Positions 1 to 51,265 of a stretch of 51,265 nt of DNA are shown here, piece after piece. Made by a program: the position numbers and the translations under genes. Position 1 is the first letter of the stretch. Each line of letters opens with the position of its first letter. Source of the stretch: a virus; IMG/VR virus record IMGVR_UViG_3300036900_000099, positions 1 through 51,265 of that record; one strand, 5' to 3'. Under the pieces are notes generated by a model. It was not told the origin of the DNA. It did not search any database and worked only from the letters and a program-made list of their open reading frames with translations.

Positions 1-127
1 GAGCGAGCAACTTATGATAGGAGCTTACGCTCTTCAAAGCTGAAAGCTTGAAAGGAGCATTTTGATGCTACCCATACTAATCTCTCAAGGTCTAGCCTTG
101 AGTTATATCAATGATCCATATCTATGG
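1..127. repeat. Terminal direct repeat, left copy
   Basis: These 127 bases are identical to 51139-51265 at the other end. An exact 127-base overlap is what a circular or circularly permuted genome gives when assembled with k=127, so this is most likely an assembly overlap and not a packaged terminal repeat. Joining the ends restores the small gene at 65-178 downstream of the 50804-51181 gene. Confidence 0.95.
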
Positions 128-178
128 GATTGTAGTCACGCAATGTTTACGGGATACTGTGCATGGTTGTATATGTAG
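65..178 (+). CDS. Small hypothetical protein, 37 aa
   Basis: ATG is preceded by AAAGGAGC at a good spacing. The product is 37 residues, mostly hydrophobic in its first half (MLPILISQGLALSY) and with Cys and Trp residues later. No family is recognised. It is the last gene of the plus-strand cluster that starts at 49461 and crosses the join; a truncated copy is repeated at 51203-51265 because of the terminal overlap. It ends about 20 bases before the converging terminator. A short membrane peptide is possible but not shown. Confidence 0.5.
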   Translation: MLPILISQGLALSYINDPYLWDCSHAMFTGYCAWLYM

Positions 179-198
179 GTATATAACGAAATACAAAT

Positions 199-226
199 AA
201 AAAAAAGAGGGGGCTTGCGCCCCCTC
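199..226 (-). terminator. Intrinsic terminator at convergent operon ends
   Basis: Perfect 8-bp stem GAGGGGGC / GCCCCCTC with a TTGC loop (207-226), followed on the minus strand by a run of U (A-run at 199-206 on plus). It closes the minus-strand operon ending at 250 and may also stop plus-strand readthrough from the 49461-178 cluster, although the plus side lacks a good U-run. Confidence 0.85.
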
Positions 227-249
227 CTTAGTTTTGATTGGTAGCTAGG

Positions 250-1818
250 TCATGCAACTTTGGCACCACGCGGCTTATCACTTTCCTTCACCCCGACGAT
301 ATCCTCAATCGTCATAGGGTCAAGCTTTTCCAAAGTAGCAACTCGCTTGCGCAGGTCTGGTTGAGTAGCGAACATGGAAAGTATGCCTTGCATGATACGC
401 CACGTGGATTGCAGCTTGGCGTCGCTGTCCTCAGGCTTCTGATTGAGGCTTTGCTGCCAGTTGGCCCATGCTGCCGGTGTCTCAACAGACGTAGCGATAG
501 CTGCGATGTAGCGTTCCAGGTCCGAATTAGAAAGCACTACGCGTGCTGCTTTCTGAGCCTCTGCCGTCTGCCCCGTGCCGCTACCAGCCGCACGTTTAAT
601 CTTGATAACGGCCTTGCGGAAGTCCGCTAGTGTGCCACCTGCCTTCCCCGCAACGCTTGGATCATGCGACAGAAATTCACCGACGCGGAACGTAGCGGTC
701 TCATTGCTCACCTTGTCGTGAACTACAATCGGACTATCCATCCGCGCAAGCTTAGTCGGATCATCATCCCACGACTTGGTAGACGTGTTCCACTTTTTCT
801 CGGTCCGGAATGTAGCAACGCAACGGGGTGGTTGCCCGCTAGGTGCCATTTCATTAACCGCCCATATCTGGCGCAGTAGAGTAACAGCACGCTTTAGAGC
901 CTTGACCATCGTATCAATATCGTTCGAGCATTCATCAGCCTTCTTTTCTGCGGTCATAGCATCGCAATAGTCAGGCGATGTTTGATCGGCATACTTACCC
1001 GTCGGAACCTTTGCTGCTGCGAGCAAGTATTGCTCTTTCTCATAGACTAAGGATGCACCTGCCGGAGTATCCCGAATTACTTCACCATAGAACGATACTG
1101 GTACGGCCTTGTTAGAACCATTCGGATATTTCATCATAATATCCGGGTTATTAACCACGTTGCCGTTACTATCCTTCTCTTTCGTTCCGATAACTGGCCA
1201 CGGATAATTAGCACCGTTATCAAACTCCGGTCCCGTGCCTTCGATCATGTTGCAGAGGACCTTGCCGGTCTCGTCTTTACGCACATACAGACGCTCTAAC
1301 GTCCATGCCAGTTGGGCTGGAGCTTGCTTCCTGGTGCGCTCTGCATCCACGATAGCGCCTTGTATGGCACTATACGTTTCGTCGTGTGATAGGACGCTCG
1401 CTGCCTTGTGCGCACTAGAGCGGATGTTACTAGCAGTGATATCCGAAGCGCTGGTCTCTTGGTTTTGTGGATCAGCCTCAGCTTGCGCCATAGCAGCAAT
1501 GAGCAAGCCTATGCCGTTGCCGTCTCCGTTCTCTATCCACATACGATCATCGTTCGCACCAGGATTGGTAGCACGGATATCATCATAGATGCGCATCAGA
1601 TATTCATCGGATAGAGTAGATACAGCGTCACCCGTCTGAGCTACGGGATCAGCAAAGAATGTAGCACCATACTGCTTGCGCATTCTGTCACCAATGCCGC
1701 TCGCCTTAAACGTATCCAGCGGTGACTTGATAACAGCAGCGCTAGTCTTGACGTCGACCTTGCCGTTGTTCTTCTTCGAAGCAGGAACCAACGTCACCTT
1801 GTTCGTCTTCGTGTTCAT
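250..1818 (-). CDS. Conserved-looking unknown phage protein, 522 aa
   Basis: Long minus-strand gene, ATG preceded by GGAG at about 9 bases, 36 bases downstream of the predicted start point of the promoter at 1861-1888. The N-terminus is basic and Lys/Asn-rich, the rest is Ala/Asp/Lys-rich and soluble, with no signal peptide or membrane segment. No catalytic motif is recognised. It is one of the largest non-virion proteins here and stands alone behind its own promoter, which suggests an early or highly expressed product. Codon use ends more often in C or G than in the virion operon. Function unknown; I would not assign it to the polymerase or nuclease families. Confidence 0.9.
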   Translation of the reverse strand: MNTKTNKVTLVPASKKNNGKVDVKTSAAVIKSPLDTFKASGIGDRMRKQYGATFFADPVAQTGDAVSTLSDEYLMRIYDDIRATNPGANDDRMWIENGDGNGIGLLIAAMAQAEADPQNQETSASDITASNIRSSAHKAASVLSHDETYSAIQGAIVDAERTRKQAPAQLAWTLERLYVRKDETGKVLCNMIEGTGPEFDNGANYPWPVIGTKEKDSNGNVVNNPDIMMKYPNGSNKAVPVSFYGEVIRDTPAGASLVYEKEQYLLAAAKVPTGKYADQTSPDYCDAMTAEKKADECSNDIDTMVKALKRAVTLLRQIWAVNEMAPSGQPPRCVATFRTEKKWNTSTKSWDDDPTKLARMDSPIVVHDKVSNETATFRVGEFLSHDPSVAGKAGGTLADFRKAVIKIKRAAGSGTGQTAEAQKAARVVLSNSDLERYIAAIATSVETPAAWANWQQSLNQKPEDSDAKLQSTWRIMQGILSMFATQPDLRKRVATLEKLDPMTIEDIVGVKESDKPRGAKVA

Positions 1819-1860
1819 GATTAATCACTCCGTTTAGGTAGGCACCATTGCCTAACTATA

Positions 1861-1888
1861 AGTCTAAAGCCAATAGGCACTATGTCAA
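1861..1888 (-). promoter_or_regulatory. Sigma-70-like promoter for the 522-aa gene
   Basis: Reading on the minus strand: TTGACA (1888-1883), 16-bp spacer, TAGACT (1866-1861). The same TTGACATA start and 16-bp spacing recur at 46571-46598 and 49219-49246, each just upstream of a minus-strand gene. Start of transcription is expected near 1854. Confidence 0.7.
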
Positions 1889-1969
1889 AGGGCTATCGAC
1901 CTTAAACTGGAAGGTTTACATCAACCCTTCCGTAAATGGCACGGTTTGACCATGCCATTTGAGTAAAGG

Positions 1970-2212
1970 TTATTCGCCAAACCATATTCGTGCATATGTT
2001 ACTATGTCGTGTAGTGAAGGCCATAGCCTAAACCAATGTAACTCTGCGCTCGCATACTGGACATACATTGCAGTCGCAGCGTTTTGCATTGTTGCTGGTA
2101 CGGGATAACGTGGCTTAAAAAACCCACGTTGATACCATAATTCACGATCTATGCACCCTTGCTCATACATTTCTTGGATGTATGTAGTAATGTCTGAATG
2201 ATCTAGTGTCAT
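1970..2212 (-). CDS. Hypothetical protein, 80 aa
   Basis: Open frame starting with ATG, only three bases below the stop of the next upstream gene (2216). The product is acidic at its start (MTLDHSDITTYIQEMYEQG) and rich in Trp, Tyr and Phe later. No family recognised and no membrane segment predicted by eye. Probably cotranscribed with the 2216-2419 gene. Confidence 0.7.
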   Translation of the reverse strand: MTLDHSDITTYIQEMYEQGCIDRELWYQRGFFKPRYPVPATMQNAATAMYVQYASAELHWFRLWPSLHDIVTYARIWFGE

Positions 2213-2215
2213 GTG

Positions 2216-2419
2216 TCACCTTACTTTGATGTTAGGGATTGAGGTATAGAAGTCTGCAAGGCGCAGTAAGTAACTGCGTTCATACTTATGCGGTGGCATA
2301 TTTAAGTCGAGTATCTCAGGCATAACCCATGCCTTTGGTTTGCAGATACAGAACGAGAATTGAATGCGTCCGATACGTAAGAAACGTATCCCGCCATTCC
2401 GAGTGTATTTGATTGTCAT
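2216..2419 (-). CDS. Hypothetical small basic protein, 67 aa
   Basis: The chosen ATG (2419) follows GGAG with a 7-base gap; an upstream in-frame ATG at 2488 lies across a strong hairpin (2464-2499) and is less likely. The product starts MTIKYTRNGGIRFLRIG and contains a Cys-x-Cys pair (FCICK). It has the look of the small early proteins common in T7-like phages, but I cannot name it. It forms a pair with the gene at 1970-2212. Confidence 0.7.
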   Translation of the reverse strand: MTIKYTRNGGIRFLRIGRIQFSFCICKPKAWVMPEILDLNMPPHKYERSYLLRLADFYTSIPNIKVR

Positions 2420-2982
2420 AGCTTCGCTCCGTTGTGCTTGATTGCACATACTCCACATAGCAAAGCCACCTAAGCGGTGCAATCGCACACCAGGTGGCTG
2501 TTCATGTTTTGTACTGTCGCTTATCGTCGCAGTTAACGTCTTAGTTGTATGATACTATTCCTAAGTTGTAGGAACATTATCATCCGTCAAATGACGGAAG
2601 ATAGTGCGATATCTGATACTAAACTGATACTGATTATATATTAATATCAAGACTATTTAATAGAGCAGTATATTATAACGTAATAGAAAACAATATGTAT
2701 ACATAATGATCATTATAGTATTATATACTCTAACATAATAGTATTTATTATAGTTTACATATTCTATACATACGTATGTATACTTATACGTTACTTATAT
2801 AGAGAGCGAGCAACTTGGCCTAAATACCACCTTCTTAAGAGATAGCTATAACGATAATCGTTGACGGGGTATGAGGGGGGTTGGGGGTGCCTCAAGGCCC
2901 GAATGAATCACTATCTTAAAATTGCTCATAAAAATTTTACTAGTTATACCAAGTTCTGAACCTTTAGGTTCGGAGTACAACT
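2420..2982. other. Gene-free AT-rich block; candidate origin or control region
   Basis: No convincing gene in about 560 bases. It holds a hairpin AGCCACCT/AGGTGGCT (2464-2471 with 2492-2499), then about 200 bases (2600-2800) of almost pure A/T with many short palindromes such as TACGTA and ATGATCAT, then a G-run cluster on the plus strand (GGGG 2866-2869, GGGGGG 2875-2880, GGGGG 2883-2887). A 13-base copy of GAGCGAGCAACTT (2804-2816) also occurs at 51139. AT-rich low-stability DNA next to a G-cluster fits an origin, but no iteron set was found. Confidence 0.35.
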
Positions 2983-3090
2983 TTAGTTGTACCATGTAGC
3001 ATTACACTTAAAACATTTATAATACCCATATTCTTGATAACCACTCATCCATGTCCAGACGTGATTACATGTTTCTTCATAGATATTCAT
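2983..3090 (-). CDS. Small zinc-ribbon-like protein, 35 aa
   Basis: Short gene with ATG preceded by GAGGATT. It overlaps the stop of the upstream gene in an ATGA junction, which supports translational coupling. The product has C-x2-H early (TCNH) and C-x2-C late (KCFKC), a spacing suited to binding one zinc ion. The stop lies inside a perfect hairpin GTACAAC-TTTA-GTTGTAC (2975-2992), and a second hairpin GAACC-TTTA-GGTTC (2958-2971) follows, so transcription may end here. Function unknown. Confidence 0.6.
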   Translation of the reverse strand: MNIYEETCNHVWTWMSGYQEYGYYKCFKCNATWYN

Positions 3091-3311
3091 AATCCTCTTT
3101 CCTTACGTAATCTGTCTATCTCATCAAATCTATCTAAATTACCTTTTGTGTCTATTTTACGTATCTTCAAGTCATGTTTATCAAAGATTGAATCATAACT
3201 CTGATGTCTAGACAATTCTGCTTGTATTGGTCCTGCAATTACCTTCCAATTAAGTGTTTTAGGAGGTAACTGTAGATAGTCTAAATTGGTATACTTTTTA
3301 TGTGTTTTCAT
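3087..3311 (-). CDS. Hypothetical charged protein, 74 aa
   Basis: ATG start, AT-rich codon use like its two upstream neighbours. The product is highly charged, with a C-terminal stretch rich in Asp, Arg and Lys (RFDEIDRLRKERGL). No family recognised. It overlaps the 35-aa gene by four bases (ATGA), so these genes form one minus-strand transcript diverging from the virion operon. The ribosome-binding site is weak. Confidence 0.65.
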   Translation of the reverse strand: MKTHKKYTNLDYLQLPPKTLNWKVIAGPIQAELSRHQSYDSIFDKHDLKIRKIDTKGNLDRFDEIDRLRKERGL

Positions 3312-3362
3312 GATTTAGGTACCTTTACTACTATATTCCCCCAAACTCTTACCAGTGAGCTT

Positions 3363-3623
3363 CTAATGAGCTTGGTGAGGCATTTTAAATGAGATGGAGG
3401 ATGTCATATTTGTTAGTTCTTCTTCTAGTTGTTTTCTTATCTTTTCTTCGAACTCTTTAGAACGTATTAAATAAGGATCGGTAGATGTAACTACTACATC
3501 TCTAGATGTGTAAAAACGTTCTAAAATATCTGCTACTTCTATAGCTTCTTCTTTGGTATAGGTAACAACATCATTATCCCAATAAAGTTCAATAATGTTA
3601 CCTTTAATTGCGTAGTCAATCAT
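3363..3623 (-). CDS. Hypothetical acidic protein, 86 aa
   Basis: Starts MIDYAIKGNIIELYW and continues with a Glu/Lys-rich helical region (EEKIRKQLEEELTNM). No known domain. Its ATG overlaps the stop of the 3620-3826 gene by four bases, so the two are coupled. AT-rich composition matches the other genes of this small divergent operon and differs from the 522-aa gene. Confidence 0.75.
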   Translation of the reverse strand: MIDYAIKGNIIELYWDNDVVTYTKEEAIEVADILERFYTSRDVVVTSTDPYLIRSKEFEEKIRKQLEEELTNMTSSISFKMPHQAH

Positions 3624-3826
3624 GAATATCTCTTTCTTCCAACATAGGATAATTGTTCTTGTTTTGATGCATTACGTTCTTCTTTAATCTTTCTTAAGTT
3701 TTGTAATTCATACAGGTTTCTTTCTCCAGGTTGTCTTTTGTAAGGAATACTAGGCGTATTAGCCATTTCTTCCATCATCTTACTAATATAATTTATTTCC
3801 TTTTCTTTGAAAATATCTATTGACAT
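3620..3826 (-). CDS. Hypothetical charged protein, 68 aa
   Basis: First gene of the minus-strand operon that diverges from the virion operon. Predicted mostly helical, rich in Lys, Glu and Arg (NLRKIKEERNASKQEQ). No family recognised. Its start codon overlaps the -35 box of the opposing promoter at 3820-3848, so the two directions of transcription may interfere with each other. Confidence 0.7.
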   Translation of the reverse strand: MSIDIFKEKEINYISKMMEEMANTPSIPYKRQPGERNLYELQNLRKIKEERNASKQEQLSYVGRKRYS

Positions 3827-3848
3827 CGTTATTTCTTTCTGTTATAAT
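3820..3848 (+). promoter_or_regulatory. Perfect-consensus sigma-70 promoter of the virion operon
   Basis: TTGACA (3820-3825), exactly 17 bases, TATAAT (3843-3848). Transcription should begin near 3855, giving a leader of about 65 bases with a small hairpin GAGC-TTTA-GCTC before the first gene at 3921. This is the only perfect consensus promoter I found and it precedes about 27 kb of plus-strand genes. Confidence 0.9.
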
Positions 3849-3920
3849 ATGTATTAGGCATAGACGTATGCTAATTATTTGATGAGCTTTAGCTCGTCGT
3901 TATTAAAGGATATATATTCA

Positions 3921-4397
3921 ATGGCTACTATCGGACTACCGTTAGACCTTTCAGGCAATAGCCTAATGTCTACTACAAATACAATTAATGCTACCGCTAA
4001 TCTTACTCTACCAGCAGGAACTAATTCTGTTGTAGTGTTAAATGCACTAGCTGGTTGCACAATTACCCTTCCACCTCCTGCTAAAACTCCTATTGGTACT
4101 AGGTATGATTTCTTTGTAGGAGTGGTTAATACCTCTAACACCTACAAGGTTATTACTGATACTACCACTACCTTCTTAGCTGGTGGTGTCTACATGGACA
4201 AATCACTTACCGTTACACGGTATGCAGCTAATGGTAGTACTATTCGTTCTATCAATCTAGCTGGGTCTGCTCAAACTACAGGTGGTGGTACAGTCGGTGA
4301 CTACTTCAAATGTGTGCTCGTCTCTCCCACTCAGTGGCACATTGAAGGTACACTCTCTGCTACTGGCACTCTCGCAACTCCTTTCGCTACTTCATAA
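3921..4397 (+). CDS. Probable small virion protein, 158 aa
   Basis: First gene after the consensus promoter. An in-frame ATG at 3879 exists, but AAAGGA about 10 bases before the ATG at 3921 supports the shorter form beginning MATIGLPLDLSGN. The product is Thr/Ser/Gly/Ala-rich with few charges, typical of beta-structured phage surface or fibre-associated proteins. No enzyme motif. It is followed by a chain of small genes and then fibre genes, which fits a minor virion or decoration role; this is inference from composition and place only. Confidence 0.8.
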   Translation: MATIGLPLDLSGNSLMSTTNTINATANLTLPAGTNSVVVLNALAGCTITLPPPAKTPIGTRYDFFVGVVNTSNTYKVITDTTTTFLAGGVYMDKSLTVTRYAANGSTIRSINLAGSAQTTGGGTVGDYFKCVLVSPTQWHIEGTLSATGTLATPFATS

Positions 4398-4410
4398 GGA
4401 TAACATATAA

Positions 4411-4500
4411 ATGGCTAAAGGTCAATTAAATAAAGATAAGATGAAGAACAAAGCCAAGAAGGCTAAGAAAGTCATCGATAAAGATAAGGATATGATGTAA
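4411..4500 (+). CDS. Small very basic peptide, 29 aa
   Basis: ATG follows AAGGATAAC. Nearly half of the residues are Lys (KMKNKAKKAKKVIDKDKD). It lies in tight order between the 158-aa and 109-aa genes, two bases before the latter. A DNA-binding or packaging-related peptide is possible but nothing proves it. Confidence 0.55.
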   Translation: MAKGQLNKDKMKNKAKKAKKVIDKDKDMM

Positions 4501-4502
4501 TC

Positions 4503-4832
4503 ATGGCAAAATATAAGAACAGAGATGTCACTGTTATGGAAGTAACTCCTGACGTCGAATATACTAACACAGTAACAATTACCCACGCAGATGGTTCTAA
4601 AGAGGATGTGAAGAAGAGTGAAGTTATGGTCTCTCTTGCTGAAGCAGCCCGCTTGCGGAATGCTACGCTCGGTGGTTCAGATCCAATGCTGCTCCCTAAA
4701 GCAGAACGTCCTGTAAAGGGTCCTACTCTAGCAGAAGTTTCTGCTAAAGAAGCTGCTGAGGAAAAGGCAAAGGTTGACGCTGAGAATCATAAACCTCTAA
4801 TCCCCTTTATGGCTCCTCACAAGGCTAAGTAG
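4503..4832 (+). CDS. Hypothetical protein, 109 aa
   Basis: Starts MAKYKNRDVTVMEV; the first half looks like a small beta domain (VTITHADGSKEDV), the second half is a charged Ala/Glu/Lys helix ending in Pro/His/Lys. No known domain. Overlap-free and close to neighbours; part of the virion operon. Role unknown. Confidence 0.8.
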   Translation: MAKYKNRDVTVMEVTPDVEYTNTVTITHADGSKEDVKKSEVMVSLAEAARLRNATLGGSDPMLLPKAERPVKGPTLAEVSAKEAAEEKAKVDAENHKPLIPFMAPHKAK

Positions 4833-4994
4833 ATGACTCTATTTCTCTTAGTCTATTGGATTTTAATGATCCTATGGTTCTTTGGATATACATGGTCTAA
4901 TTGGGGTAATCAGCTAGCTATGGGCACAGGTCTTGTGCAATGGGTGCTATTTCTTCTGTTAGGTATCAAAGTATTTCCAATTCCATTGGGTTAA
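4833..4994 (+). CDS. Small membrane protein, 53 aa
   Basis: ATG directly follows the stop of the previous gene. Two clear hydrophobic segments (about residues 3-20 and 32-48), joined by a short loop with WSNWGNQ. This is the right size and topology for a class II holin-like protein, but it is far from the endolysin at 17565-18428 and could have another envelope role. Confidence 0.65.
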   Translation: MTLFLLVYWILMILWFFGYTWSNWGNQLAMGTGLVQWVLFLLLGIKVFPIPLG

Positions 4995-4998
4995 TTCA

Positions 4999-5310
4999 AT
5001 GTTCAACGCTATGTTAAAAGAACTTCGTAATGAAGCTTATGCATACGAAACTAAAATCAATACAAAATTAGATAAAATCTTAGAAAGGTTACACAAAATG
5101 TCTATTGAACTCGACAATCTAACTGCACAGGTTAAAGCAAACTCTGATTTGCTCGACAGTGCAACTACGCTCATCAACGGTATTGCTGACCGCATTACTG
5201 CTGCTGGCGTAGACCCTGCTAAACTAAAGGCTCTTACTGATGAGCTTAAGGCTAAGGATGATGTGCTCGCAGCTGCAGTTGTAGCTAATACTCCTGCTCC
5301 TGCTGCGTAA
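4999..5310 (+). CDS. Coiled-coil protein, 103 aa
   Basis: Long helical heptad pattern from about residue 5 to 70 (KINTKLDKILERLHKMSIEL and onward), ending in an Ala/Pro-rich tail (ANTPAPAA). Such short coiled coils are often trimerising or chaperone parts of fibre modules, and fibre-repeat genes follow. No Shine-Dalgarno of note. Function inferred only from pattern and position. Confidence 0.75.
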   Translation: MFNAMLKELRNEAYAYETKINTKLDKILERLHKMSIELDNLTAQVKANSDLLDSATTLINGIADRITAAGVDPAKLKALTDELKAKDDVLAAAVVANTPAPAA

Positions 5311-5339
5311 TGTTAAATTCTGAAAGAATTTGACGTTCT

Positions 5340-5486
5340 ATGTCTTTTGCAGCAGTAAAAGCAAAGATAGCAAAAAAGGAAGGCGTCTCACGGAAACGTG
5401 CAGGCGCCATTCTTGCTGCGTCTTCTAGAAATGCTTCTAGCGTAGCTAAACGAAAGAACCCTAATTTGAAACGTGTTCGTGGTTAA
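5340..5486 (+). CDS. Small basic protein, 48 aa
   Basis: Starts MSFAAVKAKIAKKEGVSRKRA and is rich in Lys, Arg, Ala and Ser. The layout (short helix with KIAKKEG, then a helix AGAILAASSRNAS, then a basic tail) resembles the 87-aa protein at 30814-31077, suggesting the two belong to one family of small basic phage proteins. No known function. Confidence 0.6.
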   Translation: MSFAAVKAKIAKKEGVSRKRAGAILAASSRNASSVAKRKNPNLKRVRG

Positions 5487-5535
5487 ATGATTGAAACTTC
5501 AATTAAAACTACTTTCTCCACAGGATTTTGGTTCT

Positions 5536-5709
5536 ATGACTGCTAAACAATTAAGTGGTAGTACGGCTCCTGACGGTTCTAACTACGTTTGTCAAACAAA
5601 TGGTAATGGAACATTAACGTTAGGTGGAACTAAACAATTAAAAGGTAATACTGCTCCTGATCGTTCAGGTTATATTACACTTACAGATGGAAATGGAAAT
5701 CTAGTCTAA
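5536..5709 (+). CDS. Fibre-repeat protein, 57 aa
   Basis: Two copies of a module of about 27 residues (KQL-x-G-x-x-APDGS-x-Y ... DGNGNL). The ATG chosen begins MTAKQLSG, exactly like the next gene, and has CAGGAT upstream; a TTG at 5491 would add 15 residues without a better site. Stop and next start overlap (TAATG). The protein is probably a short stalk or adaptor in a tail-fibre assembly. Confidence 0.65.
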   Translation: MTAKQLSGSTAPDGSNYVCQTNGNGTLTLGGTKQLKGNTAPDRSGYITLTDGNGNLV

Positions 5710-6683
5710 TGACTGCTAAACAACTTAAAGGTCTGTTTGCACCTGATGGATCACAATATGCAACTTTAACTGATGGTGCAGGTAACTTAGCTGCTACTGG
5801 AAGTGGACTTACTATAGGTACATCTACAATAACAGGTGGAGCTGATACACAAGTATTGTTTAACAATGCTGGTGTCGTAAGTTCTGACGCCGGTTTAACT
5901 AAGGTAGCAGGCTCAACAGGCTTAGTTAGTTTTGGTGGTAGTATAAATTTACCTAATACTGCTGCCGGCCCAATCGGTATTATCAATTTTGCTGGGACTC
6001 CATTTCTTCATGATGCAGGAAGCTTCGATAATATTTTCTTAGGGCATAATGCTGGAAATCTTTCAGTAACTGGTACACGAAATGTTATCCTCGGAGAATC
6101 GGCAGGAGGAGCTCTTACTTCTGGTGCAAATAACATATTTATAGGTCGTTTTGCTGGTGGGCAAATTACGACTACAGGTAATAACGTAGCTATAGGGACC
6201 TCCGCATTATCTTCTGCTATCTCTAATGCTAACTGCGTTGCAGTAGGATTTGGATCAGTAACAGGTTCTGGAAATAATAATACTGGGGTTGGGGCAACGT
6301 CTCTTTCAAGTTTAACTACCGGAACCGGTAACGTAGCTATTGGTCAAGGAACAGGGGTAGGAATAACCACAGGTACAAATAATACAATATTAGGAGCTGG
6401 TGTCTCAGGTCTTTCTGCAGGTCTTTCAAGTGCCGTTATCTTAGCAGCTAATGGAATTAAAGCAGACTTCGGTAATACTAACGCAGTGACTTGGACATTT
6501 GCAGGTCCTGTACGTCCTCAAACATATACGGTAGCTACCTTACCTGCTGCTCCAGGTACAGGTGCTATTGCTGTTATAACAGATCAACTAACTACTGCTG
6601 TTGCTAAAGGCGCAGCACCTACAGGGGGCGGCGCAGTGGTTTGTACTGTTATTTATACAGGTGCTAGTTGGGTAGGCATTTAA
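5709..6683 (+). CDS. Trimeric fibre or adhesin-like protein, 324 aa
   Basis: Begins with a third copy of the KQLKG-APDGS-DGAGNL module found twice in the previous gene. The middle (about residues 110-235) carries repeated Gly/Asn/Ala motifs of the type N-N-x-A-I-G, as in the head repeats of trimeric autotransporter adhesins and some phage fibres. The C-terminal 60 residues (TYTVATLPAAPG and a final WVGI) look like a compact fibre-tip domain. Probably a host-surface contact or fibre protein encoded just before the tailspike. No enzymatic motif seen. Confidence 0.75.
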   Translation: MTAKQLKGLFAPDGSQYATLTDGAGNLAATGSGLTIGTSTITGGADTQVLFNNAGVVSSDAGLTKVAGSTGLVSFGGSINLPNTAAGPIGIINFAGTPFLHDAGSFDNIFLGHNAGNLSVTGTRNVILGESAGGALTSGANNIFIGRFAGGQITTTGNNVAIGTSALSSAISNANCVAVGFGSVTGSGNNNTGVGATSLSSLTTGTGNVAIGQGTGVGITTGTNNTILGAGVSGLSAGLSSAVILAANGIKADFGNTNAVTWTFAGPVRPQTYTVATLPAAPGTGAIAVITDQLTTAVAKGAAPTGGGAVVCTVIYTGASWVGI

Positions 6684-9425
6684 TTGTCTAAACTAGTTTT
6701 AAACGACGTGTCAGGCAATATATCAACTATTGCAACTACTATTAACAGTAATAGTGCTGCAACTGAAACAGCATTAGAAAATACTTTATCTAGAGATGGT
6801 ACATTACCTAATCAAATGATGTCTGATTTAGATATGAATTCTAATCAGATACTTAATCTACCTTTTCCTTCTAGTCCTAACTCTCCTGTAAGATTAATAG
6901 ATATTGAATCAACAGTAGGTAGTCCAAGTCTTATTACTTTTGATACTTTAGCGCAGTTTAAAGCTACGACGGAATCTATTACATCATCTTATATTAAAGT
7001 AAATGCAGTAACAGGTACTTATCCAGCTGCAGATGGTTTAGAAGCAACTCCTTTAACTTATAAAGCTATTACATCTACTCTTGGTTTGTATGGAGAAATT
7101 ACGGTAGCCGGGCAATTATATGCTCCTATATATTCTACTAATCCAGTGAATATGGGTGAGTTTGGTATAGTACCAGATGCTTCTTTTGCTCAAGGCACTA
7201 ATTATATAACGGCTACCGCAAATGGTACAACTACGTTAACAACATCTAATACAGCAGGAGTCACTGTTGGTGCTAATATTGCTAATTTAAGTTGGCATTC
7301 TTTTGCAGCAGCGGCAGTAGGAAATGCAGGTGTTATACCGATTGGAACTACGGTTATATCTTTTGTTCCTAATGTAAGTATTACGTTATCTAATCCTGTA
7401 GTTGCAGCATCAAACTTAGCTTTAATGTGGTGGACAGAATCTTTAACGGGGACAGATAACATCGTTGCCATGCAAGCAGCCATCGACTTTGCTATGCAGA
7501 ATGGTTACACGGATATAACAATCCCGCTTGGAAAGTACCTCATCAGTGACACACTTCATGCTGGATGGGGGGACGGATTCTATCAAATTCATATTCGCGG
7601 CATCGAGCGCATGGCTACCGGGTTCGACACTGGAGTAAATATTTACACGACGAAGACGGATCGTCCATGTCTAAGTTTACAAGGAACCCGATCGGCTAGT
7701 GTACAGGGAATTGCGTTCATCGGGAGAATGAAACAGTTCACTGAGTTTGCGCAGGGGTTTTCTCATCTGCTATCTAGCGACCCCCTTGATTGGGTTGATC
7801 CCAGATTTGTTCCGACCGGAAACAATCCAGGAGGTTTGCAACTCAGTGCCCCATGGGCTTGTATCACGCAAGATGCTTATTCGGGATCACAGCCGACCAT
7901 ACATTATCCAAATCGAACTTATCCGGCATGGGTCATAGCGAAGGGATATAGCACTCAATACGGCGGCGCATTTAGTTCTAACATACTGATACAGGATTGC
8001 TCCATATCTGGGTTTGCTGCGCTCATTGTTTCTGGTATCAATACCGACAGTCAAGGGGACTTCCTGAAGATGAACAGGTTAAGTCTTGAAGCTTGTGCTT
8101 ACGGAGCTTCAATTGGGAACAATCAGTCGAGAAACGTTCTATTTGAGAATATTGACGCTGCCCGGTATCACACGCTATTTTCTGGAACCAACTTAGGCAA
8201 GCAGGATGGAGAGATCGTTGGTCCTCTCGACAACATATCAGGCGGAAACGCTTATCAGTTTTTCGACTTCACCAGCTTGGCTATCACCGGCACACTAACG
8301 ATCAAGAATCTCTATTGTGAAGATCAGATTAGAATTGGGAACATGATCGGAGGAACATCGATTCCAGGAACGATAATATTCAAGGGAGGGTTCATTGATT
8401 GTCAAACAATATCAGGAAGGCTCCCGGCATCCCTGCTAACAATGGGGCAATTTGGGCAAGTGGTATTCGATGGGACAACGATAGACTATACCTATCGTAT
8501 AGCTAATATAGCGAATGGTGGTGGCGTACTAAAGCTGATGGCGGGTGGCTGGAATCTTGCCAACGTAAATCCGTCCACAGTTGCCCAGCAGAGGGCCATT
8601 AATTATTGTGGCGGGTTCTTAGCTGGAACGTCTCGTTTCAATGCGCTTGGGAGGAACAACTTTAAGGTAGATATGGCAAATATGTCGTATTACCCGACAT
8701 TGAATGCCGGAATCACCAACCTGTATCATGACGACGAGATAAAGTTTCTCTCGTCAGCCGGAGCACTTAACCGCTCTCCTATGACGCAAGCAGCAAAGAG
8801 GTACGTGGATCAACAGCATCGTCAATGGCGAATGACGGTTCCCCCGGAAGTGACGATATCAATCACTCCCGGCTATTCCAATGATGTCATGACATTCAGT
8901 TATGCGTCTGGGTTGCAGACTAATGTCAATGTCATGTATAACTTGACTGTCGGCGACATGCTGTATCACCCGCCCACCGGAACTATATTCGTCATTACAG
9001 CCATTGGGTCGGTATCTGGAGGGTTTTACCCTATAACGACTCAGCAACAGAATAACATCACAGTAGATTCTTCCAATAATTTCCAGTCTCAAAATAATAC
9101 TGATACTACGTTGGTTGGAGGCGTCATCATCGTCAAGACCGAGGCGGTAATTCCTGCGACCCTTGAATATGCAACTTTCGCTTCTGGAAGTGGTAATTTG
9201 ACGAACATTAGCGATGGTACGGGAACATCTAGTATGGCTGGAGATTATGTCAATGGTGATTATTTCTTTGGGGTTCCTAATCCCGCTGAAACATACCGCC
9301 AATGGCCGGTGACAGCGGGTTCGACGATTTCTGCTATCGTGGATGGCACTCCTGGGACTGCTACGTTGAGCGCTAACGCTATTGTGTCTGGACGATTCCC
9401 TCTTTTTCCTTATGAGTTATACTAA
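6684..9425 (+). CDS. Tailspike with beta-helix body, probable depolymerase, 913 aa
   Basis: Starts with TTG right after the previous stop. Residues 1-80 form an anchor domain nearly repeated at the start of the fibre gene 16498-17565 (shared TLSRDGT-x-PNQMM and LDMNSNQI). From about residue 255 (IVAMQAAIDFAMQNG) the protein has the entry motif and Gly/Asn/Ile-rich coils of a right-handed parallel beta-helix, as in pectate-lyase-like tailspikes that cut surface polysaccharide; a C-terminal trimerisation region follows. DNA from about 7450 to 9420 is richer in G and C than the flanks, so the body was probably acquired by recombination. Catalytic residues were not identified. Confidence 0.8.
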   Translation: MSKLVLNDVSGNISTIATTINSNSAATETALENTLSRDGTLPNQMMSDLDMNSNQILNLPFPSSPNSPVRLIDIESTVGSPSLITFDTLAQFKATTESITSSYIKVNAVTGTYPAADGLEATPLTYKAITSTLGLYGEITVAGQLYAPIYSTNPVNMGEFGIVPDASFAQGTNYITATANGTTTLTTSNTAGVTVGANIANLSWHSFAAAAVGNAGVIPIGTTVISFVPNVSITLSNPVVAASNLALMWWTESLTGTDNIVAMQAAIDFAMQNGYTDITIPLGKYLISDTLHAGWGDGFYQIHIRGIERMATGFDTGVNIYTTKTDRPCLSLQGTRSASVQGIAFIGRMKQFTEFAQGFSHLLSSDPLDWVDPRFVPTGNNPGGLQLSAPWACITQDAYSGSQPTIHYPNRTYPAWVIAKGYSTQYGGAFSSNILIQDCSISGFAALIVSGINTDSQGDFLKMNRLSLEACAYGASIGNNQSRNVLFENIDAARYHTLFSGTNLGKQDGEIVGPLDNISGGNAYQFFDFTSLAITGTLTIKNLYCEDQIRIGNMIGGTSIPGTIIFKGGFIDCQTISGRLPASLLTMGQFGQVVFDGTTIDYTYRIANIANGGGVLKLMAGGWNLANVNPSTVAQQRAINYCGGFLAGTSRFNALGRNNFKVDMANMSYYPTLNAGITNLYHDDEIKFLSSAGALNRSPMTQAAKRYVDQQHRQWRMTVPPEVTISITPGYSNDVMTFSYASGLQTNVNVMYNLTVGDMLYHPPTGTIFVITAIGSVSGGFYPITTQQQNNITVDSSNNFQSQNNTDTTLVGGVIIVKTEAVIPATLEYATFASGSGNLTNISDGTGTSSMAGDYVNGDYFFGVPNPAETYRQWPVTAGSTISAIVDGTPGTATLSANAIVSGRFPLFPYELY

Positions 9426-9553
9426 TGTTTAATGAACAAGATAAACAAAATTTAATAGCATGTATTGATTTAGCGATTAAACATGAAGGTTTAAAAGGGG
9501 CGTCCGTCCTTTTAGCGTTAGCACAAAAAGTACAAGAATTGAAAATTGAATAA
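9425..9553 (+). CDS. Small hypothetical protein, 42 aa
   Basis: ATG overlaps the tailspike stop (TAATG) and its own stop overlaps the next start in the same way. The product is a short amphipathic helix pair (LIACIDLAIKHEGLKGASVL). No family recognised. A small terminase subunit would be expected near here but 42 residues is too short to claim one. Confidence 0.6.
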   Translation: MFNEQDKQNLIACIDLAIKHEGLKGASVLLALAQKVQELKIE

Positions 9554-9819
9554 TGATCGTATGGGAAATATCGTTAGGTAGTCTACTTACTATCTTTACT
9601 ATTTTATTTGCAGGATTAGGGTTTTATTTTCAGACTTTATATGACTCTAAAAGATTTAAAGTAGATATCAGTGAAATAAAGACTGATTTAAGAGTTTTAA
9701 ATAAAGTAATCGCAGATTTAGCCGTTCAGACAAGTAGATTAGATAACCAAGCAGAAAGACTTAACAGATTAGACGCCCGATTAGATGAATTGCGACATGG
9801 AAAAGGTTTTGTCCAATGA
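9553..9819 (+). CDS. Membrane-anchored coiled-coil protein, 88 aa
   Basis: N-terminal hydrophobic segment (residues 3-27, LLTIFTILFAGLGFYFQ) then a heptad-rich helix (residues 40-80). This layout fits an inner-membrane spanin-like or holin-accessory protein. The next gene has the mirror layout (helix then membrane segment) and overlaps it, so the two may act together at the membrane. Lysis is not proved; the endolysin is 8 kb away. Confidence 0.75.
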   Translation: MIVWEISLGSLLTIFTILFAGLGFYFQTLYDSKRFKVDISEIKTDLRVLNKVIADLAVQTSRLDNQAERLNRLDARLDELRHGKGFVQ

Positions 9820-10219
9820 GACTTTGTTCACATTAATTCAAGAAGCTGAGAAACGTAATACTCAACGTTTTGATGCTCAGCAAGAAGCTGTTGCAGTTGC
9901 AATGCTCGCACAAGAGAAAGCTGTATTAGCTGCTATGGCTGCTGCTGAAAAAGCAGTAACTAAAGCAGAAATAGCTTCAGAGAAACGTTTTGAATCAGTT
10001 AATGAGTTTCGTAAAGCTTTATCTGATCAAACAGCTACTTTTATCACACGTATTGAATTTTCGCTTATGTCAGATAAGTTAAATGTTGTGGATAAAATTG
10101 TAGGTGAACTGAGAGAACATCGAAGTACTGGAAGTGATATACTAGGACGTTTATTGTCTATCGCAGCAATTGTAATATCAGCATCTACTTTAATATTTTT
10201 AATATTTAGGCATGTATAA
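9785..10219 (+). CDS. Coiled-coil protein with C-terminal membrane anchor, up to 144 aa
   Basis: Alanine/glutamate-rich helix over most of the length (AQEKAVLAAMAAAEKAV) with a single hydrophobic segment at the C-terminus (IAAIVISASTLIFLIF). The start is uncertain: ATG at 9785 or 9797, or TTG at 9809 with AAAAGG just before it. It overlaps the 88-aa gene and sits directly in front of the large terminase gene. A holin or other envelope role is a reasonable guess. Confidence 0.7.
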   Translation: MNCDMEKVLSNETLFTLIQEAEKRNTQRFDAQQEAVAVAMLAQEKAVLAAMAAAEKAVTKAEIASEKRFESVNEFRKALSDQTATFITRIEFSLMSDKLNVVDKIVGELREHRSTGSDILGRLLSIAAIVISASTLIFLIFRHV

Positions 10220-10221
10220 GT

Positions 10222-11787
10222 ATGGCAAGACCCAAGAAGACCGTTCTTGAGGCACAACGTAGTGAAACTAGATTAAGATGTGAATTAGATTTCATCTTCT
10301 TTATTAATACAATCGCACCTAAACGCCTATTAGGTTCTATACACATCGAGATATGTAAGTGGTTAAGTGCATCTAATGCTTGCTCTTATCAGTTACTTCT
10401 TCTTCCTAGAGATCATATGAAGAGTGCATTAGCAGCTTTCTTTGTCTCTTGGTTGATCACTAAAGATCCTACACTTAGGGTGCTCTATATCTCTTCTACT
10501 TCGTTGCTCGCTACTAAGCAGTTGAAGTTTATTAAAGATATAATTACTTCTACTAACTATCGTCTACTTTGGCCAGAGATGGTGAACAAAGAAGAAGCTA
10601 AGAGGGAGAAATGGACTGAAAGAGAAATATCAGTTGATGATCCTAGACGTGCTGCTGAGTCTATTCGCGATCCTACCATTATTACTGCTGGTCTTACTAC
10701 AAATATCGTGGGTCTTCATGCCGACGTAATTGTATTCGATGACGGTGTAACAGCGGCTAACGCTTATACCGAAGAAGGTAGAGAAAAGACTAGAGAACAG
10801 TACGGTTATCTGTCTTCTGTGCAGAGCACACATCCCAGAATATTAGTAGTTGGTACGCGTTACCATCCTAAAGATTTATATCCTTCCTTAAAGGAAATGA
10901 CGGTAGATGAACATAATGAATTTGGTGAAGTCATTTCTCGACGCTCACTCTATGACGTTAAAGAATACCCGGTCGAATCCATCGGTGACGGAACTGGTGA
11001 GTTTATTTGGCCGCGTCAACAAAGAGCGGACGGACAGTGGTTTGGATTTGACCAAAAAGTCTTGGCTGAAAAGCGAGCACAGTATATTAACCAAACTCAC
11101 TTCAGAGCCCAATACTACAACGATCCTCACGACGTCGATTCGTCCCCTATCGGGAAAGATCTCTTCCAATACTACGAACCCGGCCATCTTAGTGTTAGAG
11201 ATGGAAGATGGTTCTTTAAAGGAAACCGTCTTAACCTCATTGCAGCGGTTGATTTTGCATATACCACAGGAGTCCGAAGCGATTATACATCTATCGTCGT
11301 TGTCGGAGCAGATGGACAACTTAACTACTACATCTTAGAGATTGAAAGATTTAAAACTAGTAAAATCTCAGAAGTTTATAATCGTCTTTTCAAGATGTAC
11401 GAGAAGTGGGGTTTTAGAAAGTTAATGGCTGAGACTACTGCTGGCCAGAGAATGATCGTAGAGGACATACGTGACAACTATATCAGACCAGCCGGGCTTT
11501 CCTTGCAGGTGGAAGAATACTCCCCAACCCGTTTCGAAGGCTCAAAGAACGAGCGGATTATGGCAGTCTTGGAACCCCGTTACCACAATCGTCAGATCTG
11601 GCATTACCCGGGCGGCAATTGTCAAGTGCTCGAAGAGGAACTCATCTATCAGAATTCCCAACACGATGACTGCAAAGACGCCTTGGCCTGTGCCGTCAAG
11701 AATGTCCTTGCACCAATGACACTTAATCAACATAAAACAATTACACCAACACTAACTTACCATTCACGCTTTGGAGGCGTTGTATAA
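10222..11787 (+). CDS. terL: Large terminase subunit (DNA packaging ATPase/nuclease), 521 aa
   Basis: Motor that pumps DNA into the procapsid through the portal and cuts the concatemer. N-terminal ATPase: deviant Walker A LPRDHMKS at about residues 61-68, and Walker B VIVFDD at 169-174. C-terminal RNase H-fold nuclease: Asp in LIAAVDFAYT near 344 and an acidic patch with KDALACAV near the C-terminus. Length is usual for T7/T4-type large subunits. The portal gene follows after one small gene. No clear small subunit was found nearby, which is unusual. Confidence 0.93.
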   Translation: MARPKKTVLEAQRSETRLRCELDFIFFINTIAPKRLLGSIHIEICKWLSASNACSYQLLLLPRDHMKSALAAFFVSWLITKDPTLRVLYISSTSLLATKQLKFIKDIITSTNYRLLWPEMVNKEEAKREKWTEREISVDDPRRAAESIRDPTIITAGLTTNIVGLHADVIVFDDGVTAANAYTEEGREKTREQYGYLSSVQSTHPRILVVGTRYHPKDLYPSLKEMTVDEHNEFGEVISRRSLYDVKEYPVESIGDGTGEFIWPRQQRADGQWFGFDQKVLAEKRAQYINQTHFRAQYYNDPHDVDSSPIGKDLFQYYEPGHLSVRDGRWFFKGNRLNLIAAVDFAYTTGVRSDYTSIVVVGADGQLNYYILEIERFKTSKISEVYNRLFKMYEKWGFRKLMAETTAGQRMIVEDIRDNYIRPAGLSLQVEEYSPTRFEGSKNERIMAVLEPRYHNRQIWHYPGGNCQVLEEELIYQNSQHDDCKDALACAVKNVLAPMTLNQHKTITPTLTYHSRFGGVV

Positions 11788-11788
11788 C

Positions 11789-11995
11789 ATGGCAGATTAC
11801 AAAGGCTACGGTGCGGACTTAGAAGGTCCTTACATGCCTAATTACAGTAAACAACCTTCAGGAAACCTAAGCATTAGACCTAGTTTACCTGTGGGAGCTA
11901 CTGATACACATGAGTCTACTTACAGTACTTACAAACAAGGCAGGGATGCTAAGAATATTTCAAGAGCGGTACGGCCAGAACTGACTGAAGAATAA
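11789..11995 (+). CDS. Hypothetical protein between terminase and portal, 68 aa
   Basis: The ATG at 11789 follows GGAGG. The product is polar, with many Tyr, Pro, Ser and Gly residues (MADYKGYGADLEGPYMP), and is probably disordered. Its stop overlaps the portal start (TAATG), so portal translation is likely coupled to it. Function unknown. Confidence 0.75.
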   Translation: MADYKGYGADLEGPYMPNYSKQPSGNLSIRPSLPVGATDTHESTYSTYKQGRDAKNISRAVRPELTEE

Positions 11996-13860
11996 TGACT
12001 GGCACCGTACTAGGTCTTGAGAATGTAGAAGGTTCTACACAGAATACAGGGTTTATTGTCCCTGATCGGCTTGCTATTAGATTAACAGAGAAGTTTGTAC
12101 AATGGAACATTTTAAGACAACGGAAAGTGAACGACTGGGAAGAGATACGTCGTTACATATTCGCAACGGATACGACTCAGACGTCCAACGCTACTCTTCC
12201 GTGGAAGAACAAAACGACGGTCCCCAAATCGTGTCAGATCCGGGACAACCTACTCGCGAACTACATCGCTACATTATTTCCCCAACGTAATAATATCTAC
12301 TGGGAAGCTAACGAACTCGATAGCGCACAACCAGCTAAACGTGATGCGATTGAAGCATACATTGGTTGGGCGATAGATCAACCTCATTTCATTACTGAAA
12401 TGGAGAAGATTATTGCGGACTACATCGACTTTGGTAACTGCTTTGCTACGGTAGAATGGGTTGATTCTAGAGCTGAACAGATTCCAGGAGTAACCCAAAC
12501 AGGATTTATTGGTCCTGCGATTAAACGTATTAGTCCGCTCGATATGGTGATGAATCCTACTGCAGAGAGTTTCTACCGGTCTCCTAAATTTGTACGTTCG
12601 ATGGTATCTTTAGGTGAACTTAAAGAATATCTACAACGAGAATCTACCGATGATAATCGCCAAGAGATGGAAGAACTTTTCAACTACCTTAAGAACTTAA
12701 GATTTAAGGCTAGGGAGTTTCAAGGAGAATGGGCTCAACGTGATCGCCTTTATGCTATGGACGGCTTTACTAGCTTTCGTAATTACTTGCTTAGTGATTA
12801 TTGCGAAGTCATAACTTTTTACGGAGATTGGTATGATTACGTTAATGATGAATTTCAGAAAAACAGGATCATTACAGTCGTTGATCGGCATAAGCTTATT
12901 GGGAATCGTCCAAATCCTTCTCTTTATAGCTATCCTCCTATCTATCATGTCCCATGGAGACGTAAACAAGACAATCTTTGGGGTATGGGTCCTCTCGATA
13001 ATCTTATTGGTATGCAGTACCGTATGGATCATGTTGAGAATCTCAAAGCCGATGTATGGGACTTTACAGCTTTCCCAGTCCAAAAGATCAAAGGTTTCGT
13101 AGATGACTTTACCTGGCAACCAGGTGAAAAGATTTATGTAACTGAAGAAGGTGACGTAGATATAGTCTCTCCTGACGTTAATGCGCTCAATGCTAATTTA
13201 GAGTTAGACCGTATTGAACGTCTTATGGAAGAAATGGCCGGCGCTCCAAGAGAAGCAATGGGATTTAGGTCTCCTGGTGAAAAAACAAAATACGAAGTTC
13301 AGCGTTTAGAGAATGCTGCAGCTCGTTTATTCCAGAATAAGATTAAGCAATTTGAAGTGCAACTAGTAGAGCCACTACTTAATGCAATGCTCGAATTAGC
13401 ACGGCGTAATCTTACTGGAGTACAAACTATCCAGATATTCGACAATCCAGGTCAAGGAGTAATATTTCAAGAACTGACTGTCGATGATATTACCGGTATA
13501 GGCCGAATCAAACCGATTGCTGCACGACATTTTGCTGAACAAGCAGAGTTAGTACAGAACTTAACTTCCCTTGCAGGAAGCCAATTATGGCCGATCGTTC
13601 AGCCACACTTTAGTGGTGTCGGACTTGCGAAGATGTTCGAAACCACGTTTAACATGAAAGACTACCACCTAGTCACACCTAATATTGCACTAGCAGAACA
13701 AGCAGAGATGCAGCAACTCTCCCACTCTATGGAAGAGCAGACGCATAAGATGATTGGTACTCCTACGGGTATGGGCGATGACTTTGACATCCCACCTGGG
13801 TCACCTGTTCCACAGATGGCTCAACAACAGCAGCAACAGCTACAACCACCACAGGGTTAA
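11995..13860 (+). CDS. Portal (head-tail connector) protein, 621 aa
   Basis: Dodecameric ring through which DNA enters and leaves the head. Identified from order (terminase, portal, scaffold, capsid), size, and T7-type portal features: a basic N-terminal region with conserved Trp (KVNDWEEIRRYIFATDT), a central segment with an MEEMAGAPREAMGFRS turn that precedes a long helix, and a low-complexity Gln/Pro tail. Length is a little above T7 gp8 (536 aa). The start overlaps the previous stop. Confidence 0.9.
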   Translation: MTGTVLGLENVEGSTQNTGFIVPDRLAIRLTEKFVQWNILRQRKVNDWEEIRRYIFATDTTQTSNATLPWKNKTTVPKSCQIRDNLLANYIATLFPQRNNIYWEANELDSAQPAKRDAIEAYIGWAIDQPHFITEMEKIIADYIDFGNCFATVEWVDSRAEQIPGVTQTGFIGPAIKRISPLDMVMNPTAESFYRSPKFVRSMVSLGELKEYLQRESTDDNRQEMEELFNYLKNLRFKAREFQGEWAQRDRLYAMDGFTSFRNYLLSDYCEVITFYGDWYDYVNDEFQKNRIITVVDRHKLIGNRPNPSLYSYPPIYHVPWRRKQDNLWGMGPLDNLIGMQYRMDHVENLKADVWDFTAFPVQKIKGFVDDFTWQPGEKIYVTEEGDVDIVSPDVNALNANLELDRIERLMEEMAGAPREAMGFRSPGEKTKYEVQRLENAAARLFQNKIKQFEVQLVEPLLNAMLELARRNLTGVQTIQIFDNPGQGVIFQELTVDDITGIGRIKPIAARHFAEQAELVQNLTSLAGSQLWPIVQPHFSGVGLAKMFETTFNMKDYHLVTPNIALAEQAEMQQLSHSMEEQTHKMIGTPTGMGDDFDIPPGSPVPQMAQQQQQQLQPPQG

Positions 13861-13869
13861 TCTAGACCG

Positions 13870-14190
13870 ATGATTACAAAGTGGACACAACACCTTAAAG
13901 AACCTAAAGATCAAGAGGATTTTAAGGAAAGTATTTATAGAGCACGACATGTCTTAGATAGACTTAGAGCGATATGCGACGAGTTCGAAAGCGCCGTAGA
14001 ACGTTCTGAGCAGTCTCCTAAGATATATGATTGCTCTAATTGGGCTTATCTACAAGCTCATTATAACGGCTTTAAACAGTGTCTGTCTCAATTCAAAAGT
14101 CTCCTAGACCATAGAGAGGAAGAAAACAATGGACGACCTGTTCCACATACAAGACCCCAATTCCCAACTACCACAAATAGACCCGAATAA
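13870..14190 (+). CDS. Hypothetical protein between portal and scaffold, 106 aa
   Basis: Helical N-terminal two-thirds (ARHVLDRLRAICDEFESAVE) with a Pro/Thr-rich C-terminal tail that is coded over the first 60 bases of the scaffold gene in another frame. No known domain. Position suggests a head-assembly accessory protein, without direct evidence. Confidence 0.75.
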   Translation: MITKWTQHLKEPKDQEDFKESIYRARHVLDRLRAICDEFESAVERSEQSPKIYDCSNWAYLQAHYNGFKQCLSQFKSLLDHREEENNGRPVPHTRPQFPTTTNRPE

Positions 14191-14932
14191 GAATTATCTT
14201 AACGAGTATGTGGGAGAAGGAAAGAAATTTAAAACAGTAGAAGACTTAGCTAAATCTAAGTTCCATGCTGATACTTACATACCACTTCTAGAGCGACGTT
14301 TAGACCAGTACGAAGCAGATAGAGCGGCGATGAAGAAAGAGATCGATACTCGGCAAAGTATCGAGGAGATTGTAAAAGATCTTATGAATAAACAAACTAC
14401 TACCACTCAGCCACTTACCCAGGAGAGCAAAGTAGAGTCTGTTAAGATTGCCCCGACACTAGATCCAACCAAGATCGACGAACTAGTATCCACTAAGATC
14501 AACGAGTGGGATATACAGAAACGTCAGACTGCGAATGTCGCAGAAGTGCGCGGTAAGCTTAAAGAACGTTTTGGTGAAAGATTCCCTGACGTGCTTAAAG
14601 CAAAAGCAGATGAACTGGGAGTTTCTCCTTCGTTCTTGAATAACCTTGCTAAAGATCATCCTTCTGTTTTGTATAAAACCTTAGGTCTTGATCAGAATGT
14701 ACAGGCGACTAATATCAATCCTCTTACTACTACAACGCGCTTTGCGCCTCAAGGTGAGAAGAAACGTACTTGGTCTTATTATCAAGAAATGAAGAAGACT
14801 GATCCAGACACCTACAACAATCCACGAACTGCTTTGCAGATGCAACGTGATGCTATTGAGTTAGGAGATACCTTTCAAGATGGTGATTATCACAAAGACT
14901 TTAGCAGAGCATTTCATTTAACTCCAAACTAA
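14129..14932 (+). CDS. Capsid assembly scaffolding protein, 267 aa
   Basis: Lies between portal and capsid, as in T7-like phages. Highly charged and mainly helical with a long coiled-coil segment (residues 45-90), a Thr/Gln-rich linker, and a Lys/Arg-rich C-terminus of the type that touches the inner capsid surface (AFHLTPN end). Scaffolds guide capsid assembly and leave before packaging. Sequence identity among scaffolds is low, so the call rests on place, size and composition. Confidence 0.85.
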   Translation: MDDLFHIQDPNSQLPQIDPNKNYLNEYVGEGKKFKTVEDLAKSKFHADTYIPLLERRLDQYEADRAAMKKEIDTRQSIEEIVKDLMNKQTTTTQPLTQESKVESVKIAPTLDPTKIDELVSTKINEWDIQKRQTANVAEVRGKLKERFGERFPDVLKAKADELGVSPSFLNNLAKDHPSVLYKTLGLDQNVQATNINPLTTTTRFAPQGEKKRTWSYYQEMKKTDPDTYNNPRTALQMQRDAIELGDTFQDGDYHKDFSRAFHLTPN

Positions 14933-14954
14933 TTCCAAAAGGAATAATTTAACA

Positions 14955-15914
14955 ATGGCTAGTGGTTTTACTACACTTACGAACGAACATTTGATTCGTT
15001 CCAACGTGTGGGAACGACAACTTAAAGAGCTGTTGCTCGATGACCTGAATGCGACTAAGTTTGTGCGCATGATTCCCGACTTTACGGATGGCACTACGTT
15101 GAACATCCCGTCGCTCGGTGAAGCTGAGACTGCTGACTTTGCAGAAGGTAATGCGATTAAGTATAACAAGATGGATACCGGTAATTTTACTTTTACCATC
15201 GACCAGTATATTTATTCTGCTAACTCCATTTCTGCTAAGTTTAAGCGTGATTCTTGGTACTCCCAAGAAGTTATGGCTGCTTTCGTTCCGCGACAGCACC
15301 GTGCTTTGATGGAACGTATCGAAGCTCGTATTCTCAGCCGTGGTAATGCCGGACAAACTGCTTCTTCGTTGAATGCCATTAACGGTGGCAATCATCGTTG
15401 GGTTGGTTCAGGAACTTCGAACTCTATTGCTCTTCAAGATTTTGCTAAGGCACAGTTCTCGCTTCAACGCGCGAATGTTCCTCTGCGCAATCTCTGTGCG
15501 GTGGTCGATCCTTCCGTTGCTTACACTCTCCAAACTCAGACTAACCTCGTCAATCTTTTGACTCCCAACTCTCGTTGGCAGCCGATCGTAAATAACAGTG
15601 CAATGACTGGCTTTCAGTTTATGTATAACATTTACGGTTTTGACGTCTATGTCTCTAACTATCTGCCGCGTGGTATATCGGAAACGGTAAACTCTGTGGC
15701 AATCACAAATGGTGTTGCTAATCAGCTCTTCAGTGCAGCTGCTGGCGATATCATGCCCTTCGTCGGTTGTTTCCGTCAAATGCCTACTGTCTACTCGGAG
15801 TTCAATAAAGACCTCCAGCAAGAAGAGTATCTGACGATTACTGAATATGGTTACAAGCTTTATCGGCCTGAGAACTATGTCCAGATTATGACCGACACCA
15901 CCATCGTCACCTAA
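14955..15914 (+). CDS. Major capsid protein, 319 aa
   Basis: ATG preceded by AAAGGAATAA. Position after the scaffold and size fit a HK97-fold capsid protein. The product begins MASGFTTLTNEHLIRSNVWE and has a segment like an E-loop around residues 45-100. Codons here are strongly biased to C and G endings compared with the AT-ending virion genes around it, as expected of the most expressed phage gene. A long antisense frame over this gene is a by-product of that bias. Confidence 0.9.
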   Translation: MASGFTTLTNEHLIRSNVWERQLKELLLDDLNATKFVRMIPDFTDGTTLNIPSLGEAETADFAEGNAIKYNKMDTGNFTFTIDQYIYSANSISAKFKRDSWYSQEVMAAFVPRQHRALMERIEARILSRGNAGQTASSLNAINGGNHRWVGSGTSNSIALQDFAKAQFSLQRANVPLRNLCAVVDPSVAYTLQTQTNLVNLLTPNSRWQPIVNNSAMTGFQFMYNIYGFDVYVSNYLPRGISETVNSVAITNGVANQLFSAAAGDIMPFVGCFRQMPTVYSEFNKDLQQEEYLTITEYGYKLYRPENYVQIMTDTTIVT

Positions 15915-15926
15915 GGAGGTACTCAT

Positions 15927-16457
15927 ATGACTGCTCTCGCAACTATTACGGGTACACAGAACTTCTTGGATAACGATGGCTTGCTCCGGAAGTACGGTAC
16001 GGATAAAACTGTTCCCACTTCTGCTGGTGAATATCGCATGCCCGGTGAACTTCGTGAGATTGAGTTTATGCTCGATATCTCGAAGCTGACGACTACGGAC
16101 CAAATCATTAACGACCAAGTGTTCTTTCCGAAGACTGCTTGGGTTGAAAAGGTTGTGATTGACGTTCAGGTCGCAGGTGCAACGATCACTGCTCTGAACA
16201 TTGGACTTACGTCTACTGCACGTGACAGTGCTACGACTACTTCCAACGCTTTCTTGGATGCAGAGGTTGTTGCTACGCTTGCGCTCGGTAAGATCATTAC
16301 TTATGATGCAACCACTACTCACCATGGTGTTGCGCTAGGTACTGCTCTTTCTACGAACGCTCCTGGCTACATCACTGCAAACATTACTGGTTCGACTGGT
16401 ACTGGCCTTCTGAAGGTTCGTATCTTCTATCGTTCTAGCACTGTTACTACCCAATAA
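15927..16457 (+). CDS. Probable head decoration or minor capsid protein, 176 aa
   Basis: Follows the capsid gene by 12 bases, with AGGAGG upstream of the ATG, the best ribosome-binding site in the operon, and the same C/G-rich codon use as the capsid gene. Thr/Ala/Ile-rich beta-type protein (ATITGTQNFLDNDG) with no enzyme motif. High-expression signals beside the capsid gene suggest a decoration or capsid-stabilising protein. A strong hairpin follows its stop. Confidence 0.75.
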   Translation: MTALATITGTQNFLDNDGLLRKYGTDKTVPTSAGEYRMPGELREIEFMLDISKLTTTDQIINDQVFFPKTAWVEKVVIDVQVAGATITALNIGLTSTARDSATTTSNAFLDAEVVATLALGKIITYDATTTHHGVALGTALSTNAPGYITANITGSTGTGLLKVRIFYRSSTVTTQ

Positions 16458-16460
16458 TGA

Positions 16461-16482
16461 GTGGGGGAGGCAACTCCCCCAT
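16461..16482 (+). terminator. Strong hairpin after the capsid genes
   Basis: Perfect stem GGGGGAG / CTCCCCC (16463-16469 with 16474-16480) closed by a GCAA tetraloop, extendable by two base pairs. There is no long U-run after it, so it may act as a partial terminator or as a 3' stabiliser of capsid mRNA. Confidence 0.65.
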
Positions 16483-16497
16483 CATTTAAGGAAAACA

Positions 16498-17565
16498 ATG
16501 GCAAAAATTACGCTTACGCACTTAACTAATCTTCAGAATGAAAACACAGCGGTATCTACTGTCAACGCTAATACTGATACAATTGTTTCTAGTTTTGATA
16601 ATACTCTATCTAGGGATGGTACTACTCCTAACCAGATGATGAATAATCTGGATATGAATAGTAACCAGATTTATAATTTACCTAGTCCAGGATCAGCTAC
16701 ATCTCCTGCTCGTCTTCAAGATGTTACGGGCTCTGTGATCATTTCTTCTGTTCCTCCTACCGGTACATCCGGTGCAGTTGTAGGATTTCTAAATGGAAAC
16801 AATACCTATTCTGGAAATGATGTTTTTAGCGGTAATAATACTTTTACTGGCACCAATACTTTTACTAATGCTGCTCCTATCACCGTGGGCGCTAATAGTG
16901 GCAATAATGGTCTTATTAATTTTAAAGGGAGTACGAGCGGTACAACGGTGGTTCAAGCCACAGCAGCCGCTTCCGGAACACTTACCTTACCTGCTGCTAC
17001 GGATACATTAATCGGTAAAGCTACAACCGATACATTAACTAATAAAACTTTAGATACAGCGGGGACTGGAAATGTTTTTAAGATCAACGGTACTAGCATT
17101 AGTGCTATTACTGGCACTGGCAGTGTTGTGCTCGCTACCAGTCCTACTCTTGTTACTCCTAACATAGGTGTTGCTACAGGTACTTCTTTAGCTGCTACAG
17201 GTTTAATTAAATCTTCAGGAACAGCTGGTATAGGTTATGCAACAGGTGCTGGCGGTACGGTTACTCAAGGAACTAGCAAATCTACAGGTGTAACGCTTAA
17301 TACTATAACTGGACAAATTACTACAAATAATGCTTCGCTTGCGGCTAATACTGGAGTATCTTTTGTTTTAACAAATTCTACTATTGCTGCTACTGACATG
17401 GTATTAACTAACATTATCAGTGGTGCAACTAACCCTGGTAAGTATACTATTACCACTGCACCAGCAGGCGGTTCAGTTACTGTAACTATTTATAATACTT
17501 CTGCTGGAGCTTTAGTAGAAGCTTTGGTTATTCAATTTATCGTATTAAAGGCAGTAACAGCATAA
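16498..17565 (+). CDS. Tail fibre protein, 355 aa
   Basis: N-terminal 75 residues are homologous to the tailspike anchor at 6684 (shared LSRDGTTPNQMM, NLDMNSNQI and NLPSPGS-like steps). Then short repeats (SGNNTFTGTNTF), the common fibre motif TDTLTNKTL, and a Gly/Thr/Ala-rich C-terminal domain (TVTQGTSKSTGVTLN) often seen at fibre tips. Probably attaches at the same site of the virion as the tailspike or on a branch from it. No lyase features. Confidence 0.8.
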   Translation: MAKITLTHLTNLQNENTAVSTVNANTDTIVSSFDNTLSRDGTTPNQMMNNLDMNSNQIYNLPSPGSATSPARLQDVTGSVIISSVPPTGTSGAVVGFLNGNNTYSGNDVFSGNNTFTGTNTFTNAAPITVGANSGNNGLINFKGSTSGTTVVQATAAASGTLTLPAATDTLIGKATTDTLTNKTLDTAGTGNVFKINGTSISAITGTGSVVLATSPTLVTPNIGVATGTSLAATGLIKSSGTAGIGYATGAGGTVTQGTSKSTGVTLNTITGQITTNNASLAANTGVSFVLTNSTIAATDMVLTNIISGATNPGKYTITTAPAGGSVTVTIYNTSAGALVEALVIQFIVLKAVTA

Positions 17566-18428
17566 TGACACTAATTCAAAAGAACCAAGAACGTTGGGAT
17601 AATATGCATATCACTCCTTCTCGTGTAGATGGTCTTGCTAATGTTGCTAAACGTTTAATTAACCCTAGTGCTAAAGAACGTTATCAACAGATTGAAGCTA
17701 CTACAGGTGTTCCTTGGTTTATAATCGCTGTGATACATGAACGTGAAGCTTCTCAGAACTTTAACAGACAATTAGCGCAAGGCGATCCGCTCAATAAAGT
17801 ATCTACTCATGTTCCAAAAGGGCGCGGACCCTTTCTTAATCATCCTAACGATCCTCCTGGTCACGATGCTTTTTATCGTGGCGCTTTAGATGCGTTGATT
17901 GATTGTCCTCCACATGCTTCTAAGTGGAAGGATTGGTCTCCTGGTGGAGCTTTAACTTTACTTGAAGAATACAACGGTCTTGGTTACGCTAATAAAGGTC
18001 TACCAAGTCCTTATGTCTGGTCAGGTACTAATCAGTATACTTCAGGTAAATATATCAGAGATGGTGTTTTTAGCGCAACAGCAGTCGATACCCAAGAAGG
18101 ATGTGCTCCGCTCATAAAGATTATGATGCAATTAGACCCAACTATAAAGTTTGGGACACCTACTACTATTCCACCTATTATTCTACCTACAAAGGAAACT
18201 TATATGTTAAATTGGAAAACTACATTTGCTGGTATTACAGCAATTCTATCGTCTATTGGAATGCTCTTCACTACTGGTAAATTCGATATATCTCAGCTAA
18301 GCACGGTTCTTCCTGGCATTCTTGCTGGTCTAGGTCTGCTCTTCGCTAAAGATTCTGACGTGCACTCTACGCCTGCTGAAGTTAAGAAAGCTGGTGTTGT
18401 TGCTGATCTAACTACTGCTTCTAAGTAA
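17565..18428 (+). CDS. Endolysin with C-terminal membrane domain, 287 aa
   Basis: The start overlaps the fibre stop (TAATG). Residues about 25-200 look like a lysozyme-type cell-wall hydrolase with the signature HEREASQNFNRQLAQGDPL (general-acid Glu probably in HERE) and a GALDALIDCPPHAS segment. Residues 214-287 begin MLNWKTTFAGI, have two hydrophobic stretches and end like small holin-type proteins (GLLFAKDSDV). AAAGGA and a 7-base gap before the internal ATG at 18204 suggest the domain is also made separately. A hydrophobic 60-aa gene follows directly. Confidence 0.8.
   Translation: MTLIQKNQERWDNMHITPSRVDGLANVAKRLINPSAKERYQQIEATTGVPWFIIAVIHEREASQNFNRQLAQGDPLNKVSTHVPKGRGPFLNHPNDPPGHDAFYRGALDALIDCPPHASKWKDWSPGGALTLLEEYNGLGYANKGLPSPYVWSGTNQYTSGKYIRDGVFSATAVDTQEGCAPLIKIMMQLDPTIKFGTPTTIPPIILPTKETYMLNWKTTFAGITAILSSIGMLFTTGKFDISQLSTVLPGILAGLGLLFAKDSDVHSTPAEVKKAGVVADLTTASK
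18204..18428 (+). CDS. Possible internal-start holin-like product, 74 aa
   Basis: In-frame ATG inside the endolysin gene, with AAAGGA at good spacing. The product would have two hydrophobic segments (FAGITAILSSIGMLF and LPGILAGLGLLF) and resembles free-standing small membrane proteins found next to endolysins in other phages. It could be produced both as an endolysin domain and alone. The evidence is the ribosome-binding site and family look only. Confidence 0.4.
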   Translation: MLNWKTTFAGITAILSSIGMLFTTGKFDISQLSTVLPGILAGLGLLFAKDSDVHSTPAEVKKAGVVADLTTASK

Positions 18429-18611
18429 GTGAGCGCAGCTTTAATAGCTTTCATTATTGAAACGGTATTGCCGTACGTTCTTCGGAATTTACCGGCAATA
18501 CTTAGTTTCATCGCAACTATTAACCCTCAAGCCCATGAACAGATTGTGAATACTGTTAAGAGTCATTCCAAAGACCAGGGGCCTGATTTTGATTGGCATA
18601 GTGGTCCATAA
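18429..18611 (+). CDS. Small hydrophobic protein, holin candidate, 60 aa
   Basis: GTG start directly after the endolysin stop. One long hydrophobic stretch (ALIAFIIETVLPYVLRNL and beyond) then a polar tail with His, Lys and Asp. Position after the endolysin makes it a holin or holin-antagonist candidate, competing with the endolysin's own C-terminal domain. Confidence 0.65.
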   Translation: MSAALIAFIIETVLPYVLRNLPAILSFIATINPQAHEQIVNTVKSHSKDQGPDFDWHSGP

Positions 18612-18847
18612 TGTATACTGAAGATCACGACGAATTACCTCATCCCTCTCCGGGACCTGGTGAACCTGAATATAAACATTCAGGAACTCAGCTTGCGATG
18701 GATTCTCCTTCCATAGTTCCTAGTCAAACAGCTCTTCAAGAAGGTAATGATGCTTATCTTCAAAAAGGTAAAGATGCTTTAACTAAAGGTGCTTTAGGCA
18801 TGTTTAAATATTTTGGCCCGTATTTAAGAAAACCGGATACAAGATAA
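18611..18847 (+). CDS. Hypothetical protein, 78 aa
   Basis: Starts by overlapping the previous stop. The first half is Pro/Asp/His-rich and probably disordered (HDELPHPSPGPGEPEY), the second half helical with a basic end. It precedes the tail tubular A gene with a TAATG overlap. No family recognised. Confidence 0.7.
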   Translation: MYTEDHDELPHPSPGPGEPEYKHSGTQLAMDSPSIVPSQTALQEGNDAYLQKGKDALTKGALGMFKYFGPYLRKPDTR

Positions 18848-19611
18848 TGAGCATGACTCTTCTTGATATGGTACAAAACATCTTATCTGATTTAGATTCA
18901 GATGAGGTGAATTCCATATCTGATACTACCGAGTCTTTACAGATAGCTAATATCATTAAGACTAAGTATAATGATATTGTCTCACGGAGTTCTATGCCTG
19001 AGCATACTAAGCTTATACAGCTTACGGCTTCAGGAGATAATACTAAACCAGTGTTGATGTATGCGCCTGCAGGTACTAACGAGATATCTTGGATTAAGTA
19101 TTACAACGCTGATCCTTCATTAGCAGTTAATGAATTTGAATACGTAAACATCGTACCTGTGGAACAGTTTTTGTCCACAGTAAATCAAATGAATACGGCA
19201 GATTCTAACGTAGGTACTTGGGTATTTAACGAACCTCCGTATAACTTTAATCTAAGGTTCTTTAACGATAAACAACCACAGTCTTGCTGCATACTAGAGA
19301 ATTATTTCATACTTTTCGATATGTATAATTCAACGGTAGATACTACTCTTCAGACTAGTAATACGATGGCATATGCACAGCTAATGCCTCCGTTTAGTTT
19401 AGTTGATACGTTTGTTCCAGACTTGGACGATAGTTCTTTTGCGTTACTGTTAGCAGAGTCAAAGGCTAATGCTTTTGTTACTCTTAAACAAACCGTTAAT
19501 CCTAAGATTGAGCAAGAGACTAAGCGTCAATGGTCTTCTGTACAAAAGAATAAAGGGTTATTTAATGCTCCTACATACTTCGATGCTCTGCCTCATTTTG
19601 GAAGGAAATAG
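18847..19611 (+). CDS. Tail tubular protein A-like (gp11-type adaptor), 254 aa
   Basis: Size and place match T7 gp11 (196 aa), the ring that joins portal to nozzle. Begins MSMTLLDMVQNILSDLDSDE, a typical opening for this family, and has the IANIIKTKYNDIVSR helix and a Trp/Tyr-rich beta region. It stands before a small gene and the nozzle gene. The family call rests on order, length and N-terminal pattern. Confidence 0.8.
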   Translation: MSMTLLDMVQNILSDLDSDEVNSISDTTESLQIANIIKTKYNDIVSRSSMPEHTKLIQLTASGDNTKPVLMYAPAGTNEISWIKYYNADPSLAVNEFEYVNIVPVEQFLSTVNQMNTADSNVGTWVFNEPPYNFNLRFFNDKQPQSCCILENYFILFDMYNSTVDTTLQTSNTMAYAQLMPPFSLVDTFVPDLDDSSFALLLAESKANAFVTLKQTVNPKIEQETKRQWSSVQKNKGLFNAPTYFDALPHFGRK

Positions 19612-19648
19612 TTGAGGTACTAACGTACTTCAAACCTAAAGGTTTAAA

Positions 19649-19966
19649 ATGGCTTCTCTATTTCATAATTCTACCTCTAAAGATCATTCTAAAGTTATGC
19701 ATAACGATGTACGTACGATAACTTTTCAGATAATGGATGATAAAAAGCCTACGTCTTCTACTGGTATAGTTGATCCACGTCTTTATAAAGGTGGTAATAA
19801 ATTATACGCTACTAGAGGTGATGATTTCCTTTGGTATGTAAAGTACGACAAAGGTGCTATTCCTCCTGCGCTACAGCAGAAGTGGACACACTTTCCACGT
19901 ATGGTTGATGATATTACTGGTTACTTTAACACACGTAATGTTGCTATTAAACAGATTGAGGATTAA
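19649..19966 (+). CDS. Hypothetical tail-region protein, 105 aa
   Basis: The ATG follows a small inverted repeat AAACC-TAA-AGGTTT that contains its AAAGG ribosome-binding site, so initiation could be dampened by folding. The product is basic and polar (KDHSKVMHNDVRTITFQIMD) and lies between tubular A and tubular B genes. No family recognised; a head-tail or nozzle accessory role is possible. Confidence 0.75.
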   Translation: MASLFHNSTSKDHSKVMHNDVRTITFQIMDDKKPTSSTGIVDPRLYKGGNKLYATRGDDFLWYVKYDKGAIPPALQQKWTHFPRMVDDITGYFNTRNVAIKQIED

Positions 19967-22317
19967 TTGCCATCCCTCAGAATAATTCACTACAAGTACA
20001 AAATAACTTTGTCGGAGGACTTAAAACTGAGTTCACTGGATTAAACTTTCCAGAGAATGCAGTAACTTCGACAGATAATTGCGTTTACTCCGTCATTGGG
20101 GACGTCACTCGCCGTGGTGGCATAGATTACGAAAGTAACTTTCAACTCAATGCGATCGGAGTCGCCGCTGCGGCTAAGTCTTCTTTTAAGTGGGAGAACG
20201 TAGGCGGCGATGGTTCAACACAGATGGTAGTCCAACAGATTGGGTCTACTCTGTATTTCTATAAATCTTCAGCCGCAACTACAGCTAATCCGTTATCTAA
20301 ACAAATATTAGCTTCTACAATTTCTATTACGCCGTTCCTGGTATCAGGTAGTTCTGCTGATCCCTCTCAGCTAGAGTGTACCTATGCTTCAGGCAACGGC
20401 TATTTGTTTGTGTTTAATCCTGCTTGTGAACCATTCTACATATCGTTCGATGGCGTATCTACGATGACTGCTGCTGCGATTACTGTGCAAGTCAGAGACT
20501 TTATCGGTATACCTGAAACAACTGCTTTTAACTTTCAACCTGTTAGTTTAACTACCGATCATAATTATAATCTAATTAATCAAGGTTGGGGTCAGTCTTT
20601 TGTGATACCTTTAGCGGTAGGTCAAGTAACTACTTACGCAGGTTCAGGCACATTTACTTTTAATACTGGTAGTGTAGATCCTACTAATTATGCTATTCCT
20701 ACTGGTGCATCTGCGCTTAAGGTTGTAGTATCTGATCCTAAAGACTTTTCACCAGTACCTTATATGTTAGGTACTTTGGTATCTATGACGTCTAATAGTA
20801 TTACGATTACGATGACTTCAACGTCTTCTGGTAGTCCAGGTGCGCTCACCTCTTTTATAGCTTGGAACATTACTGTAGCTACTGATTATATTGGTACGTA
20901 CTTTACAGCTATTAATGCTTATCCATCTAACTCGGAACAGTGGTGGCAGTATCGTTCTACTAACGTAAACCAAGCCTCTCCTGATGGTACGTTTAAACCT
21001 TCAGCGACTAAAGGTTATGTTGTGCTCAATAATAACCAAGCTCCACAAGGTTCTGTAATACTTAGTGCTTTTAATCAAGATAGAGGAACAGCTTCACATC
21101 TTAGTGGCATCACAACTGTATCTACTTTAAATAGACCTACTAACGGCTGTTGGTTTCAAGGACGTGTATGGTTTTCAGGTGTAAATGCTTCACAACAAGC
21201 TTCAGGAGATATGCCATTTGTTACTTGGACAGAGAACATTTACTTTAGTCAAATCGTAACACGTGTTGAACAATTTGGTAGGTGTTATCAAAAGAATGAT
21301 CCTACTTCCCCAGACTTCTTTGATTTACTTCCGGATGACGGTGGTGTGATTACTATTCAAGGTAGTGGTCAGATATATAAACTAGTTCCTGTGCAGAATG
21401 GTTTAATGGTATTTGCAGCTAACGGCTGTTGGTTTATCACAGGTTCACAAGGTATAGGTTTTGCTCCTAATGACTACACTATCACGCAGATATCCGGCAT
21501 ACGCAGCAACTCCGAGACATCTTTTATCGACGTCCTGGGGTGGCCGGTCTTTTGGAACGAGGAGGGAATTTACTCCGTCACTCCCAGTAGGCAAGGAGGA
21601 GGCATTGAAGTCAACAATCTCGTTATCGGGACGATCGCATCCTACTATAGCGCTATACCCTTGGTATCGAAGAAATTCGCTAGGGGAACCTACAATCCCT
21701 TAGATTATACTATGCAGTGGGTATTTAGGAGTACAGTTGAGAGTAATATAACAGAGAGATATCAATATGACTCAATCCTTGTCTTCAACACAGCGAATAA
21801 AGCGTTCTACGTCCACACCGTTTCCGGCACTACTCGAATACATGATTGTATATATGTTAGTTCTCCTGGCAATAGTAATGCTCCTGAGCCCATTATAAAA
21901 TACATCGTTTCTGCGAGCACCAATATGACATTTGCAGAAGAGAACGATTTTACTAATTACGTAGACTTTAACAGCGGCACACCAGTGAACTTTGTTTCAA
22001 CCTTCACGACTGGGTACATGCTCCATGGTAAAGCTGCGATGAAGTTCCAAGTGCCATATGTCTTTATGTTCCTGAACTCAAATGATGGCTCTTACAAGAT
22101 CAATGGCCTTTGGAACTATTCTGCTACCGGTAACTCAGGTAAGTGGACGAACACTCAAGTATTTACATTGACTGATAATCAGTATGATAAGATGTATAAC
22201 AGAGTAAGAATTAGAGGTAGAGGTAATGCTCTACAGATTAAGATAACTTCAGAAGATGGACAACCATTTGATTTCAGTGGTTGGGCACTCTACGAGAATA
22301 TAAATACGAGTATATAA
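19966..22317 (+). CDS. Tail tubular protein B-like nozzle protein, 783 aa, AUU start
   Basis: Matches T7 gp12 (794 aa) in length, place and style: an N-terminal opening IPQNNSLQVQNNFVGGLKTE and a long beta-rich nozzle protein with PTNGCWFQGRVWFSG and WPVFWNEEGIYSVTPS. The frame is open and conserved-looking from 19966, but the first ATG is at 20224 and would cut off 86 residues of the family's core. The only start at the junction is ATT, overlapping the previous stop (TAATT) with GAGG four bases upstream. This implies an AUU start or a G-to-T change. Confidence 0.85.
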   Translation: MAIPQNNSLQVQNNFVGGLKTEFTGLNFPENAVTSTDNCVYSVIGDVTRRGGIDYESNFQLNAIGVAAAAKSSFKWENVGGDGSTQMVVQQIGSTLYFYKSSAATTANPLSKQILASTISITPFLVSGSSADPSQLECTYASGNGYLFVFNPACEPFYISFDGVSTMTAAAITVQVRDFIGIPETTAFNFQPVSLTTDHNYNLINQGWGQSFVIPLAVGQVTTYAGSGTFTFNTGSVDPTNYAIPTGASALKVVVSDPKDFSPVPYMLGTLVSMTSNSITITMTSTSSGSPGALTSFIAWNITVATDYIGTYFTAINAYPSNSEQWWQYRSTNVNQASPDGTFKPSATKGYVVLNNNQAPQGSVILSAFNQDRGTASHLSGITTVSTLNRPTNGCWFQGRVWFSGVNASQQASGDMPFVTWTENIYFSQIVTRVEQFGRCYQKNDPTSPDFFDLLPDDGGVITIQGSGQIYKLVPVQNGLMVFAANGCWFITGSQGIGFAPNDYTITQISGIRSNSETSFIDVLGWPVFWNEEGIYSVTPSRQGGGIEVNNLVIGTIASYYSAIPLVSKKFARGTYNPLDYTMQWVFRSTVESNITERYQYDSILVFNTANKAFYVHTVSGTTRIHDCIYVSSPGNSNAPEPIIKYIVSASTNMTFAEENDFTNYVDFNSGTPVNFVSTFTTGYMLHGKAAMKFQVPYVFMFLNSNDGSYKINGLWNYSATGNSGKWTNTQVFTLTDNQYDKMYNRVRIRGRGNALQIKITSEDGQPFDFSGWALYENINTSI

Positions 22318-22854
22318 ATGTTTCCAGGTATGGGAGAATACGGTTTAGCTGGTCAAAGCGTTGGGTTAGTTGCCCAAGGCGTAGGGGCTTATATGGGCTA
22401 CCAAGCTCAACAAGGTATCAGCCAAGCTAATCAAAACATAGCTAAAGACCAACAAGCGATTAACGAGCAGAACTTAATTCAAATGAAGCTCAATGCTCGT
22501 CGTGCTCAGATGGAAGTATTGCGCAATAACCAGCGTGCACGTTCAATGGCCTTGTCTTCTGCAACTGGACAAGGTGCTCAGTTTGGTAGTGGTTTGTCTG
22601 GAGGCTACGGACAGATTGCAGGTACGGCTGGTACAAATCTACTTGGAATTAATCAGAACCTTAAGATCGGTGAGACTATCTCTACGTATAATCAAGATAT
22701 AACTAATCAACAACTTGCGGTGTCTAAGTATCAATCACAAGCATCTACTGCTCAAGGTATAAGCAGTCTTGGTTCAGGAGCATTTAGCTTAGGTCAGGGG
22801 CTAACGTCTTATGGTACTCCATCTAAATATAATCCAGGAGCGGCTACCGGCTAA
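22318..22854 (+). CDS. Internal virion protein, gp14-like, 178 aa
   Basis: First of three genes after the nozzle gene, as in T7. Glycine-rich hydrophobic N-terminus (GLAGQSVGLVAQGVGAYMGY) then a Gln/Asn-rich helix and Gly/Ser-rich end, the profile of T7 gp14 (196 aa), which is ejected first and forms a pore in the outer membrane. Stop and next start overlap (TAATG). Confidence 0.8.
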   Translation: MFPGMGEYGLAGQSVGLVAQGVGAYMGYQAQQGISQANQNIAKDQQAINEQNLIQMKLNARRAQMEVLRNNQRARSMALSSATGQGAQFGSGLSGGYGQIAGTAGTNLLGINQNLKIGETISTYNQDITNQQLAVSKYQSQASTAQGISSLGSGAFSLGQGLTSYGTPSKYNPGAATG

Positions 22855-25800
22855 TGTACTCTCCTCTTGATCAAACTCCTCCTGAGGATAACTCTCCTCT
22901 TACTTTACCTACGACTCCGAACATTCCTATGTCTCCGGAAACTGCTTCTCCATTGGCAGGTAAAGTATCGTGGGCGTTTGATAAACCTTACAACGATGTT
23001 TATGATGCTTTGATTAGAGGACAAGAAGATCCTTTGCGTGCTAATCTAGCTGCAGAGGAATCGAGTAATCAGCTATCTAACATCGGAGATATTATACGTA
23101 AGGCACGTTCTTATATAACTCCTACTGCACTAACTCAATTAACTGCTCCTAAAGATCCTAGAGATATCTTTGAGAAGAAGTTTGCTGAGAAGTCTATCAA
23201 TAGTCTAACTGACTATAAAGAAGATGATGTTGATGAGAAACCTACTGCGATACTAGATGCTGCGCGTGAAGATCCTGCTGGTCTAGCAGAAGATACTGCT
23301 GCCGGTAAGAGTATTGCATATAGACGTCAACTACTTGAGACTGGATTACAAGATGCCCAAGATACTTATAAACATCAAGGTTATTTCAGTTGGGGATTAG
23401 ATCTTGCTAAACAGTTAACTCAGATTTATCCAGAAGCTAAACTCAGAGGTAATATACCTGGAGTAGGTGCATTTGAAGGTGGATTACTTGGTGAAAACTT
23501 AGAGAAGCAACGTGTTGGTTTGCTCAGTATTCCAGATGATGAAGAGTTTAAGAATACTTACTTAAACATTCTTAATAAGCTTAAACAAGATAATCCGTCT
23601 ATGGCAGTAGCATTTGCTCAAGCTATGTACGGGCAGTCTTTGTCAGATCGTTACATTAATAACGCTATGACTGCTATAGGCGCTCTAGATATTAAATCTG
23701 GCTTCTTAATTGGTAAAGGAATAGCTGGTAGAGTTGCAGCTCGTCGTGCGCTGACGGATATTATAAACAGGGGTGCAGATGAGGCTGCTAAGGGTTTAGA
23801 TGCTGTAGCGCCTTCTATTGCGACTGCAGAGGCATCTGGACACGTAGGAGATGCTGCGCTACAACAAACTGTCAATAGGATTCTCGATCAAGAAGCTACT
23901 AGGATAACTCCTGAGCGTACTGCGCTTGAAGGTCTTATGAGTATTATGAAACAGGGTAAGAACCTTGCTTTGGATAATACTCCTGAAAGAGTACGAGCAG
24001 TAATCACAGGAATGCGTAAGACATTAGAATTTAACGCAGCTTCTAAAGATCCTGCGATAATCGAAGAGATGAAAGTTTTACAGACGCACCTAGATGAGTT
24101 TACTAAAGATAATGAATTAGCTGCTAAACATCCTGAAGTAGCACGTGAGATATTCGCTAGATTAAGTGAACAGTATGATAATACTACCGGAGCATTTATT
24201 GAAGCTCGCCTTAATCTTCAAAACGTATTGCGCATTGGTAATGCGTTAGCTAATCGTAAAGTATTAGAACAAGTATGGAAAGAGATTAAAGGACGCACTC
24301 AAGGTCTTTCTGACAATGTAATCGATCAAACCATTCCTAAGTTTAATCCTATTACTCAAAACCATGAAGTTACAACTATCTTTGGACGTAATTCTGCTGA
24401 GCTATTTAATAACGATGCAGAAGCTATTGGTACAGTAGAAAAGCACGGTTTGCGTGTAACTATGATTGATGGTGTTCCTGTTGAAGGAGTTAAGCCTGGT
24501 GAGTCAGGGGTATCTATTGGTAGTGTAGGTGGCAAGTATTATGCTGCTATATCTAGACCGATTAATGAAATAGAACATTACATCAGAGATGCTGTTGTTG
24601 AGACAGAAGAATCTAAAGCAGGTAACCACGGTATTCTTAACTCTTGGGGGTTAGGTTGGGGGCGTACACCTGATGAAGTATTACCTCAATTAGAGAACAT
24701 GAACCGTAAGATTGCGATCTACGGTCCTGCTGCTCTACGTGATGTATTAGAAAGATATATAGCATCTAAGGTTGACTTAGCTAGAGCTAGATTACGTGGT
24801 AAGAATCTATTTGAAGTATTCAATAACCTTGGTAAAGGTTCACAATTTCAGCGAATGCTCGATCATCTACAAAGAGCTATTAATCCTGAGACTGGTAAAC
24901 CTGGAATAGAGTTTAAGACTCCTCAAGAAGTGTATTCATTCTATATGACTAATTACGGTCGTATGCCTGATCCAATCGAATATGAAGCATACTTTGCTGC
25001 TAAGCACGGTATGGATATGGATCTATCCTTCCGTAACATGATGGTAGTTAAGAACATCGCTCGTCTTGGTGGTGAAGAACATCGTATTAGTGTTTATAAC
25101 GGTAGGGCTCCTGAAGGACGAGACAAGTCTAAATGGTTTGTCGGTATGACTGTTAAACCTGAAGGTGAACTACTTCCTGCAATTCCTGAAGGAACTACTA
25201 ATCCTAAAATAGACCGTAAGTTAACTGATCCTGGTCTTAATGTTCAATACAAAGAAGTAGAGTTTGGTGGTAAGAAGTATACTGCTGCGTTTAGTGGTGG
25301 TAGGAAAGCTGACGTACGTCTTGGTATACCTAATGATGCTCCGATAGCACATGTAGGTGACAATACCGGTGAATTAAACATTACATCTGCCCAGAGCTTT
25401 GCTCAGTCTAGAGTTGGTAAGGATATTATTCCTAAGTTACAGACTGGTGAGTATAAGTTAATTAAACTTTACAACGTTCATCAGAATGATTTGAATGGGT
25501 TTAACGGTATCGGTAACGAACGTATTCAATACGTGATCACTAGAAATCATGAAGTACGTCCGGTGTCTTTTCAACAAATACCTAGACAACCTGGGTTTCA
25601 TATTCAGTATGATCATCCGTTCTATATGAAGCAAGCGGATATTAGAAAAAGTATAGTTGGTCCTGATGAATACCATTGGTATGAAGGCGACAATACTGCG
25701 TTTCTTCTTCAGAATAGATTGATGGGTGAAGACCTCGCAAAGGTTATGAATGAAGTACGTGGTCATATAGCTGGTGGAAGAGAAGCAGAGGCTGAAGCAG

Positions 25801-28049
25801 CTGCTGCTAAGTTACCTATTGGATATAAAGAACTACGTAGTTGGTTTAGTGAATCTAGAGGACCTGGTGGTGAAATAATACGTCCTAGGTTTAATCTTAC
25901 GGAAGATTTTAAAGTTATTCCTAAGAATACAACCATTATGGATTTCGATAGAACCTTAGCTGATAAATATAAACTTTATAATTTCAGAGACGGTACGCGC
26001 ACAGGTTCTCCTGCACGTCAGTTTCAAATAGAATTCTCTGGTCAACGTGATGCCCGTGATGTGATGGAGATTAGCAATAAAGGTACTCGGTATAATCCTG
26101 AGTATAGTTACGATCCAGCGCAGCCGATGGATCCTATCACGAGTATGAATAGAGCATTAACTAACATCACAAACTCAGTCTTTATGGATGACGTTAAGAT
26201 ATCTTCGATGGAGAACTGGCTACGTCGTCATAAAGATGTATTAGAGGTTGAAGGTAATGCTGATTTGATGAGTGCGCCATTCTACCATTTTAATACAGCT
26301 AAGGTTAGTAAAGGTCAACCTAAGCGTATCCAGTCACAGATTGAAGCTGAGCGCTGGATGATTAAACAGTTTAACGGTACTCCTTCTGTTTGGGATACTA
26401 CATTAGCGTCTATTCAAGATAAATTGATGGATGACATCTACGGAGCAGGAGGATGGAATACTAAATATGCTGCAGCTACCGTAGGTAAATGGGGAGTAGC
26501 CCTTATTAAAGATGGGCCTTCTTATTTACGATACATGGCTTTTAAAGCAGGCTTGGGAATGTTTTCTATTCCCCAGTTCTTTACTCAAGCTAATACGATC
26601 GTATCTATTATGGGTATGGCTGGTTGGGGTAAAGCTGCTCAAGGTACATCAGCAGCGATGATGCATACGTGGTCTAGATTTAACAGAGACCCATCGATAC
26701 TGCGTACTATGGATAAGAAACTTCAAGCATTTGGCTGGAAGCCTGGTGAGTTTCTTGAAGCTAATAATGCTATCAAAGGCACAGGATTTGATTACGTCTC
26801 TAACGAGACTAATTCAATGTTTGGTTATACTAAGACAGATAGTATCACTAAGAATGCTGGACGTTCGATTATGGACGTTGGAGATATTCCTTTTAAAGAA
26901 GGGGAACGTCTAGGTAGATATGCTTCTTGGTACACAGCTTTTAAGGAATGGCGTGATGCTAATCCAGTAGCTAAGTTTAATGATTTAGCCAGAGCAAAAG
27001 TATTGCAGCGTGCAGATGATTTGTCTGGTAATATGACACTCGCATCTAAGTCTGGATTACAGACAGGTGTATTGTCTTTCCCAACGCAGTTCCTTGGTTA
27101 TACTATGCGTATGACTGAGCTTGCCTTAGGGCATCGTCTTACTTGGCAACAGAAAGCTAGATTGTTTGGTACGTATTGGACTATGTATGGTTTACCTGTA
27201 GCGCTCGGTATTACTGGTACATCTACTTTTGGTAATATGTGGAAAGAATCTGTCGCTAAGAGTGGATATAGTCCTAACGAAGCTGGTATTAGTCAAATGG
27301 TCAATGAAGGATTACCTGCTGCGTTCCTTCAACTAGTAACAGGTAATACTTATAACGTTGGCGAGAAGTTTGGTAATCCTGGTTTAGCAGATATTCGTGA
27401 GTTTTTGTCTAAAGATAAGACTACGATGGAGAACGTAATGGGTGCTTCAGGTACATTGCTCGAAGGATTGGCTAATGCAGACGGTTATTGGAAATGGTTG
27501 ACTACCTTTGCTAAAGGTGAAGATAATGCTTATGGTTTGACATCTGCTGATGCGATTAAACCTTTTCAAGCTATATCTTCTGTGAATAATTTATGGCGCA
27601 CAGAAGCAGCAGTTAATATCGGTAAGTACATGACTAAGAATGAAAATGTGCTCAAGGATAATACTGGTGTGATGAATGCAATCTTTATGGGTGTAACAGG
27701 ATTACAACCTAAAGATGTTGATACTCAGACATTACAACGTATGAAAGATCAACGTGAAGAGAAACAGAAAGAAGGATTGAATTCCTTTATCCGTAATACT
27801 CATCGTGCGATGGATGCGATTAAGAATAAAGATCCTCAATTAGCTAATGTTTTCTTTAACAATGCTAAGATGGATTTGATTATATCTGGTTACCCAGAAG
27901 AGAAGCGTCTAAAGGCTTGGGAAGCTGCCGTACAGAATAGAACGTTACCAGAGCGTGAACTCTGGAACTATTGGCTCGAGAACGTTCCTCCTGAAGAGAG
28001 AGTTGAAAGTGCTAAGATCTACGATAATATTATAAGGAATACTAAATAA
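22854..28049 (+). CDS. Giant internal virion protein, 1731 aa
   Basis: Largest gene. Place and size suggest a gp16/gp15-type ejection protein that crosses the cell wall and inner membrane with the genome; T7 gp16 is 1318 aa. Long helical stretches, few Cys, and hydrophobic patches near residues 1230-1260 and 1430-1460. No lytic transglycosylase motif was seen. Around residues 1029-1035 there is a DFDRT sequence after hydrophobics, matching motif I of HAD-type enzymes, with no proof of the rest of the fold. The AT-ending codons match its neighbours. Confidence 0.8.
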   Translation: MYSPLDQTPPEDNSPLTLPTTPNIPMSPETASPLAGKVSWAFDKPYNDVYDALIRGQEDPLRANLAAEESSNQLSNIGDIIRKARSYITPTALTQLTAPKDPRDIFEKKFAEKSINSLTDYKEDDVDEKPTAILDAAREDPAGLAEDTAAGKSIAYRRQLLETGLQDAQDTYKHQGYFSWGLDLAKQLTQIYPEAKLRGNIPGVGAFEGGLLGENLEKQRVGLLSIPDDEEFKNTYLNILNKLKQDNPSMAVAFAQAMYGQSLSDRYINNAMTAIGALDIKSGFLIGKGIAGRVAARRALTDIINRGADEAAKGLDAVAPSIATAEASGHVGDAALQQTVNRILDQEATRITPERTALEGLMSIMKQGKNLALDNTPERVRAVITGMRKTLEFNAASKDPAIIEEMKVLQTHLDEFTKDNELAAKHPEVAREIFARLSEQYDNTTGAFIEARLNLQNVLRIGNALANRKVLEQVWKEIKGRTQGLSDNVIDQTIPKFNPITQNHEVTTIFGRNSAELFNNDAEAIGTVEKHGLRVTMIDGVPVEGVKPGESGVSIGSVGGKYYAAISRPINEIEHYIRDAVVETEESKAGNHGILNSWGLGWGRTPDEVLPQLENMNRKIAIYGPAALRDVLERYIASKVDLARARLRGKNLFEVFNNLGKGSQFQRMLDHLQRAINPETGKPGIEFKTPQEVYSFYMTNYGRMPDPIEYEAYFAAKHGMDMDLSFRNMMVVKNIARLGGEEHRISVYNGRAPEGRDKSKWFVGMTVKPEGELLPAIPEGTTNPKIDRKLTDPGLNVQYKEVEFGGKKYTAAFSGGRKADVRLGIPNDAPIAHVGDNTGELNITSAQSFAQSRVGKDIIPKLQTGEYKLIKLYNVHQNDLNGFNGIGNERIQYVITRNHEVRPVSFQQIPRQPGFHIQYDHPFYMKQADIRKSIVGPDEYHWYEGDNTAFLLQNRLMGEDLAKVMNEVRGHIAGGREAEAEAAAAKLPIGYKELRSWFSESRGPGGEIIRPRFNLTEDFKVIPKNTTIMDFDRTLADKYKLYNFRDGTRTGSPARQFQIEFSGQRDARDVMEISNKGTRYNPEYSYDPAQPMDPITSMNRALTNITNSVFMDDVKISSMENWLRRHKDVLEVEGNADLMSAPFYHFNTAKVSKGQPKRIQSQIEAERWMIKQFNGTPSVWDTTLASIQDKLMDDIYGAGGWNTKYAAATVGKWGVALIKDGPSYLRYMAFKAGLGMFSIPQFFTQANTIVSIMGMAGWGKAAQGTSAAMMHTWSRFNRDPSILRTMDKKLQAFGWKPGEFLEANNAIKGTGFDYVSNETNSMFGYTKTDSITKNAGRSIMDVGDIPFKEGERLGRYASWYTAFKEWRDANPVAKFNDLARAKVLQRADDLSGNMTLASKSGLQTGVLSFPTQFLGYTMRMTELALGHRLTWQQKARLFGTYWTMYGLPVALGITGTSTFGNMWKESVAKSGYSPNEAGISQMVNEGLPAAFLQLVTGNTYNVGEKFGNPGLADIREFLSKDKTTMENVMGASGTLLEGLANADGYWKWLTTFAKGEDNAYGLTSADAIKPFQAISSVNNLWRTEAAVNIGKYMTKNENVLKDNTGVMNAIFMGVTGLQPKDVDTQTLQRMKDQREEKQKEGLNSFIRNTHRAMDAIKNKDPQLANVFFNNAKMDLIISGYPEEKRLKAWEAAVQNRTLPERELWNYWLENVPPEERVESAKIYDNIIRNTK

Positions 28050-28080
28050 ATGGCGACTGAGACTCGTCGAAGGAGACTTT

Positions 28081-30246
28081 ATGGCGGTATTTAACCCCAA
28101 TCCAGGACAAGTTCAAGAAGAAGACTTCAGGAACTTCTCACATCCTATATCACCTGTAGAAGGTAATAAGGCTTTAGGTACTGCGTTAACTGGCGTAGGC
28201 CAAGGTTTAGCGCACGCTGGTGAGTTTGTTAAAGACATAGGTAAGGTACAGGAGTTTAATACGAGACAAGATATTGAGAATTCTCCTGAGCTTAAAGCTG
28301 CGGGTGCTGCACGTGATCAATCTATTGCTGCATATGAAAACTTTTACAATCAAGGTGTAGATCAGAAAGAGCTTCAGACTTCTATTAATGCTCCTAATGC
28401 TGGTGTAGAGTTAATTGCCCCTGGTGTAGATAAAGCAAGTTTACCTACAGACTTACGCACTCTTCCTCAGATTGCTGGTGGTCTAGCTCAAGCTAAGCTT
28501 GATACTAAAGTTAATCAAGTATTACTTACAGCTGAAGTAGAACGTAATGCTAAGGCTTTACGTGCTCGGTTTCCTGATCATGTAGATTATATTGATCATG
28601 TCTTTCGACAAGCAGGGTTTGGTAATACAGCTAATGAAAAGCTACATGCACTACAACAATTCTATCTAGCAGCTAATGCTAGTAAGAATGATGAGACTAA
28701 AAGTGCTATTGCTTTTGGTCATACTCTTATTGATAAGGGAATACCTAACACTGCACCGCTCGTAGATGCGGTACGTCAAGGGGTACCTGGTGCTATTCAA
28801 AAATTAGAAGAACACGGTAACAGATATTTAGCTGATGACTATATTCTTAAGAAGGGTTTAGAGAGATTAAGAGGGGGTAATGAATTAGATAAAGATGCTG
28901 CTGCTAAGTCTTTTGGTACGTACTTAGATGGAGTCGTTAATAGCGGTCTTCAGTCTGTGTATGCTAATTCTGGTTATAAGAACTTCGATGAGATTCAAGC
29001 ACGTGTACAGTGGATACAAGCACATCCAGAAGCAACTAATCCTTTAGAAGTTGAGAAGCTTAGTCAACAGCTACATTTGCTTAGGGATCAACATGAATCG
29101 TTGATGACTAGAAAACTATTTGAACCTGTTACTAAAGGATCAGGAACAACAAATGCTACATTGCTCGGACCTGATGGTGCTCAGACTGGTCAAGCGATGA
29201 TTAAAGCTCGTCTTTATCCAATCGATCAAACTATTCAAGCTGTAGAGAATAAAGACTTTGGACTAGCAACCTACATACCTCATATGGTTGATGCGTTTAC
29301 CCAAGCTGATATTAAAGCGATGATGGATGACAAAGAATTACGTCCACATATAGTTGACTTACTTGCAATGATAAAACTTAGCCCTCAACTAGGTGAGAAG
29401 ATCTACTTTCAAACTCATGAAGGTATTGATAAAGCCATGCTCGCATTTGTTCAGAATAGACAAGTAGGTATGGTAGCTAAGGGTACTCCGGTAACAGACG
29501 GTCTACAAGAACTTATTAAATCTGGTAGAGCTTCCGTAGCAGCTAAACCTATGCTCGATGTAGCTAATTGGATACATGACGGTACGTTAACCAATGACGA
29601 TCAGAAACGTACAGTTGCTAAGGCATTCTTTGATTTCAGTAATCAAGGTAATCTAAAACTATTTCCTCAAGACCGTTACGAACAACAAGGAAAGAATCGA
29701 GTATTCATTCCTGGTAGAGAGTTTATGTTTAAGGATCTCACTAGTCCTAAGATGACTGACGAGATGAAACGTCTTGGTCCTCAGACATGGAATATGTATA
29801 AGACTTACGTTGATAAGGAACATGGTGAATCCATCTTTCTTAGTCAGATTAGACAGTTAGAACAGTTTACTACTGGACCTAACTTTAAAGGATTAGAGAT
29901 TGCTTGGGATGATAAAGATGGACACTTTCATGCTAAGGGAAGTACACGGTTTTCTCCTGGCGTGCCTCCTGCAGTAGAGCGTACGATAGCTCAAGTAAAT
30001 GAAGGATTAGATTCTCTTAATTATATTGGTAAAAAAGATGGACAATCTCCTTCTGTTTATACTTTACGTAAGCTTAGAGAGTTAGGTGCAGACCTTGGTG
30101 GATTCAGTGGTATACCTGCAGAGATGCTTAAAGCTGTGCAAGGTTCTACTACACAAGGATTTAAGATGCTTCCAGGTGAGACTAAGGCACAAGCTAGAGA
30201 ACGTATCCAAAATAAAGGTAAATCTAGTGGCGATAACAACGAGTAG
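28081..30246 (+). CDS. Internal virion protein, gp15-like, 721 aa
   Basis: AAGGAGAC precedes the ATG. Length is close to T7 gp15 (747 aa), a helical inner-core protein ejected into the periplasm. Ala/Lys/Gln-rich and helical throughout, ending with a basic segment (TKAQARERIQNKGKSSG). If the assignment is right, the order gp14-giant-gp15 differs from T7's gp14-gp15-gp16. Assigned by length and context. Confidence 0.7.
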   Translation: MAVFNPNPGQVQEEDFRNFSHPISPVEGNKALGTALTGVGQGLAHAGEFVKDIGKVQEFNTRQDIENSPELKAAGAARDQSIAAYENFYNQGVDQKELQTSINAPNAGVELIAPGVDKASLPTDLRTLPQIAGGLAQAKLDTKVNQVLLTAEVERNAKALRARFPDHVDYIDHVFRQAGFGNTANEKLHALQQFYLAANASKNDETKSAIAFGHTLIDKGIPNTAPLVDAVRQGVPGAIQKLEEHGNRYLADDYILKKGLERLRGGNELDKDAAAKSFGTYLDGVVNSGLQSVYANSGYKNFDEIQARVQWIQAHPEATNPLEVEKLSQQLHLLRDQHESLMTRKLFEPVTKGSGTTNATLLGPDGAQTGQAMIKARLYPIDQTIQAVENKDFGLATYIPHMVDAFTQADIKAMMDDKELRPHIVDLLAMIKLSPQLGEKIYFQTHEGIDKAMLAFVQNRQVGMVAKGTPVTDGLQELIKSGRASVAAKPMLDVANWIHDGTLTNDDQKRTVAKAFFDFSNQGNLKLFPQDRYEQQGKNRVFIPGREFMFKDLTSPKMTDEMKRLGPQTWNMYKTYVDKEHGESIFLSQIRQLEQFTTGPNFKGLEIAWDDKDGHFHAKGSTRFSPGVPPAVERTIAQVNEGLDSLNYIGKKDGQSPSVYTLRKLRELGADLGGFSGIPAEMLKAVQGSTTQGFKMLPGETKAQARERIQNKGKSSGDNNE

Positions 30247-30814
30247 TGGTGATAGGTACGACTCCTTAGAAAACTTCATTGGAGGTAATCCTTCGGAATA
30301 TGTTGAACTCAACGATAATACTCCTAAGGTAGAAACTACTGTTCCTAATATTGCAGGTGGATTAAGCACTTCTCCTAAGCCTGCTAATGATAATGATAAT
30401 AGGAAACCTATGAGAGTTAGTCCAGGAGTAGATGCTATTGCTCATGAAATAGATTATAATGAATTAGAAGAGAATCTAAGAACTAATCCGCAAGTAGATC
30501 CAAGTATGGATCTATTACGTAAAGGTATTAAACTTCCTAAGGTTGGAGATATATCTAGTGTTAAACCTTCTGAAAATATAGTTGATAGAGGCAGTGCTCT
30601 TTATAATTCTAAAGAGTTAGCTTACGATGCAGAAACAGCACGTAATAGACTTAAAGATTATGGTAAAGAAGAAAGAGATACGTTAGGTATTGGTCTCGAA
30701 GACTGGCAACATATGATCGATATGGCTGTTGCCAAATCTGAATACAGACGTAGAGTTAAAGAAGAAACTATGAAAAAGAATGTAATTGTTCCTTCTAAGG
30801 AGTTAACACAATAA
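30227..30814 (+). CDS. Hypothetical late protein, 195 aa
   Basis: GTG start preceded by AAAGG with 8 bases spacing and overlapping the end of the previous gene by 20 bases; an ATG in the same frame at 30086 would overlap far more and has no site. The product is polar, with an Asn/Asp-rich first third (KPANDNDNRKP) and a charged helical end. Probably a virion or assembly protein by location. Confidence 0.75.
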   Translation: MAITTSSGDRYDSLENFIGGNPSEYVELNDNTPKVETTVPNIAGGLSTSPKPANDNDNRKPMRVSPGVDAIAHEIDYNELEENLRTNPQVDPSMDLLRKGIKLPKVGDISSVKPSENIVDRGSALYNSKELAYDAETARNRLKDYGKEERDTLGIGLEDWQHMIDMAVAKSEYRRRVKEETMKKNVIVPSKELTQ

Positions 30815-31077
30815 TGCCAGCTATTTTAGAAAGATTAGTGTCGCAGCTTCAAGCAAAAGGGAAATCTAAATCAAGTGCATTTGCAATCGCCACTAGCGTA
30901 CTACAAAAATCAGGAGATCTTAAGAAGGGCACTCAGCAAGCGACTGCTAAAGGCGCTAAGCGTGGGGCAATGTCCCCTGGCGAAAGAGCTAAAGACAGAG
31001 CTTCTAAAAGATCCAAACATAAATCAAAAGACTATAAATATAGCTCTAAAACTAATCGAGCAACATTGAAGAAATAA
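30814..31077 (+). CDS. Small basic protein, 87 aa
   Basis: Last gene of the virion operon, TAATG overlap with the previous gene. Very rich in Lys, Ser, Ala and Arg; two short helices (LERLVSQLQAKGKS and SAFAIATSVLQKSG) then a basic tail. The same layout as the 48-aa protein at 5340-5486. DNA- or capsid-associated function is a guess. Confidence 0.75.
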   Translation: MPAILERLVSQLQAKGKSKSSAFAIATSVLQKSGDLKKGTQQATAKGAKRGAMSPGERAKDRASKRSKHKSKDYKYSSKTNRATLKK

Positions 31078-31103
31078 ACACTTCTTAGAATTTAGACATG
31101 AAA

Positions 31104-31140
31104 AAGCCTCCCCCAGAATAAATCTGAGGGAGGCTTCTTT
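31104..31140. terminator. Bidirectional intrinsic terminator between convergent operons
   Basis: Stem AAGCCTCCC / GGGAGGCTT (31104-31112 with 31128-31136) with inner pairs CAGA / TCTG, T-rich tail on plus (CTTTATT) and A-run before it that gives a U-run on minus. It ends the 27-kb virion transcript and stops the replication operon coming from the other side. Confidence 0.9.
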
Positions 31141-31146
31141 ATTAGT

Positions 31147-31239
31147 TCAGGCATCAACTAGCTACTCACGCGAGTAAAGCTTCTAGTTAGATGCCTGACT
31201 CTATTCCCGCTTGAGCGTTGGAGCGCCCACCTAAGCGGG
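31147..31239 (-). other. Large dyad and second hairpin downstream of the replication operon
   Basis: A 15-bp stem with one bulge (31147-31161 with 31183-31198) closes over an inner hairpin TACTC / GAGTA. Next to it CCCGCTT / AAGCGGG (31206-31212 with 31233-31239) encloses a smaller GCG/CGC pairing. Both would be in the 3' end of the minus-strand transcript. There is no gene here. Could be RNA 3'-end structures, a processing site or a protein-bound cruciform. Confidence 0.7.
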
Positions 31240-31244
31240 GTAGG

Positions 31245-31625
31245 TTAAGAATTCAAAGCCTTAACTGTGGCCTTGAAGTCTTGAAGGGCCTTGAGGCCAT
31301 CTTCCTCGGGAAGAGCAAAGATGACATCGATCGTATCCTTCTTGGTTTCGAGCAGAGCTTTTGCAGCCTCCTCGTAACCTTTACGATCTGCGACCTTAGT
31401 CGGTTCACGCCAGATCAGTCCATAAGGACCAGTGCCATAAGCAGTGATCCCATCCTCGTCCGTAGTGGGCAAGGTGAACTCATCAGACTTGATCCGATCA
31501 ACGAGTTCCTTGGCAGATTGAGGAGGATCATTCTCGGTAATGTTAAACTTCCGAGCGAGCGCCTTCTTACCATCAAACCAGGTATCCTCGATACGGTCGC
31601 GCAGGTAACGCTTGGTATCAAACAT
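31245..31625 (-). CDS. Hypothetical early protein, about 126 aa
   Basis: The ATG at 31625 follows AAGGAGAG at good spacing and gives a product starting MFDTKRYLRDRIEDTWFDG. A longer form from ATG 31745 (166 aa, with a Lys/Cys/Pro-rich extension) is possible because that ATG overlaps the upstream stop. Charged, soluble protein, no known domain. Last gene of the minus-strand operon. Confidence 0.75.
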   Translation of the reverse strand: MFDTKRYLRDRIEDTWFDGKKALARKFNITENDPPQSAKELVDRIKSDEFTLPTTDEDGITAYGTGPYGLIWREPTKVADRKGYEEAAKALLETKKDTIDVIFALPEEDGLKALQDFKATVKALNS

Positions 31626-31737
31626 GGGAGTTTTCTCTCCTTCTTCTTTTTGTACAGGTGGGTATTTTGATTTACACACCTTAGGTTTGCAAGGTACAGC
31701 GTTTGATCTCTGTGCCTCATTGATCATTTCAAAGACG

Positions 31738-31881
31738 TCAAACATTGAACGGAGGCTCCGTCTGCTGTCCGACATCCTCTTCCGACTGAACCTCAAAAAC
31801 TTGAGCGAGGGGTTTTACCTCTCCAGTTTCAAGGTCCTTAACGGAGAGAGTTTCTCCGTTCCTTATAGTGGTAAGCTTCAT
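31738..31881 (-). CDS. Small protein with MKLTTI N-terminus, 47 aa
   Basis: ATG after GGAGTAAGCA. Sequence opens MKLTTIRNGETLSVKDLETG, recalling the VKLTV-aromatic-Asn-(Gly/Asp) peptide found at the ends of six other early proteins. The rest is acidic and polar. The stop overlaps the alternative ATG of the downstream gene. Function unknown. Confidence 0.6.
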   Translation of the reverse strand: MKLTTIRNGETLSVKDLETGEVKPLAQVFEVQSEEDVGQQTEPPFNV

Positions 31882-31916
31882 TGCTTACTCCTCTTGTTAG
31901 GGGATTACTCCCCGGT

Positions 31917-32156
31917 TTAACGGCTACCTCTTTTAGGTTGCCGTATTCTATTAGCATGTTTGGATACCACAGCAGTAGGCACTCTGTCAAGAGATCCTGT
32001 GCGATGATATCCTAGATGATCAACCTCTTTGTTATCGCCCTTGTGTACTAAGCCCTTTTTAGCGGCTTTACGTCTGGCTTTATTACGAGCCTCTCGACGT
32101 CTAACTTGTGCGGGCGAGTCTTCGTAACGCGTTTCACGCGGATAGTTATGAACCAT
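31917..32156 (-). CDS. Small HNH-like basic protein, 79 aa
   Basis: Starts MVHNYPRETRYEDSPAQVRR, then a strongly basic helix, then KEVDHLGYHRTGSL and a C-terminal VVSKHANRIRQPKR. The D-H pair and the VVSKHANR end look like a reduced HNH motif of phage proteins often called HNH or structural; the third catalytic position is not obvious. The ATG lies inside the VKLTVY coding segment of the upstream gene (11-base overlap). Confidence 0.75.
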   Translation of the reverse strand: MVHNYPRETRYEDSPAQVRRREARNKARRKAAKKGLVHKGDNKEVDHLGYHRTGSLDRVPTAVVSKHANRIRQPKRGSR

Positions 32157-32475
32157 TGTATACGGTAAGTTTTACCTTCACCTCCTTTTTAAGTGGAGGA
32201 CAACGACCACCAAGCGGTGGTCCCAGTAGCTGATATCCAACCACTATATCCCCTTTATCTGTAATGTCAAGCCAACTTTCCAAGATATGATCTTGAGGGC
32301 GTATGAGTGCGATCGTTTGTGTGCGGAAATAGTGTGCGATGATGTCTAGGAGAATATCATCAGATATCGATTTCTCCAAAGTTCTTCGCTCGTACGAGGG
32401 CTTTGTGGGTTTCCGCTTCTTCGAATAGTTCGCGTTTGCGTAGGAGCCCTTTTGGTTTGACCTTCGGGCGTTCAT
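32146..32475 (-). CDS. Hypothetical protein ending in VKLTVY, up to 109 aa
   Basis: ATG at 32475 has GGAG with 7 bases spacing, but the first 32 residues overlap the 58-aa gene at 32360-32536 in another frame; a TTG at 32379 is an alternative start. The middle (SDDILLDIIAHYFRTQTIAL) looks like a small folded domain. The C-terminus VKVKLTVYNGS carries the recurring VKLTV peptide. Contains a promoter-like sequence on the coding strand (32243-32270). Confidence 0.65.
   Translation of the reverse strand: MNARRSNQKGSYANANYSKKRKPTKPSYERRTLEKSISDDILLDIIAHYFRTQTIALIRPQDHILESWLDITDKGDIVVGYQLLGPPLGGRCPPLKKEVKVKLTVYNGS
32243..32270 (-). promoter_or_regulatory. Promoter-like sequence inside a coding region
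   Basis: On minus: TTGACA (32270-32265), 16-bp spacer, TATAGT (32248-32243). Same -35, same spacing and TTGACAT start as the promoters at 1861, 46571 and 49219. It would serve the three genes at 31245-32156. Being inside a gene it could be chance. Confidence 0.4.
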
Positions 32476-32536
32476 GCTTTTTCTCCGCTACCAATCTATC
32501 AGCTTTGCTCTGCGGATGATGTATATGTTTATTCAT
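32360..32536 (-). CDS. Small basic protein, 58 aa
   Basis: The ATG overlaps the stop of the 46-aa gene (ATGAATAA). Residues alternate Lys/Arg with Glu (GLLRKRELFEEAETHKALVR), a plausible amphipathic helix. It overlaps the 109-aa gene by 116 bases, so one of the two N-terminal regions may not be real. Function unknown. Confidence 0.5.
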   Translation of the reverse strand: MNKHIHHPQSKADRLVAEKKHERPKVKPKGLLRKRELFEEAETHKALVRAKNFGEIDI

Positions 32537-32669
32537 ATACGTTACCGCAGGCTTTCATGATTTGCTTAAGCGCATCATAGTAGACGGCGTAGTCGATCAT
32601 CCACATCATCATTCCGCCGATGAGTAGACCCATGGTGAACATGAGAGTTGAGTAAACTGTTGTTTTCAT
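32529..32669 (-). CDS. Small membrane protein, 46 aa
   Basis: Starts MKTTVYSTLMFTMGLLIGG; one hydrophobic Met-rich segment (LMFTMGLLIGGMMMWMIDY) then a short polar tail. Looks like a single-pass membrane peptide. Between the endonuclease gene and the small basic gene in the same operon. Confidence 0.6.
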   Translation of the reverse strand: MKTTVYSTLMFTMGLLIGGMMMWMIDYAVYYDALKQIMKACGNVYE

Positions 32670-32705
32670 AGGAATTGTGACCTTCTGTTTGAGTAAACCC
32701 ACCAG

Positions 32706-33131
32706 TTATTTCTTAACTGGACGTGTACACCTTCTTGGTAACCGTACTTTCGTAACCGTCGTTGTGCGTTTCTTGCGCTCAGCGTCATTAAGCCACTCCT
32801 CTGGAATTGTACTTATTGCGTACGGTATTCCATATTTCGTTGCCCAACGTAAATCCTGCTTTCTTCGATCATTATAAAATAATATACGTAAGTCGATGTC
32901 AGGATGTTGGGCTTTTATCGCTCTAAGCTTTCTTTTATCCTCTCGCCGTAAATATCCTTTGAGTTCGATGCGTAGTGGTGTTGTTTGCAGAACTCGGCGG
33001 ATAGTAAAGTCTGGCAAGTAAGTAGCGTGGAGGACATAAGGAAGCTTTTCCGCTTCGTATTCAAAGTTTATCTTCTTTTCTATCAGGTATTGGTTTATCG
33101 ACTTCTCGAAAGAATTGCGTAACTTCGCCAT
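32706..33131 (-). CDS. T7-type endonuclease I (Holliday junction resolvase), 141 aa
   Basis: Cuts branched DNA during replication and packaging and helps degrade host DNA. Matches the family in length (T7 gp3 is 149 aa) and motifs: N-terminal charged helix, FEYEAEKLPYV, then the catalytic PD-(D/E)xK elements YLPDF (Asp near 42) and IELKG (Glu and Lys near 57-59), then LRAIKAQHPDIDLRILF and a basic C-terminus. It begins within the end of the gene at 33061-33279. Confidence 0.92.
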   Translation of the reverse strand: MAKLRNSFEKSINQYLIEKKINFEYEAEKLPYVLHATYLPDFTIRRVLQTTPLRIELKGYLRREDKRKLRAIKAQHPDIDLRILFYNDRRKQDLRWATKYGIPYAISTIPEEWLNDAERKKRTTTVTKVRLPRRCTRPVKK

Positions 33132-33279
33132 CGTTAATAATAGTCATCACATAAGCTATGTCAGGTTCAGCTGCGTAGTAATCCTCCGGTTTGTTGTGCC
33201 TGACGCACGGATGAATATGTTTACACTCCTGCCACGGGTTCTGGCATTTGCATCGGCCACGTAACATTAGGCAACCCAT
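33061..33279 (-). CDS. Small Cys/His-rich protein, 72 aa
   Basis: Five cysteines and several histidines in the first 30 residues (GRCKCQNPWQECKHIHPC) suggest metal binding. It overlaps the nuclease gene upstream by 59 bases and the endonuclease I gene downstream by 71 bases, in different frames. A similar GRC-x-C ... EC pattern occurs in an overlapping frame at 34731-34907. Start could also be ATG 33267. Confidence 0.55.
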   Translation of the reverse strand: MGCLMLRGRCKCQNPWQECKHIHPCVRHNKPEDYYAAEPDIAYVMTIINDGEVTQFFREVDKPIPDRKEDKL

Positions 33280-34141
33280 TGTAAACTACCCTCCCGTGTT
33301 TGTCTATTTCTTTTACGTTTTTAGGTTCACGTACAACCTTTGTTAAGTAAACTATTTTAGGTTTACTTCTTTCTGCGTAGATGAAGGTTCGGAGATGAGG
33401 ATGGCAGACGTAGCGCATCTCGTCGTAGCTTGCTCTAGTGTCGAGCTTAACGTTTCCACTTGCTTGGAAAGGTTCTGTTCCACAGCCGCAAGCCGGCGGT
33501 TGAGGGAGAGCAACAATCCTTTGATAATCCCTAAGTCTTTTTTCGATGTGATCTGGTCTATGCTTGTGTTCATGTAATGCTAAATGTCCTAGTTCTTTAC
33601 CGATGCCCAATAAGTATCCACGATCTTTTACGGTTGTAAGTGGGTCAAGTGCACTCCCGCTAAGATAAGCGTCAAGCTGATCAAGATAACCAAAGCTGTC
33701 ATCCTGCTCAATGGACCCAGACTTGAGCTTCTCCAAAGCCAAGACGCTAGAAGACTTAACATCGACCAAGCAGCCATCAATAACAGCGTCCCGATGACCC
33801 AGGACACCACAGACTTCCAGTTCATCCTGCTCTCCTGTGACTGTGTGGCCAGCGGCACGTGCTAGTGTCAAGACCAAAGCTTCAAGGATGTGTCCGTACA
33901 TCAGTTTAATGTGGACCCAAGGTGGGAGTGGAGCAGCTAATTCAGGAGTGTGTACACTGTGCCATAAGGCTTTGGGACATCTAGGTCCTAACTTCGACAA
34001 GCGAAGTCCGTTCCGGCGTACCTTTTCAGTGTCTAACCGTTTCGAGATGTCCCTAGCCAACAGTTCGGATAACTTAGGAGTCATCCAATCGGTATTTACA
34101 ATCTTATAGATGTCAGGGATTAGAGTATGAATTGTTTTCAA
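33221..34141 (-). CDS. PD-(D/E)xK exonuclease, RecB/Cas4-like, 306 aa
   Basis: Core nuclease signature GHRDAVIDGCLVDVKSSS (Asp near 123-127, then Asp-x-Lys) preceded by a helix with His/Glu (MYGHILEALVLTLARAAG) and followed by the QLDAYL segment, as in RecB-family and phage-type nucleases. Cys residues near 218-220 (ACGCG) could hold a metal or Fe-S site but are not arranged as in classic Cas4. It stands where T7 has its gp6 exonuclease, just before endonuclease I, so it may do the same work with a different fold. Confidence 0.85.
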   Translation of the reverse strand: MKTIHTLIPDIYKIVNTDWMTPKLSELLARDISKRLDTEKVRRNGLRLSKLGPRCPKALWHSVHTPELAAPLPPWVHIKLMYGHILEALVLTLARAAGHTVTGEQDELEVCGVLGHRDAVIDGCLVDVKSSSVLALEKLKSGSIEQDDSFGYLDQLDAYLSGSALDPLTTVKDRGYLLGIGKELGHLALHEHKHRPDHIEKRLRDYQRIVALPQPPACGCGTEPFQASGNVKLDTRASYDEMRYVCHPHLRTFIYAERSKPKIVYLTKVVREPKNVKEIDKHGRVVYNGLPNVTWPMQMPEPVAGV

Positions 34142-34440
34142 TGATTGTTCACAATCAGTCTGAGAAGATATGCGGAAAGGTCGAGAAGTTTAACGAGTCC
34201 TAGTCCCCAGCCATAAAACGCAAATACTGAGAGAATGCCTAGGAATGGCAGTCCGAAGAAAAAGATAACCCAAACAATTCGTTTTGTCAACTCTTTTTTC
34301 TTCTTAGCTGCATCATCTTTCTTCTTCTTTTCACTTTCATTACGCTTATCAGCGCGGTTCTTTCTTCGACGAGGTGGACGTTGCGGATTGTTGTTGTATC
34401 CCCCGCCCTGGGGAACGATGATAATCGGGGGCTGGTTCAT
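34138..34440 (-). CDS. Membrane protein with basic tail, 100 aa
   Basis: Opens MNQPPIIIVPQGGGYNNNP, then a very basic stretch (PPRRRKNRADKRN and KKKK runs), then two hydrophobic segments (VWVIFFFGLPFLGILSVFAF and later). The N-terminal 20 residues are paralogous to those of the gene at 34541-34738. Overlaps the nuclease start (ATGA). Function unknown, probably inner membrane. Confidence 0.75.
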   Translation of the reverse strand: MNQPPIIIVPQGGGYNNNPQRPPRRRKNRADKRNESEKKKKDDAAKKKKELTKRIVWVIFFFGLPFLGILSVFAFYGWGLGLVKLLDLSAYLLRLIVNNH

Positions 34441-34540
34441 TGCTCGTATCCTTTGTGAACCCTGCTTTACAGAAATCGCATTTACATCCTATTGGATGTG
34501 TTGTCTGTCCATGTTTTAAAGTCCTCGGGGGTTGGTTCAT
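34349..34540 (-). CDS. Small Cys-rich protein, 63 aa
   Basis: Opens MNQPPRTLKHGQTTHPIGC with CKCDFCK, a possible zinc knuckle. The last third overlaps the N-terminus of the 100-aa gene in another frame. The shared MNQPP opening may reflect duplication of the ribosome-binding region. Modest support. Confidence 0.5.
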   Translation of the reverse strand: MNQPPRTLKHGQTTHPIGCKCDFCKAGFTKDTSNEPAPDYHRSPGRGIQQQSATSTSSKKEPR

Positions 34541-34738
34541 TTATATCTCCCAAAACCAGAGAGGGGTGGTATCTTTTGCTTCGTCCCGGAAGCCTTCAAC
34601 AATCACAATGACCATCCAGAATAACACAATCACGATTCCTATTAGCCATTGCATTGGAAGTCTCCTATGTTTGGAGGGAGTGTTGTTGTAGTCTCCCCTT
34701 CCGCCAGGGGTAACTATGATCGGCGGACCGCTATTCAT
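34541..34738 (-). CDS. Single-pass membrane protein, 65 aa
   Basis: GGAAGG before ATG 34738. N-terminus MNSGPPIIVTPGGRGDYNN is paralogous to the 100-aa gene; the rest (WLIGIVIVLFWMVIVIVEGF and a PLWFW end) is paralogous to the 48-aa gene at 34739-34885. A second ATG at 34651 has AGGAG at 7 bases, so a short form lacking the N-terminal part may also be made. Confidence 0.7.
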   Translation of the reverse strand: MNSGPPIIVTPGGRGDYNNTPSKHRRLPMQWLIGIVIVLFWMVIVIVEGFRDEAKDTTPLWFWEI

Positions 34739-34907
34739 TTACACCTTCCAAAACCACAGAGGTTGGGTATCTTTTGCATTCCGGGAAGCTTTTGCCTGGA
34801 AGCCTGGGACAATCACATCGCCCATCCAACATAATACAATCACGATCAACAAGAGGGTCGATGAGAATGTTGAGATTGGTTCCATTGGAAGTTTTCGTCT
34901 TTTTCAT
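34731..34907 (-). CDS. Alternative overlapping frame, Cys-rich, 58 aa
   Basis: ATG 34907 follows AGGAG at ideal spacing and the stop overlaps the next start (ATGAATAG). Product has GRCDCPRLPGKSFPECKRYP, similar to the GRCKCQNPWQECKHIHP of the 72-aa protein at 33061. It lies over the 48-aa membrane gene in another frame, so either both are expressed or one is a shadow. Confidence 0.45.
   Translation of the reverse strand: MKKTKTSNGTNLNILIDPLVDRDCIMLDGRCDCPRLPGKSFPECKRYPTSVVLEGVNE
34739..34885 (-). CDS. Small membrane protein, tandem paralogue, 48 aa
   Basis: Product LLLIVIVLCWMGDVIVPGF with an end DTQPLWFWKV, clearly related to the neighbouring gene (IVIVLFWMVIVIVEGF ... PLWFWEI); DNA similarity extends past the stop, so this is a local tandem duplication. 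The ribosome-binding site is weak. The same DNA is open in a second frame (34731-34907). Confidence 0.6.
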   Translation of the reverse strand: MEPISTFSSTLLLIVIVLCWMGDVIVPGFQAKASRNAKDTQPLWFWKV

Positions 34908-34985
34908 CTTATTCTCCTATGAATGTGGAGGGAGTGGCCGTTAGACCTCCTCCCTCGCTGCGGCATACTCTACGCACGCATCATC

Positions 34986-35054
34986 TTAAGGTGGACCCGT
35001 GCTCCAAGTTTGGGAGCGATATAACGTATCTCGCAAATCATTAGAGTGCTTCAT
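34986..35054 (-). CDS. Possible leader peptide, 22 aa
   Basis: A full AAGGAGGT site lies 5 bases before the ATG, the strongest ribosome-binding site in the minus-strand arm, yet the frame is only 22 codons (MKHSNDLRDTLYRSQTW and a few more). It lies at the 3' edge of the large structured region. It could be a real small protein or a translated boundary of that RNA. Confidence 0.4.
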   Translation of the reverse strand: MKHSNDLRDTLYRSQTWSTGPP

Positions 35055-36881
35055 CCGTAACCTCCTTACGTTTGAGGACTTTAGCGTGCCTAATGTACAC
35101 GCTACCAATGCCGTTTTACCTTCGACGGTAGACCACCGCTCAGGTTAGTTCCGACACGCTTCTAGACGCTGTATACGCTAATCTGGCGTACCTTGGCGGT
35201 AGCGAGGTAGACTTACTAGGACATTGATTGAGATGAATACCGACTAGAACCGGCTCTATGCAATCTCCGTCTTCGTTTCATTCTACCTTTGGTTACGTTG
35301 CCCGTATAGAAGGGCTTATCTTTCACGTGTTACGACGTACATGGAGTTTTATAGCTCCTGCGATTTTTCTACTAATTCTCCATACTTTCAGATGGTTTCG
35401 GATCTTGTTCCCACCTTCGAGTATTTCAGTTAGTTATCGCAGTACAAGCGCATCACCATCACCAGCCATGTCGTGGCCAGCTATCTTCGACAAGTATAAC
35501 ACGCTACCGGAGCCTTTATCTCAACATTACCTAGTTCATCACTTCGGTACGTTGTTAACGGGGTATACGTGCTTTTGCTTTGGCTTTCCTACTCATCCTG
35601 GTGAGTGTTGATATTAACCAAAGGTTCTTTCAGGGTTTGCTTTCCAATCCATGACGTCACCCATTTGTGAAGCATTTAATTGGAGCGTGTCCTATAGCCG
35701 AGAGTTTGCGTTACCACGGGCAGATCGTTACTTCTGCATCATTTATCTGTTGGTTTCACCCAACCCACCTACGATAGCTTAATCTCACATACGTAAGCCA
35801 GCGTTCAGGCGCTAGGGCCTGGGAGGGTTCGAACCTCCAATACCTTTTACTTACTGGGAGAGCGACATCTTGGTTTTTCCGCCTACCGCGTGTGTCTGCG
35901 AGTAAACCAGTCTCCTGGTCCCAAGATAGCTTCTGGTATGTCTCAGAGTTTGGACGAGCAGTGAAATGGCTTACCCATACTCTTGGGGAATTCAACCCCA
36001 ACCTCTCTGAGTGGACCAATCCCGTGAGGGGCTTTTCGGTCACCGTGACAAATATAAACCTCCGCTCTTTTTGCATCTTAGGTATTCCGTTAAGACGGAA
36101 ACACCGAGGGACACCCTTACTTGTCCGTGCTTGTCTTATTCATTCTGCTTTCAGCAGTAGCGTTGTCTAGATCGTTTTCCCCTGAGTGATTTCACCAATC
36201 CGTCAAGGTAATTTTCAATCTTCCGGTACGCCGCTTTGGTCCAGATACTCACAGAACTTTTATTGCCGATGCTCACTTCCTTGCGGTTGCCATATCAACT
36301 CACTTAGCCTTAAGACTTTGGACATCTATCGGACAGTGTTTGATACATCGTTACGCCACTCCCCGTTCTAGAGGAGGCAGGACTCGAACCTGCAAAGACC
36401 GTGTTACACAGCACAGTCGAGGAAGACTCCCAAGACTCGTGACCAGGGCCACAATGACTAGAGGCATTCACCGCCTTTCACGTCTACCTGGCTTGTCTTT
36501 TGAACACCTGCTGCACGTCCGCTCACTGTTTGCTACAGACTGCCGGAGAGGCAGTCCCAGGCATAAGCCTGTTCTACTCCACGAAAGCGGTTGCTTTTTA
36601 GTCTCCATCGCACCGCACGGGCTACAAGACGGGCGGGATCGCACCCCTTTATTCTCTAGCCGAGCTAGAGTTCTACCTCAGTCACGCTATATGGAGCCGT
36701 CCTGGGACTTAACCATTAGTAGTGAGTTCAGTAGACCAAAGATGAAACCTAAGGCTGTTGCAACAACACTGGACAGCGGGCACCACGCTGAACCGCACGT
36801 ACCGTGACCGTGATCTGTTGCATCTAATACCTAGCGTAAATTTCATCCTTGGGATTGGCTTCACCAAGAAAGCGTGAGTAG
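35055..36881 (-). ncRNA. Candidate large structured non-coding RNA region
   Basis: About 1.8 kb without a credible gene inside an otherwise packed operon. On the minus strand there are many perfect hairpins: GACTGCC/GGCAGTC (36538-36556), TTCCGT/ACGGAA (36085-36100), TCTAGC/GCTAGA (36655-36669), a 7-bp closing stem CTCAGAG/CTCTGAG around 70 nt (35942-36011), and T-arm-like hairpins with TTCGAAC and TTCGAGT loops (35822-35838, 36377-36393). Frames open here give peptides typical of reading through tRNA-like DNA. No complete cloverleaf could be folded by eye. The size, hairpin density and tRNA-like parts recall phage GOLLD or ROOL RNAs; identity is not proved. Confidence 0.5.
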
Positions 36882-37040
36882 TTACTCACCCTGGTCTTTC
36901 TCAGTTGCCAAACTGTGAAGCACTTGTAGGAGCACATTTATCGTCTCTGTTAAGACGAGTTTGCTATGTGGTCCTTTCGTGTTACTTCGAATTACTTTTA
37001 ACTCTTCGATTAAACGTTTTAACTCTTGTTCTCGCGTCAT
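36882..37040 (-). CDS. Small helical protein, 52 aa
   Basis: AGGAGGA with a 7-base gap before the ATG. The product is a charged amphipathic helix pair (MTREQELKRLIEELKVIRSN then LTETINVLLQVLHSLA). It is the last gene before the structured region, which may share its transcript. No family recognised. Confidence 0.7.
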   Translation of the reverse strand: MTREQELKRLIEELKVIRSNTKGPHSKLVLTETINVLLQVLHSLATEKDQGE

Positions 37041-37297
37041 GTTGCGTTCCTCCTAAAGGTCTCGGGGAGGAAGGAATGTGAGCACAGGGAGGACTCTCCT
37101 CCCTCCCCGCCGTGGTCCTCTTCCTCTTGCGTTAGGTTGAGGCACGGGAACTGTAAAGAAGCGTAACCTGACTGTACCACGTGCGTATAGAGCGCATCCA
37201 GCTATAACTACGCTCCTTTGCCTAGGGCGACTTAGGCTGGCGCCAGCCACCAGGGCCAGTGCATAAAAGCACACAAATACTGCCAGGACTAGTCAGG
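37041..37297 (-). other. Intergenic stretch with hairpins, no supported gene
   Basis: A 73-codon frame (37053-37274) has no ribosome-binding site and an Arg/Pro-rich translation, so I do not call it. The stretch holds a CTGGCGCCAG palindrome and a sequence TTAGGTTGAGGCACGGGAAC (37131-37150) that nearly recurs at 45931-45950, both upstream of structured intergenic DNA. Probably untranslated RNA. Confidence 0.4.
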
Positions 37298-37504
37298 TTA
37301 CTTATACACGGTAAGTTTAACCGTGGTTATCTCTTGACCGGGGTATTCCCCAACGTTGATCGGTCTCATGGCGGTACGACATCGCCATTTGAAAACTTTC
37401 TTTAGACGTTTACCACGTCCTCTCCCTTTACTCACTAACTTCTCAACAAGTACCTTTTCACATAAGAGCACTTGTTTGTAGTAAATCGTTTCTTCGCCAG
37501 CCAT
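37298..37504 (-). CDS. Basic protein ending in VKLTVYK, 68 aa
   Basis: GGAGGTG precedes ATG 37504. Middle is strongly basic (SKGRGRGKRLKKVFKWRCR). The last seven residues are VKLTVYK, one of six copies of this peptide at ends of early proteins. No domain recognised; nucleic-acid binding is plausible from charge. Confidence 0.75.
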   Translation of the reverse strand: MAGEETIYYKQVLLCEKVLVEKLVSKGRGRGKRLKKVFKWRCRTAMRPINVGEYPGQEITTVKLTVYK

Positions 37505-37528
37505 ACTACACCTCCAACTTTAGAAAAG

Positions 37529-37576
37529 CGAAAGGGCACCCTAACCTTCACGAAGACAGTTAGCGATGCCCTTTCG
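37529..37576 (-). terminator. Intergenic hairpin with U-rich tail
   Basis: Stem CGAAAGGGCA / TGCCCTTTCG (37529-37538 with 37567-37576) with inner CTAAC / GTTAG. Minus-strand reading continues into CTTTTCTAAAG, so it may act as a terminator or an RNA-processing site between the SSB cluster and the 68-aa gene. Confidence 0.6.
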
Positions 37577-37629
37577 TCTTTCTGAAGGTTCCTTACATTG
37601 TCTACCTACAACTTCTTCCTCTTACGGTA

Positions 37630-37872
37630 TTACTGGACGTCTTCCAGCGTAACCGTGCCGGGAGCCAGCGTGAACTTGGCGAGTTTCACAGCCTGCCAAA
37701 CCGGGGTGTTCTCCCAGTCCTTCGCCGCCCGCTTAGAAGCTTCTTTCGTAGCATCTTCGAGGTTGTCGAAGGTATCGTAATGAACCTTATACTTTTTGAA
37801 GTCACTCATGTTAAGTTCTCTCTTTCTTGTAGATTTAACGATTTCACAAAATCTTTCGAATTGCGCCATCAT
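37630..37872 (-). CDS. Hypothetical protein downstream of SSB, 80 aa
   Basis: ATG 37872 follows the SSB stop by one base (TGAAATG). A later ATG at 37809 (59 aa, MSDFKKYKVHYDTFDNLEDA) is an alternative. Small soluble protein with a KEASKRAAKDWENTP helix and a beta-like end (AKFTLAPGTVTLEDV). Likely cotranslated with SSB and related to DNA replication by position. Confidence 0.7.
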   Translation of the reverse strand: MMAQFERFCEIVKSTRKRELNMSDFKKYKVHYDTFDNLEDATKEASKRAAKDWENTPVWQAVKLAKFTLAPGTVTLEDVQ

Positions 37873-37873
37873 T

Positions 37874-38350
37874 TCACCATATAGGGTCTGGTAGTGCCGT
37901 TAACGCAGCAGCTGCCTTCTGACCCTCAGGAGGAAACTGTTTGATATTAGGTTCCACTAGATTATGAATGCGTACTGCACCCAGTCGTATAGCGATACCT
38001 TGCTCTTGCGTTATTGGCTTACGGTAGTTGTATACCGTAATCATGCACGTGACGTCGCTGCCGTTTCCTATCATTCCAAGGTAGGGAATGCCATCCTTGA
38101 TGAGAGAGATTGGCTGCATCTTAGTCATGACGCCGCGTATTTTCTTTTCGACTGGACAACGTAGAGTTACGAACTCACCGTCTTCATCTTTGCGCAGTCG
38201 GTTAAGAATGCCTTCTTGTTTTAGTTTAGCCCATTCGACTTTGGATGCGTCATCTAGATAAAGATTAACGGACCAATAGCCAAATCTATCGGGTTGATGA
38301 AAGTTTGCGAACTTGGTCTTGCCGCTTAAAAATACTTGTTTTGTAGCCAT
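37874..38350 (-). CDS. Single-stranded DNA-binding protein, 158 aa
   Basis: Protects and organises ssDNA at the replication fork. OB-fold-like phage SSB pattern: FANFHQPDRFGYWSVNLYLD near the start, a basic central part, and DVTCMITVYNYRK. Lies one base downstream of the DNA polymerase gene, as expected for a replication module. The C-terminus is short and ends in DPIW rather than a long acidic tail such as that of T7 gp2.5. Confidence 0.8.
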   Translation of the reverse strand: MATKQVFLSGKTKFANFHQPDRFGYWSVNLYLDDASKVEWAKLKQEGILNRLRKDEDGEFVTLRCPVEKKIRGVMTKMQPISLIKDGIPYLGMIGNGSDVTCMITVYNYRKPITQEQGIAIRLGAVRIHNLVEPNIKQFPPEGQKAAAALTALPDPIW

Positions 38351-38351
38351 A

Positions 38352-40313
38352 TTAATGAGTTTGTTTCCAATTGGTGCCTATTGTATAGTCCTGACGATCA
38401 TCGTCATAATAGCTTCCTGCTAACGGACAATTAAGTTTTAACATAACACCAACGTCTTGTAAAGCTTTATCTTGAGCTTTAGCGATAATTAATGCCTCGT
38501 CCATGAAGTTGTTGCATTCGGTTTGCCATTCATCATGAACGAGGTTCACCAGTAACCAACAGTCTTTACCTAACTCTGCTTCTAGATATTGTATCCAAAG
38601 CAGAGTTGCCATTTTCATAACTATAGCTTCACCACTCTGAAGATAACCGGACATGGCCAGATGGCTCCGGTCTCGAACAGTGTTTCCAGGGATCCCAATT
38701 TTTCTACCATCAAGTCCATAGAACCAGCCTCGTTTGGCATCGGCCGGTATTGTAGTAGACTTAAGAGTTGCGAACCCTTGGTATCTGTCCATAATGTTTT
38801 GAAGAGCGGCATCCGCTTGTTCTGGTGTACATTCAAGTATTTCGGCAAGTTTACCAGCTCCCGCTCCCAGTAACAAGGCAAAAATGTACCGCTTAGCCGC
38901 AGCACGGGACTTACAAACCTTACCGAGGATGGACTGGTTGAGAGAATGTGGGTCACTTTTATCCTCCTTCTTCCCTTCGATAAGAGCTTTAGTAAAGGCT
39001 GGCTCGTTGATGTAATGGGCGAAGATACGCAGCTGGATTGCTGCGGCATCTACACCAACGAGCAGCCTTTTCTTAGGGGCAATAAACAGTGACCGCATTT
39101 CGGAGCCAAGATACTTAACTCTTCCTTGAGTATCAAGGTGGTTAGGTATGTTAGCCATGTTAGGCTTCTGGTGAGCCATGCGATGGGTCCAGGCGCCAAT
39201 ACCTATGAACTGAGCGTGGATACGTTTATCATCCGAGATAAGTTTGGTCCACTCCGTTAAGGTACGGCGCCTAGCTTCTACTAGAATTCTCCGAGCGAGA
39301 GTTCTAGCTGCCTCAGGGGCAGTTTTGGGTAAGGTCTGTAGGTTATTTTCATTAACCTTCCAGCCATATTTCTTGAAATGTTGTTGTCTAAGCCTTAGAG
39401 GTTCTATGGTAAGCGGGTCTGCCTTTTCACGTACTAGGCGGGTTACCTCTCTGTCTGTTAAGATGGAGGTTTTAGTACGATCTTCAGGCTGCCAACCCGC
39501 TGACCATAAAAGGTCTACAACTTGTTTGATGGATGCGGGATTAAACTTAATCCATTCACCGTGGTCTACTGGAACTCCGGCAGTGAGCTCATGAGTCCTG
39601 CTACGCCAAACTTTCGGAATTGAGTTTTGCGCGATAGTTCTGAACTTTGTAGCTTTTGGGGTAAAGGTGTAGATATGTTTCCAAACCGAAGGAAACTTGT
39701 TGATCTGTTCATCGAGTATTTCCAATTCTTTAGTTACTTTATCCAACAGTTTATTAGCTTTGTCAAGATCAAATGCAAAGCCATTATCGTGCATCGCATT
39801 GACCGCTAACCATTGGAACTGATGTTCGGTGAGTATTGCCTGCTGCCACTTGCGGTCTTCAACCACCTTGCGGTACTTGCGGTATATCTTCTCAGATATT
39901 TCCACATCACGCAAGCAATACGTCACCATCTCTTCGCTCAGCTTTGAGAAATCAGAGAACTCTAACTTTTCAAAGCCGAACTCTTTGCCATAGTCTTCGA
40001 TACTATGGCCACCTTCTCTCGGATAGTCTACTAGTTTTGAGAGAATGTATGTATCAATTGTACGGTCTGCGATATTGTTGCAATCAACGTTAAGCAAGCG
40101 CCTAAGATGAGTAAAGTCCCAACCAAGTACATTGTGGCCAATATAAATAGGTCTTTGATCCCAGACGGCTTTGAACCGAGCAACCTCGTCCACATCCTCA
40201 GTAAGATTGCGATAAACATCGACGACTCCTGTGTCCAGGTTCTTCGTTACGATACACCAAATCTTCGTAGGATTATGTAGAGAGTTTGCCTCAACGTCAA
40301 TTACTAATTTCAA
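38352..40313 (-). CDS. T7-type family A DNA polymerase, 653 aa
   Basis: Replicative polymerase with 3'-5' proofreading. Exonuclease: VIDVEANSL (residues 4-12, Asp and Glu metal ligands) and YCLRDVEIS near 127. Polymerase: motif A LLVGVDAAAIQLRIFAHY, motif B KRYIFALLLGAGAGKL, motif C LVNLVHDEWQ with the catalytic His-Asp. Slightly shorter than T7 gp5 (704 aa). Starts with TTG, overlapping the stop of the 27-aa gene (ATTGA), which suggests coupled translation. Confidence 0.95.
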   Translation of the reverse strand: MKLVIDVEANSLHNPTKIWCIVTKNLDTGVVDVYRNLTEDVDEVARFKAVWDQRPIYIGHNVLGWDFTHLRRLLNVDCNNIADRTIDTYILSKLVDYPREGGHSIEDYGKEFGFEKLEFSDFSKLSEEMVTYCLRDVEISEKIYRKYRKVVEDRKWQQAILTEHQFQWLAVNAMHDNGFAFDLDKANKLLDKVTKELEILDEQINKFPSVWKHIYTFTPKATKFRTIAQNSIPKVWRSRTHELTAGVPVDHGEWIKFNPASIKQVVDLLWSAGWQPEDRTKTSILTDREVTRLVREKADPLTIEPLRLRQQHFKKYGWKVNENNLQTLPKTAPEAARTLARRILVEARRRTLTEWTKLISDDKRIHAQFIGIGAWTHRMAHQKPNMANIPNHLDTQGRVKYLGSEMRSLFIAPKKRLLVGVDAAAIQLRIFAHYINEPAFTKALIEGKKEDKSDPHSLNQSILGKVCKSRAAAKRYIFALLLGAGAGKLAEILECTPEQADAALQNIMDRYQGFATLKSTTIPADAKRGWFYGLDGRKIGIPGNTVRDRSHLAMSGYLQSGEAIVMKMATLLWIQYLEAELGKDCWLLVNLVHDEWQTECNNFMDEALIIAKAQDKALQDVGVMLKLNCPLAGSYYDDDRQDYTIGTNWKQTH

Positions 40314-40393
40314 TGTCGATTAAACCATAGAACTAATAAGACAACGATAGTTGGCGTAAATATTACTAACGCTACAGCAACATATTCATTCAT
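40310..40393 (-). CDS. Tiny membrane peptide, 27 aa
   Basis: One hydrophobic helix (MNEYVAVALVIFTPTIVVLL) and a short basic end. Overlaps the polymerase start and the stop of the preceding 29-aa frame, so it belongs to a chain of stop/start overlaps. Function unknown. Confidence 0.5.
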   Translation of the reverse strand: MNEYVAVALVIFTPTIVVLLVLWFNRH

Positions 40394-40479
40394 GCTACAT
40401 ACCTCTGTTTTACTTCTTGGTACGTCTTTGTGCTCGTCTCAATGAACTGTTCCCAACGTGGATCGCGTGAGTTACGCAT
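40390..40479 (-). CDS. Small charged peptide, 29 aa
   Basis: ATG overlaps the stop of the upstream 40472-40933 gene, and its stop overlaps the next start. Product MRNSRDPRWEQFIETSTKTY plus nine residues. Supported only by the perfect chain of overlaps. Confidence 0.45.
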   Translation of the reverse strand: MRNSRDPRWEQFIETSTKTYQEVKQRYVA

Positions 40480-40933
40480 CCACGTCAAGCTTGTGTTGAT
40501 CTGGCGTAGCAGGTTCCATGTTTGCTGGTCGATCGGTCCTATTACCTGTCCCATAAATAATTTCCACTAGTTTATTCTTGTTGCAAAATTCTCTCGGAGT
40601 TACCCAAATATCTTGTTGTTCTCCAAGAGTAAGTAGGCGCGCAAAGCGTGTCTTACGCTTAATGATCCAATGCTGAACATCGTACCCTAGCATAGAAGGC
40701 TCTTTGCGCGCTATAAATTCGGAACCTACTGGTAATGGAGAAAGATAATCTCCATCACTTTGGACTGTTCCGGGGAGCAACGCGAGTTTGGGTTGCTCGG
40801 GTGTAATAAGTTGGTTTACCATTTCTTTTTGTGTCTCTTTCTGATTTGGCAACGCTCTTGTCGTTGCCGTTGGTATTTCCCTGTACATGAACAGGTTTGG
40901 GTCCAGTGGAAAGTAGCCTATACGCTTGAGCAT
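40472..40933 (-). CDS. Hypothetical early protein, about 153 aa
   Basis: ATG 40933 follows GGAGAG; a frame-mate start exists at 40951. Its first 60 codons overlap the end of the 154-aa gene in another frame. The folded part seems to be the C-terminal two-thirds (GYDVQHWIIKRKTRFARLL and DIWVTPREFCN). No family recognised. Confidence 0.65.
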   Translation of the reverse strand: MLKRIGYFPLDPNLFMYREIPTATTRALPNQKETQKEMVNQLITPEQPKLALLPGTVQSDGDYLSPLPVGSEFIARKEPSMLGYDVQHWIIKRKTRFARLLTLGEQQDIWVTPREFCNKNKLVEIIYGTGNRTDRPANMEPATPDQHKLDVDA

Positions 40934-41219
40934 GTTTGTCACTCTCCACATCTTGTCTTTTCTGCACGTACTCTTCCCAAGTAAGTTCTTCGCCTACTAA
41001 TGTATAGCGAGAATTCTTGGTTTCAAGTGCGCGATATCCGAACTGATTAGGTGGGGATATGGAAACTACTACACTTGTATGTCCCCATAAACCTTTGAAT
41101 TGTGGGTGGTCTACAAATAAACCACAGATGCAATTAGCAAAATACTTTAAATATATCCAATGTTGGATACGTCCTTTGTGTGGCTTTTCGTTATCATTCC
41201 ATACGGTTAGTTTTACCAT
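40755..41219 (-). CDS. Protein with N-terminal VKLTVW peptide, 154 aa
   Basis: GGAGAAAAACC precedes the ATG. It opens MVKLTVWNDNEKPHK, the only copy of the recurring VKLTV peptide at an N-terminus. The first 100 residues look folded (aromatic-rich, CICGLFVDHPQFKGLWG); the last 50 are polar and repetitive and overlap the next gene. Function unknown. Confidence 0.7.
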   Translation of the reverse strand: MVKLTVWNDNEKPHKGRIQHWIYLKYFANCICGLFVDHPQFKGLWGHTSVVVSISPPNQFGYRALETKNSRYTLVGEELTWEEYVQKRQDVESDKHAQAYRLLSTGPKPVHVQGNTNGNDKSVAKSERDTKRNGKPTYYTRATQTRVAPRNSPK

Positions 41220-41481
41220 GGTTTTTCTCCACCCATTTCAACCATTGTTCCATTGTCGGAAGACCGTAGAACAAAGGAATGTTATCGTACTGTTTGTTGT
41301 ACCTTTGAAAGGTCCAACTCTTTTCCTTACGTATGCGACTACTCAACAACCGTAAGGTTGCACGTTTGATCCCGAACTTCTTCCAATACTTTCTGAAGTG
41401 AGACTTCGTGCGTACGTCCTTTGGCTTTAGAAATTCAGGTTTACCAAAACCAAAGAGCGGAAGCTGTTGTTTAGTCTTCAA
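41194..41481 (-). CDS. Basic hypothetical protein, 95 aa
   Basis: TTG at 41481 overlaps the upstream stop (TTGAAGACTAA); an ATG at 41511 in the same frame would give a longer overlap. Product is basic and aromatic (FRKYWKKFGIKRATLRLL and MEQWLKWVEKNHG). Its last codons overlap the start of the VKLTVW gene. No domain known. Confidence 0.6.
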   Translation of the reverse strand: MKTKQQLPLFGFGKPEFLKPKDVRTKSHFRKYWKKFGIKRATLRLLSSRIRKEKSWTFQRYNKQYDNIPLFYGLPTMEQWLKWVEKNHGKTNRME

Positions 41482-41689
41482 TGGTGAGACCCGCTTTGTT
41501 GAACTCCTCAATCATATCGTTAAGGAGTTCTATCTGAAAGGTCCGTGTGACTACAACAGGACCCATGTTTTTCTTAACGCTGCCACTTTCTATGTTATCA
41601 AGCAGCCATTGTCTCCCTTTGTCTGTCTCCCCATAGACCATCGCCATCGACTTCATTCGTATTATCCTGATGTCGAAGAACGTCGCCAT
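41471..41689 (-). CDS. Hypothetical protein after primase-helicase, 72 aa
   Basis: ATG 41689 follows AAGGAGAT, a strong site, although it lies inside the last 92 bases of the primase-helicase gene. Product begins MATFFDIRIIRMKSMAMVYG; small mixed fold with GRQWLLDNIE. T7-like phages often carry small genes overlapping gene 4, but I cannot match this one. Confidence 0.65.
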   Translation of the reverse strand: MATFFDIRIIRMKSMAMVYGETDKGRQWLLDNIESGSVKKNMGPVVVTRTFQIELLNDMIEEFNKAGLTIED

Positions 41690-43238
41690 TGTCGATCTCC
41701 TTCTCAGTGTATGCAAAGGTAACGGGATTGAAGCACAAAGGTTGGAGAGGACCCGTTTTACTCCCGAACCTATTCTTGGTTACGGTAATGTGTGTAGTCA
41801 ATTCACCATTAGCCACGTCTCGATAAAGATTGATACGATTATTTGCAACCTTAGCGATCATACGACTACCACGTGTATCACCTTGATCATTAACATGACT
41901 AGCAAATATCAAACAGAAACCTAGTTCGACTACCATCATTTGTAAACGATTAGAGAGATAGTCTAACGCTACCCTTTCGTTCTCTCCTTGAAGCCCAATA
42001 CAAGCCATGCCAATATGGTCCAGAAGAATATATTTGCAATCACACGTAGCGACGAGAAACCGAATAGTGTCGAGAATAGTATTTGGATCGTCTGACCCAC
42101 GATTAGAATGAACAAATAAACGTTCATCCTTCCGAGCCACTTTCTCCACTGCAGCGGCGATTGCATCGCTATCCACAGCTTGATGTGGTAAGTGGATAGC
42201 CTTGCCCAACTCAAGACGCGCAAGCGCCTTGTAATGATCCTTACCAAGCTCTTCAAGAAAGATCGACCCGACATTGGCTTCTGTCTCCTTGAGTAGATGA
42301 TATTCCAGATGGTGCATTACCTCTGTCTTACCAACACCTTCTAGTGCAGTGATCAAATAACTCTCTCCACAGCGCAAGCCGTATAGGGAGTTATTCCATG
42401 ACTGCCACGGGAACGGTACTGAAGGTGGTTCAGGCTGATCGAGTATCTTTCTCATATCAGCAAAGGTAGAGGTTATGGTGTCGAGCATGAACTTCTTTGC
42501 TTTCCACCATAACTCTCGGAGCGTACCTGGATCACCTACCTGCACATACTCGTTAGCGTCTTTACGCGGTCGAAGCCGCACATGAAAGACCCTATTCCCG
42601 TCAAAGAGTGCCGCGACACGTCGAGCAGCATCCTGGCCGACGGGGTCCTCGTCAAAGCAGAGAAGTATTCTGTCGTATTGGTTAAGCCAGGATCGAACAC
42701 TAGAACAGTCCCTAACTGCAGTAGAAGCAGATTGAACGGACACGACATGATAATCCGTCGAAGAAGAGGGCGTTTGGGATGTTCCAGTACCAAATCGGGA
42801 AGCCTCAAGGAGGGCTTGTCGGAGGGAGATAGCATCTAACTCTCCTTCTGTGATGGTGATGTACTTACTAGCACCCGGCGTGAATTTATCCATGCCGAAA
42901 AGACTTGGTGTCACATCACCTTTCCACCTGAAGTCTTTCTTATCCAAGTGGCGGAACTTAGTCGCACCACTTGGATAAGGAAAACCTATGGCGATTGGTT
43001 CACCGTTAGGAGCTACCTTTGTTTTTACATCATAGAAAGCAAAGCTTTCTTTTGTCACACCTCTCCAAGGTAAATACTCATAAGTATAAGTTTCCTCGGA
43101 TGTGTTACCATCAGGTTTGAAGTAGGTCTGACAAGAGAAACAGTAACCGTGTCCATCGTCCCACGTGTGGTACGCATCACTTGAACCACATTCTGTAGTA
43201 CGTGGACACGGTAGCTTTGATTGGGTAATCTTGCTTAT
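41598..43238 (-). CDS. Primase-helicase (T7 gp4-type), 546 aa, AUA start
   Basis: Unwinds DNA and makes primers at the fork. N-terminal zinc ribbon LPCPRTTECGSSD ... DGHGYCFSC (residues 9-36), TOPRIM primase with ITEGELDAIS and LLCFDEDPVGQDAA, helicase Walker A ALEGVGKTEV, Walker B KYILLDHIGM and LIFASHVNDQG. The zinc ribbon lies upstream of the first GTG (43058); the only start at the junction is ATA at 43238, overlapping the previous stop (TTATAA), with AAGGAGAG 8 bases upstream. The GTG has its own GGAGAG, giving a shorter 486-aa form without zinc ribbon, like T7 gp4B. Confidence 0.92.
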   Translation of the reverse strand: MSKITQSKLPCPRTTECGSSDAYHTWDDGHGYCFSCQTYFKPDGNTSEETYTYEYLPWRGVTKESFAFYDVKTKVAPNGEPIAIGFPYPSGATKFRHLDKKDFRWKGDVTPSLFGMDKFTPGASKYITITEGELDAISLRQALLEASRFGTGTSQTPSSSTDYHVVSVQSASTAVRDCSSVRSWLNQYDRILLCFDEDPVGQDAARRVAALFDGNRVFHVRLRPRKDANEYVQVGDPGTLRELWWKAKKFMLDTITSTFADMRKILDQPEPPSVPFPWQSWNNSLYGLRCGESYLITALEGVGKTEVMHHLEYHLLKETEANVGSIFLEELGKDHYKALARLELGKAIHLPHQAVDSDAIAAAVEKVARKDERLFVHSNRGSDDPNTILDTIRFLVATCDCKYILLDHIGMACIGLQGENERVALDYLSNRLQMMVVELGFCLIFASHVNDQGDTRGSRMIAKVANNRINLYRDVANGELTTHITVTKNRFGSKTGPLQPLCFNPVTFAYTEKEIDNGDVLRHQDNTNEVDGDGLWGDRQRETMAA

Positions 43239-43840
43239 AACGGTCTCTCCTTGGTGTAAAAACTACCGATCCACATCGAGTTAGGTGTGAGTGCATCGGC
43301 TGGTTGATATTTGGTGTCGCTGTCGATAGCTGCTTCGAAGACCTTACGATCTCCTTCCCACATCCATGCTTGGATTTGGGTGACGAGCAGCTGCCAAAAG
43401 GGTTTAGAGTAAGGAAAGGTTACTGCTTGCCGAGTTGGAATGAGCAGCGGCACGAACTTACGCTCGAACAATACCGTATTCTGGACATCCGTGTCAATCT
43501 TTATTATCTGCTGTGGAGACAAAAGATGAAGATTACCACGGATGCGCATAGCAGGGGCAGAGCAGAAAGCTCCATGCCGTTTAACTGGGTCCGACCATGC
43601 CGGAGCCTTACACACTTGATCACGTTCAGTAGCAGAGAGCGCAACTAAACCGTTAGTTTCTTTGTTGCGCCAGAGCACATAGTTCTCACGCGTAAAAGCG
43701 ATACAGCTTCTCTCTGTCTCGATGTAATAATCATCGTACATGAAGACATACCACGCTGTACGTGAGAACAAGTTAGGCACATCAGGAGTGTGCTTAGTCC
43801 TGATGAGCCCGTCTATGTTCCAGACAGACAGGGATTTCAT
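43235..43840 (-). CDS. Hypothetical early protein, 201 aa
   Basis: ATG 43840 (MKSLSVWNIDGLIRTKHTPD) with GGAA upstream; an in-frame GTG at 43855 is an alternative. Aromatic-rich, soluble, with YYIETERSCIAFTRENYVLW and PYSKPFWQLLVTQIQAWMW. No known motif. It is directly upstream of primase-helicase and its last bases carry that gene's ribosome-binding site and AUA start. Confidence 0.8.
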   Translation of the reverse strand: MKSLSVWNIDGLIRTKHTPDVPNLFSRTAWYVFMYDDYYIETERSCIAFTRENYVLWRNKETNGLVALSATERDQVCKAPAWSDPVKRHGAFCSAPAMRIRGNLHLLSPQQIIKIDTDVQNTVLFERKFVPLLIPTRQAVTFPYSKPFWQLLVTQIQAWMWEGDRKVFEAAIDSDTKYQPADALTPNSMWIGSFYTKERPL

Positions 43841-43869
43841 GAAGGTTCCGTCCACGTTGGAGGGTTAAG

Positions 43870-43956
43870 GAGGGGTGAGTGAGCTTCCGGGGCCAACCAG
43901 ATTGGCTCTTCTCACCCCTCTAGACGCAGGCTTGTGCTTTCGGGTCGAAGCCTGCG
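43870..43956 (-). other. Two strong intergenic hairpins
   Basis: First: GAGGGGTGAG / CTCACCCCTC (43870-43879 with 43911-43920), enclosing a second stem GCCAA / TTGGC. Second: CGCAGGCTT / AAGCCTGCG (43925-43933 with 43948-43956). No U-run follows on minus, so RNA processing or mRNA protection is more likely than termination. Confidence 0.7.
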
Positions 43957-43960
43957 AATA

Positions 43961-45331
43961 TTAGGCGGCCTTCTTTCCTTTTGGGACGAGAAGTCCTGCC
44001 TTCACCTGTGATTTGGACGGTTGAGTCACAGAGATTTTCTGACCGGCGATGTTCATCCGAATCAGTTCCATAATAAGATTAGTAGCGAGCGTTTGATGTT
44101 GCTCGACGAGATAATTGATGGACTCGGGCGGTTGTTTGGACAGATCACTCAATGATACGCCGGTTTGTTCGGCGAAAGTAGGGACCTTATAGTCCTCCGC
44201 AGCCAAAGACTTGGCTGTCGTAATGTTGGGATTGATGTATCCGTGCTTTAACCAACCCTCCGTAAGCTTGGCCAATTCTTGTGCTGACATCACAGGGACA
44301 AACGGTTTGGGTTCTGTGGTGGCTTGAGCCGTGTTCTTTTTGGTGACTGGGATCCCTGCAGTAGGCGGGACAGCGGTTGCTGTAGTCGCCGCAATATTTC
44401 CACGAAAGGAAGGGTCTGCTTCCCACTTCGCCTTGTCGACCTCGACGCTCGGACGTTTCTGGAAGTCTTCCGGAACCAGGCCCTTGCCGTCCTTGGCCTT
44501 GGCATAGTTCCAGGTCTGGTACCAACTGACTAACTCCTTGGAAGTCTTAACAGACTTCGGCGGATGTACCGTAAGAAGAGTGACGGCGCCGACTGCTTTG
44601 TCGATCTCAGCAGCAACGCTCTTGCCCTTAGGAACGAGCATGCCAGTTGCTTTAGGCTTGACGTTAGGCACCGAGCCTTGTTTGTTCGGCATCTCAACGT
44701 AATCGTACGGGTTGGACATGTAGCCCCAAAGATAGCCCTTTCCCGGTGCTGCTGATCCTTCGAAGTTGAGGAACAGCGTATCGACGATGAGCAGGCAGAA
44801 ACTCGATGTCTCGGACATGACGCCAGTAGTGAAGGCATCCATGTGTTCCTTGCTGTTGTGCAAGTATTCTTGGAACTTGTCGATGTCGCCATTGACTTCC
44901 GTCGCTACTTTCTCGCAGCGCGGCTTGATCAGGTTGGTGAAGCAGTTGAATTCCGGGGACTCGGGTCCGTCGTTGTCGTGCTTCTCGAAGTCACCGTCGA
45001 AGCAGGCGACGCCGAATACTTGATGACTTGTCTCACCATCCGGTTTTTCTGGATCGACGGGCACATCCATGCCGAACACTTCGTACGGCTGCGCCGTCTT
45101 GACGACGCTATCCGAGAACCAGTACATTGCCGCTCCTTCCTTGTAGGACTCGGCGTAATCACAGATCTGCTTGATCGCTGCTTCTTCGTTATCCCAATCG
45201 AGTACACCTTGTTGCAAGATGATCTGGTTGTCGATTGAGACAGCGATACCAAATGCTTCTCGGTTATCCTTGGTCGCAGCACGGATTGCAGCTACCGGCG
45301 GAACGTAACCCTTCTTCGTGAACATAAACAT
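43961..45331 (-). CDS. Conserved-looking unknown early protein, 456 aa
   Basis: Chosen start MFMFTKKGYVPPVAAIR has GGAG nine bases upstream; a TTG five codons earlier is possible. Acidic soluble protein in the N-terminal 280 residues, then a Pro/Thr/Ala linker and a helical C-terminus with two VPKGK segments. No catalytic motif recognised. Its length and central place between two hairpin-bounded intergenic regions suggest an abundant early product. Confidence 0.85.
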   Translation of the reverse strand: MFMFTKKGYVPPVAAIRAATKDNREAFGIAVSIDNQIILQQGVLDWDNEEAAIKQICDYAESYKEGAAMYWFSDSVVKTAQPYEVFGMDVPVDPEKPDGETSHQVFGVACFDGDFEKHDNDGPESPEFNCFTNLIKPRCEKVATEVNGDIDKFQEYLHNSKEHMDAFTTGVMSETSSFCLLIVDTLFLNFEGSAAPGKGYLWGYMSNPYDYVEMPNKQGSVPNVKPKATGMLVPKGKSVAAEIDKAVGAVTLLTVHPPKSVKTSKELVSWYQTWNYAKAKDGKGLVPEDFQKRPSVEVDKAKWEADPSFRGNIAATTATAVPPTAGIPVTKKNTAQATTEPKPFVPVMSAQELAKLTEGWLKHGYINPNITTAKSLAAEDYKVPTFAEQTGVSLSDLSKQPPESINYLVEQHQTLATNLIMELIRMNIAGQKISVTQPSKSQVKAGLLVPKGKKAA

Positions 45332-45363
45332 AGTCGTTCGCTCCAATGTTTGGATAAGGTAGA

Positions 45364-45900
45364 TTAGGCTACTTTGCTGCTAACGCTTCCAGCGTTGGCG
45401 TTGGTGCCACCGACGACAGTCAGCTTTACAGCCGCGCGTGCCTTTTTGGCGCGTTGTGCTTTGAGTTTCTCTTCCGCAACTTCTTTTCCACCCAAAGCTT
45501 CGACAGTCTTCTCACGAAGCTGCTCAACCTTGTACGGATGAAGCGGTCGGTAGTACTTCAACACAGGATGCAACTCAGGCAGATTGAGTGCCTGACCTAG
45601 CACTTGAAGTTTGTGCTTAGCATCCTTCTTTGATAGTCGCCCGGAGGCGGCATATCGCATTGTGATCGCCACGATGGCATCAGCCACATCGGAGTCGTAG
45701 CTCCAATGCATGAGCTTTCCCATCTGTCTGTTCCTCCAACAGACGAACTTCCACCACGCCACACGTACGAACGGTGTGATGAGATGGACGATGAGCCACA
45801 CCAGAAGACACGCGCCTGCGAAGACCGTAAGCCACGGATATTCTGCTGAGCGTTCACGCAAAAAAGTGGCTAGGGCTTCGAGCCTGTCGCCACTCCACAT
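45364..45900 (-). CDS. Membrane-anchored protein with VKLTV near its end, 178 aa
   Basis: ATG 45900 with GGAAAG upstream; an in-frame TTG at 45915 is an alternative. One strong hydrophobic segment (residues 20-45, WLTVFAGACLLVWLIVHLI), then a basic helical domain facing inside. The C-terminus reads RAAVKLTVVGGTNANAG, one of the VKLTV copies, here followed by a Gly/Asn/Ser tail. Function unknown. Confidence 0.8.
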   Translation of the reverse strand: MWSGDRLEALATFLRERSAEYPWLTVFAGACLLVWLIVHLITPFVRVAWWKFVCWRNRQMGKLMHWSYDSDVADAIVAITMRYAASGRLSKKDAKHKLQVLGQALNLPELHPVLKYYRPLHPYKVEQLREKTVEALGGKEVAEEKLKAQRAKKARAAVKLTVVGGTNANAGSVSSKVA

Positions 45901-45948
45901 TAGAATACTTTCCAAGTACCATCCTTCTGTTTAGGTTGAGGCAGAGGA

Positions 45949-46106
45949 ACCGGGAGAGGACGGCCAAACCGCCCAGTTAAGGGAGATAAATCCCCTCCCG
46001 GTCTTCTACTAGCCTTACGCTAGCAGAACGGGTTGGGGAGAGGTCAATGCCTCGGCGGCTGTTATGCCTCTCCCCTTGCACTACCGCTGCGGAGGTTCAA
46101 CGGTAG
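45949..46106 (-). other. Run of four intergenic hairpins
   Basis: ACCGGGAG/CTCCCGGT (45949-45956, 45995-46002), CTAGC/GCTAG (46009-46013, 46019-46023), GGGGAGAGG/CCTCTCCCC (46035-46043, 46067-46075), CTACCG/CGGTAG (46081-46086, 46101-46106). No gene in between. Together they form a compact structured RNA of about 160 nt between two minus-strand genes. Confidence 0.7.
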
Positions 46107-46108
46107 TA

Positions 46109-46543
46109 CTAACTTAATTCAATTTCTGTCTTCCACGTGATACCAAACCGTGTGCCTTCTTCCCATCCACATTCCATAGCGTGGATCGCACGATCCTTGT
46201 CTCCATATACGATGGAGATCTTTTTCTTTTGGCAGCGCCAATCTTCAAGCTGCCACATGTATCTATGCCCGCTAAAGAGCAGACTTAGGCGGTAGTAGTG
46301 CTTGATCTCTTTGTACACAACCGCGTAGTAGTCTTGCGTACCTTGATGCCGAGCACCTCTCCACATTTCACGTACAGTGGATATGCTCGCAGCATTCTTT
46401 TCATAGCGTGATTGAGCTTCTTGCTCTCTAGCTGCACGCCATTCAGCTGTCTTTGGTTCTTGCTTCAACTCAGCAAGTGACCATCTTCCGTAACGTCTGT
46501 TTTTGACGCCTTTAGCGCGAGGCTTCTTGCGGTTTTTCCCCAT
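46109..46543 (-). CDS. Basic hypothetical protein, 144 aa
   Basis: GGAGGAAAGACT precedes the ATG, and a promoter lies 28 bases upstream. N-terminus very basic (MGKNRKKPRAKGVKNRRYGR), rest mixed with Trp/Tyr (YMWQLEDWRCQKKKISIVYG). May bind nucleic acid through its N-terminus. First gene of a transcript that then runs into the hairpin-rich spacer. Confidence 0.8.
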   Translation of the reverse strand: MGKNRKKPRAKGVKNRRYGRWSLAELKQEPKTAEWRAAREQEAQSRYEKNAASISTVREMWRGARHQGTQDYYAVVYKEIKHYYRLSLLFSGHRYMWQLEDWRCQKKKISIVYGDKDRAIHAMECGWEEGTRFGITWKTEIELS

Positions 46544-46570
46544 AGTCTTTCCTCCGATTGACTATCTACC

Positions 46571-46598
46571 AGTATAAGGGATTTAGTCCTTATGTCAA
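46571..46598 (-). promoter_or_regulatory. Sigma-70-like promoter, minus strand
   Basis: TTGACA (46598-46593), 16-bp spacer, TATACT (46576-46571), followed by TGG as in the promoter at 49219. Transcription should start near 46564, about 20 bases before the next start codon. Confidence 0.8.
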
Positions 46599-46604
46599 CT
46601 GGGT

Positions 46605-46898
46605 TTAGCCCGCAAACCAAGTCCTTCCAGCCTTACCATCTGAATAATGAGTGAAGTCCATCTTTTCAAAGATGGTACAATCCTTCTGGTATCCACCTGC
46701 TTCTGGGTCCCACCACGCAACGAGATATTCATCTTCATTATGAAGAGCACTGACGATTTCTCCACCTCCGTACTTGCCTTCTAGATCACGTCCGTGGCTA
46801 AACACGGCATCACCCACAAGAGGGCGGGATAGTTCGCTCACCTCGACTTTATCTGCTTCATTCAGACTGTCGAGGATACTGAGTACGATGTCGCTCAT
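46605..46898 (-). CDS. Hypothetical acidic protein, 97 aa
   Basis: ATG 46898 has AAAGGAAAGAG upstream and overlaps the stop of the previous gene. Product begins MSDIVLSILDSLNEADKVEV; a small beta barrel-like domain seems likely (VAWWDPEAGGYQKDC). Upstream in-frame ATGs overlap the neighbouring gene fully and are rejected. No family known. Confidence 0.75.
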   Translation of the reverse strand: MSDIVLSILDSLNEADKVEVSELSRPLVGDAVFSHGRDLEGKYGGGEIVSALHNEDEYLVAWWDPEAGGYQKDCTIFEKMDFTHYSDGKAGRTWFAG

Positions 46899-47161
46899 TA
46901 CTCTTTCCTTTCGATCACATAATCGCGCCATAGACGATGGACTGTGCCAGAAGGCGACAATCCGGTGTATTCGTAGACAGGTACGTCGAACATGGAAGCG
47001 TATACGAAACCCTTCCACATCAGTCTTCGGTATTCCAGATTCGGGTCACCGACACAACGTCCAGGCATTTGCTGCACGACGTCGGTGATAGGAACGATCA
47101 CGAACTTTTCGAGCGTCGTTTCCAAGCCGTGCGCTTTGATGAATGGTTTGATGATGCTCAT
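46898..47161 (-). CDS. Hypothetical protein, 87 aa
   Basis: AAGGAG with a 7-base gap to the ATG. Soluble, mixed composition (MSIIKPFIKAHGLETTLEKF, VYEYTGLSPSGTVHRLWR). Overlaps both neighbours by one to four bases. No domain recognised. Confidence 0.75.
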   Translation of the reverse strand: MSIIKPFIKAHGLETTLEKFVIVPITDVVQQMPGRCVGDPNLEYRRLMWKGFVYASMFDVPVYEYTGLSPSGTVHRLWRDYVIERKE

Positions 47162-47346
47162 CTGTATTCTCCTTGGTTGGTGATGTCAACCTTGTCGGGG
47201 TGATCCCGTAACAGGGTCGTGGGAGAGTTCGGCTTGTTTGATGTCGGTCTTGACGACGGCTTCTCCTCTCGGTTTAGCCGATGTGCAATGTACATCAATA
47301 ATACGCTGATGCCTATTGCGATAATCAATACGTGGAGTTGCATCAC
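47158..47346 (-). CDS. Small membrane protein, 62 aa
   Basis: GGGAG at ideal distance before the ATG. N-terminal hydrophobic helix (HVLIIAIGISVLLMYIAH) then a Ser/Pro/Asn-rich tail. All but the end is coded over the gene at 47186-47446 in another frame. No lipobox Cys, so not a classical nested o-spanin. Confidence 0.65.
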   Translation of the reverse strand: MMQLHVLIIAIGISVLLMYIAHRLNREEKPSSRPTSNKPNSPTTLLRDHPDKVDITNQGEYR

Positions 47347-47446
47347 GTTTCTCCCATTTGTCGAGTTGATGATTAGCGACGATGTAGAACAACAAACCTA
47401 CGTTTGCTGCGAGCGACATGATTAGTGTAGGGTACATCCAATACAT
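47186..47446 (-). CDS. Small membrane protein, 86 aa
   Basis: GGAGG-type site (AGGAGGTGG) before ATG 47446. N-terminal hydrophobic helix (YPTLIMSLAANVGLLFYIV) and a long basic soluble tail which overlaps the 62-aa membrane gene by 161 bases. The last 50 residues may be partly shadow. An unusual pair of embedded membrane genes. Confidence 0.6.
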   Translation of the reverse strand: MYWMYPTLIMSLAANVGLLFYIVANHQLDKWEKRDATPRIDYRNRHQRIIDVHCTSAKPRGEAVVKTDIKQAELSHDPVTGSPRQG

Positions 47447-47542
47447 GCTCCACCTCCTTTAGAATACCCCGCCACGCTCATTAGAAGCCCGCTGGTGCGA
47501 GATATTACAAAAAAGGTAGTTAGATAGCCTAAGTAAAATAAG

Positions 47543-47618
47543 TAGGGGAACGGTAGGAGATGGGGGATGAGCACCGTTCCCCTATGCTCACATCGAGTGG
47601 GTGTGGCTTAACTCGATG
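47543..47618 (-). other. Two perfect hairpins around a gene end
   Basis: TAGGGGAACGGT / ACCGTTCCCCTA (12 bp, 47543-47554 with 47573-47584) and CATCGAGT / ACTCGATG (8 bp, 47591-47598 with 47611-47618). The second overlaps the stop of the 66-aa gene. Neither has a U-run on minus, again suggesting processing or 3'-end protection. Confidence 0.7.
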
Positions 47619-47808
47619 GAGCTATCTTGTGTACGGTAAAGTATCCGGTCTCACGCTCTTCATTCATGAGTCGACACTTGTTAATCGCAGCGATTTCATC
47701 ATCCTCAAAAGAATGAATGACCGTTCCTGCCGGATTACGGATTTGATAGTACGTCCCCGTCAGTGACGAGTCCGGAGGATTTGTCGTTGATGACGGTGAG
47801 CTTAACAC
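47608..47808 (-). CDS. Hypothetical protein, 66 aa
   Basis: A plausible folded protein from GTYYQIRNPAGTVIHSFEDD to a GYFTVHKIAPSS end. No ATG is available at the right place; GTG 47808 is the best start, lying inside the VKLTV coding segment of the upstream gene. The longer frame starting at 47982 reads through that gene's coding sequence and is rejected. Confidence 0.6.
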   Translation of the reverse strand: MLSSPSSTTNPPDSSLTGTYYQIRNPAGTVIHSFEDDEIAAINKCRLMNEERETGYFTVHKIAPSS

Positions 47809-48094
47809 GCTCTCGTCGCTTGCGCTCCCGCTCTTGACGGGATGCACACTCGGCTTCTTTCGCGAGCTGTTGCGCGGCCTCCCTTTCCTTTCGATACGCT
47901 TCGATCTCTTCGGCACGTTTATCCTCCTCAAGGATGTAGTACCAAAAGTCAGTCTCCTTGTCGTAGGCATAGCCCTCACCACGGAGACGATAAGTGAGAG
48001 TATTCCAAGCCTTGGTTACAGAACCAGGCACAGCTTCGACATGATTGTCGATAGCCTTACGCCAGCGCTTACGTGCGTTACTCTTATTCGCCAT
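47735..48094 (-). CDS. Charged helical protein with VKLTVI, 119 aa
   Basis: GGAGAC with seven bases before ATG 48094 (MANKSNARKRWRKAIDNHVE). Long highly charged helix (EAYRKEREAAQQLAKEAE, then an Arg/Glu run) followed by RVKLTVINDKSSG and a polar tail. One of the six VKLTV copies, here 18 residues from the end. Function unknown. Confidence 0.75.
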   Translation of the reverse strand: MANKSNARKRWRKAIDNHVEAVPGSVTKAWNTLTYRLRGEGYAYDKETDFWYYILEEDKRAEEIEAYRKEREAAQQLAKEAECASRQERERKRRERVKLTVINDKSSGLVTDGDVLSNP

Positions 48095-48278
48095 TGTCTT
48101 TGTCTCCTTTCTTGATGATCTTGCTAAAGTGTTCGAGACGAGCAGCTTTGGCTGCTGCTGCACATTGATGCGCAACAACAGCCCTAACTGTCGCATCCTT
48201 GATATGATCTTTCAGTATCCGCTGGATAGCTGAAATCTCAAGTAGCCGCTCACCGCTGAGCCTACGCAAAAATGCCAT
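48084..48278 (-). CDS. Hypothetical protein, 64 aa
   Basis: ATG 48278 lies right after the VKLTV codons of the previous gene (TCTATGGCA), a 17-base overlap. Product MAFLRRLSGERLLEISAIQR and an Ala-rich helix with a basic end. No ribosome-binding site of note, so coupling is likely. Confidence 0.65.
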   Translation of the reverse strand: MAFLRRLSGERLLEISAIQRILKDHIKDATVRAVVAHQCAAAAKAARLEHFSKIIKKGDKDNGE

Positions 48279-48501
48279 AGACAGTGAGCTTAACAACAGG
48301 AGGATTGAGATTAACCAGAGGGTTGGCTAACCGTGGAACCCATGTCAAACCTTGGTCAGGCATAGGCACAGCCTTGTTTTTAAGTGGCCGATATGTGTAT
48401 GGCTTAGCGTTGTCGATGAGCATTAGTTTACCCATCTTAACGCCAGCCATATGTTGCTCATACCTACGCATGAGCTTAAGTCTGTTGAGTTCGTCGAGCA
48501 T
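48262..48501 (-). CDS. Hypothetical protein ending VKLTVYGIFA, 79 aa
   Basis: ATG 48501 overlaps the upstream stop (TGATG). Starts MLDELNRLKLMRRYEQHMAG, basic and helical, then a Pro/Asn-rich segment, then NPPVVKLTVYGIFA. The C-terminal peptide copies those at 32146, 37298, 45364 and 47735. Function unknown. Confidence 0.75.
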   Translation of the reverse strand: MLDELNRLKLMRRYEQHMAGVKMGKLMLIDNAKPYTYRPLKNKAVPMPDQGLTWVPRLANPLVNLNPPVVKLTVYGIFA

Positions 48502-48686
48502 CAGTTCATAAGCTCCACGGTTGCATAAGGATTGAACTTGTCTTCGTGACCGTGGGCACATCTTGCCCAACATTCATCGTCTGGCCGATCAGGCGGAGTT
48601 TCGATGGCTGTGTACTCCTCCCACGGACTTACTGGCGTTGCACGCCACCTGAATTTCTTTCCGATTGGAACTTCCCACATATCCAT
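48501..48686 (-). CDS. Hypothetical protein, 61 aa
   Basis: ATG 48686 preceded by GGAGGATC and overlapping the previous stop (TAATG). Product starts MDMWEVPIGKKFRWRATPVS; Trp/Pro-rich with CWARCAHGHE, possibly a small metal-binding turn. Part of a run of overlapping small genes. Confidence 0.75.
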   Translation of the reverse strand: MDMWEVPIGKKFRWRATPVSPWEEYTAIETPPDRPDDECWARCAHGHEDKFNPYATVELMN

Positions 48687-48868
48687 TACTTGATCCTCCG
48701 CACGAATGCCCATCCACGGGCAGTGAGACGAGCCTTATTGCCGATAAGACCCTCATCTTTGAGAGCCTTGATAGTCGTGAGCTTAGGGACCTTGCGGAAT
48801 TTCTTACGTCCGCAGTAATCTCCTTGAGCTAAAGCTAGCATCCCTGCCTTACGAACATTAGCGAGCAT
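48686..48868 (-). CDS. Small winged-helix-like protein, 60 aa
   Basis: MLANVRKAGMLALAQGDYCG start; the second half (VPKLTTIKALKDEGLIGNKA then LTARGWAFVRRI) has the helix-turn-helix plus wing pattern seen in short phage DNA-binding proteins: a recognition helix followed by LTxxG. It could regulate early transcription. The fold is inferred by eye. Confidence 0.65.
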   Translation of the reverse strand: MLANVRKAGMLALAQGDYCGRKKFRKVPKLTTIKALKDEGLIGNKARLTARGWAFVRRIK

Positions 48869-49169
48869 CTGGGTTCCCCTGATAAACAGAGTTACACGGT
48901 GGCTGATAATTCCAGGAACGCACTACCTTTGTGCGCACAGAGTTGATATAACGTCCTGGTCTCTGCGTCCCATCCTTACGGATGCGAAAGTTCTTCCAGA
49001 AAGTGGAAGTCCGTTGATAGAATATCTCGATCGACGGACCACCGTATCCATACTCCTCGTTGTATGAACAGTAGTCGTCGGGGTGGCACACCCACGGTAG
49101 ATGAAAATCTACGTAGAGTATCACCGCAGGAACAGGGAAGTTCGGTTGAATGAAGTAAGGATCAGCCAT
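48858..49169 (-). CDS. First gene of the minus-strand early operon, 103 aa
   Basis: GGAGGTG just before ATG 49169 (an adjacent ATG at 49172 is possible). The promoter at 49219-49246 places the transcript start near 49212, which excludes the more upstream ATG at 49220. Aromatic- and Pro-rich product (MADPYFIQPNFPVPAVILYV, CHPDDYCSYNEEYGYGG). Being promoter-proximal it may be an early host-takeover protein; no family recognised. Confidence 0.75.
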   Translation of the reverse strand: MADPYFIQPNFPVPAVILYVDFHLPWVCHPDDYCSYNEEYGYGGPSIEIFYQRTSTFWKNFRIRKDGTQRPGRYINSVRTKVVRSWNYQPPCNSVYQGNPDAR

Positions 49170-49218
49170 CATCACCTCCGTGATTAGGTTCAAGCACATT
49201 TGCTTTCTCCTATTATCC

Positions 49219-49246
49219 ATTCTAAAGGAAACAAGTCTTATGTCAA
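49219..49246 (-). promoter_or_regulatory. Main early promoter of the minus-strand arm
   Basis: TTGACA (49246-49241), 16-bp spacer, TAGAAT (49224-49219), then GG. It shares TTGACATAAG with the promoter at 46571-46598. It lies 77 bases from the first start codon and drives the long minus-strand operon. Confidence 0.8.
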
Positions 49247-49264
49247 CGAAGGTTTAAAGAAATA

Positions 49265-49292
49265 TTGAAAGGTTCATCAGAAGTTGTACGAT
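49265..49292 (+). promoter_or_regulatory. Possible plus-strand promoter
   Basis: TTGAAA (49265-49270), 16-bp spacer, TACGAT (49287-49292). Weak -10 box but the same spacing as the minus-strand promoters. It would start a short RNA that meets the terminator at 49348-49390, before the plus-strand gene cluster. Confidence 0.3.
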
Positions 49293-49347
49293 TTATCTTT
49301 ACTTTGTTCTCAAAATATGATACGCGTAACGCTTCTTTTAGTTTTGT

Positions 49348-49390
49348 CCTGATGCTCCTAACAGCAAGCGATCAGGGGTTTTTCTTTTCT
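49348..49390 (+). terminator. Intrinsic terminator or attenuator in the divergent region
   Basis: Stem CCTGATGCT / AGC(G)ATCAGG (49348-49356 with 49367-49376) followed by GGTTTTTCTTTTCTT. It stops plus-strand RNA 70 bases before the first gene of the plus cluster, where no upstream plus gene exists, so it suggests a small RNA or an attenuated leader. Between it and 49461 lie TATATATATA and a GCGC pair, no clear gene. Confidence 0.75.
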
Positions 49391-49460
49391 TGGGTTTGAT
49401 TAATAGTATATATATACGCGCTTACACATCAATAGTGGGCGCATATACAGAGGAACAAAT

Positions 49461-49586
49461 ATGGAATGGAATGAATTATCTCCTAAAGAACAACAGATCT
49501 GGAATAAGTTAGAAGAAGAGTGGATGAAGTACTCAGCAATAAGGTTCTTTGAATATCTAAGCGTAGAGTTAAATGACAATATTTGA
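49461..49586 (+). CDS. Small acidic protein, 41 aa
   Basis: AGAGGAAC before the ATG. Product MEWNELSPKEQQIWNKLEEE and a further 21 residues, helical and rich in Glu and Trp. First gene of the plus-strand cluster; its end overlaps the next start by 14 bases. Function unknown. Confidence 0.65.
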   Translation: MEWNELSPKEQQIWNKLEEEWMKYSAIRFFEYLSVELNDNI

Positions 49587-49758
49587 AACAGATACATATA
49601 GAGGTTACTCTCTAGCTAAACAATCAAGTGACTCAATACAGACAGAAACACTATTCTGGAATGTAGTCACACCTATTACTATTCCAGAGCTACTTACGCC
49701 CTGGACTACAAAAGAGATACTTAAATCTAGGATAGATTTATATTTAGGTGGTAGATAA
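49573..49758 (+). CDS. Hypothetical protein, 61 aa
   Basis: Begins MTIFETDTYRGYSLAKQSSD, mixed helix and strand, ending in RIDLYLGGR. It overlaps both neighbours (14 bases and TAATG). The AT-rich codons match the rest of this cluster. No family recognised. Confidence 0.7.
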   Translation: MTIFETDTYRGYSLAKQSSDSIQTETLFWNVVTPITIPELLTPWTTKEILKSRIDLYLGGR

Positions 49759-49961
49759 TGAATTTATACATATGGGAAGGTAATGGCGTGCTCACAGACT
49801 ATTCAGATGGTATGATCATAGCATTAGCTAACACTCAAGAACAGGCTGAGTCAATAGTTGATGTATACGACCGGAAGAACTATCCTGCTGAGCCTACTGA
49901 AATAATAGATTTAACTAAAGCTTTTGTGCCTAAAGCTTGGATATGTTGGGGTGGTGCATAA
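49758..49961 (+). CDS. Hypothetical protein, 67 aa
   Basis: MNLYIWEGNGVLTDYSDGMI start, then ALANTQEQAESIVDVYD helix and a C-terminal WICWGGA. It looks like a small alpha/be­ta protein of the kind that computes a per-residue value in early phage clusters, but I do not recognise it. One-base overlap with the Nudix start. Confidence 0.7.
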   Translation: MNLYIWEGNGVLTDYSDGMIIALANTQEQAESIVDVYDRKNYPAEPTEIIDLTKAFVPKAWICWGGA

Positions 49962-50419
49962 TGGCTGAAACAGTATGGCATCCACATATAGCAGTTACCT
50001 GTATTATTCGATACAAAGGTAAATACTTAATACTTAAAAGATTAGATACCTTAAAGAAATGGCCAGGTAAATGGACATTCCCAGGAGGTAAAGTAATTCA
50101 AGAAGACTTTATCGGTACTCCTACTACAATTAATAATCAATGGTATAAGACCTTAGAGTTTGCGTGTATGCGTGAGATAGAAGAAGAAACAGGAATTAAT
50201 AAACATAAAATAGGTTCACTAAGATACTTGTGTAACATAGCGATACCTGATACACTAATCGTTTCATTTGTGGCTAACTTAAGGTCTGATGAAATACCTG
50301 TAATTAAAGTTCAAGAGACAGAGTGTTCTGAATACAAATGGGTAACTTTATATGAAGCTTATTCAATTGATTTAATTGATGGTCTCCTACATGAACTACA
50401 GCAAGCCGAGGAACTGTAA
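49961..50419 (+). CDS. Nudix hydrolase, 152 aa
   Basis: Hydrolyses a nucleoside diphosphate linked to another group; the substrate cannot be told from sequence. Chosen ATG 49961 overlaps the previous stop. Nudix box in two parts: FPGGKV (residues 44-49) and REIEEETGI (72-80), with all four acidic/basic signature residues of REUxEExGU present. About 20 residues (GTPTTINNQWYKT and neighbours) are inserted between the GG and RE parts, longer than in the standard box, where the Gly and Glu lie closer. It may clean or recycle nucleotides or RNA caps during infection. Confidence 0.88.
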   Translation: MAETVWHPHIAVTCIIRYKGKYLILKRLDTLKKWPGKWTFPGGKVIQEDFIGTPTTINNQWYKTLEFACMREIEEETGINKHKIGSLRYLCNIAIPDTLIVSFVANLRSDEIPVIKVQETECSEYKWVTLYEAYSIDLIDGLLHELQQAEEL

Positions 50420-50637
50420 TGGATTTAAACATCGAAGGATTAGGAGAAGTCTCTGGTTGGTTTCCCCCTATTACTGATCACATAGAAACTCCCGGATTTA
50501 CAGCTACGAAAAACGCATTATATGAAGTCTTTGGTAGTAAATTACTACCTAATTCAAAAGTGCATCAAACTCGTAAATTTATAGATATTCTATTTCAAAA
50601 AGGATATATCATTGCTAAATACGATGGAGATGAATAA
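50419..50637 (+). CDS. Hypothetical protein, 72 aa
   Basis: Begins MDLNIEGLGEVSGWFPPITD and ends KYDGDE. TAATG overlap with the Nudix gene. Helical middle (TKNALYEVFGSKLL). No family recognised; membership in the same overlapping cluster is the only context. Confidence 0.7.
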   Translation: MDLNIEGLGEVSGWFPPITDHIETPGFTATKNALYEVFGSKLLPNSKVHQTRKFIDILFQKGYIIAKYDGDE

Positions 50638-50721
50638 ATGATTTGGGAAATGCTAGGAATAGTATTAGCTATAGTGTTTTCATTTGGCTTTGGCGTAATC
50701 GTAGGAGCAAATATGGTATGA
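50638..50721 (+). CDS. Tiny membrane peptide, 27 aa
   Basis: ATG directly after the previous stop; one hydrophobic helix (MIWEMLGIVLAIVFSFGFGV) with a short end. Overlaps the zinc-ribbon gene by four bases (ATGGTATGAGC). Supported by position and clean hydrophobic pattern. Confidence 0.55.
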   Translation: MIWEMLGIVLAIVFSFGFGVIVGANMV

Positions 50722-50807
50722 GCACAGTAACATGTTTACACTGTCTTAGTCAAAATGATCCTAGTAACACTACATGCTACCGTTGTGGGAATAAGCTTAG
50801 GAAATGA
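50718..50807 (+). CDS. Minimal zinc ribbon, 29 aa
   Basis: C-x2-C twice (TCLHC and CYRCGNKL) about 14 residues apart, the layout of a free-standing zinc ribbon. Overlaps the previous and next genes by four bases (ATGA). Very small for a protein but the cysteine pairs and overlaps are convincing. Confidence 0.65.
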   Translation: MSTVTCLHCLSQNDPSNTTCYRCGNKLRK

Positions 50808-51181
50808 AAGTATTAGTCACTGGCGGTAGAGATTACAAAGATTATGGCGTAGTGGCTCAAGAGCTAGCTAAGCTTAAACCTGATACTATAGTTCAAGGTG
50901 GTGCTACAGGTGCTGATCATCTAGCGCGTGTATGGGCTAACGCTAATAATGTACTATGTGTAACATACCCTGCTCAATGGAAACAGCATGGCAAGAAAGC
51001 CGGATATTTACGCAACAAACAAATGCTAGAAGAAGAACAACCTGATTTAGTGCTCGCCTTTCCTGGTGGCAAAGGGACTGCTAATATGGTGAAGATAGCC
51101 ACGGATAATAACACAGCTGTGCAACTTGCGCCCCTGCCGAGCGAGCAACTTATGATAGGAGCTTACGCTCTTCAAAGCTGA
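50804..51181 (+). CDS. SLOG-family nucleotide-binding protein (YspA/DUF2493-type), 125 aa
   Basis: Rossmann-like fold: VTGGRDYKD (residues 4-12), QGGATGADHLAR near 35-46 and LAFPGGKGTANM near 86-97, the three loops typical of this SLOG group, thought to bind or process a nucleotide ligand. Family members occur in phages and in anti-phage systems; whether this one senses, makes or destroys a nucleotide signal is unknown. It sits in a cluster with a Nudix hydrolase, a natural partner for nucleotide clean-up. The small gene at 65-178 follows across the circular join. Confidence 0.85.
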   Translation: MKVLVTGGRDYKDYGVVAQELAKLKPDTIVQGGATGADHLARVWANANNVLCVTYPAQWKQHGKKAGYLRNKQMLEEEQPDLVLAFPGGKGTANMVKIATDNNTAVQLAPLPSEQLMIGAYALQS

Positions 51182-51265
51182 AAGCTTGAAAGGAGCATTT
51201 TGATGCTACCCATACTAATCTCTCAAGGTCTAGCCTTGAGTTATATCAATGATCCATATCTATGG
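51139..51265. repeat. Terminal direct repeat, right copy
   Basis: Exact copy of 1-127. It contains the end of the SLOG gene and the start (51203) of the 37-aa gene completed at 65-178. Confidence 0.95.

What the first reader, a model, noticed from the sequence alone, without database searches (positions are those of the whole stretch)
35055..36881. A 1.8-kb structured non-coding region inside the replication arm
Gene density is otherwise near total, yet about 1.8 kb has no convincing coding gene while the minus strand is crowded with perfect hairpins, nested stems and GNRA-like or T-loop ends. Its size and tRNA-like parts recall the giant phage RNAs GOLLD and ROOL, which are found near tRNA genes. 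Seen: hairpins and lack of genes. Known: such RNAs exist in phages. Inferred: this is one, or a new class.
Basis: partly seen in the sequence, partly recalled or inferred. Interest (0 to 1): 0.8.

Follow-up and report, generated by a model that had tools for sequence, protein, structure and literature searches.

The report
Giant phage RNA with sealed tRNA
A whole family of uncultured T7-like phages carries, among its DNA-replication genes, a 1-2 kb gene-free stretch that sequence comparison shows to encode a large folded RNA of a type not in Rfam, containing tRNA-shaped pieces whose amino-acid end is sealed into a loop, and it sits beside a gene for a small membrane-type protein, which hints that the two may work together.

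Summary
The 1.8-kb minus-strand region 36881-35055 encodes no conserved protein and matches no Rfam family, but it is a real structured RNA. I found syntenic relatives in about 70 IMG/VR phage contigs. In all 54 with both flanking genes, DNA polymerase and Cas4-like exonuclease lie 2.2-5.8 kb apart with a long ORF-poor stretch between; in the 5 measurable outgroup phages they lie 0.8-1.2 kb apart. Sequence drifts fast but hairpin modules recur with changed stems. The clearest is a circularly permuted tRNA-Leu-like elbow: T-arm, short hairpin sealing the acceptor end, then D-arm. A covariance model built without the window finds it at 36393-36336 (E 6e-6). The RNA strands hold 73 perfect T-arms, against 0.8 in shuffles. 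Next to the RNA, 44 of 54 in-group phages (0 of 5 outgroup) encode a small Lys-rich protein with one hydrophobic segment, reminiscent of OLE RNA and OapA. Best model: a large RNA scaffold displaying tRNA-elbow mimics, perhaps membrane-tethered. Expression and function are untested.

The parts
35055..36881 (-). large structured non-coding RNA region
   Evidence: no conserved ORF; homologous region in L002 with covarying helices; syntenic in about 70 phage contigs
36336..36393 (-). sealed, circularly permuted tRNA-Leu-like elbow module: T-arm 36393-36377, capped acceptor-like hairpin 36376-36359, D-arm-like 36358-36336
   Evidence: held-out hit of covariance model R1, 30.9 bits, E 6e-6; T-stem, cap stem and D-stem covary across phages
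36397..36418 (-). hairpin in the place of a class-II variable arm (GACTGTG-CTGTGTAA-CACGGTC)
   Evidence: local fold; same position and similar loop in L050
36306..36437 (-). tentative outer, anticodon-stem-like closing helix 36437-36428 with 36315-36306
   Evidence: single-sequence fold only; outer stems are supported for the set of phages but not individually for the window
35822..35838 (-). second T-arm hairpin GGAGG-TTCGAAC-CCTCC
   Evidence: L002 has GTAGG/CCTAC at the same place
35983..36001 (-). T-loop-like hairpin TTGGGG-TTGAATT-CCCCAA
   Evidence: perfect stem read from the sequence and listed; not conserved in L002
36587..36616 (-). hairpin displaying GGAGACUAAAA (family consensus GGAGGCUAAAA)
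   Evidence: 16 loci with mostly different stems; mean stem 4.94 bp against 3.41 in shuffles, maximum 4.19 of 200
36538..36556 (-). recurring hairpin with loop CUCUCCG
   Evidence: same 7-nt loop in 9 gap loci with 9 different stems; highest recurrence in shuffles 4
35174..35190 (-). recurring hairpin with loop CAGAUUA (UACGC/GCGUA stem)
   Evidence: 7 gap loci, 4 stems; present in L002
34138..34440 (-). 100-aa Lys-rich protein with one C-terminal hydrophobic segment; candidate partner of the RNA
   Evidence: 44 of 54 in-group loci, 0 of 5 outgroup, 1 of 993 control ORFs pass the same filter; AlphaFold2: one long helix 23-99, mean pLDDT 85
37163..37302 (-). 139-nt ultraconserved structured element, possibly the 5' part of the RNA
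   Evidence: 95.5% identity over 111 nt to L002 where the adjoining DNA is about 70% identical; fold z -2.6
33221..34141 (-). Cas4-domain exonuclease, downstream syntenic marker
   Evidence: PHROG 1990, E 2e-18
38352..40313 (-). DNA polymerase, upstream syntenic marker
   Evidence: PHROG 17, E 3.8e-96

Best explanation
The region encodes a large (about 1.8 kb) structured non-coding RNA, transcribed in the direction of the replication genes, and a member of a lineage-wide but fast-evolving RNA family absent from Rfam. Its recurring domains are small hairpins and a sealed tRNA module: a tRNA-Leu-like fold permuted so that the T-arm comes first, the acceptor stem is closed by a hairpin instead of ending in CCA, the D-arm follows, and the anticodon stem is replaced by the helix that joins the module to the rest. 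Because the acceptor is sealed and the anticodon loop is gone, it cannot serve in translation. Most likely it works as a structural RNA scaffold that shows tRNA-elbow shapes, and perhaps the GGAGG loop, to host tRNA- or ribosome-binding factors during early or middle infection, possibly tethered to the membrane by the adjacent small Lys-rich protein. Shown here: conserved place, absence of coding, covariation, module, co-occurrence with the small protein. Inferred: transcription as one RNA, tertiary elbow, binding partners, function.
For: Synteny in one well-supported clade (support 100) and absence in outgroup phages. 73 perfect T-arms on the RNA strand against 0.8 in shuffles. 64 of 85 GGTTCRANNCC loops have three further T-stem pairs, null 9.7, maximum 18. 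Module pair counts: 95% of cells paired, covariation score 0.594 against 0.171; 0.535 against 0.167 with 27 sequences. Held-out window hit, E 6e-6. Outer stems at set level: mean score 14.35 against 9.9, highest shuffle 12.19. Window/L002: 70 pairs changed on both sides against 42.8 +- 6.2 in column shuffles, pol CDS 34 against 24.7 +- 3.6; L006-L008: 55 against 15.5 +- 4.6. Recurring 7-nt loops. No Rfam match. Neighbouring membrane-type protein.
Against: No expression data. Local MFE z-scores are ordinary, and alignment-energy z-scores are as strong in the polymerase gene, so energy does not separate the region from coding DNA. Antisense folding of the window/L002 alignment also shows many two-sided changes (75 against 39.0 +- 6.1), so strand is not resolved by that test. 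The strict module is detected in only 25 of 54 in-group loci at E<0.01. The window's own D-arm part is divergent and its outer stem is not significant alone. Function rests on analogy.
Confidence: 0.7

Rival explanations
1. A divergent member of a known giant phage RNA class, ROOL or GOLLD.
For: Similar size range, phage location, tRNA association of those classes (PMC12286853).
Against: No Rfam match at gathering score in the window or relatives, and none to these models at E<=10 in the region. The permuted T-arm/cap/D-arm module is not mentioned for them in the text searched.
Confidence: 0.05
2. A decayed tRNA gene array, or tRNA fragments left by recombination, without function as a large RNA.
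For: T-arms and D-arms look tRNA-Leu-derived; some relatives carry normal tRNA-Leu or tRNA-Ile genes elsewhere.
Against: Stems keep pairing through two-sided changes. The sealed, permuted order recurs across the clade. Non-tRNA hairpins recur as well. Region kept in all 54 complete in-group loci.
Confidence: 0.04
3. Permuted tRNA genes that mature into working tRNAs, like two-piece tmRNA or algal permuted tRNAs.
For: Same order of parts: T-arm, acceptor 3' strand, intervening loop, acceptor 5' strand, D-arm.
Against: Intervening loops are tiny (GAAA, GAGCA) or the acceptor is missing, with no encoded CCA at the right place; anticodon loop replaced by an outer helix.
Confidence: 0.04
4. A DNA-level element such as a replication origin or packaging site, or undetected small genes.
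For: It lies among replication genes; antisense folding is also above null.
Against: tRNA-like loops all point in the direction of transcription, no conserved ORF, length 1-2 kb with many independent modules.
Confidence: 0.04
5. The small Lys-rich membrane-type protein has nothing to do with the RNA; both are simply markers of this phage lineage.
For: One gain of both on the same branch is enough to give the co-occurrence.
Against: Strict adjacency through very deep divergence of the clade; OLE RNA offers a precedent (PMC12054373).
Confidence: 0.5

Closest known systems
ROOL and GOLLD RNAs (Rfam; PMC12286853)
   Same: Large structured RNAs of phages, no known protein role, associated with tRNAs.
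   Different: No sequence or structure match in Rfam scans. This RNA is about 1.8 kb against about 0.6-0.8 kb, carries tRNA-like modules inside, and has no tRNA gene in the window.
OLE RNA with OapA (PMC12054373)
   Same: Large ornate RNA next to a gene for a transmembrane protein; OLE also contains a mimic of the SD/anti-SD structure.
   Different: Found in Bacillota, not phage; no Rfam match; OapA is a 21-kDa protein, whereas the protein here has about 100 residues with one hydrophobic segment, and binding is untested.
tRNA-Leu (class II)
   Same: T-arm, D-arm of the type TGGCGAAATGGTAGACGC, room for a variable arm.
   Different: Circularly permuted, acceptor sealed or missing, no anticodon loop; not detected by ARAGORN or the Rfam tRNA model in the window.
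Two-piece (permuted) tmRNA and permuted tRNA genes
   Same: Order T-arm, acceptor 3' strand, acceptor 5' strand, D-arm.
   Different: No processable CCA-bearing intervening segment, no tag reading frame identified, several T-arms per RNA.
Sealed T-arm/cap/D-arm units in other viral contigs and bacterial contigs (L097, L105, L125, L134, L138)
   Same: Same module, model R1 E 1e-13 to 1e-9, often in ORF-poor stretches.
   Different: Different phages or elements, in some cases next to tRNA arrays; relation to this RNA unresolved.

Membership tests
ROOL | match to the Rfam covariance model | tested here: not met
   window at gathering score, region at E<=10, 18 relatives: no match
ROOL | forms a homo-oligomeric RNA cage | not testable with these tools
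   needs cryo-EM
GOLLD | match to the Rfam model, conserved 3' domain | tested here: not met
GOLLD | lies by a tRNA gene or island | tested here: not met
   ARAGORN and Rfam: no tRNA gene in the window
OLE RNA | match to the Rfam model | tested here: not met
OLE RNA | neighbouring membrane protein that binds the RNA | tested here: inconclusive
   a small membrane-type protein is adjacent; binding not testable here; Pfam and PHROGs give no accepted family
tRNA gene | ordinary cloverleaf with open acceptor and anticodon | tested here: not met
   ARAGORN none in the window, Rfam tRNA none
tRNA-like elbow | T-arm and D-arm that covary and lie in one unit | tested here: met
tRNA-like elbow | T-loop/D-loop tertiary contact | not testable with these tools
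   needs probing or a structure
two-piece tmRNA | Rfam tmRNA match, tag frame, CCA end | tested here: not met
   no Rfam tmRNA match; ARAGORN default run reports no tmRNA gene
structured non-coding RNA | base-pair covariation above controls | tested here: met

The most novel reading that the evidence does not exclude
The phages of this clade build a membrane-tethered RNA particle that carries several sealed tRNA elbows and a Shine-Dalgarno-like loop, and use it to capture host tRNA-handling or ribosome-associated factors, or nucleases that attack tRNA; the same sealed module serves other mobile elements.
Probability: 0.2. Interest if true: 0.92.

Novelty: new variant of a known kind. Interest (0 to 1): 0.78.

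Why it matters
Very few RNA classes of this size are known in bacteria and phages, and the function of most is open. This one is found throughout the sampled clade, is at the upper end of the known size range, has a recognisable building block that suggests what it imitates, and has a candidate protein partner, so partner and function can be tested directly. A sealed, permuted tRNA fold used as an RNA domain was not found in Rfam or in the papers searched.

Tried and rejected
Protein coding: PHROG scan of the internal ORFs empty. Rfam in all modes. Local MFE z-scores: uninformative. Alignment-energy z-scores: rejected as evidence because the polymerase gene scores as high. Relaxed ARAGORN runs gave only low-scoring, mutually overlapping hits, many with no identifiable amino acid. 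DNA search of 50,697 phage records for the RNA: no match. One viral scan was wasted on a mistyped pattern. Sigma-70-type promoters: no excess, 4 against 3.8. The hits of model R1 near tRNA-Leu genes upstream of pol in L004, L039, L072, L074 and L078 are the D- and T-arms of ordinary tRNA genes, so they were not counted as modules. Literature searches for permuted tRNA in phages or a tRNA-like ornate RNA gave nothing matching.

Full report
WHAT WAS CLAIMED AND WHAT IS THERE. The window is a 51,265-base viral record of a T7-like phage: terminase, connector and tail genes on the plus strand; primase-helicase, DNA polymerase, an ssDNA-binding protein, Cas4-like exonuclease and endonuclease on the minus strand. 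Between the ssDNA-binding protein and the exonuclease lies the reported stretch. It has no convincing gene: the largest ORFs have no PHROG match, and no ORF of that size is listed in the homologous part of the nearest relative. On the minus strand it is bounded by two short ORFs that each follow a Shine-Dalgarno-like sequence.

Rfam finds nothing at its thresholds anywhere in the window, and no large-RNA family in the region at E<=10 apart from a chance-level archaeal RNase P fragment. ARAGORN finds no tRNA in the window. The general impression of 'crowded hairpins' is not above chance by folding energy, but two T-arm hairpins of textbook form are: 2 observed against 0.018 in shuffles.

RELATIVES. 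The polymerase recovered 7 close relatives and, as an alignment, 80 loci in IMG/VR. In 54 non-redundant loci of the in-group that hold both genes, polymerase and exonuclease are separated by 2,178-5,809 bases (median 2,966) with a long ORF-poor gap; in 5 outgroup loci the distance is 760-1,166. The outgroup phages form one side of a branch with full support, so one origin explains the pattern. The closest relative, L002, has the same region at 66-83% identity in blocks with many indels, while most in-group gaps share little or no alignable DNA. The RNA therefore evolves fast in sequence.

MODULES. Despite that, the gaps share hairpins. The strongest is the T-arm: 73 perfect 5-bp T-arms with TTCRANN loops on the RNA strand of 59 gaps, 0 on the other strand, 0.8 +- 0.8 in shuffles. 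Of 85 GGTTCRANNCC loops, 64 continue with three further base pairs, against 9.7 (maximum 18 of 1000) when partners are dealt out at random, with 24 different 5' triplets: this is covariation without any alignment.

In many RNAs the T-arm is followed by a short hairpin, often closed by GAAA or a similar loop, and then by a tRNA-Leu-type D-arm, TGGYGAAA..GGYARACRC. Read as a tRNA, this is a circular permutation: T-arm, acceptor 3' strand, closed loop, acceptor 5' strand, positions 8-9, D-arm. Before the T-arm there is often a hairpin in the place of a class-II variable arm, and an outer helix in the place of the anticodon stem closes the unit, for example GGTTCTCGT/ACGAGAACC in L041 or CACTGACA/TGTCAGTG in L083. 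For 24 modules together the outer stem is stronger than in shuffled flanks (14.35 against 9.9; highest of 300 sets 12.19), though not for each module alone, and not for the window's.

A covariance model of T-arm, cap and D-arm was built from 12 phages without the window or L002. Pair counts: 95.3% of cells paired (shuffles 73.9), covariation 0.594 (0.171), and a collapse when partners are slid by 1-3 columns. Searching 1.2 Mb, it finds the held-out window at 36393-36336 minus (E 6e-6) and L002 (E 0.008), and nearly all its 94 hits are on the RNA strand. Some hits upstream of the polymerase are ordinary tRNA-Leu arms and are not counted. With 27 matches the counts hold (that alignment is fitted to the model and includes a few such tRNA hits). 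At E<0.01 the module lies between the two genes in 25 of 54 in-group loci; the others may have lost it, diverged, or lie beyond this small model.

Other hairpins recur with the same loop and different stems: CUCAUUA in 15 loci, GUCCAAA 10, CUCUCCG 9, CUGUCUA 8, CAGAUUA 7, where no loop recurs more than 4 times in shuffles. A larger loop, GGAGGCUAAAA, is closed by mostly different stems in 16 loci, mean 4.94 bp against 3.41. The window has the T-arms, the CUCUCCG, CAGAUUA and GUCCAAA loops and GGAGACUAAAA.

DIRECT TEST IN THE WINDOW. Window against L002: RNAalifold pairs with changes on both sides number 70 against 42.8 +- 6.2 in column shuffles; the polymerase gene gives 34 against 24.7 +- 3.6. 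Examples: UCCGU/ACGGA to CUCAU/AUGAG (36099-36086), CUGCGAU/AUCGCAG to CCACCCC/GGUGUGG (35442-35358). For L006-L008 the count is 55 against 15.5 +- 4.6. Two limits: the energy z-score is as strong in the coding control, so it was discarded, and the opposite strand of the window alignment also gives many two-sided changes, so strand is assigned from the tRNA-like loops and gene direction, not from this test.

THE NEIGHBOUR. Between the RNA and the exonuclease nearly every in-group phage encodes a protein of about 90-120 residues, with a Lys/Glu-rich stretch and one hydrophobic segment near the C-terminus. A fixed filter finds it in 44 of 54 in-group loci, 0 of 5 outgroup loci and 1 of 993 control ORFs; by eye several of the ten misses have it too. 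No Pfam or PHROG family reaches acceptance, and AlphaFold2 gives a single long helix (mean pLDDT 85, pTM 0.40). OLE RNA was linked to its transmembrane partner OapA in the same way, by neighbouring genes, and OapA is needed for the membrane location of OLE (PMC12054373). That is a precedent, not a proof: both traits could be markers of one lineage.

HOW IT MOST LIKELY WORKS. The acceptor end is sealed or missing and the anticodon loop is replaced by a joining helix, so these units cannot be charged or decode. What remains of a tRNA is the elbow, the part used by the ribosome and several tRNA-binding RNAs and enzymes (reviewed in PMC4810234, abstract seen). I therefore favour a scaffold RNA that displays elbow mimics, either for its own architecture or to bind host factors. 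My estimates: structured RNA 0.93; sealed permuted elbow in the window 0.85; function through host tRNA or ribosome factors 0.3; membrane tether by the small protein 0.35.

BEYOND THE CLADE. Part overlap ARAGORN tRNAs, but most do not, and several unrelated phages, Flavobacteriales and Planctomycetota contigs carry it in ORF-poor stretches of 0.6-2 kb, with R1 E-values down to 1e-13 (the pattern selects for such matches). In L125, L134 and L138 units appear chained. Whether these belong to one RNA family is open.

VERDICT. A real, large, structured phage RNA family absent from Rfam, not found in the papers searched, with a building block not seen in the known large RNAs. I file it as a new variant of a known kind (large ornate phage RNAs), since neither expression nor function is shown.

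Noticed in passing
window 37302-37163 (-): 139-nt element closed by GTAACCTGACT/AGTCAGGTTAC; 95.5% identical to L002 over 111 nt while the adjoining DNA is about 70% identical; possibly the 5' domain of the RNA or a separate RNA.
   Followed up: partly
window 37040-36882 (-): 52-aa ORF after a Shine-Dalgarno-like sequence between the 139-nt element and the long RNA; no homologue found in the relatives; in L002 the two RNA parts are contiguous.
   Followed up: partly
window 34912-34441: About 470 bases absent from L002, with what look like two diverged copies of a short segment.
   Followed up: no
window 31000-32000 (-): Strongest minus-strand folding signal of the window (mean 150-nt z -3.5), where plus- and minus-strand genes converge.
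   Followed up: no
L125 6256-6369 (-), L134 6321-6544 (-), L138 6106-6387 (+): Bacterial (Bacteroidota) contigs with chained tRNA-like units whose acceptor stems are sealed hairpins; L138 lies by a tRNA array and a Flavo-1 RNA.
   Followed up: partly
L128 5501-6129 (-): Planctomycetota contig with a sealed module and four T-arms in a 1.26-kb ORF-poor stretch.
   Followed up: no
L093 620-660 and 2924-2993 (+): Viral contig with a sealed module and, 2.3 kb on, a type-P3 twister ribozyme.
   Followed up: no
L004 3665-3750, L072 1146-1222, L074 1014-1099, L078 57-143 (+): Ordinary tRNA-Leu(TAA) genes in several relatives; their D-arm is nearly the D-arm of the sealed module, a possible ancestor.
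   Followed up: partly
L060, L041, L023 (sealed modules): The sequence AGTATCCTAGAA recurs in the cap or variable-arm hairpin of different modules.
   Followed up: no
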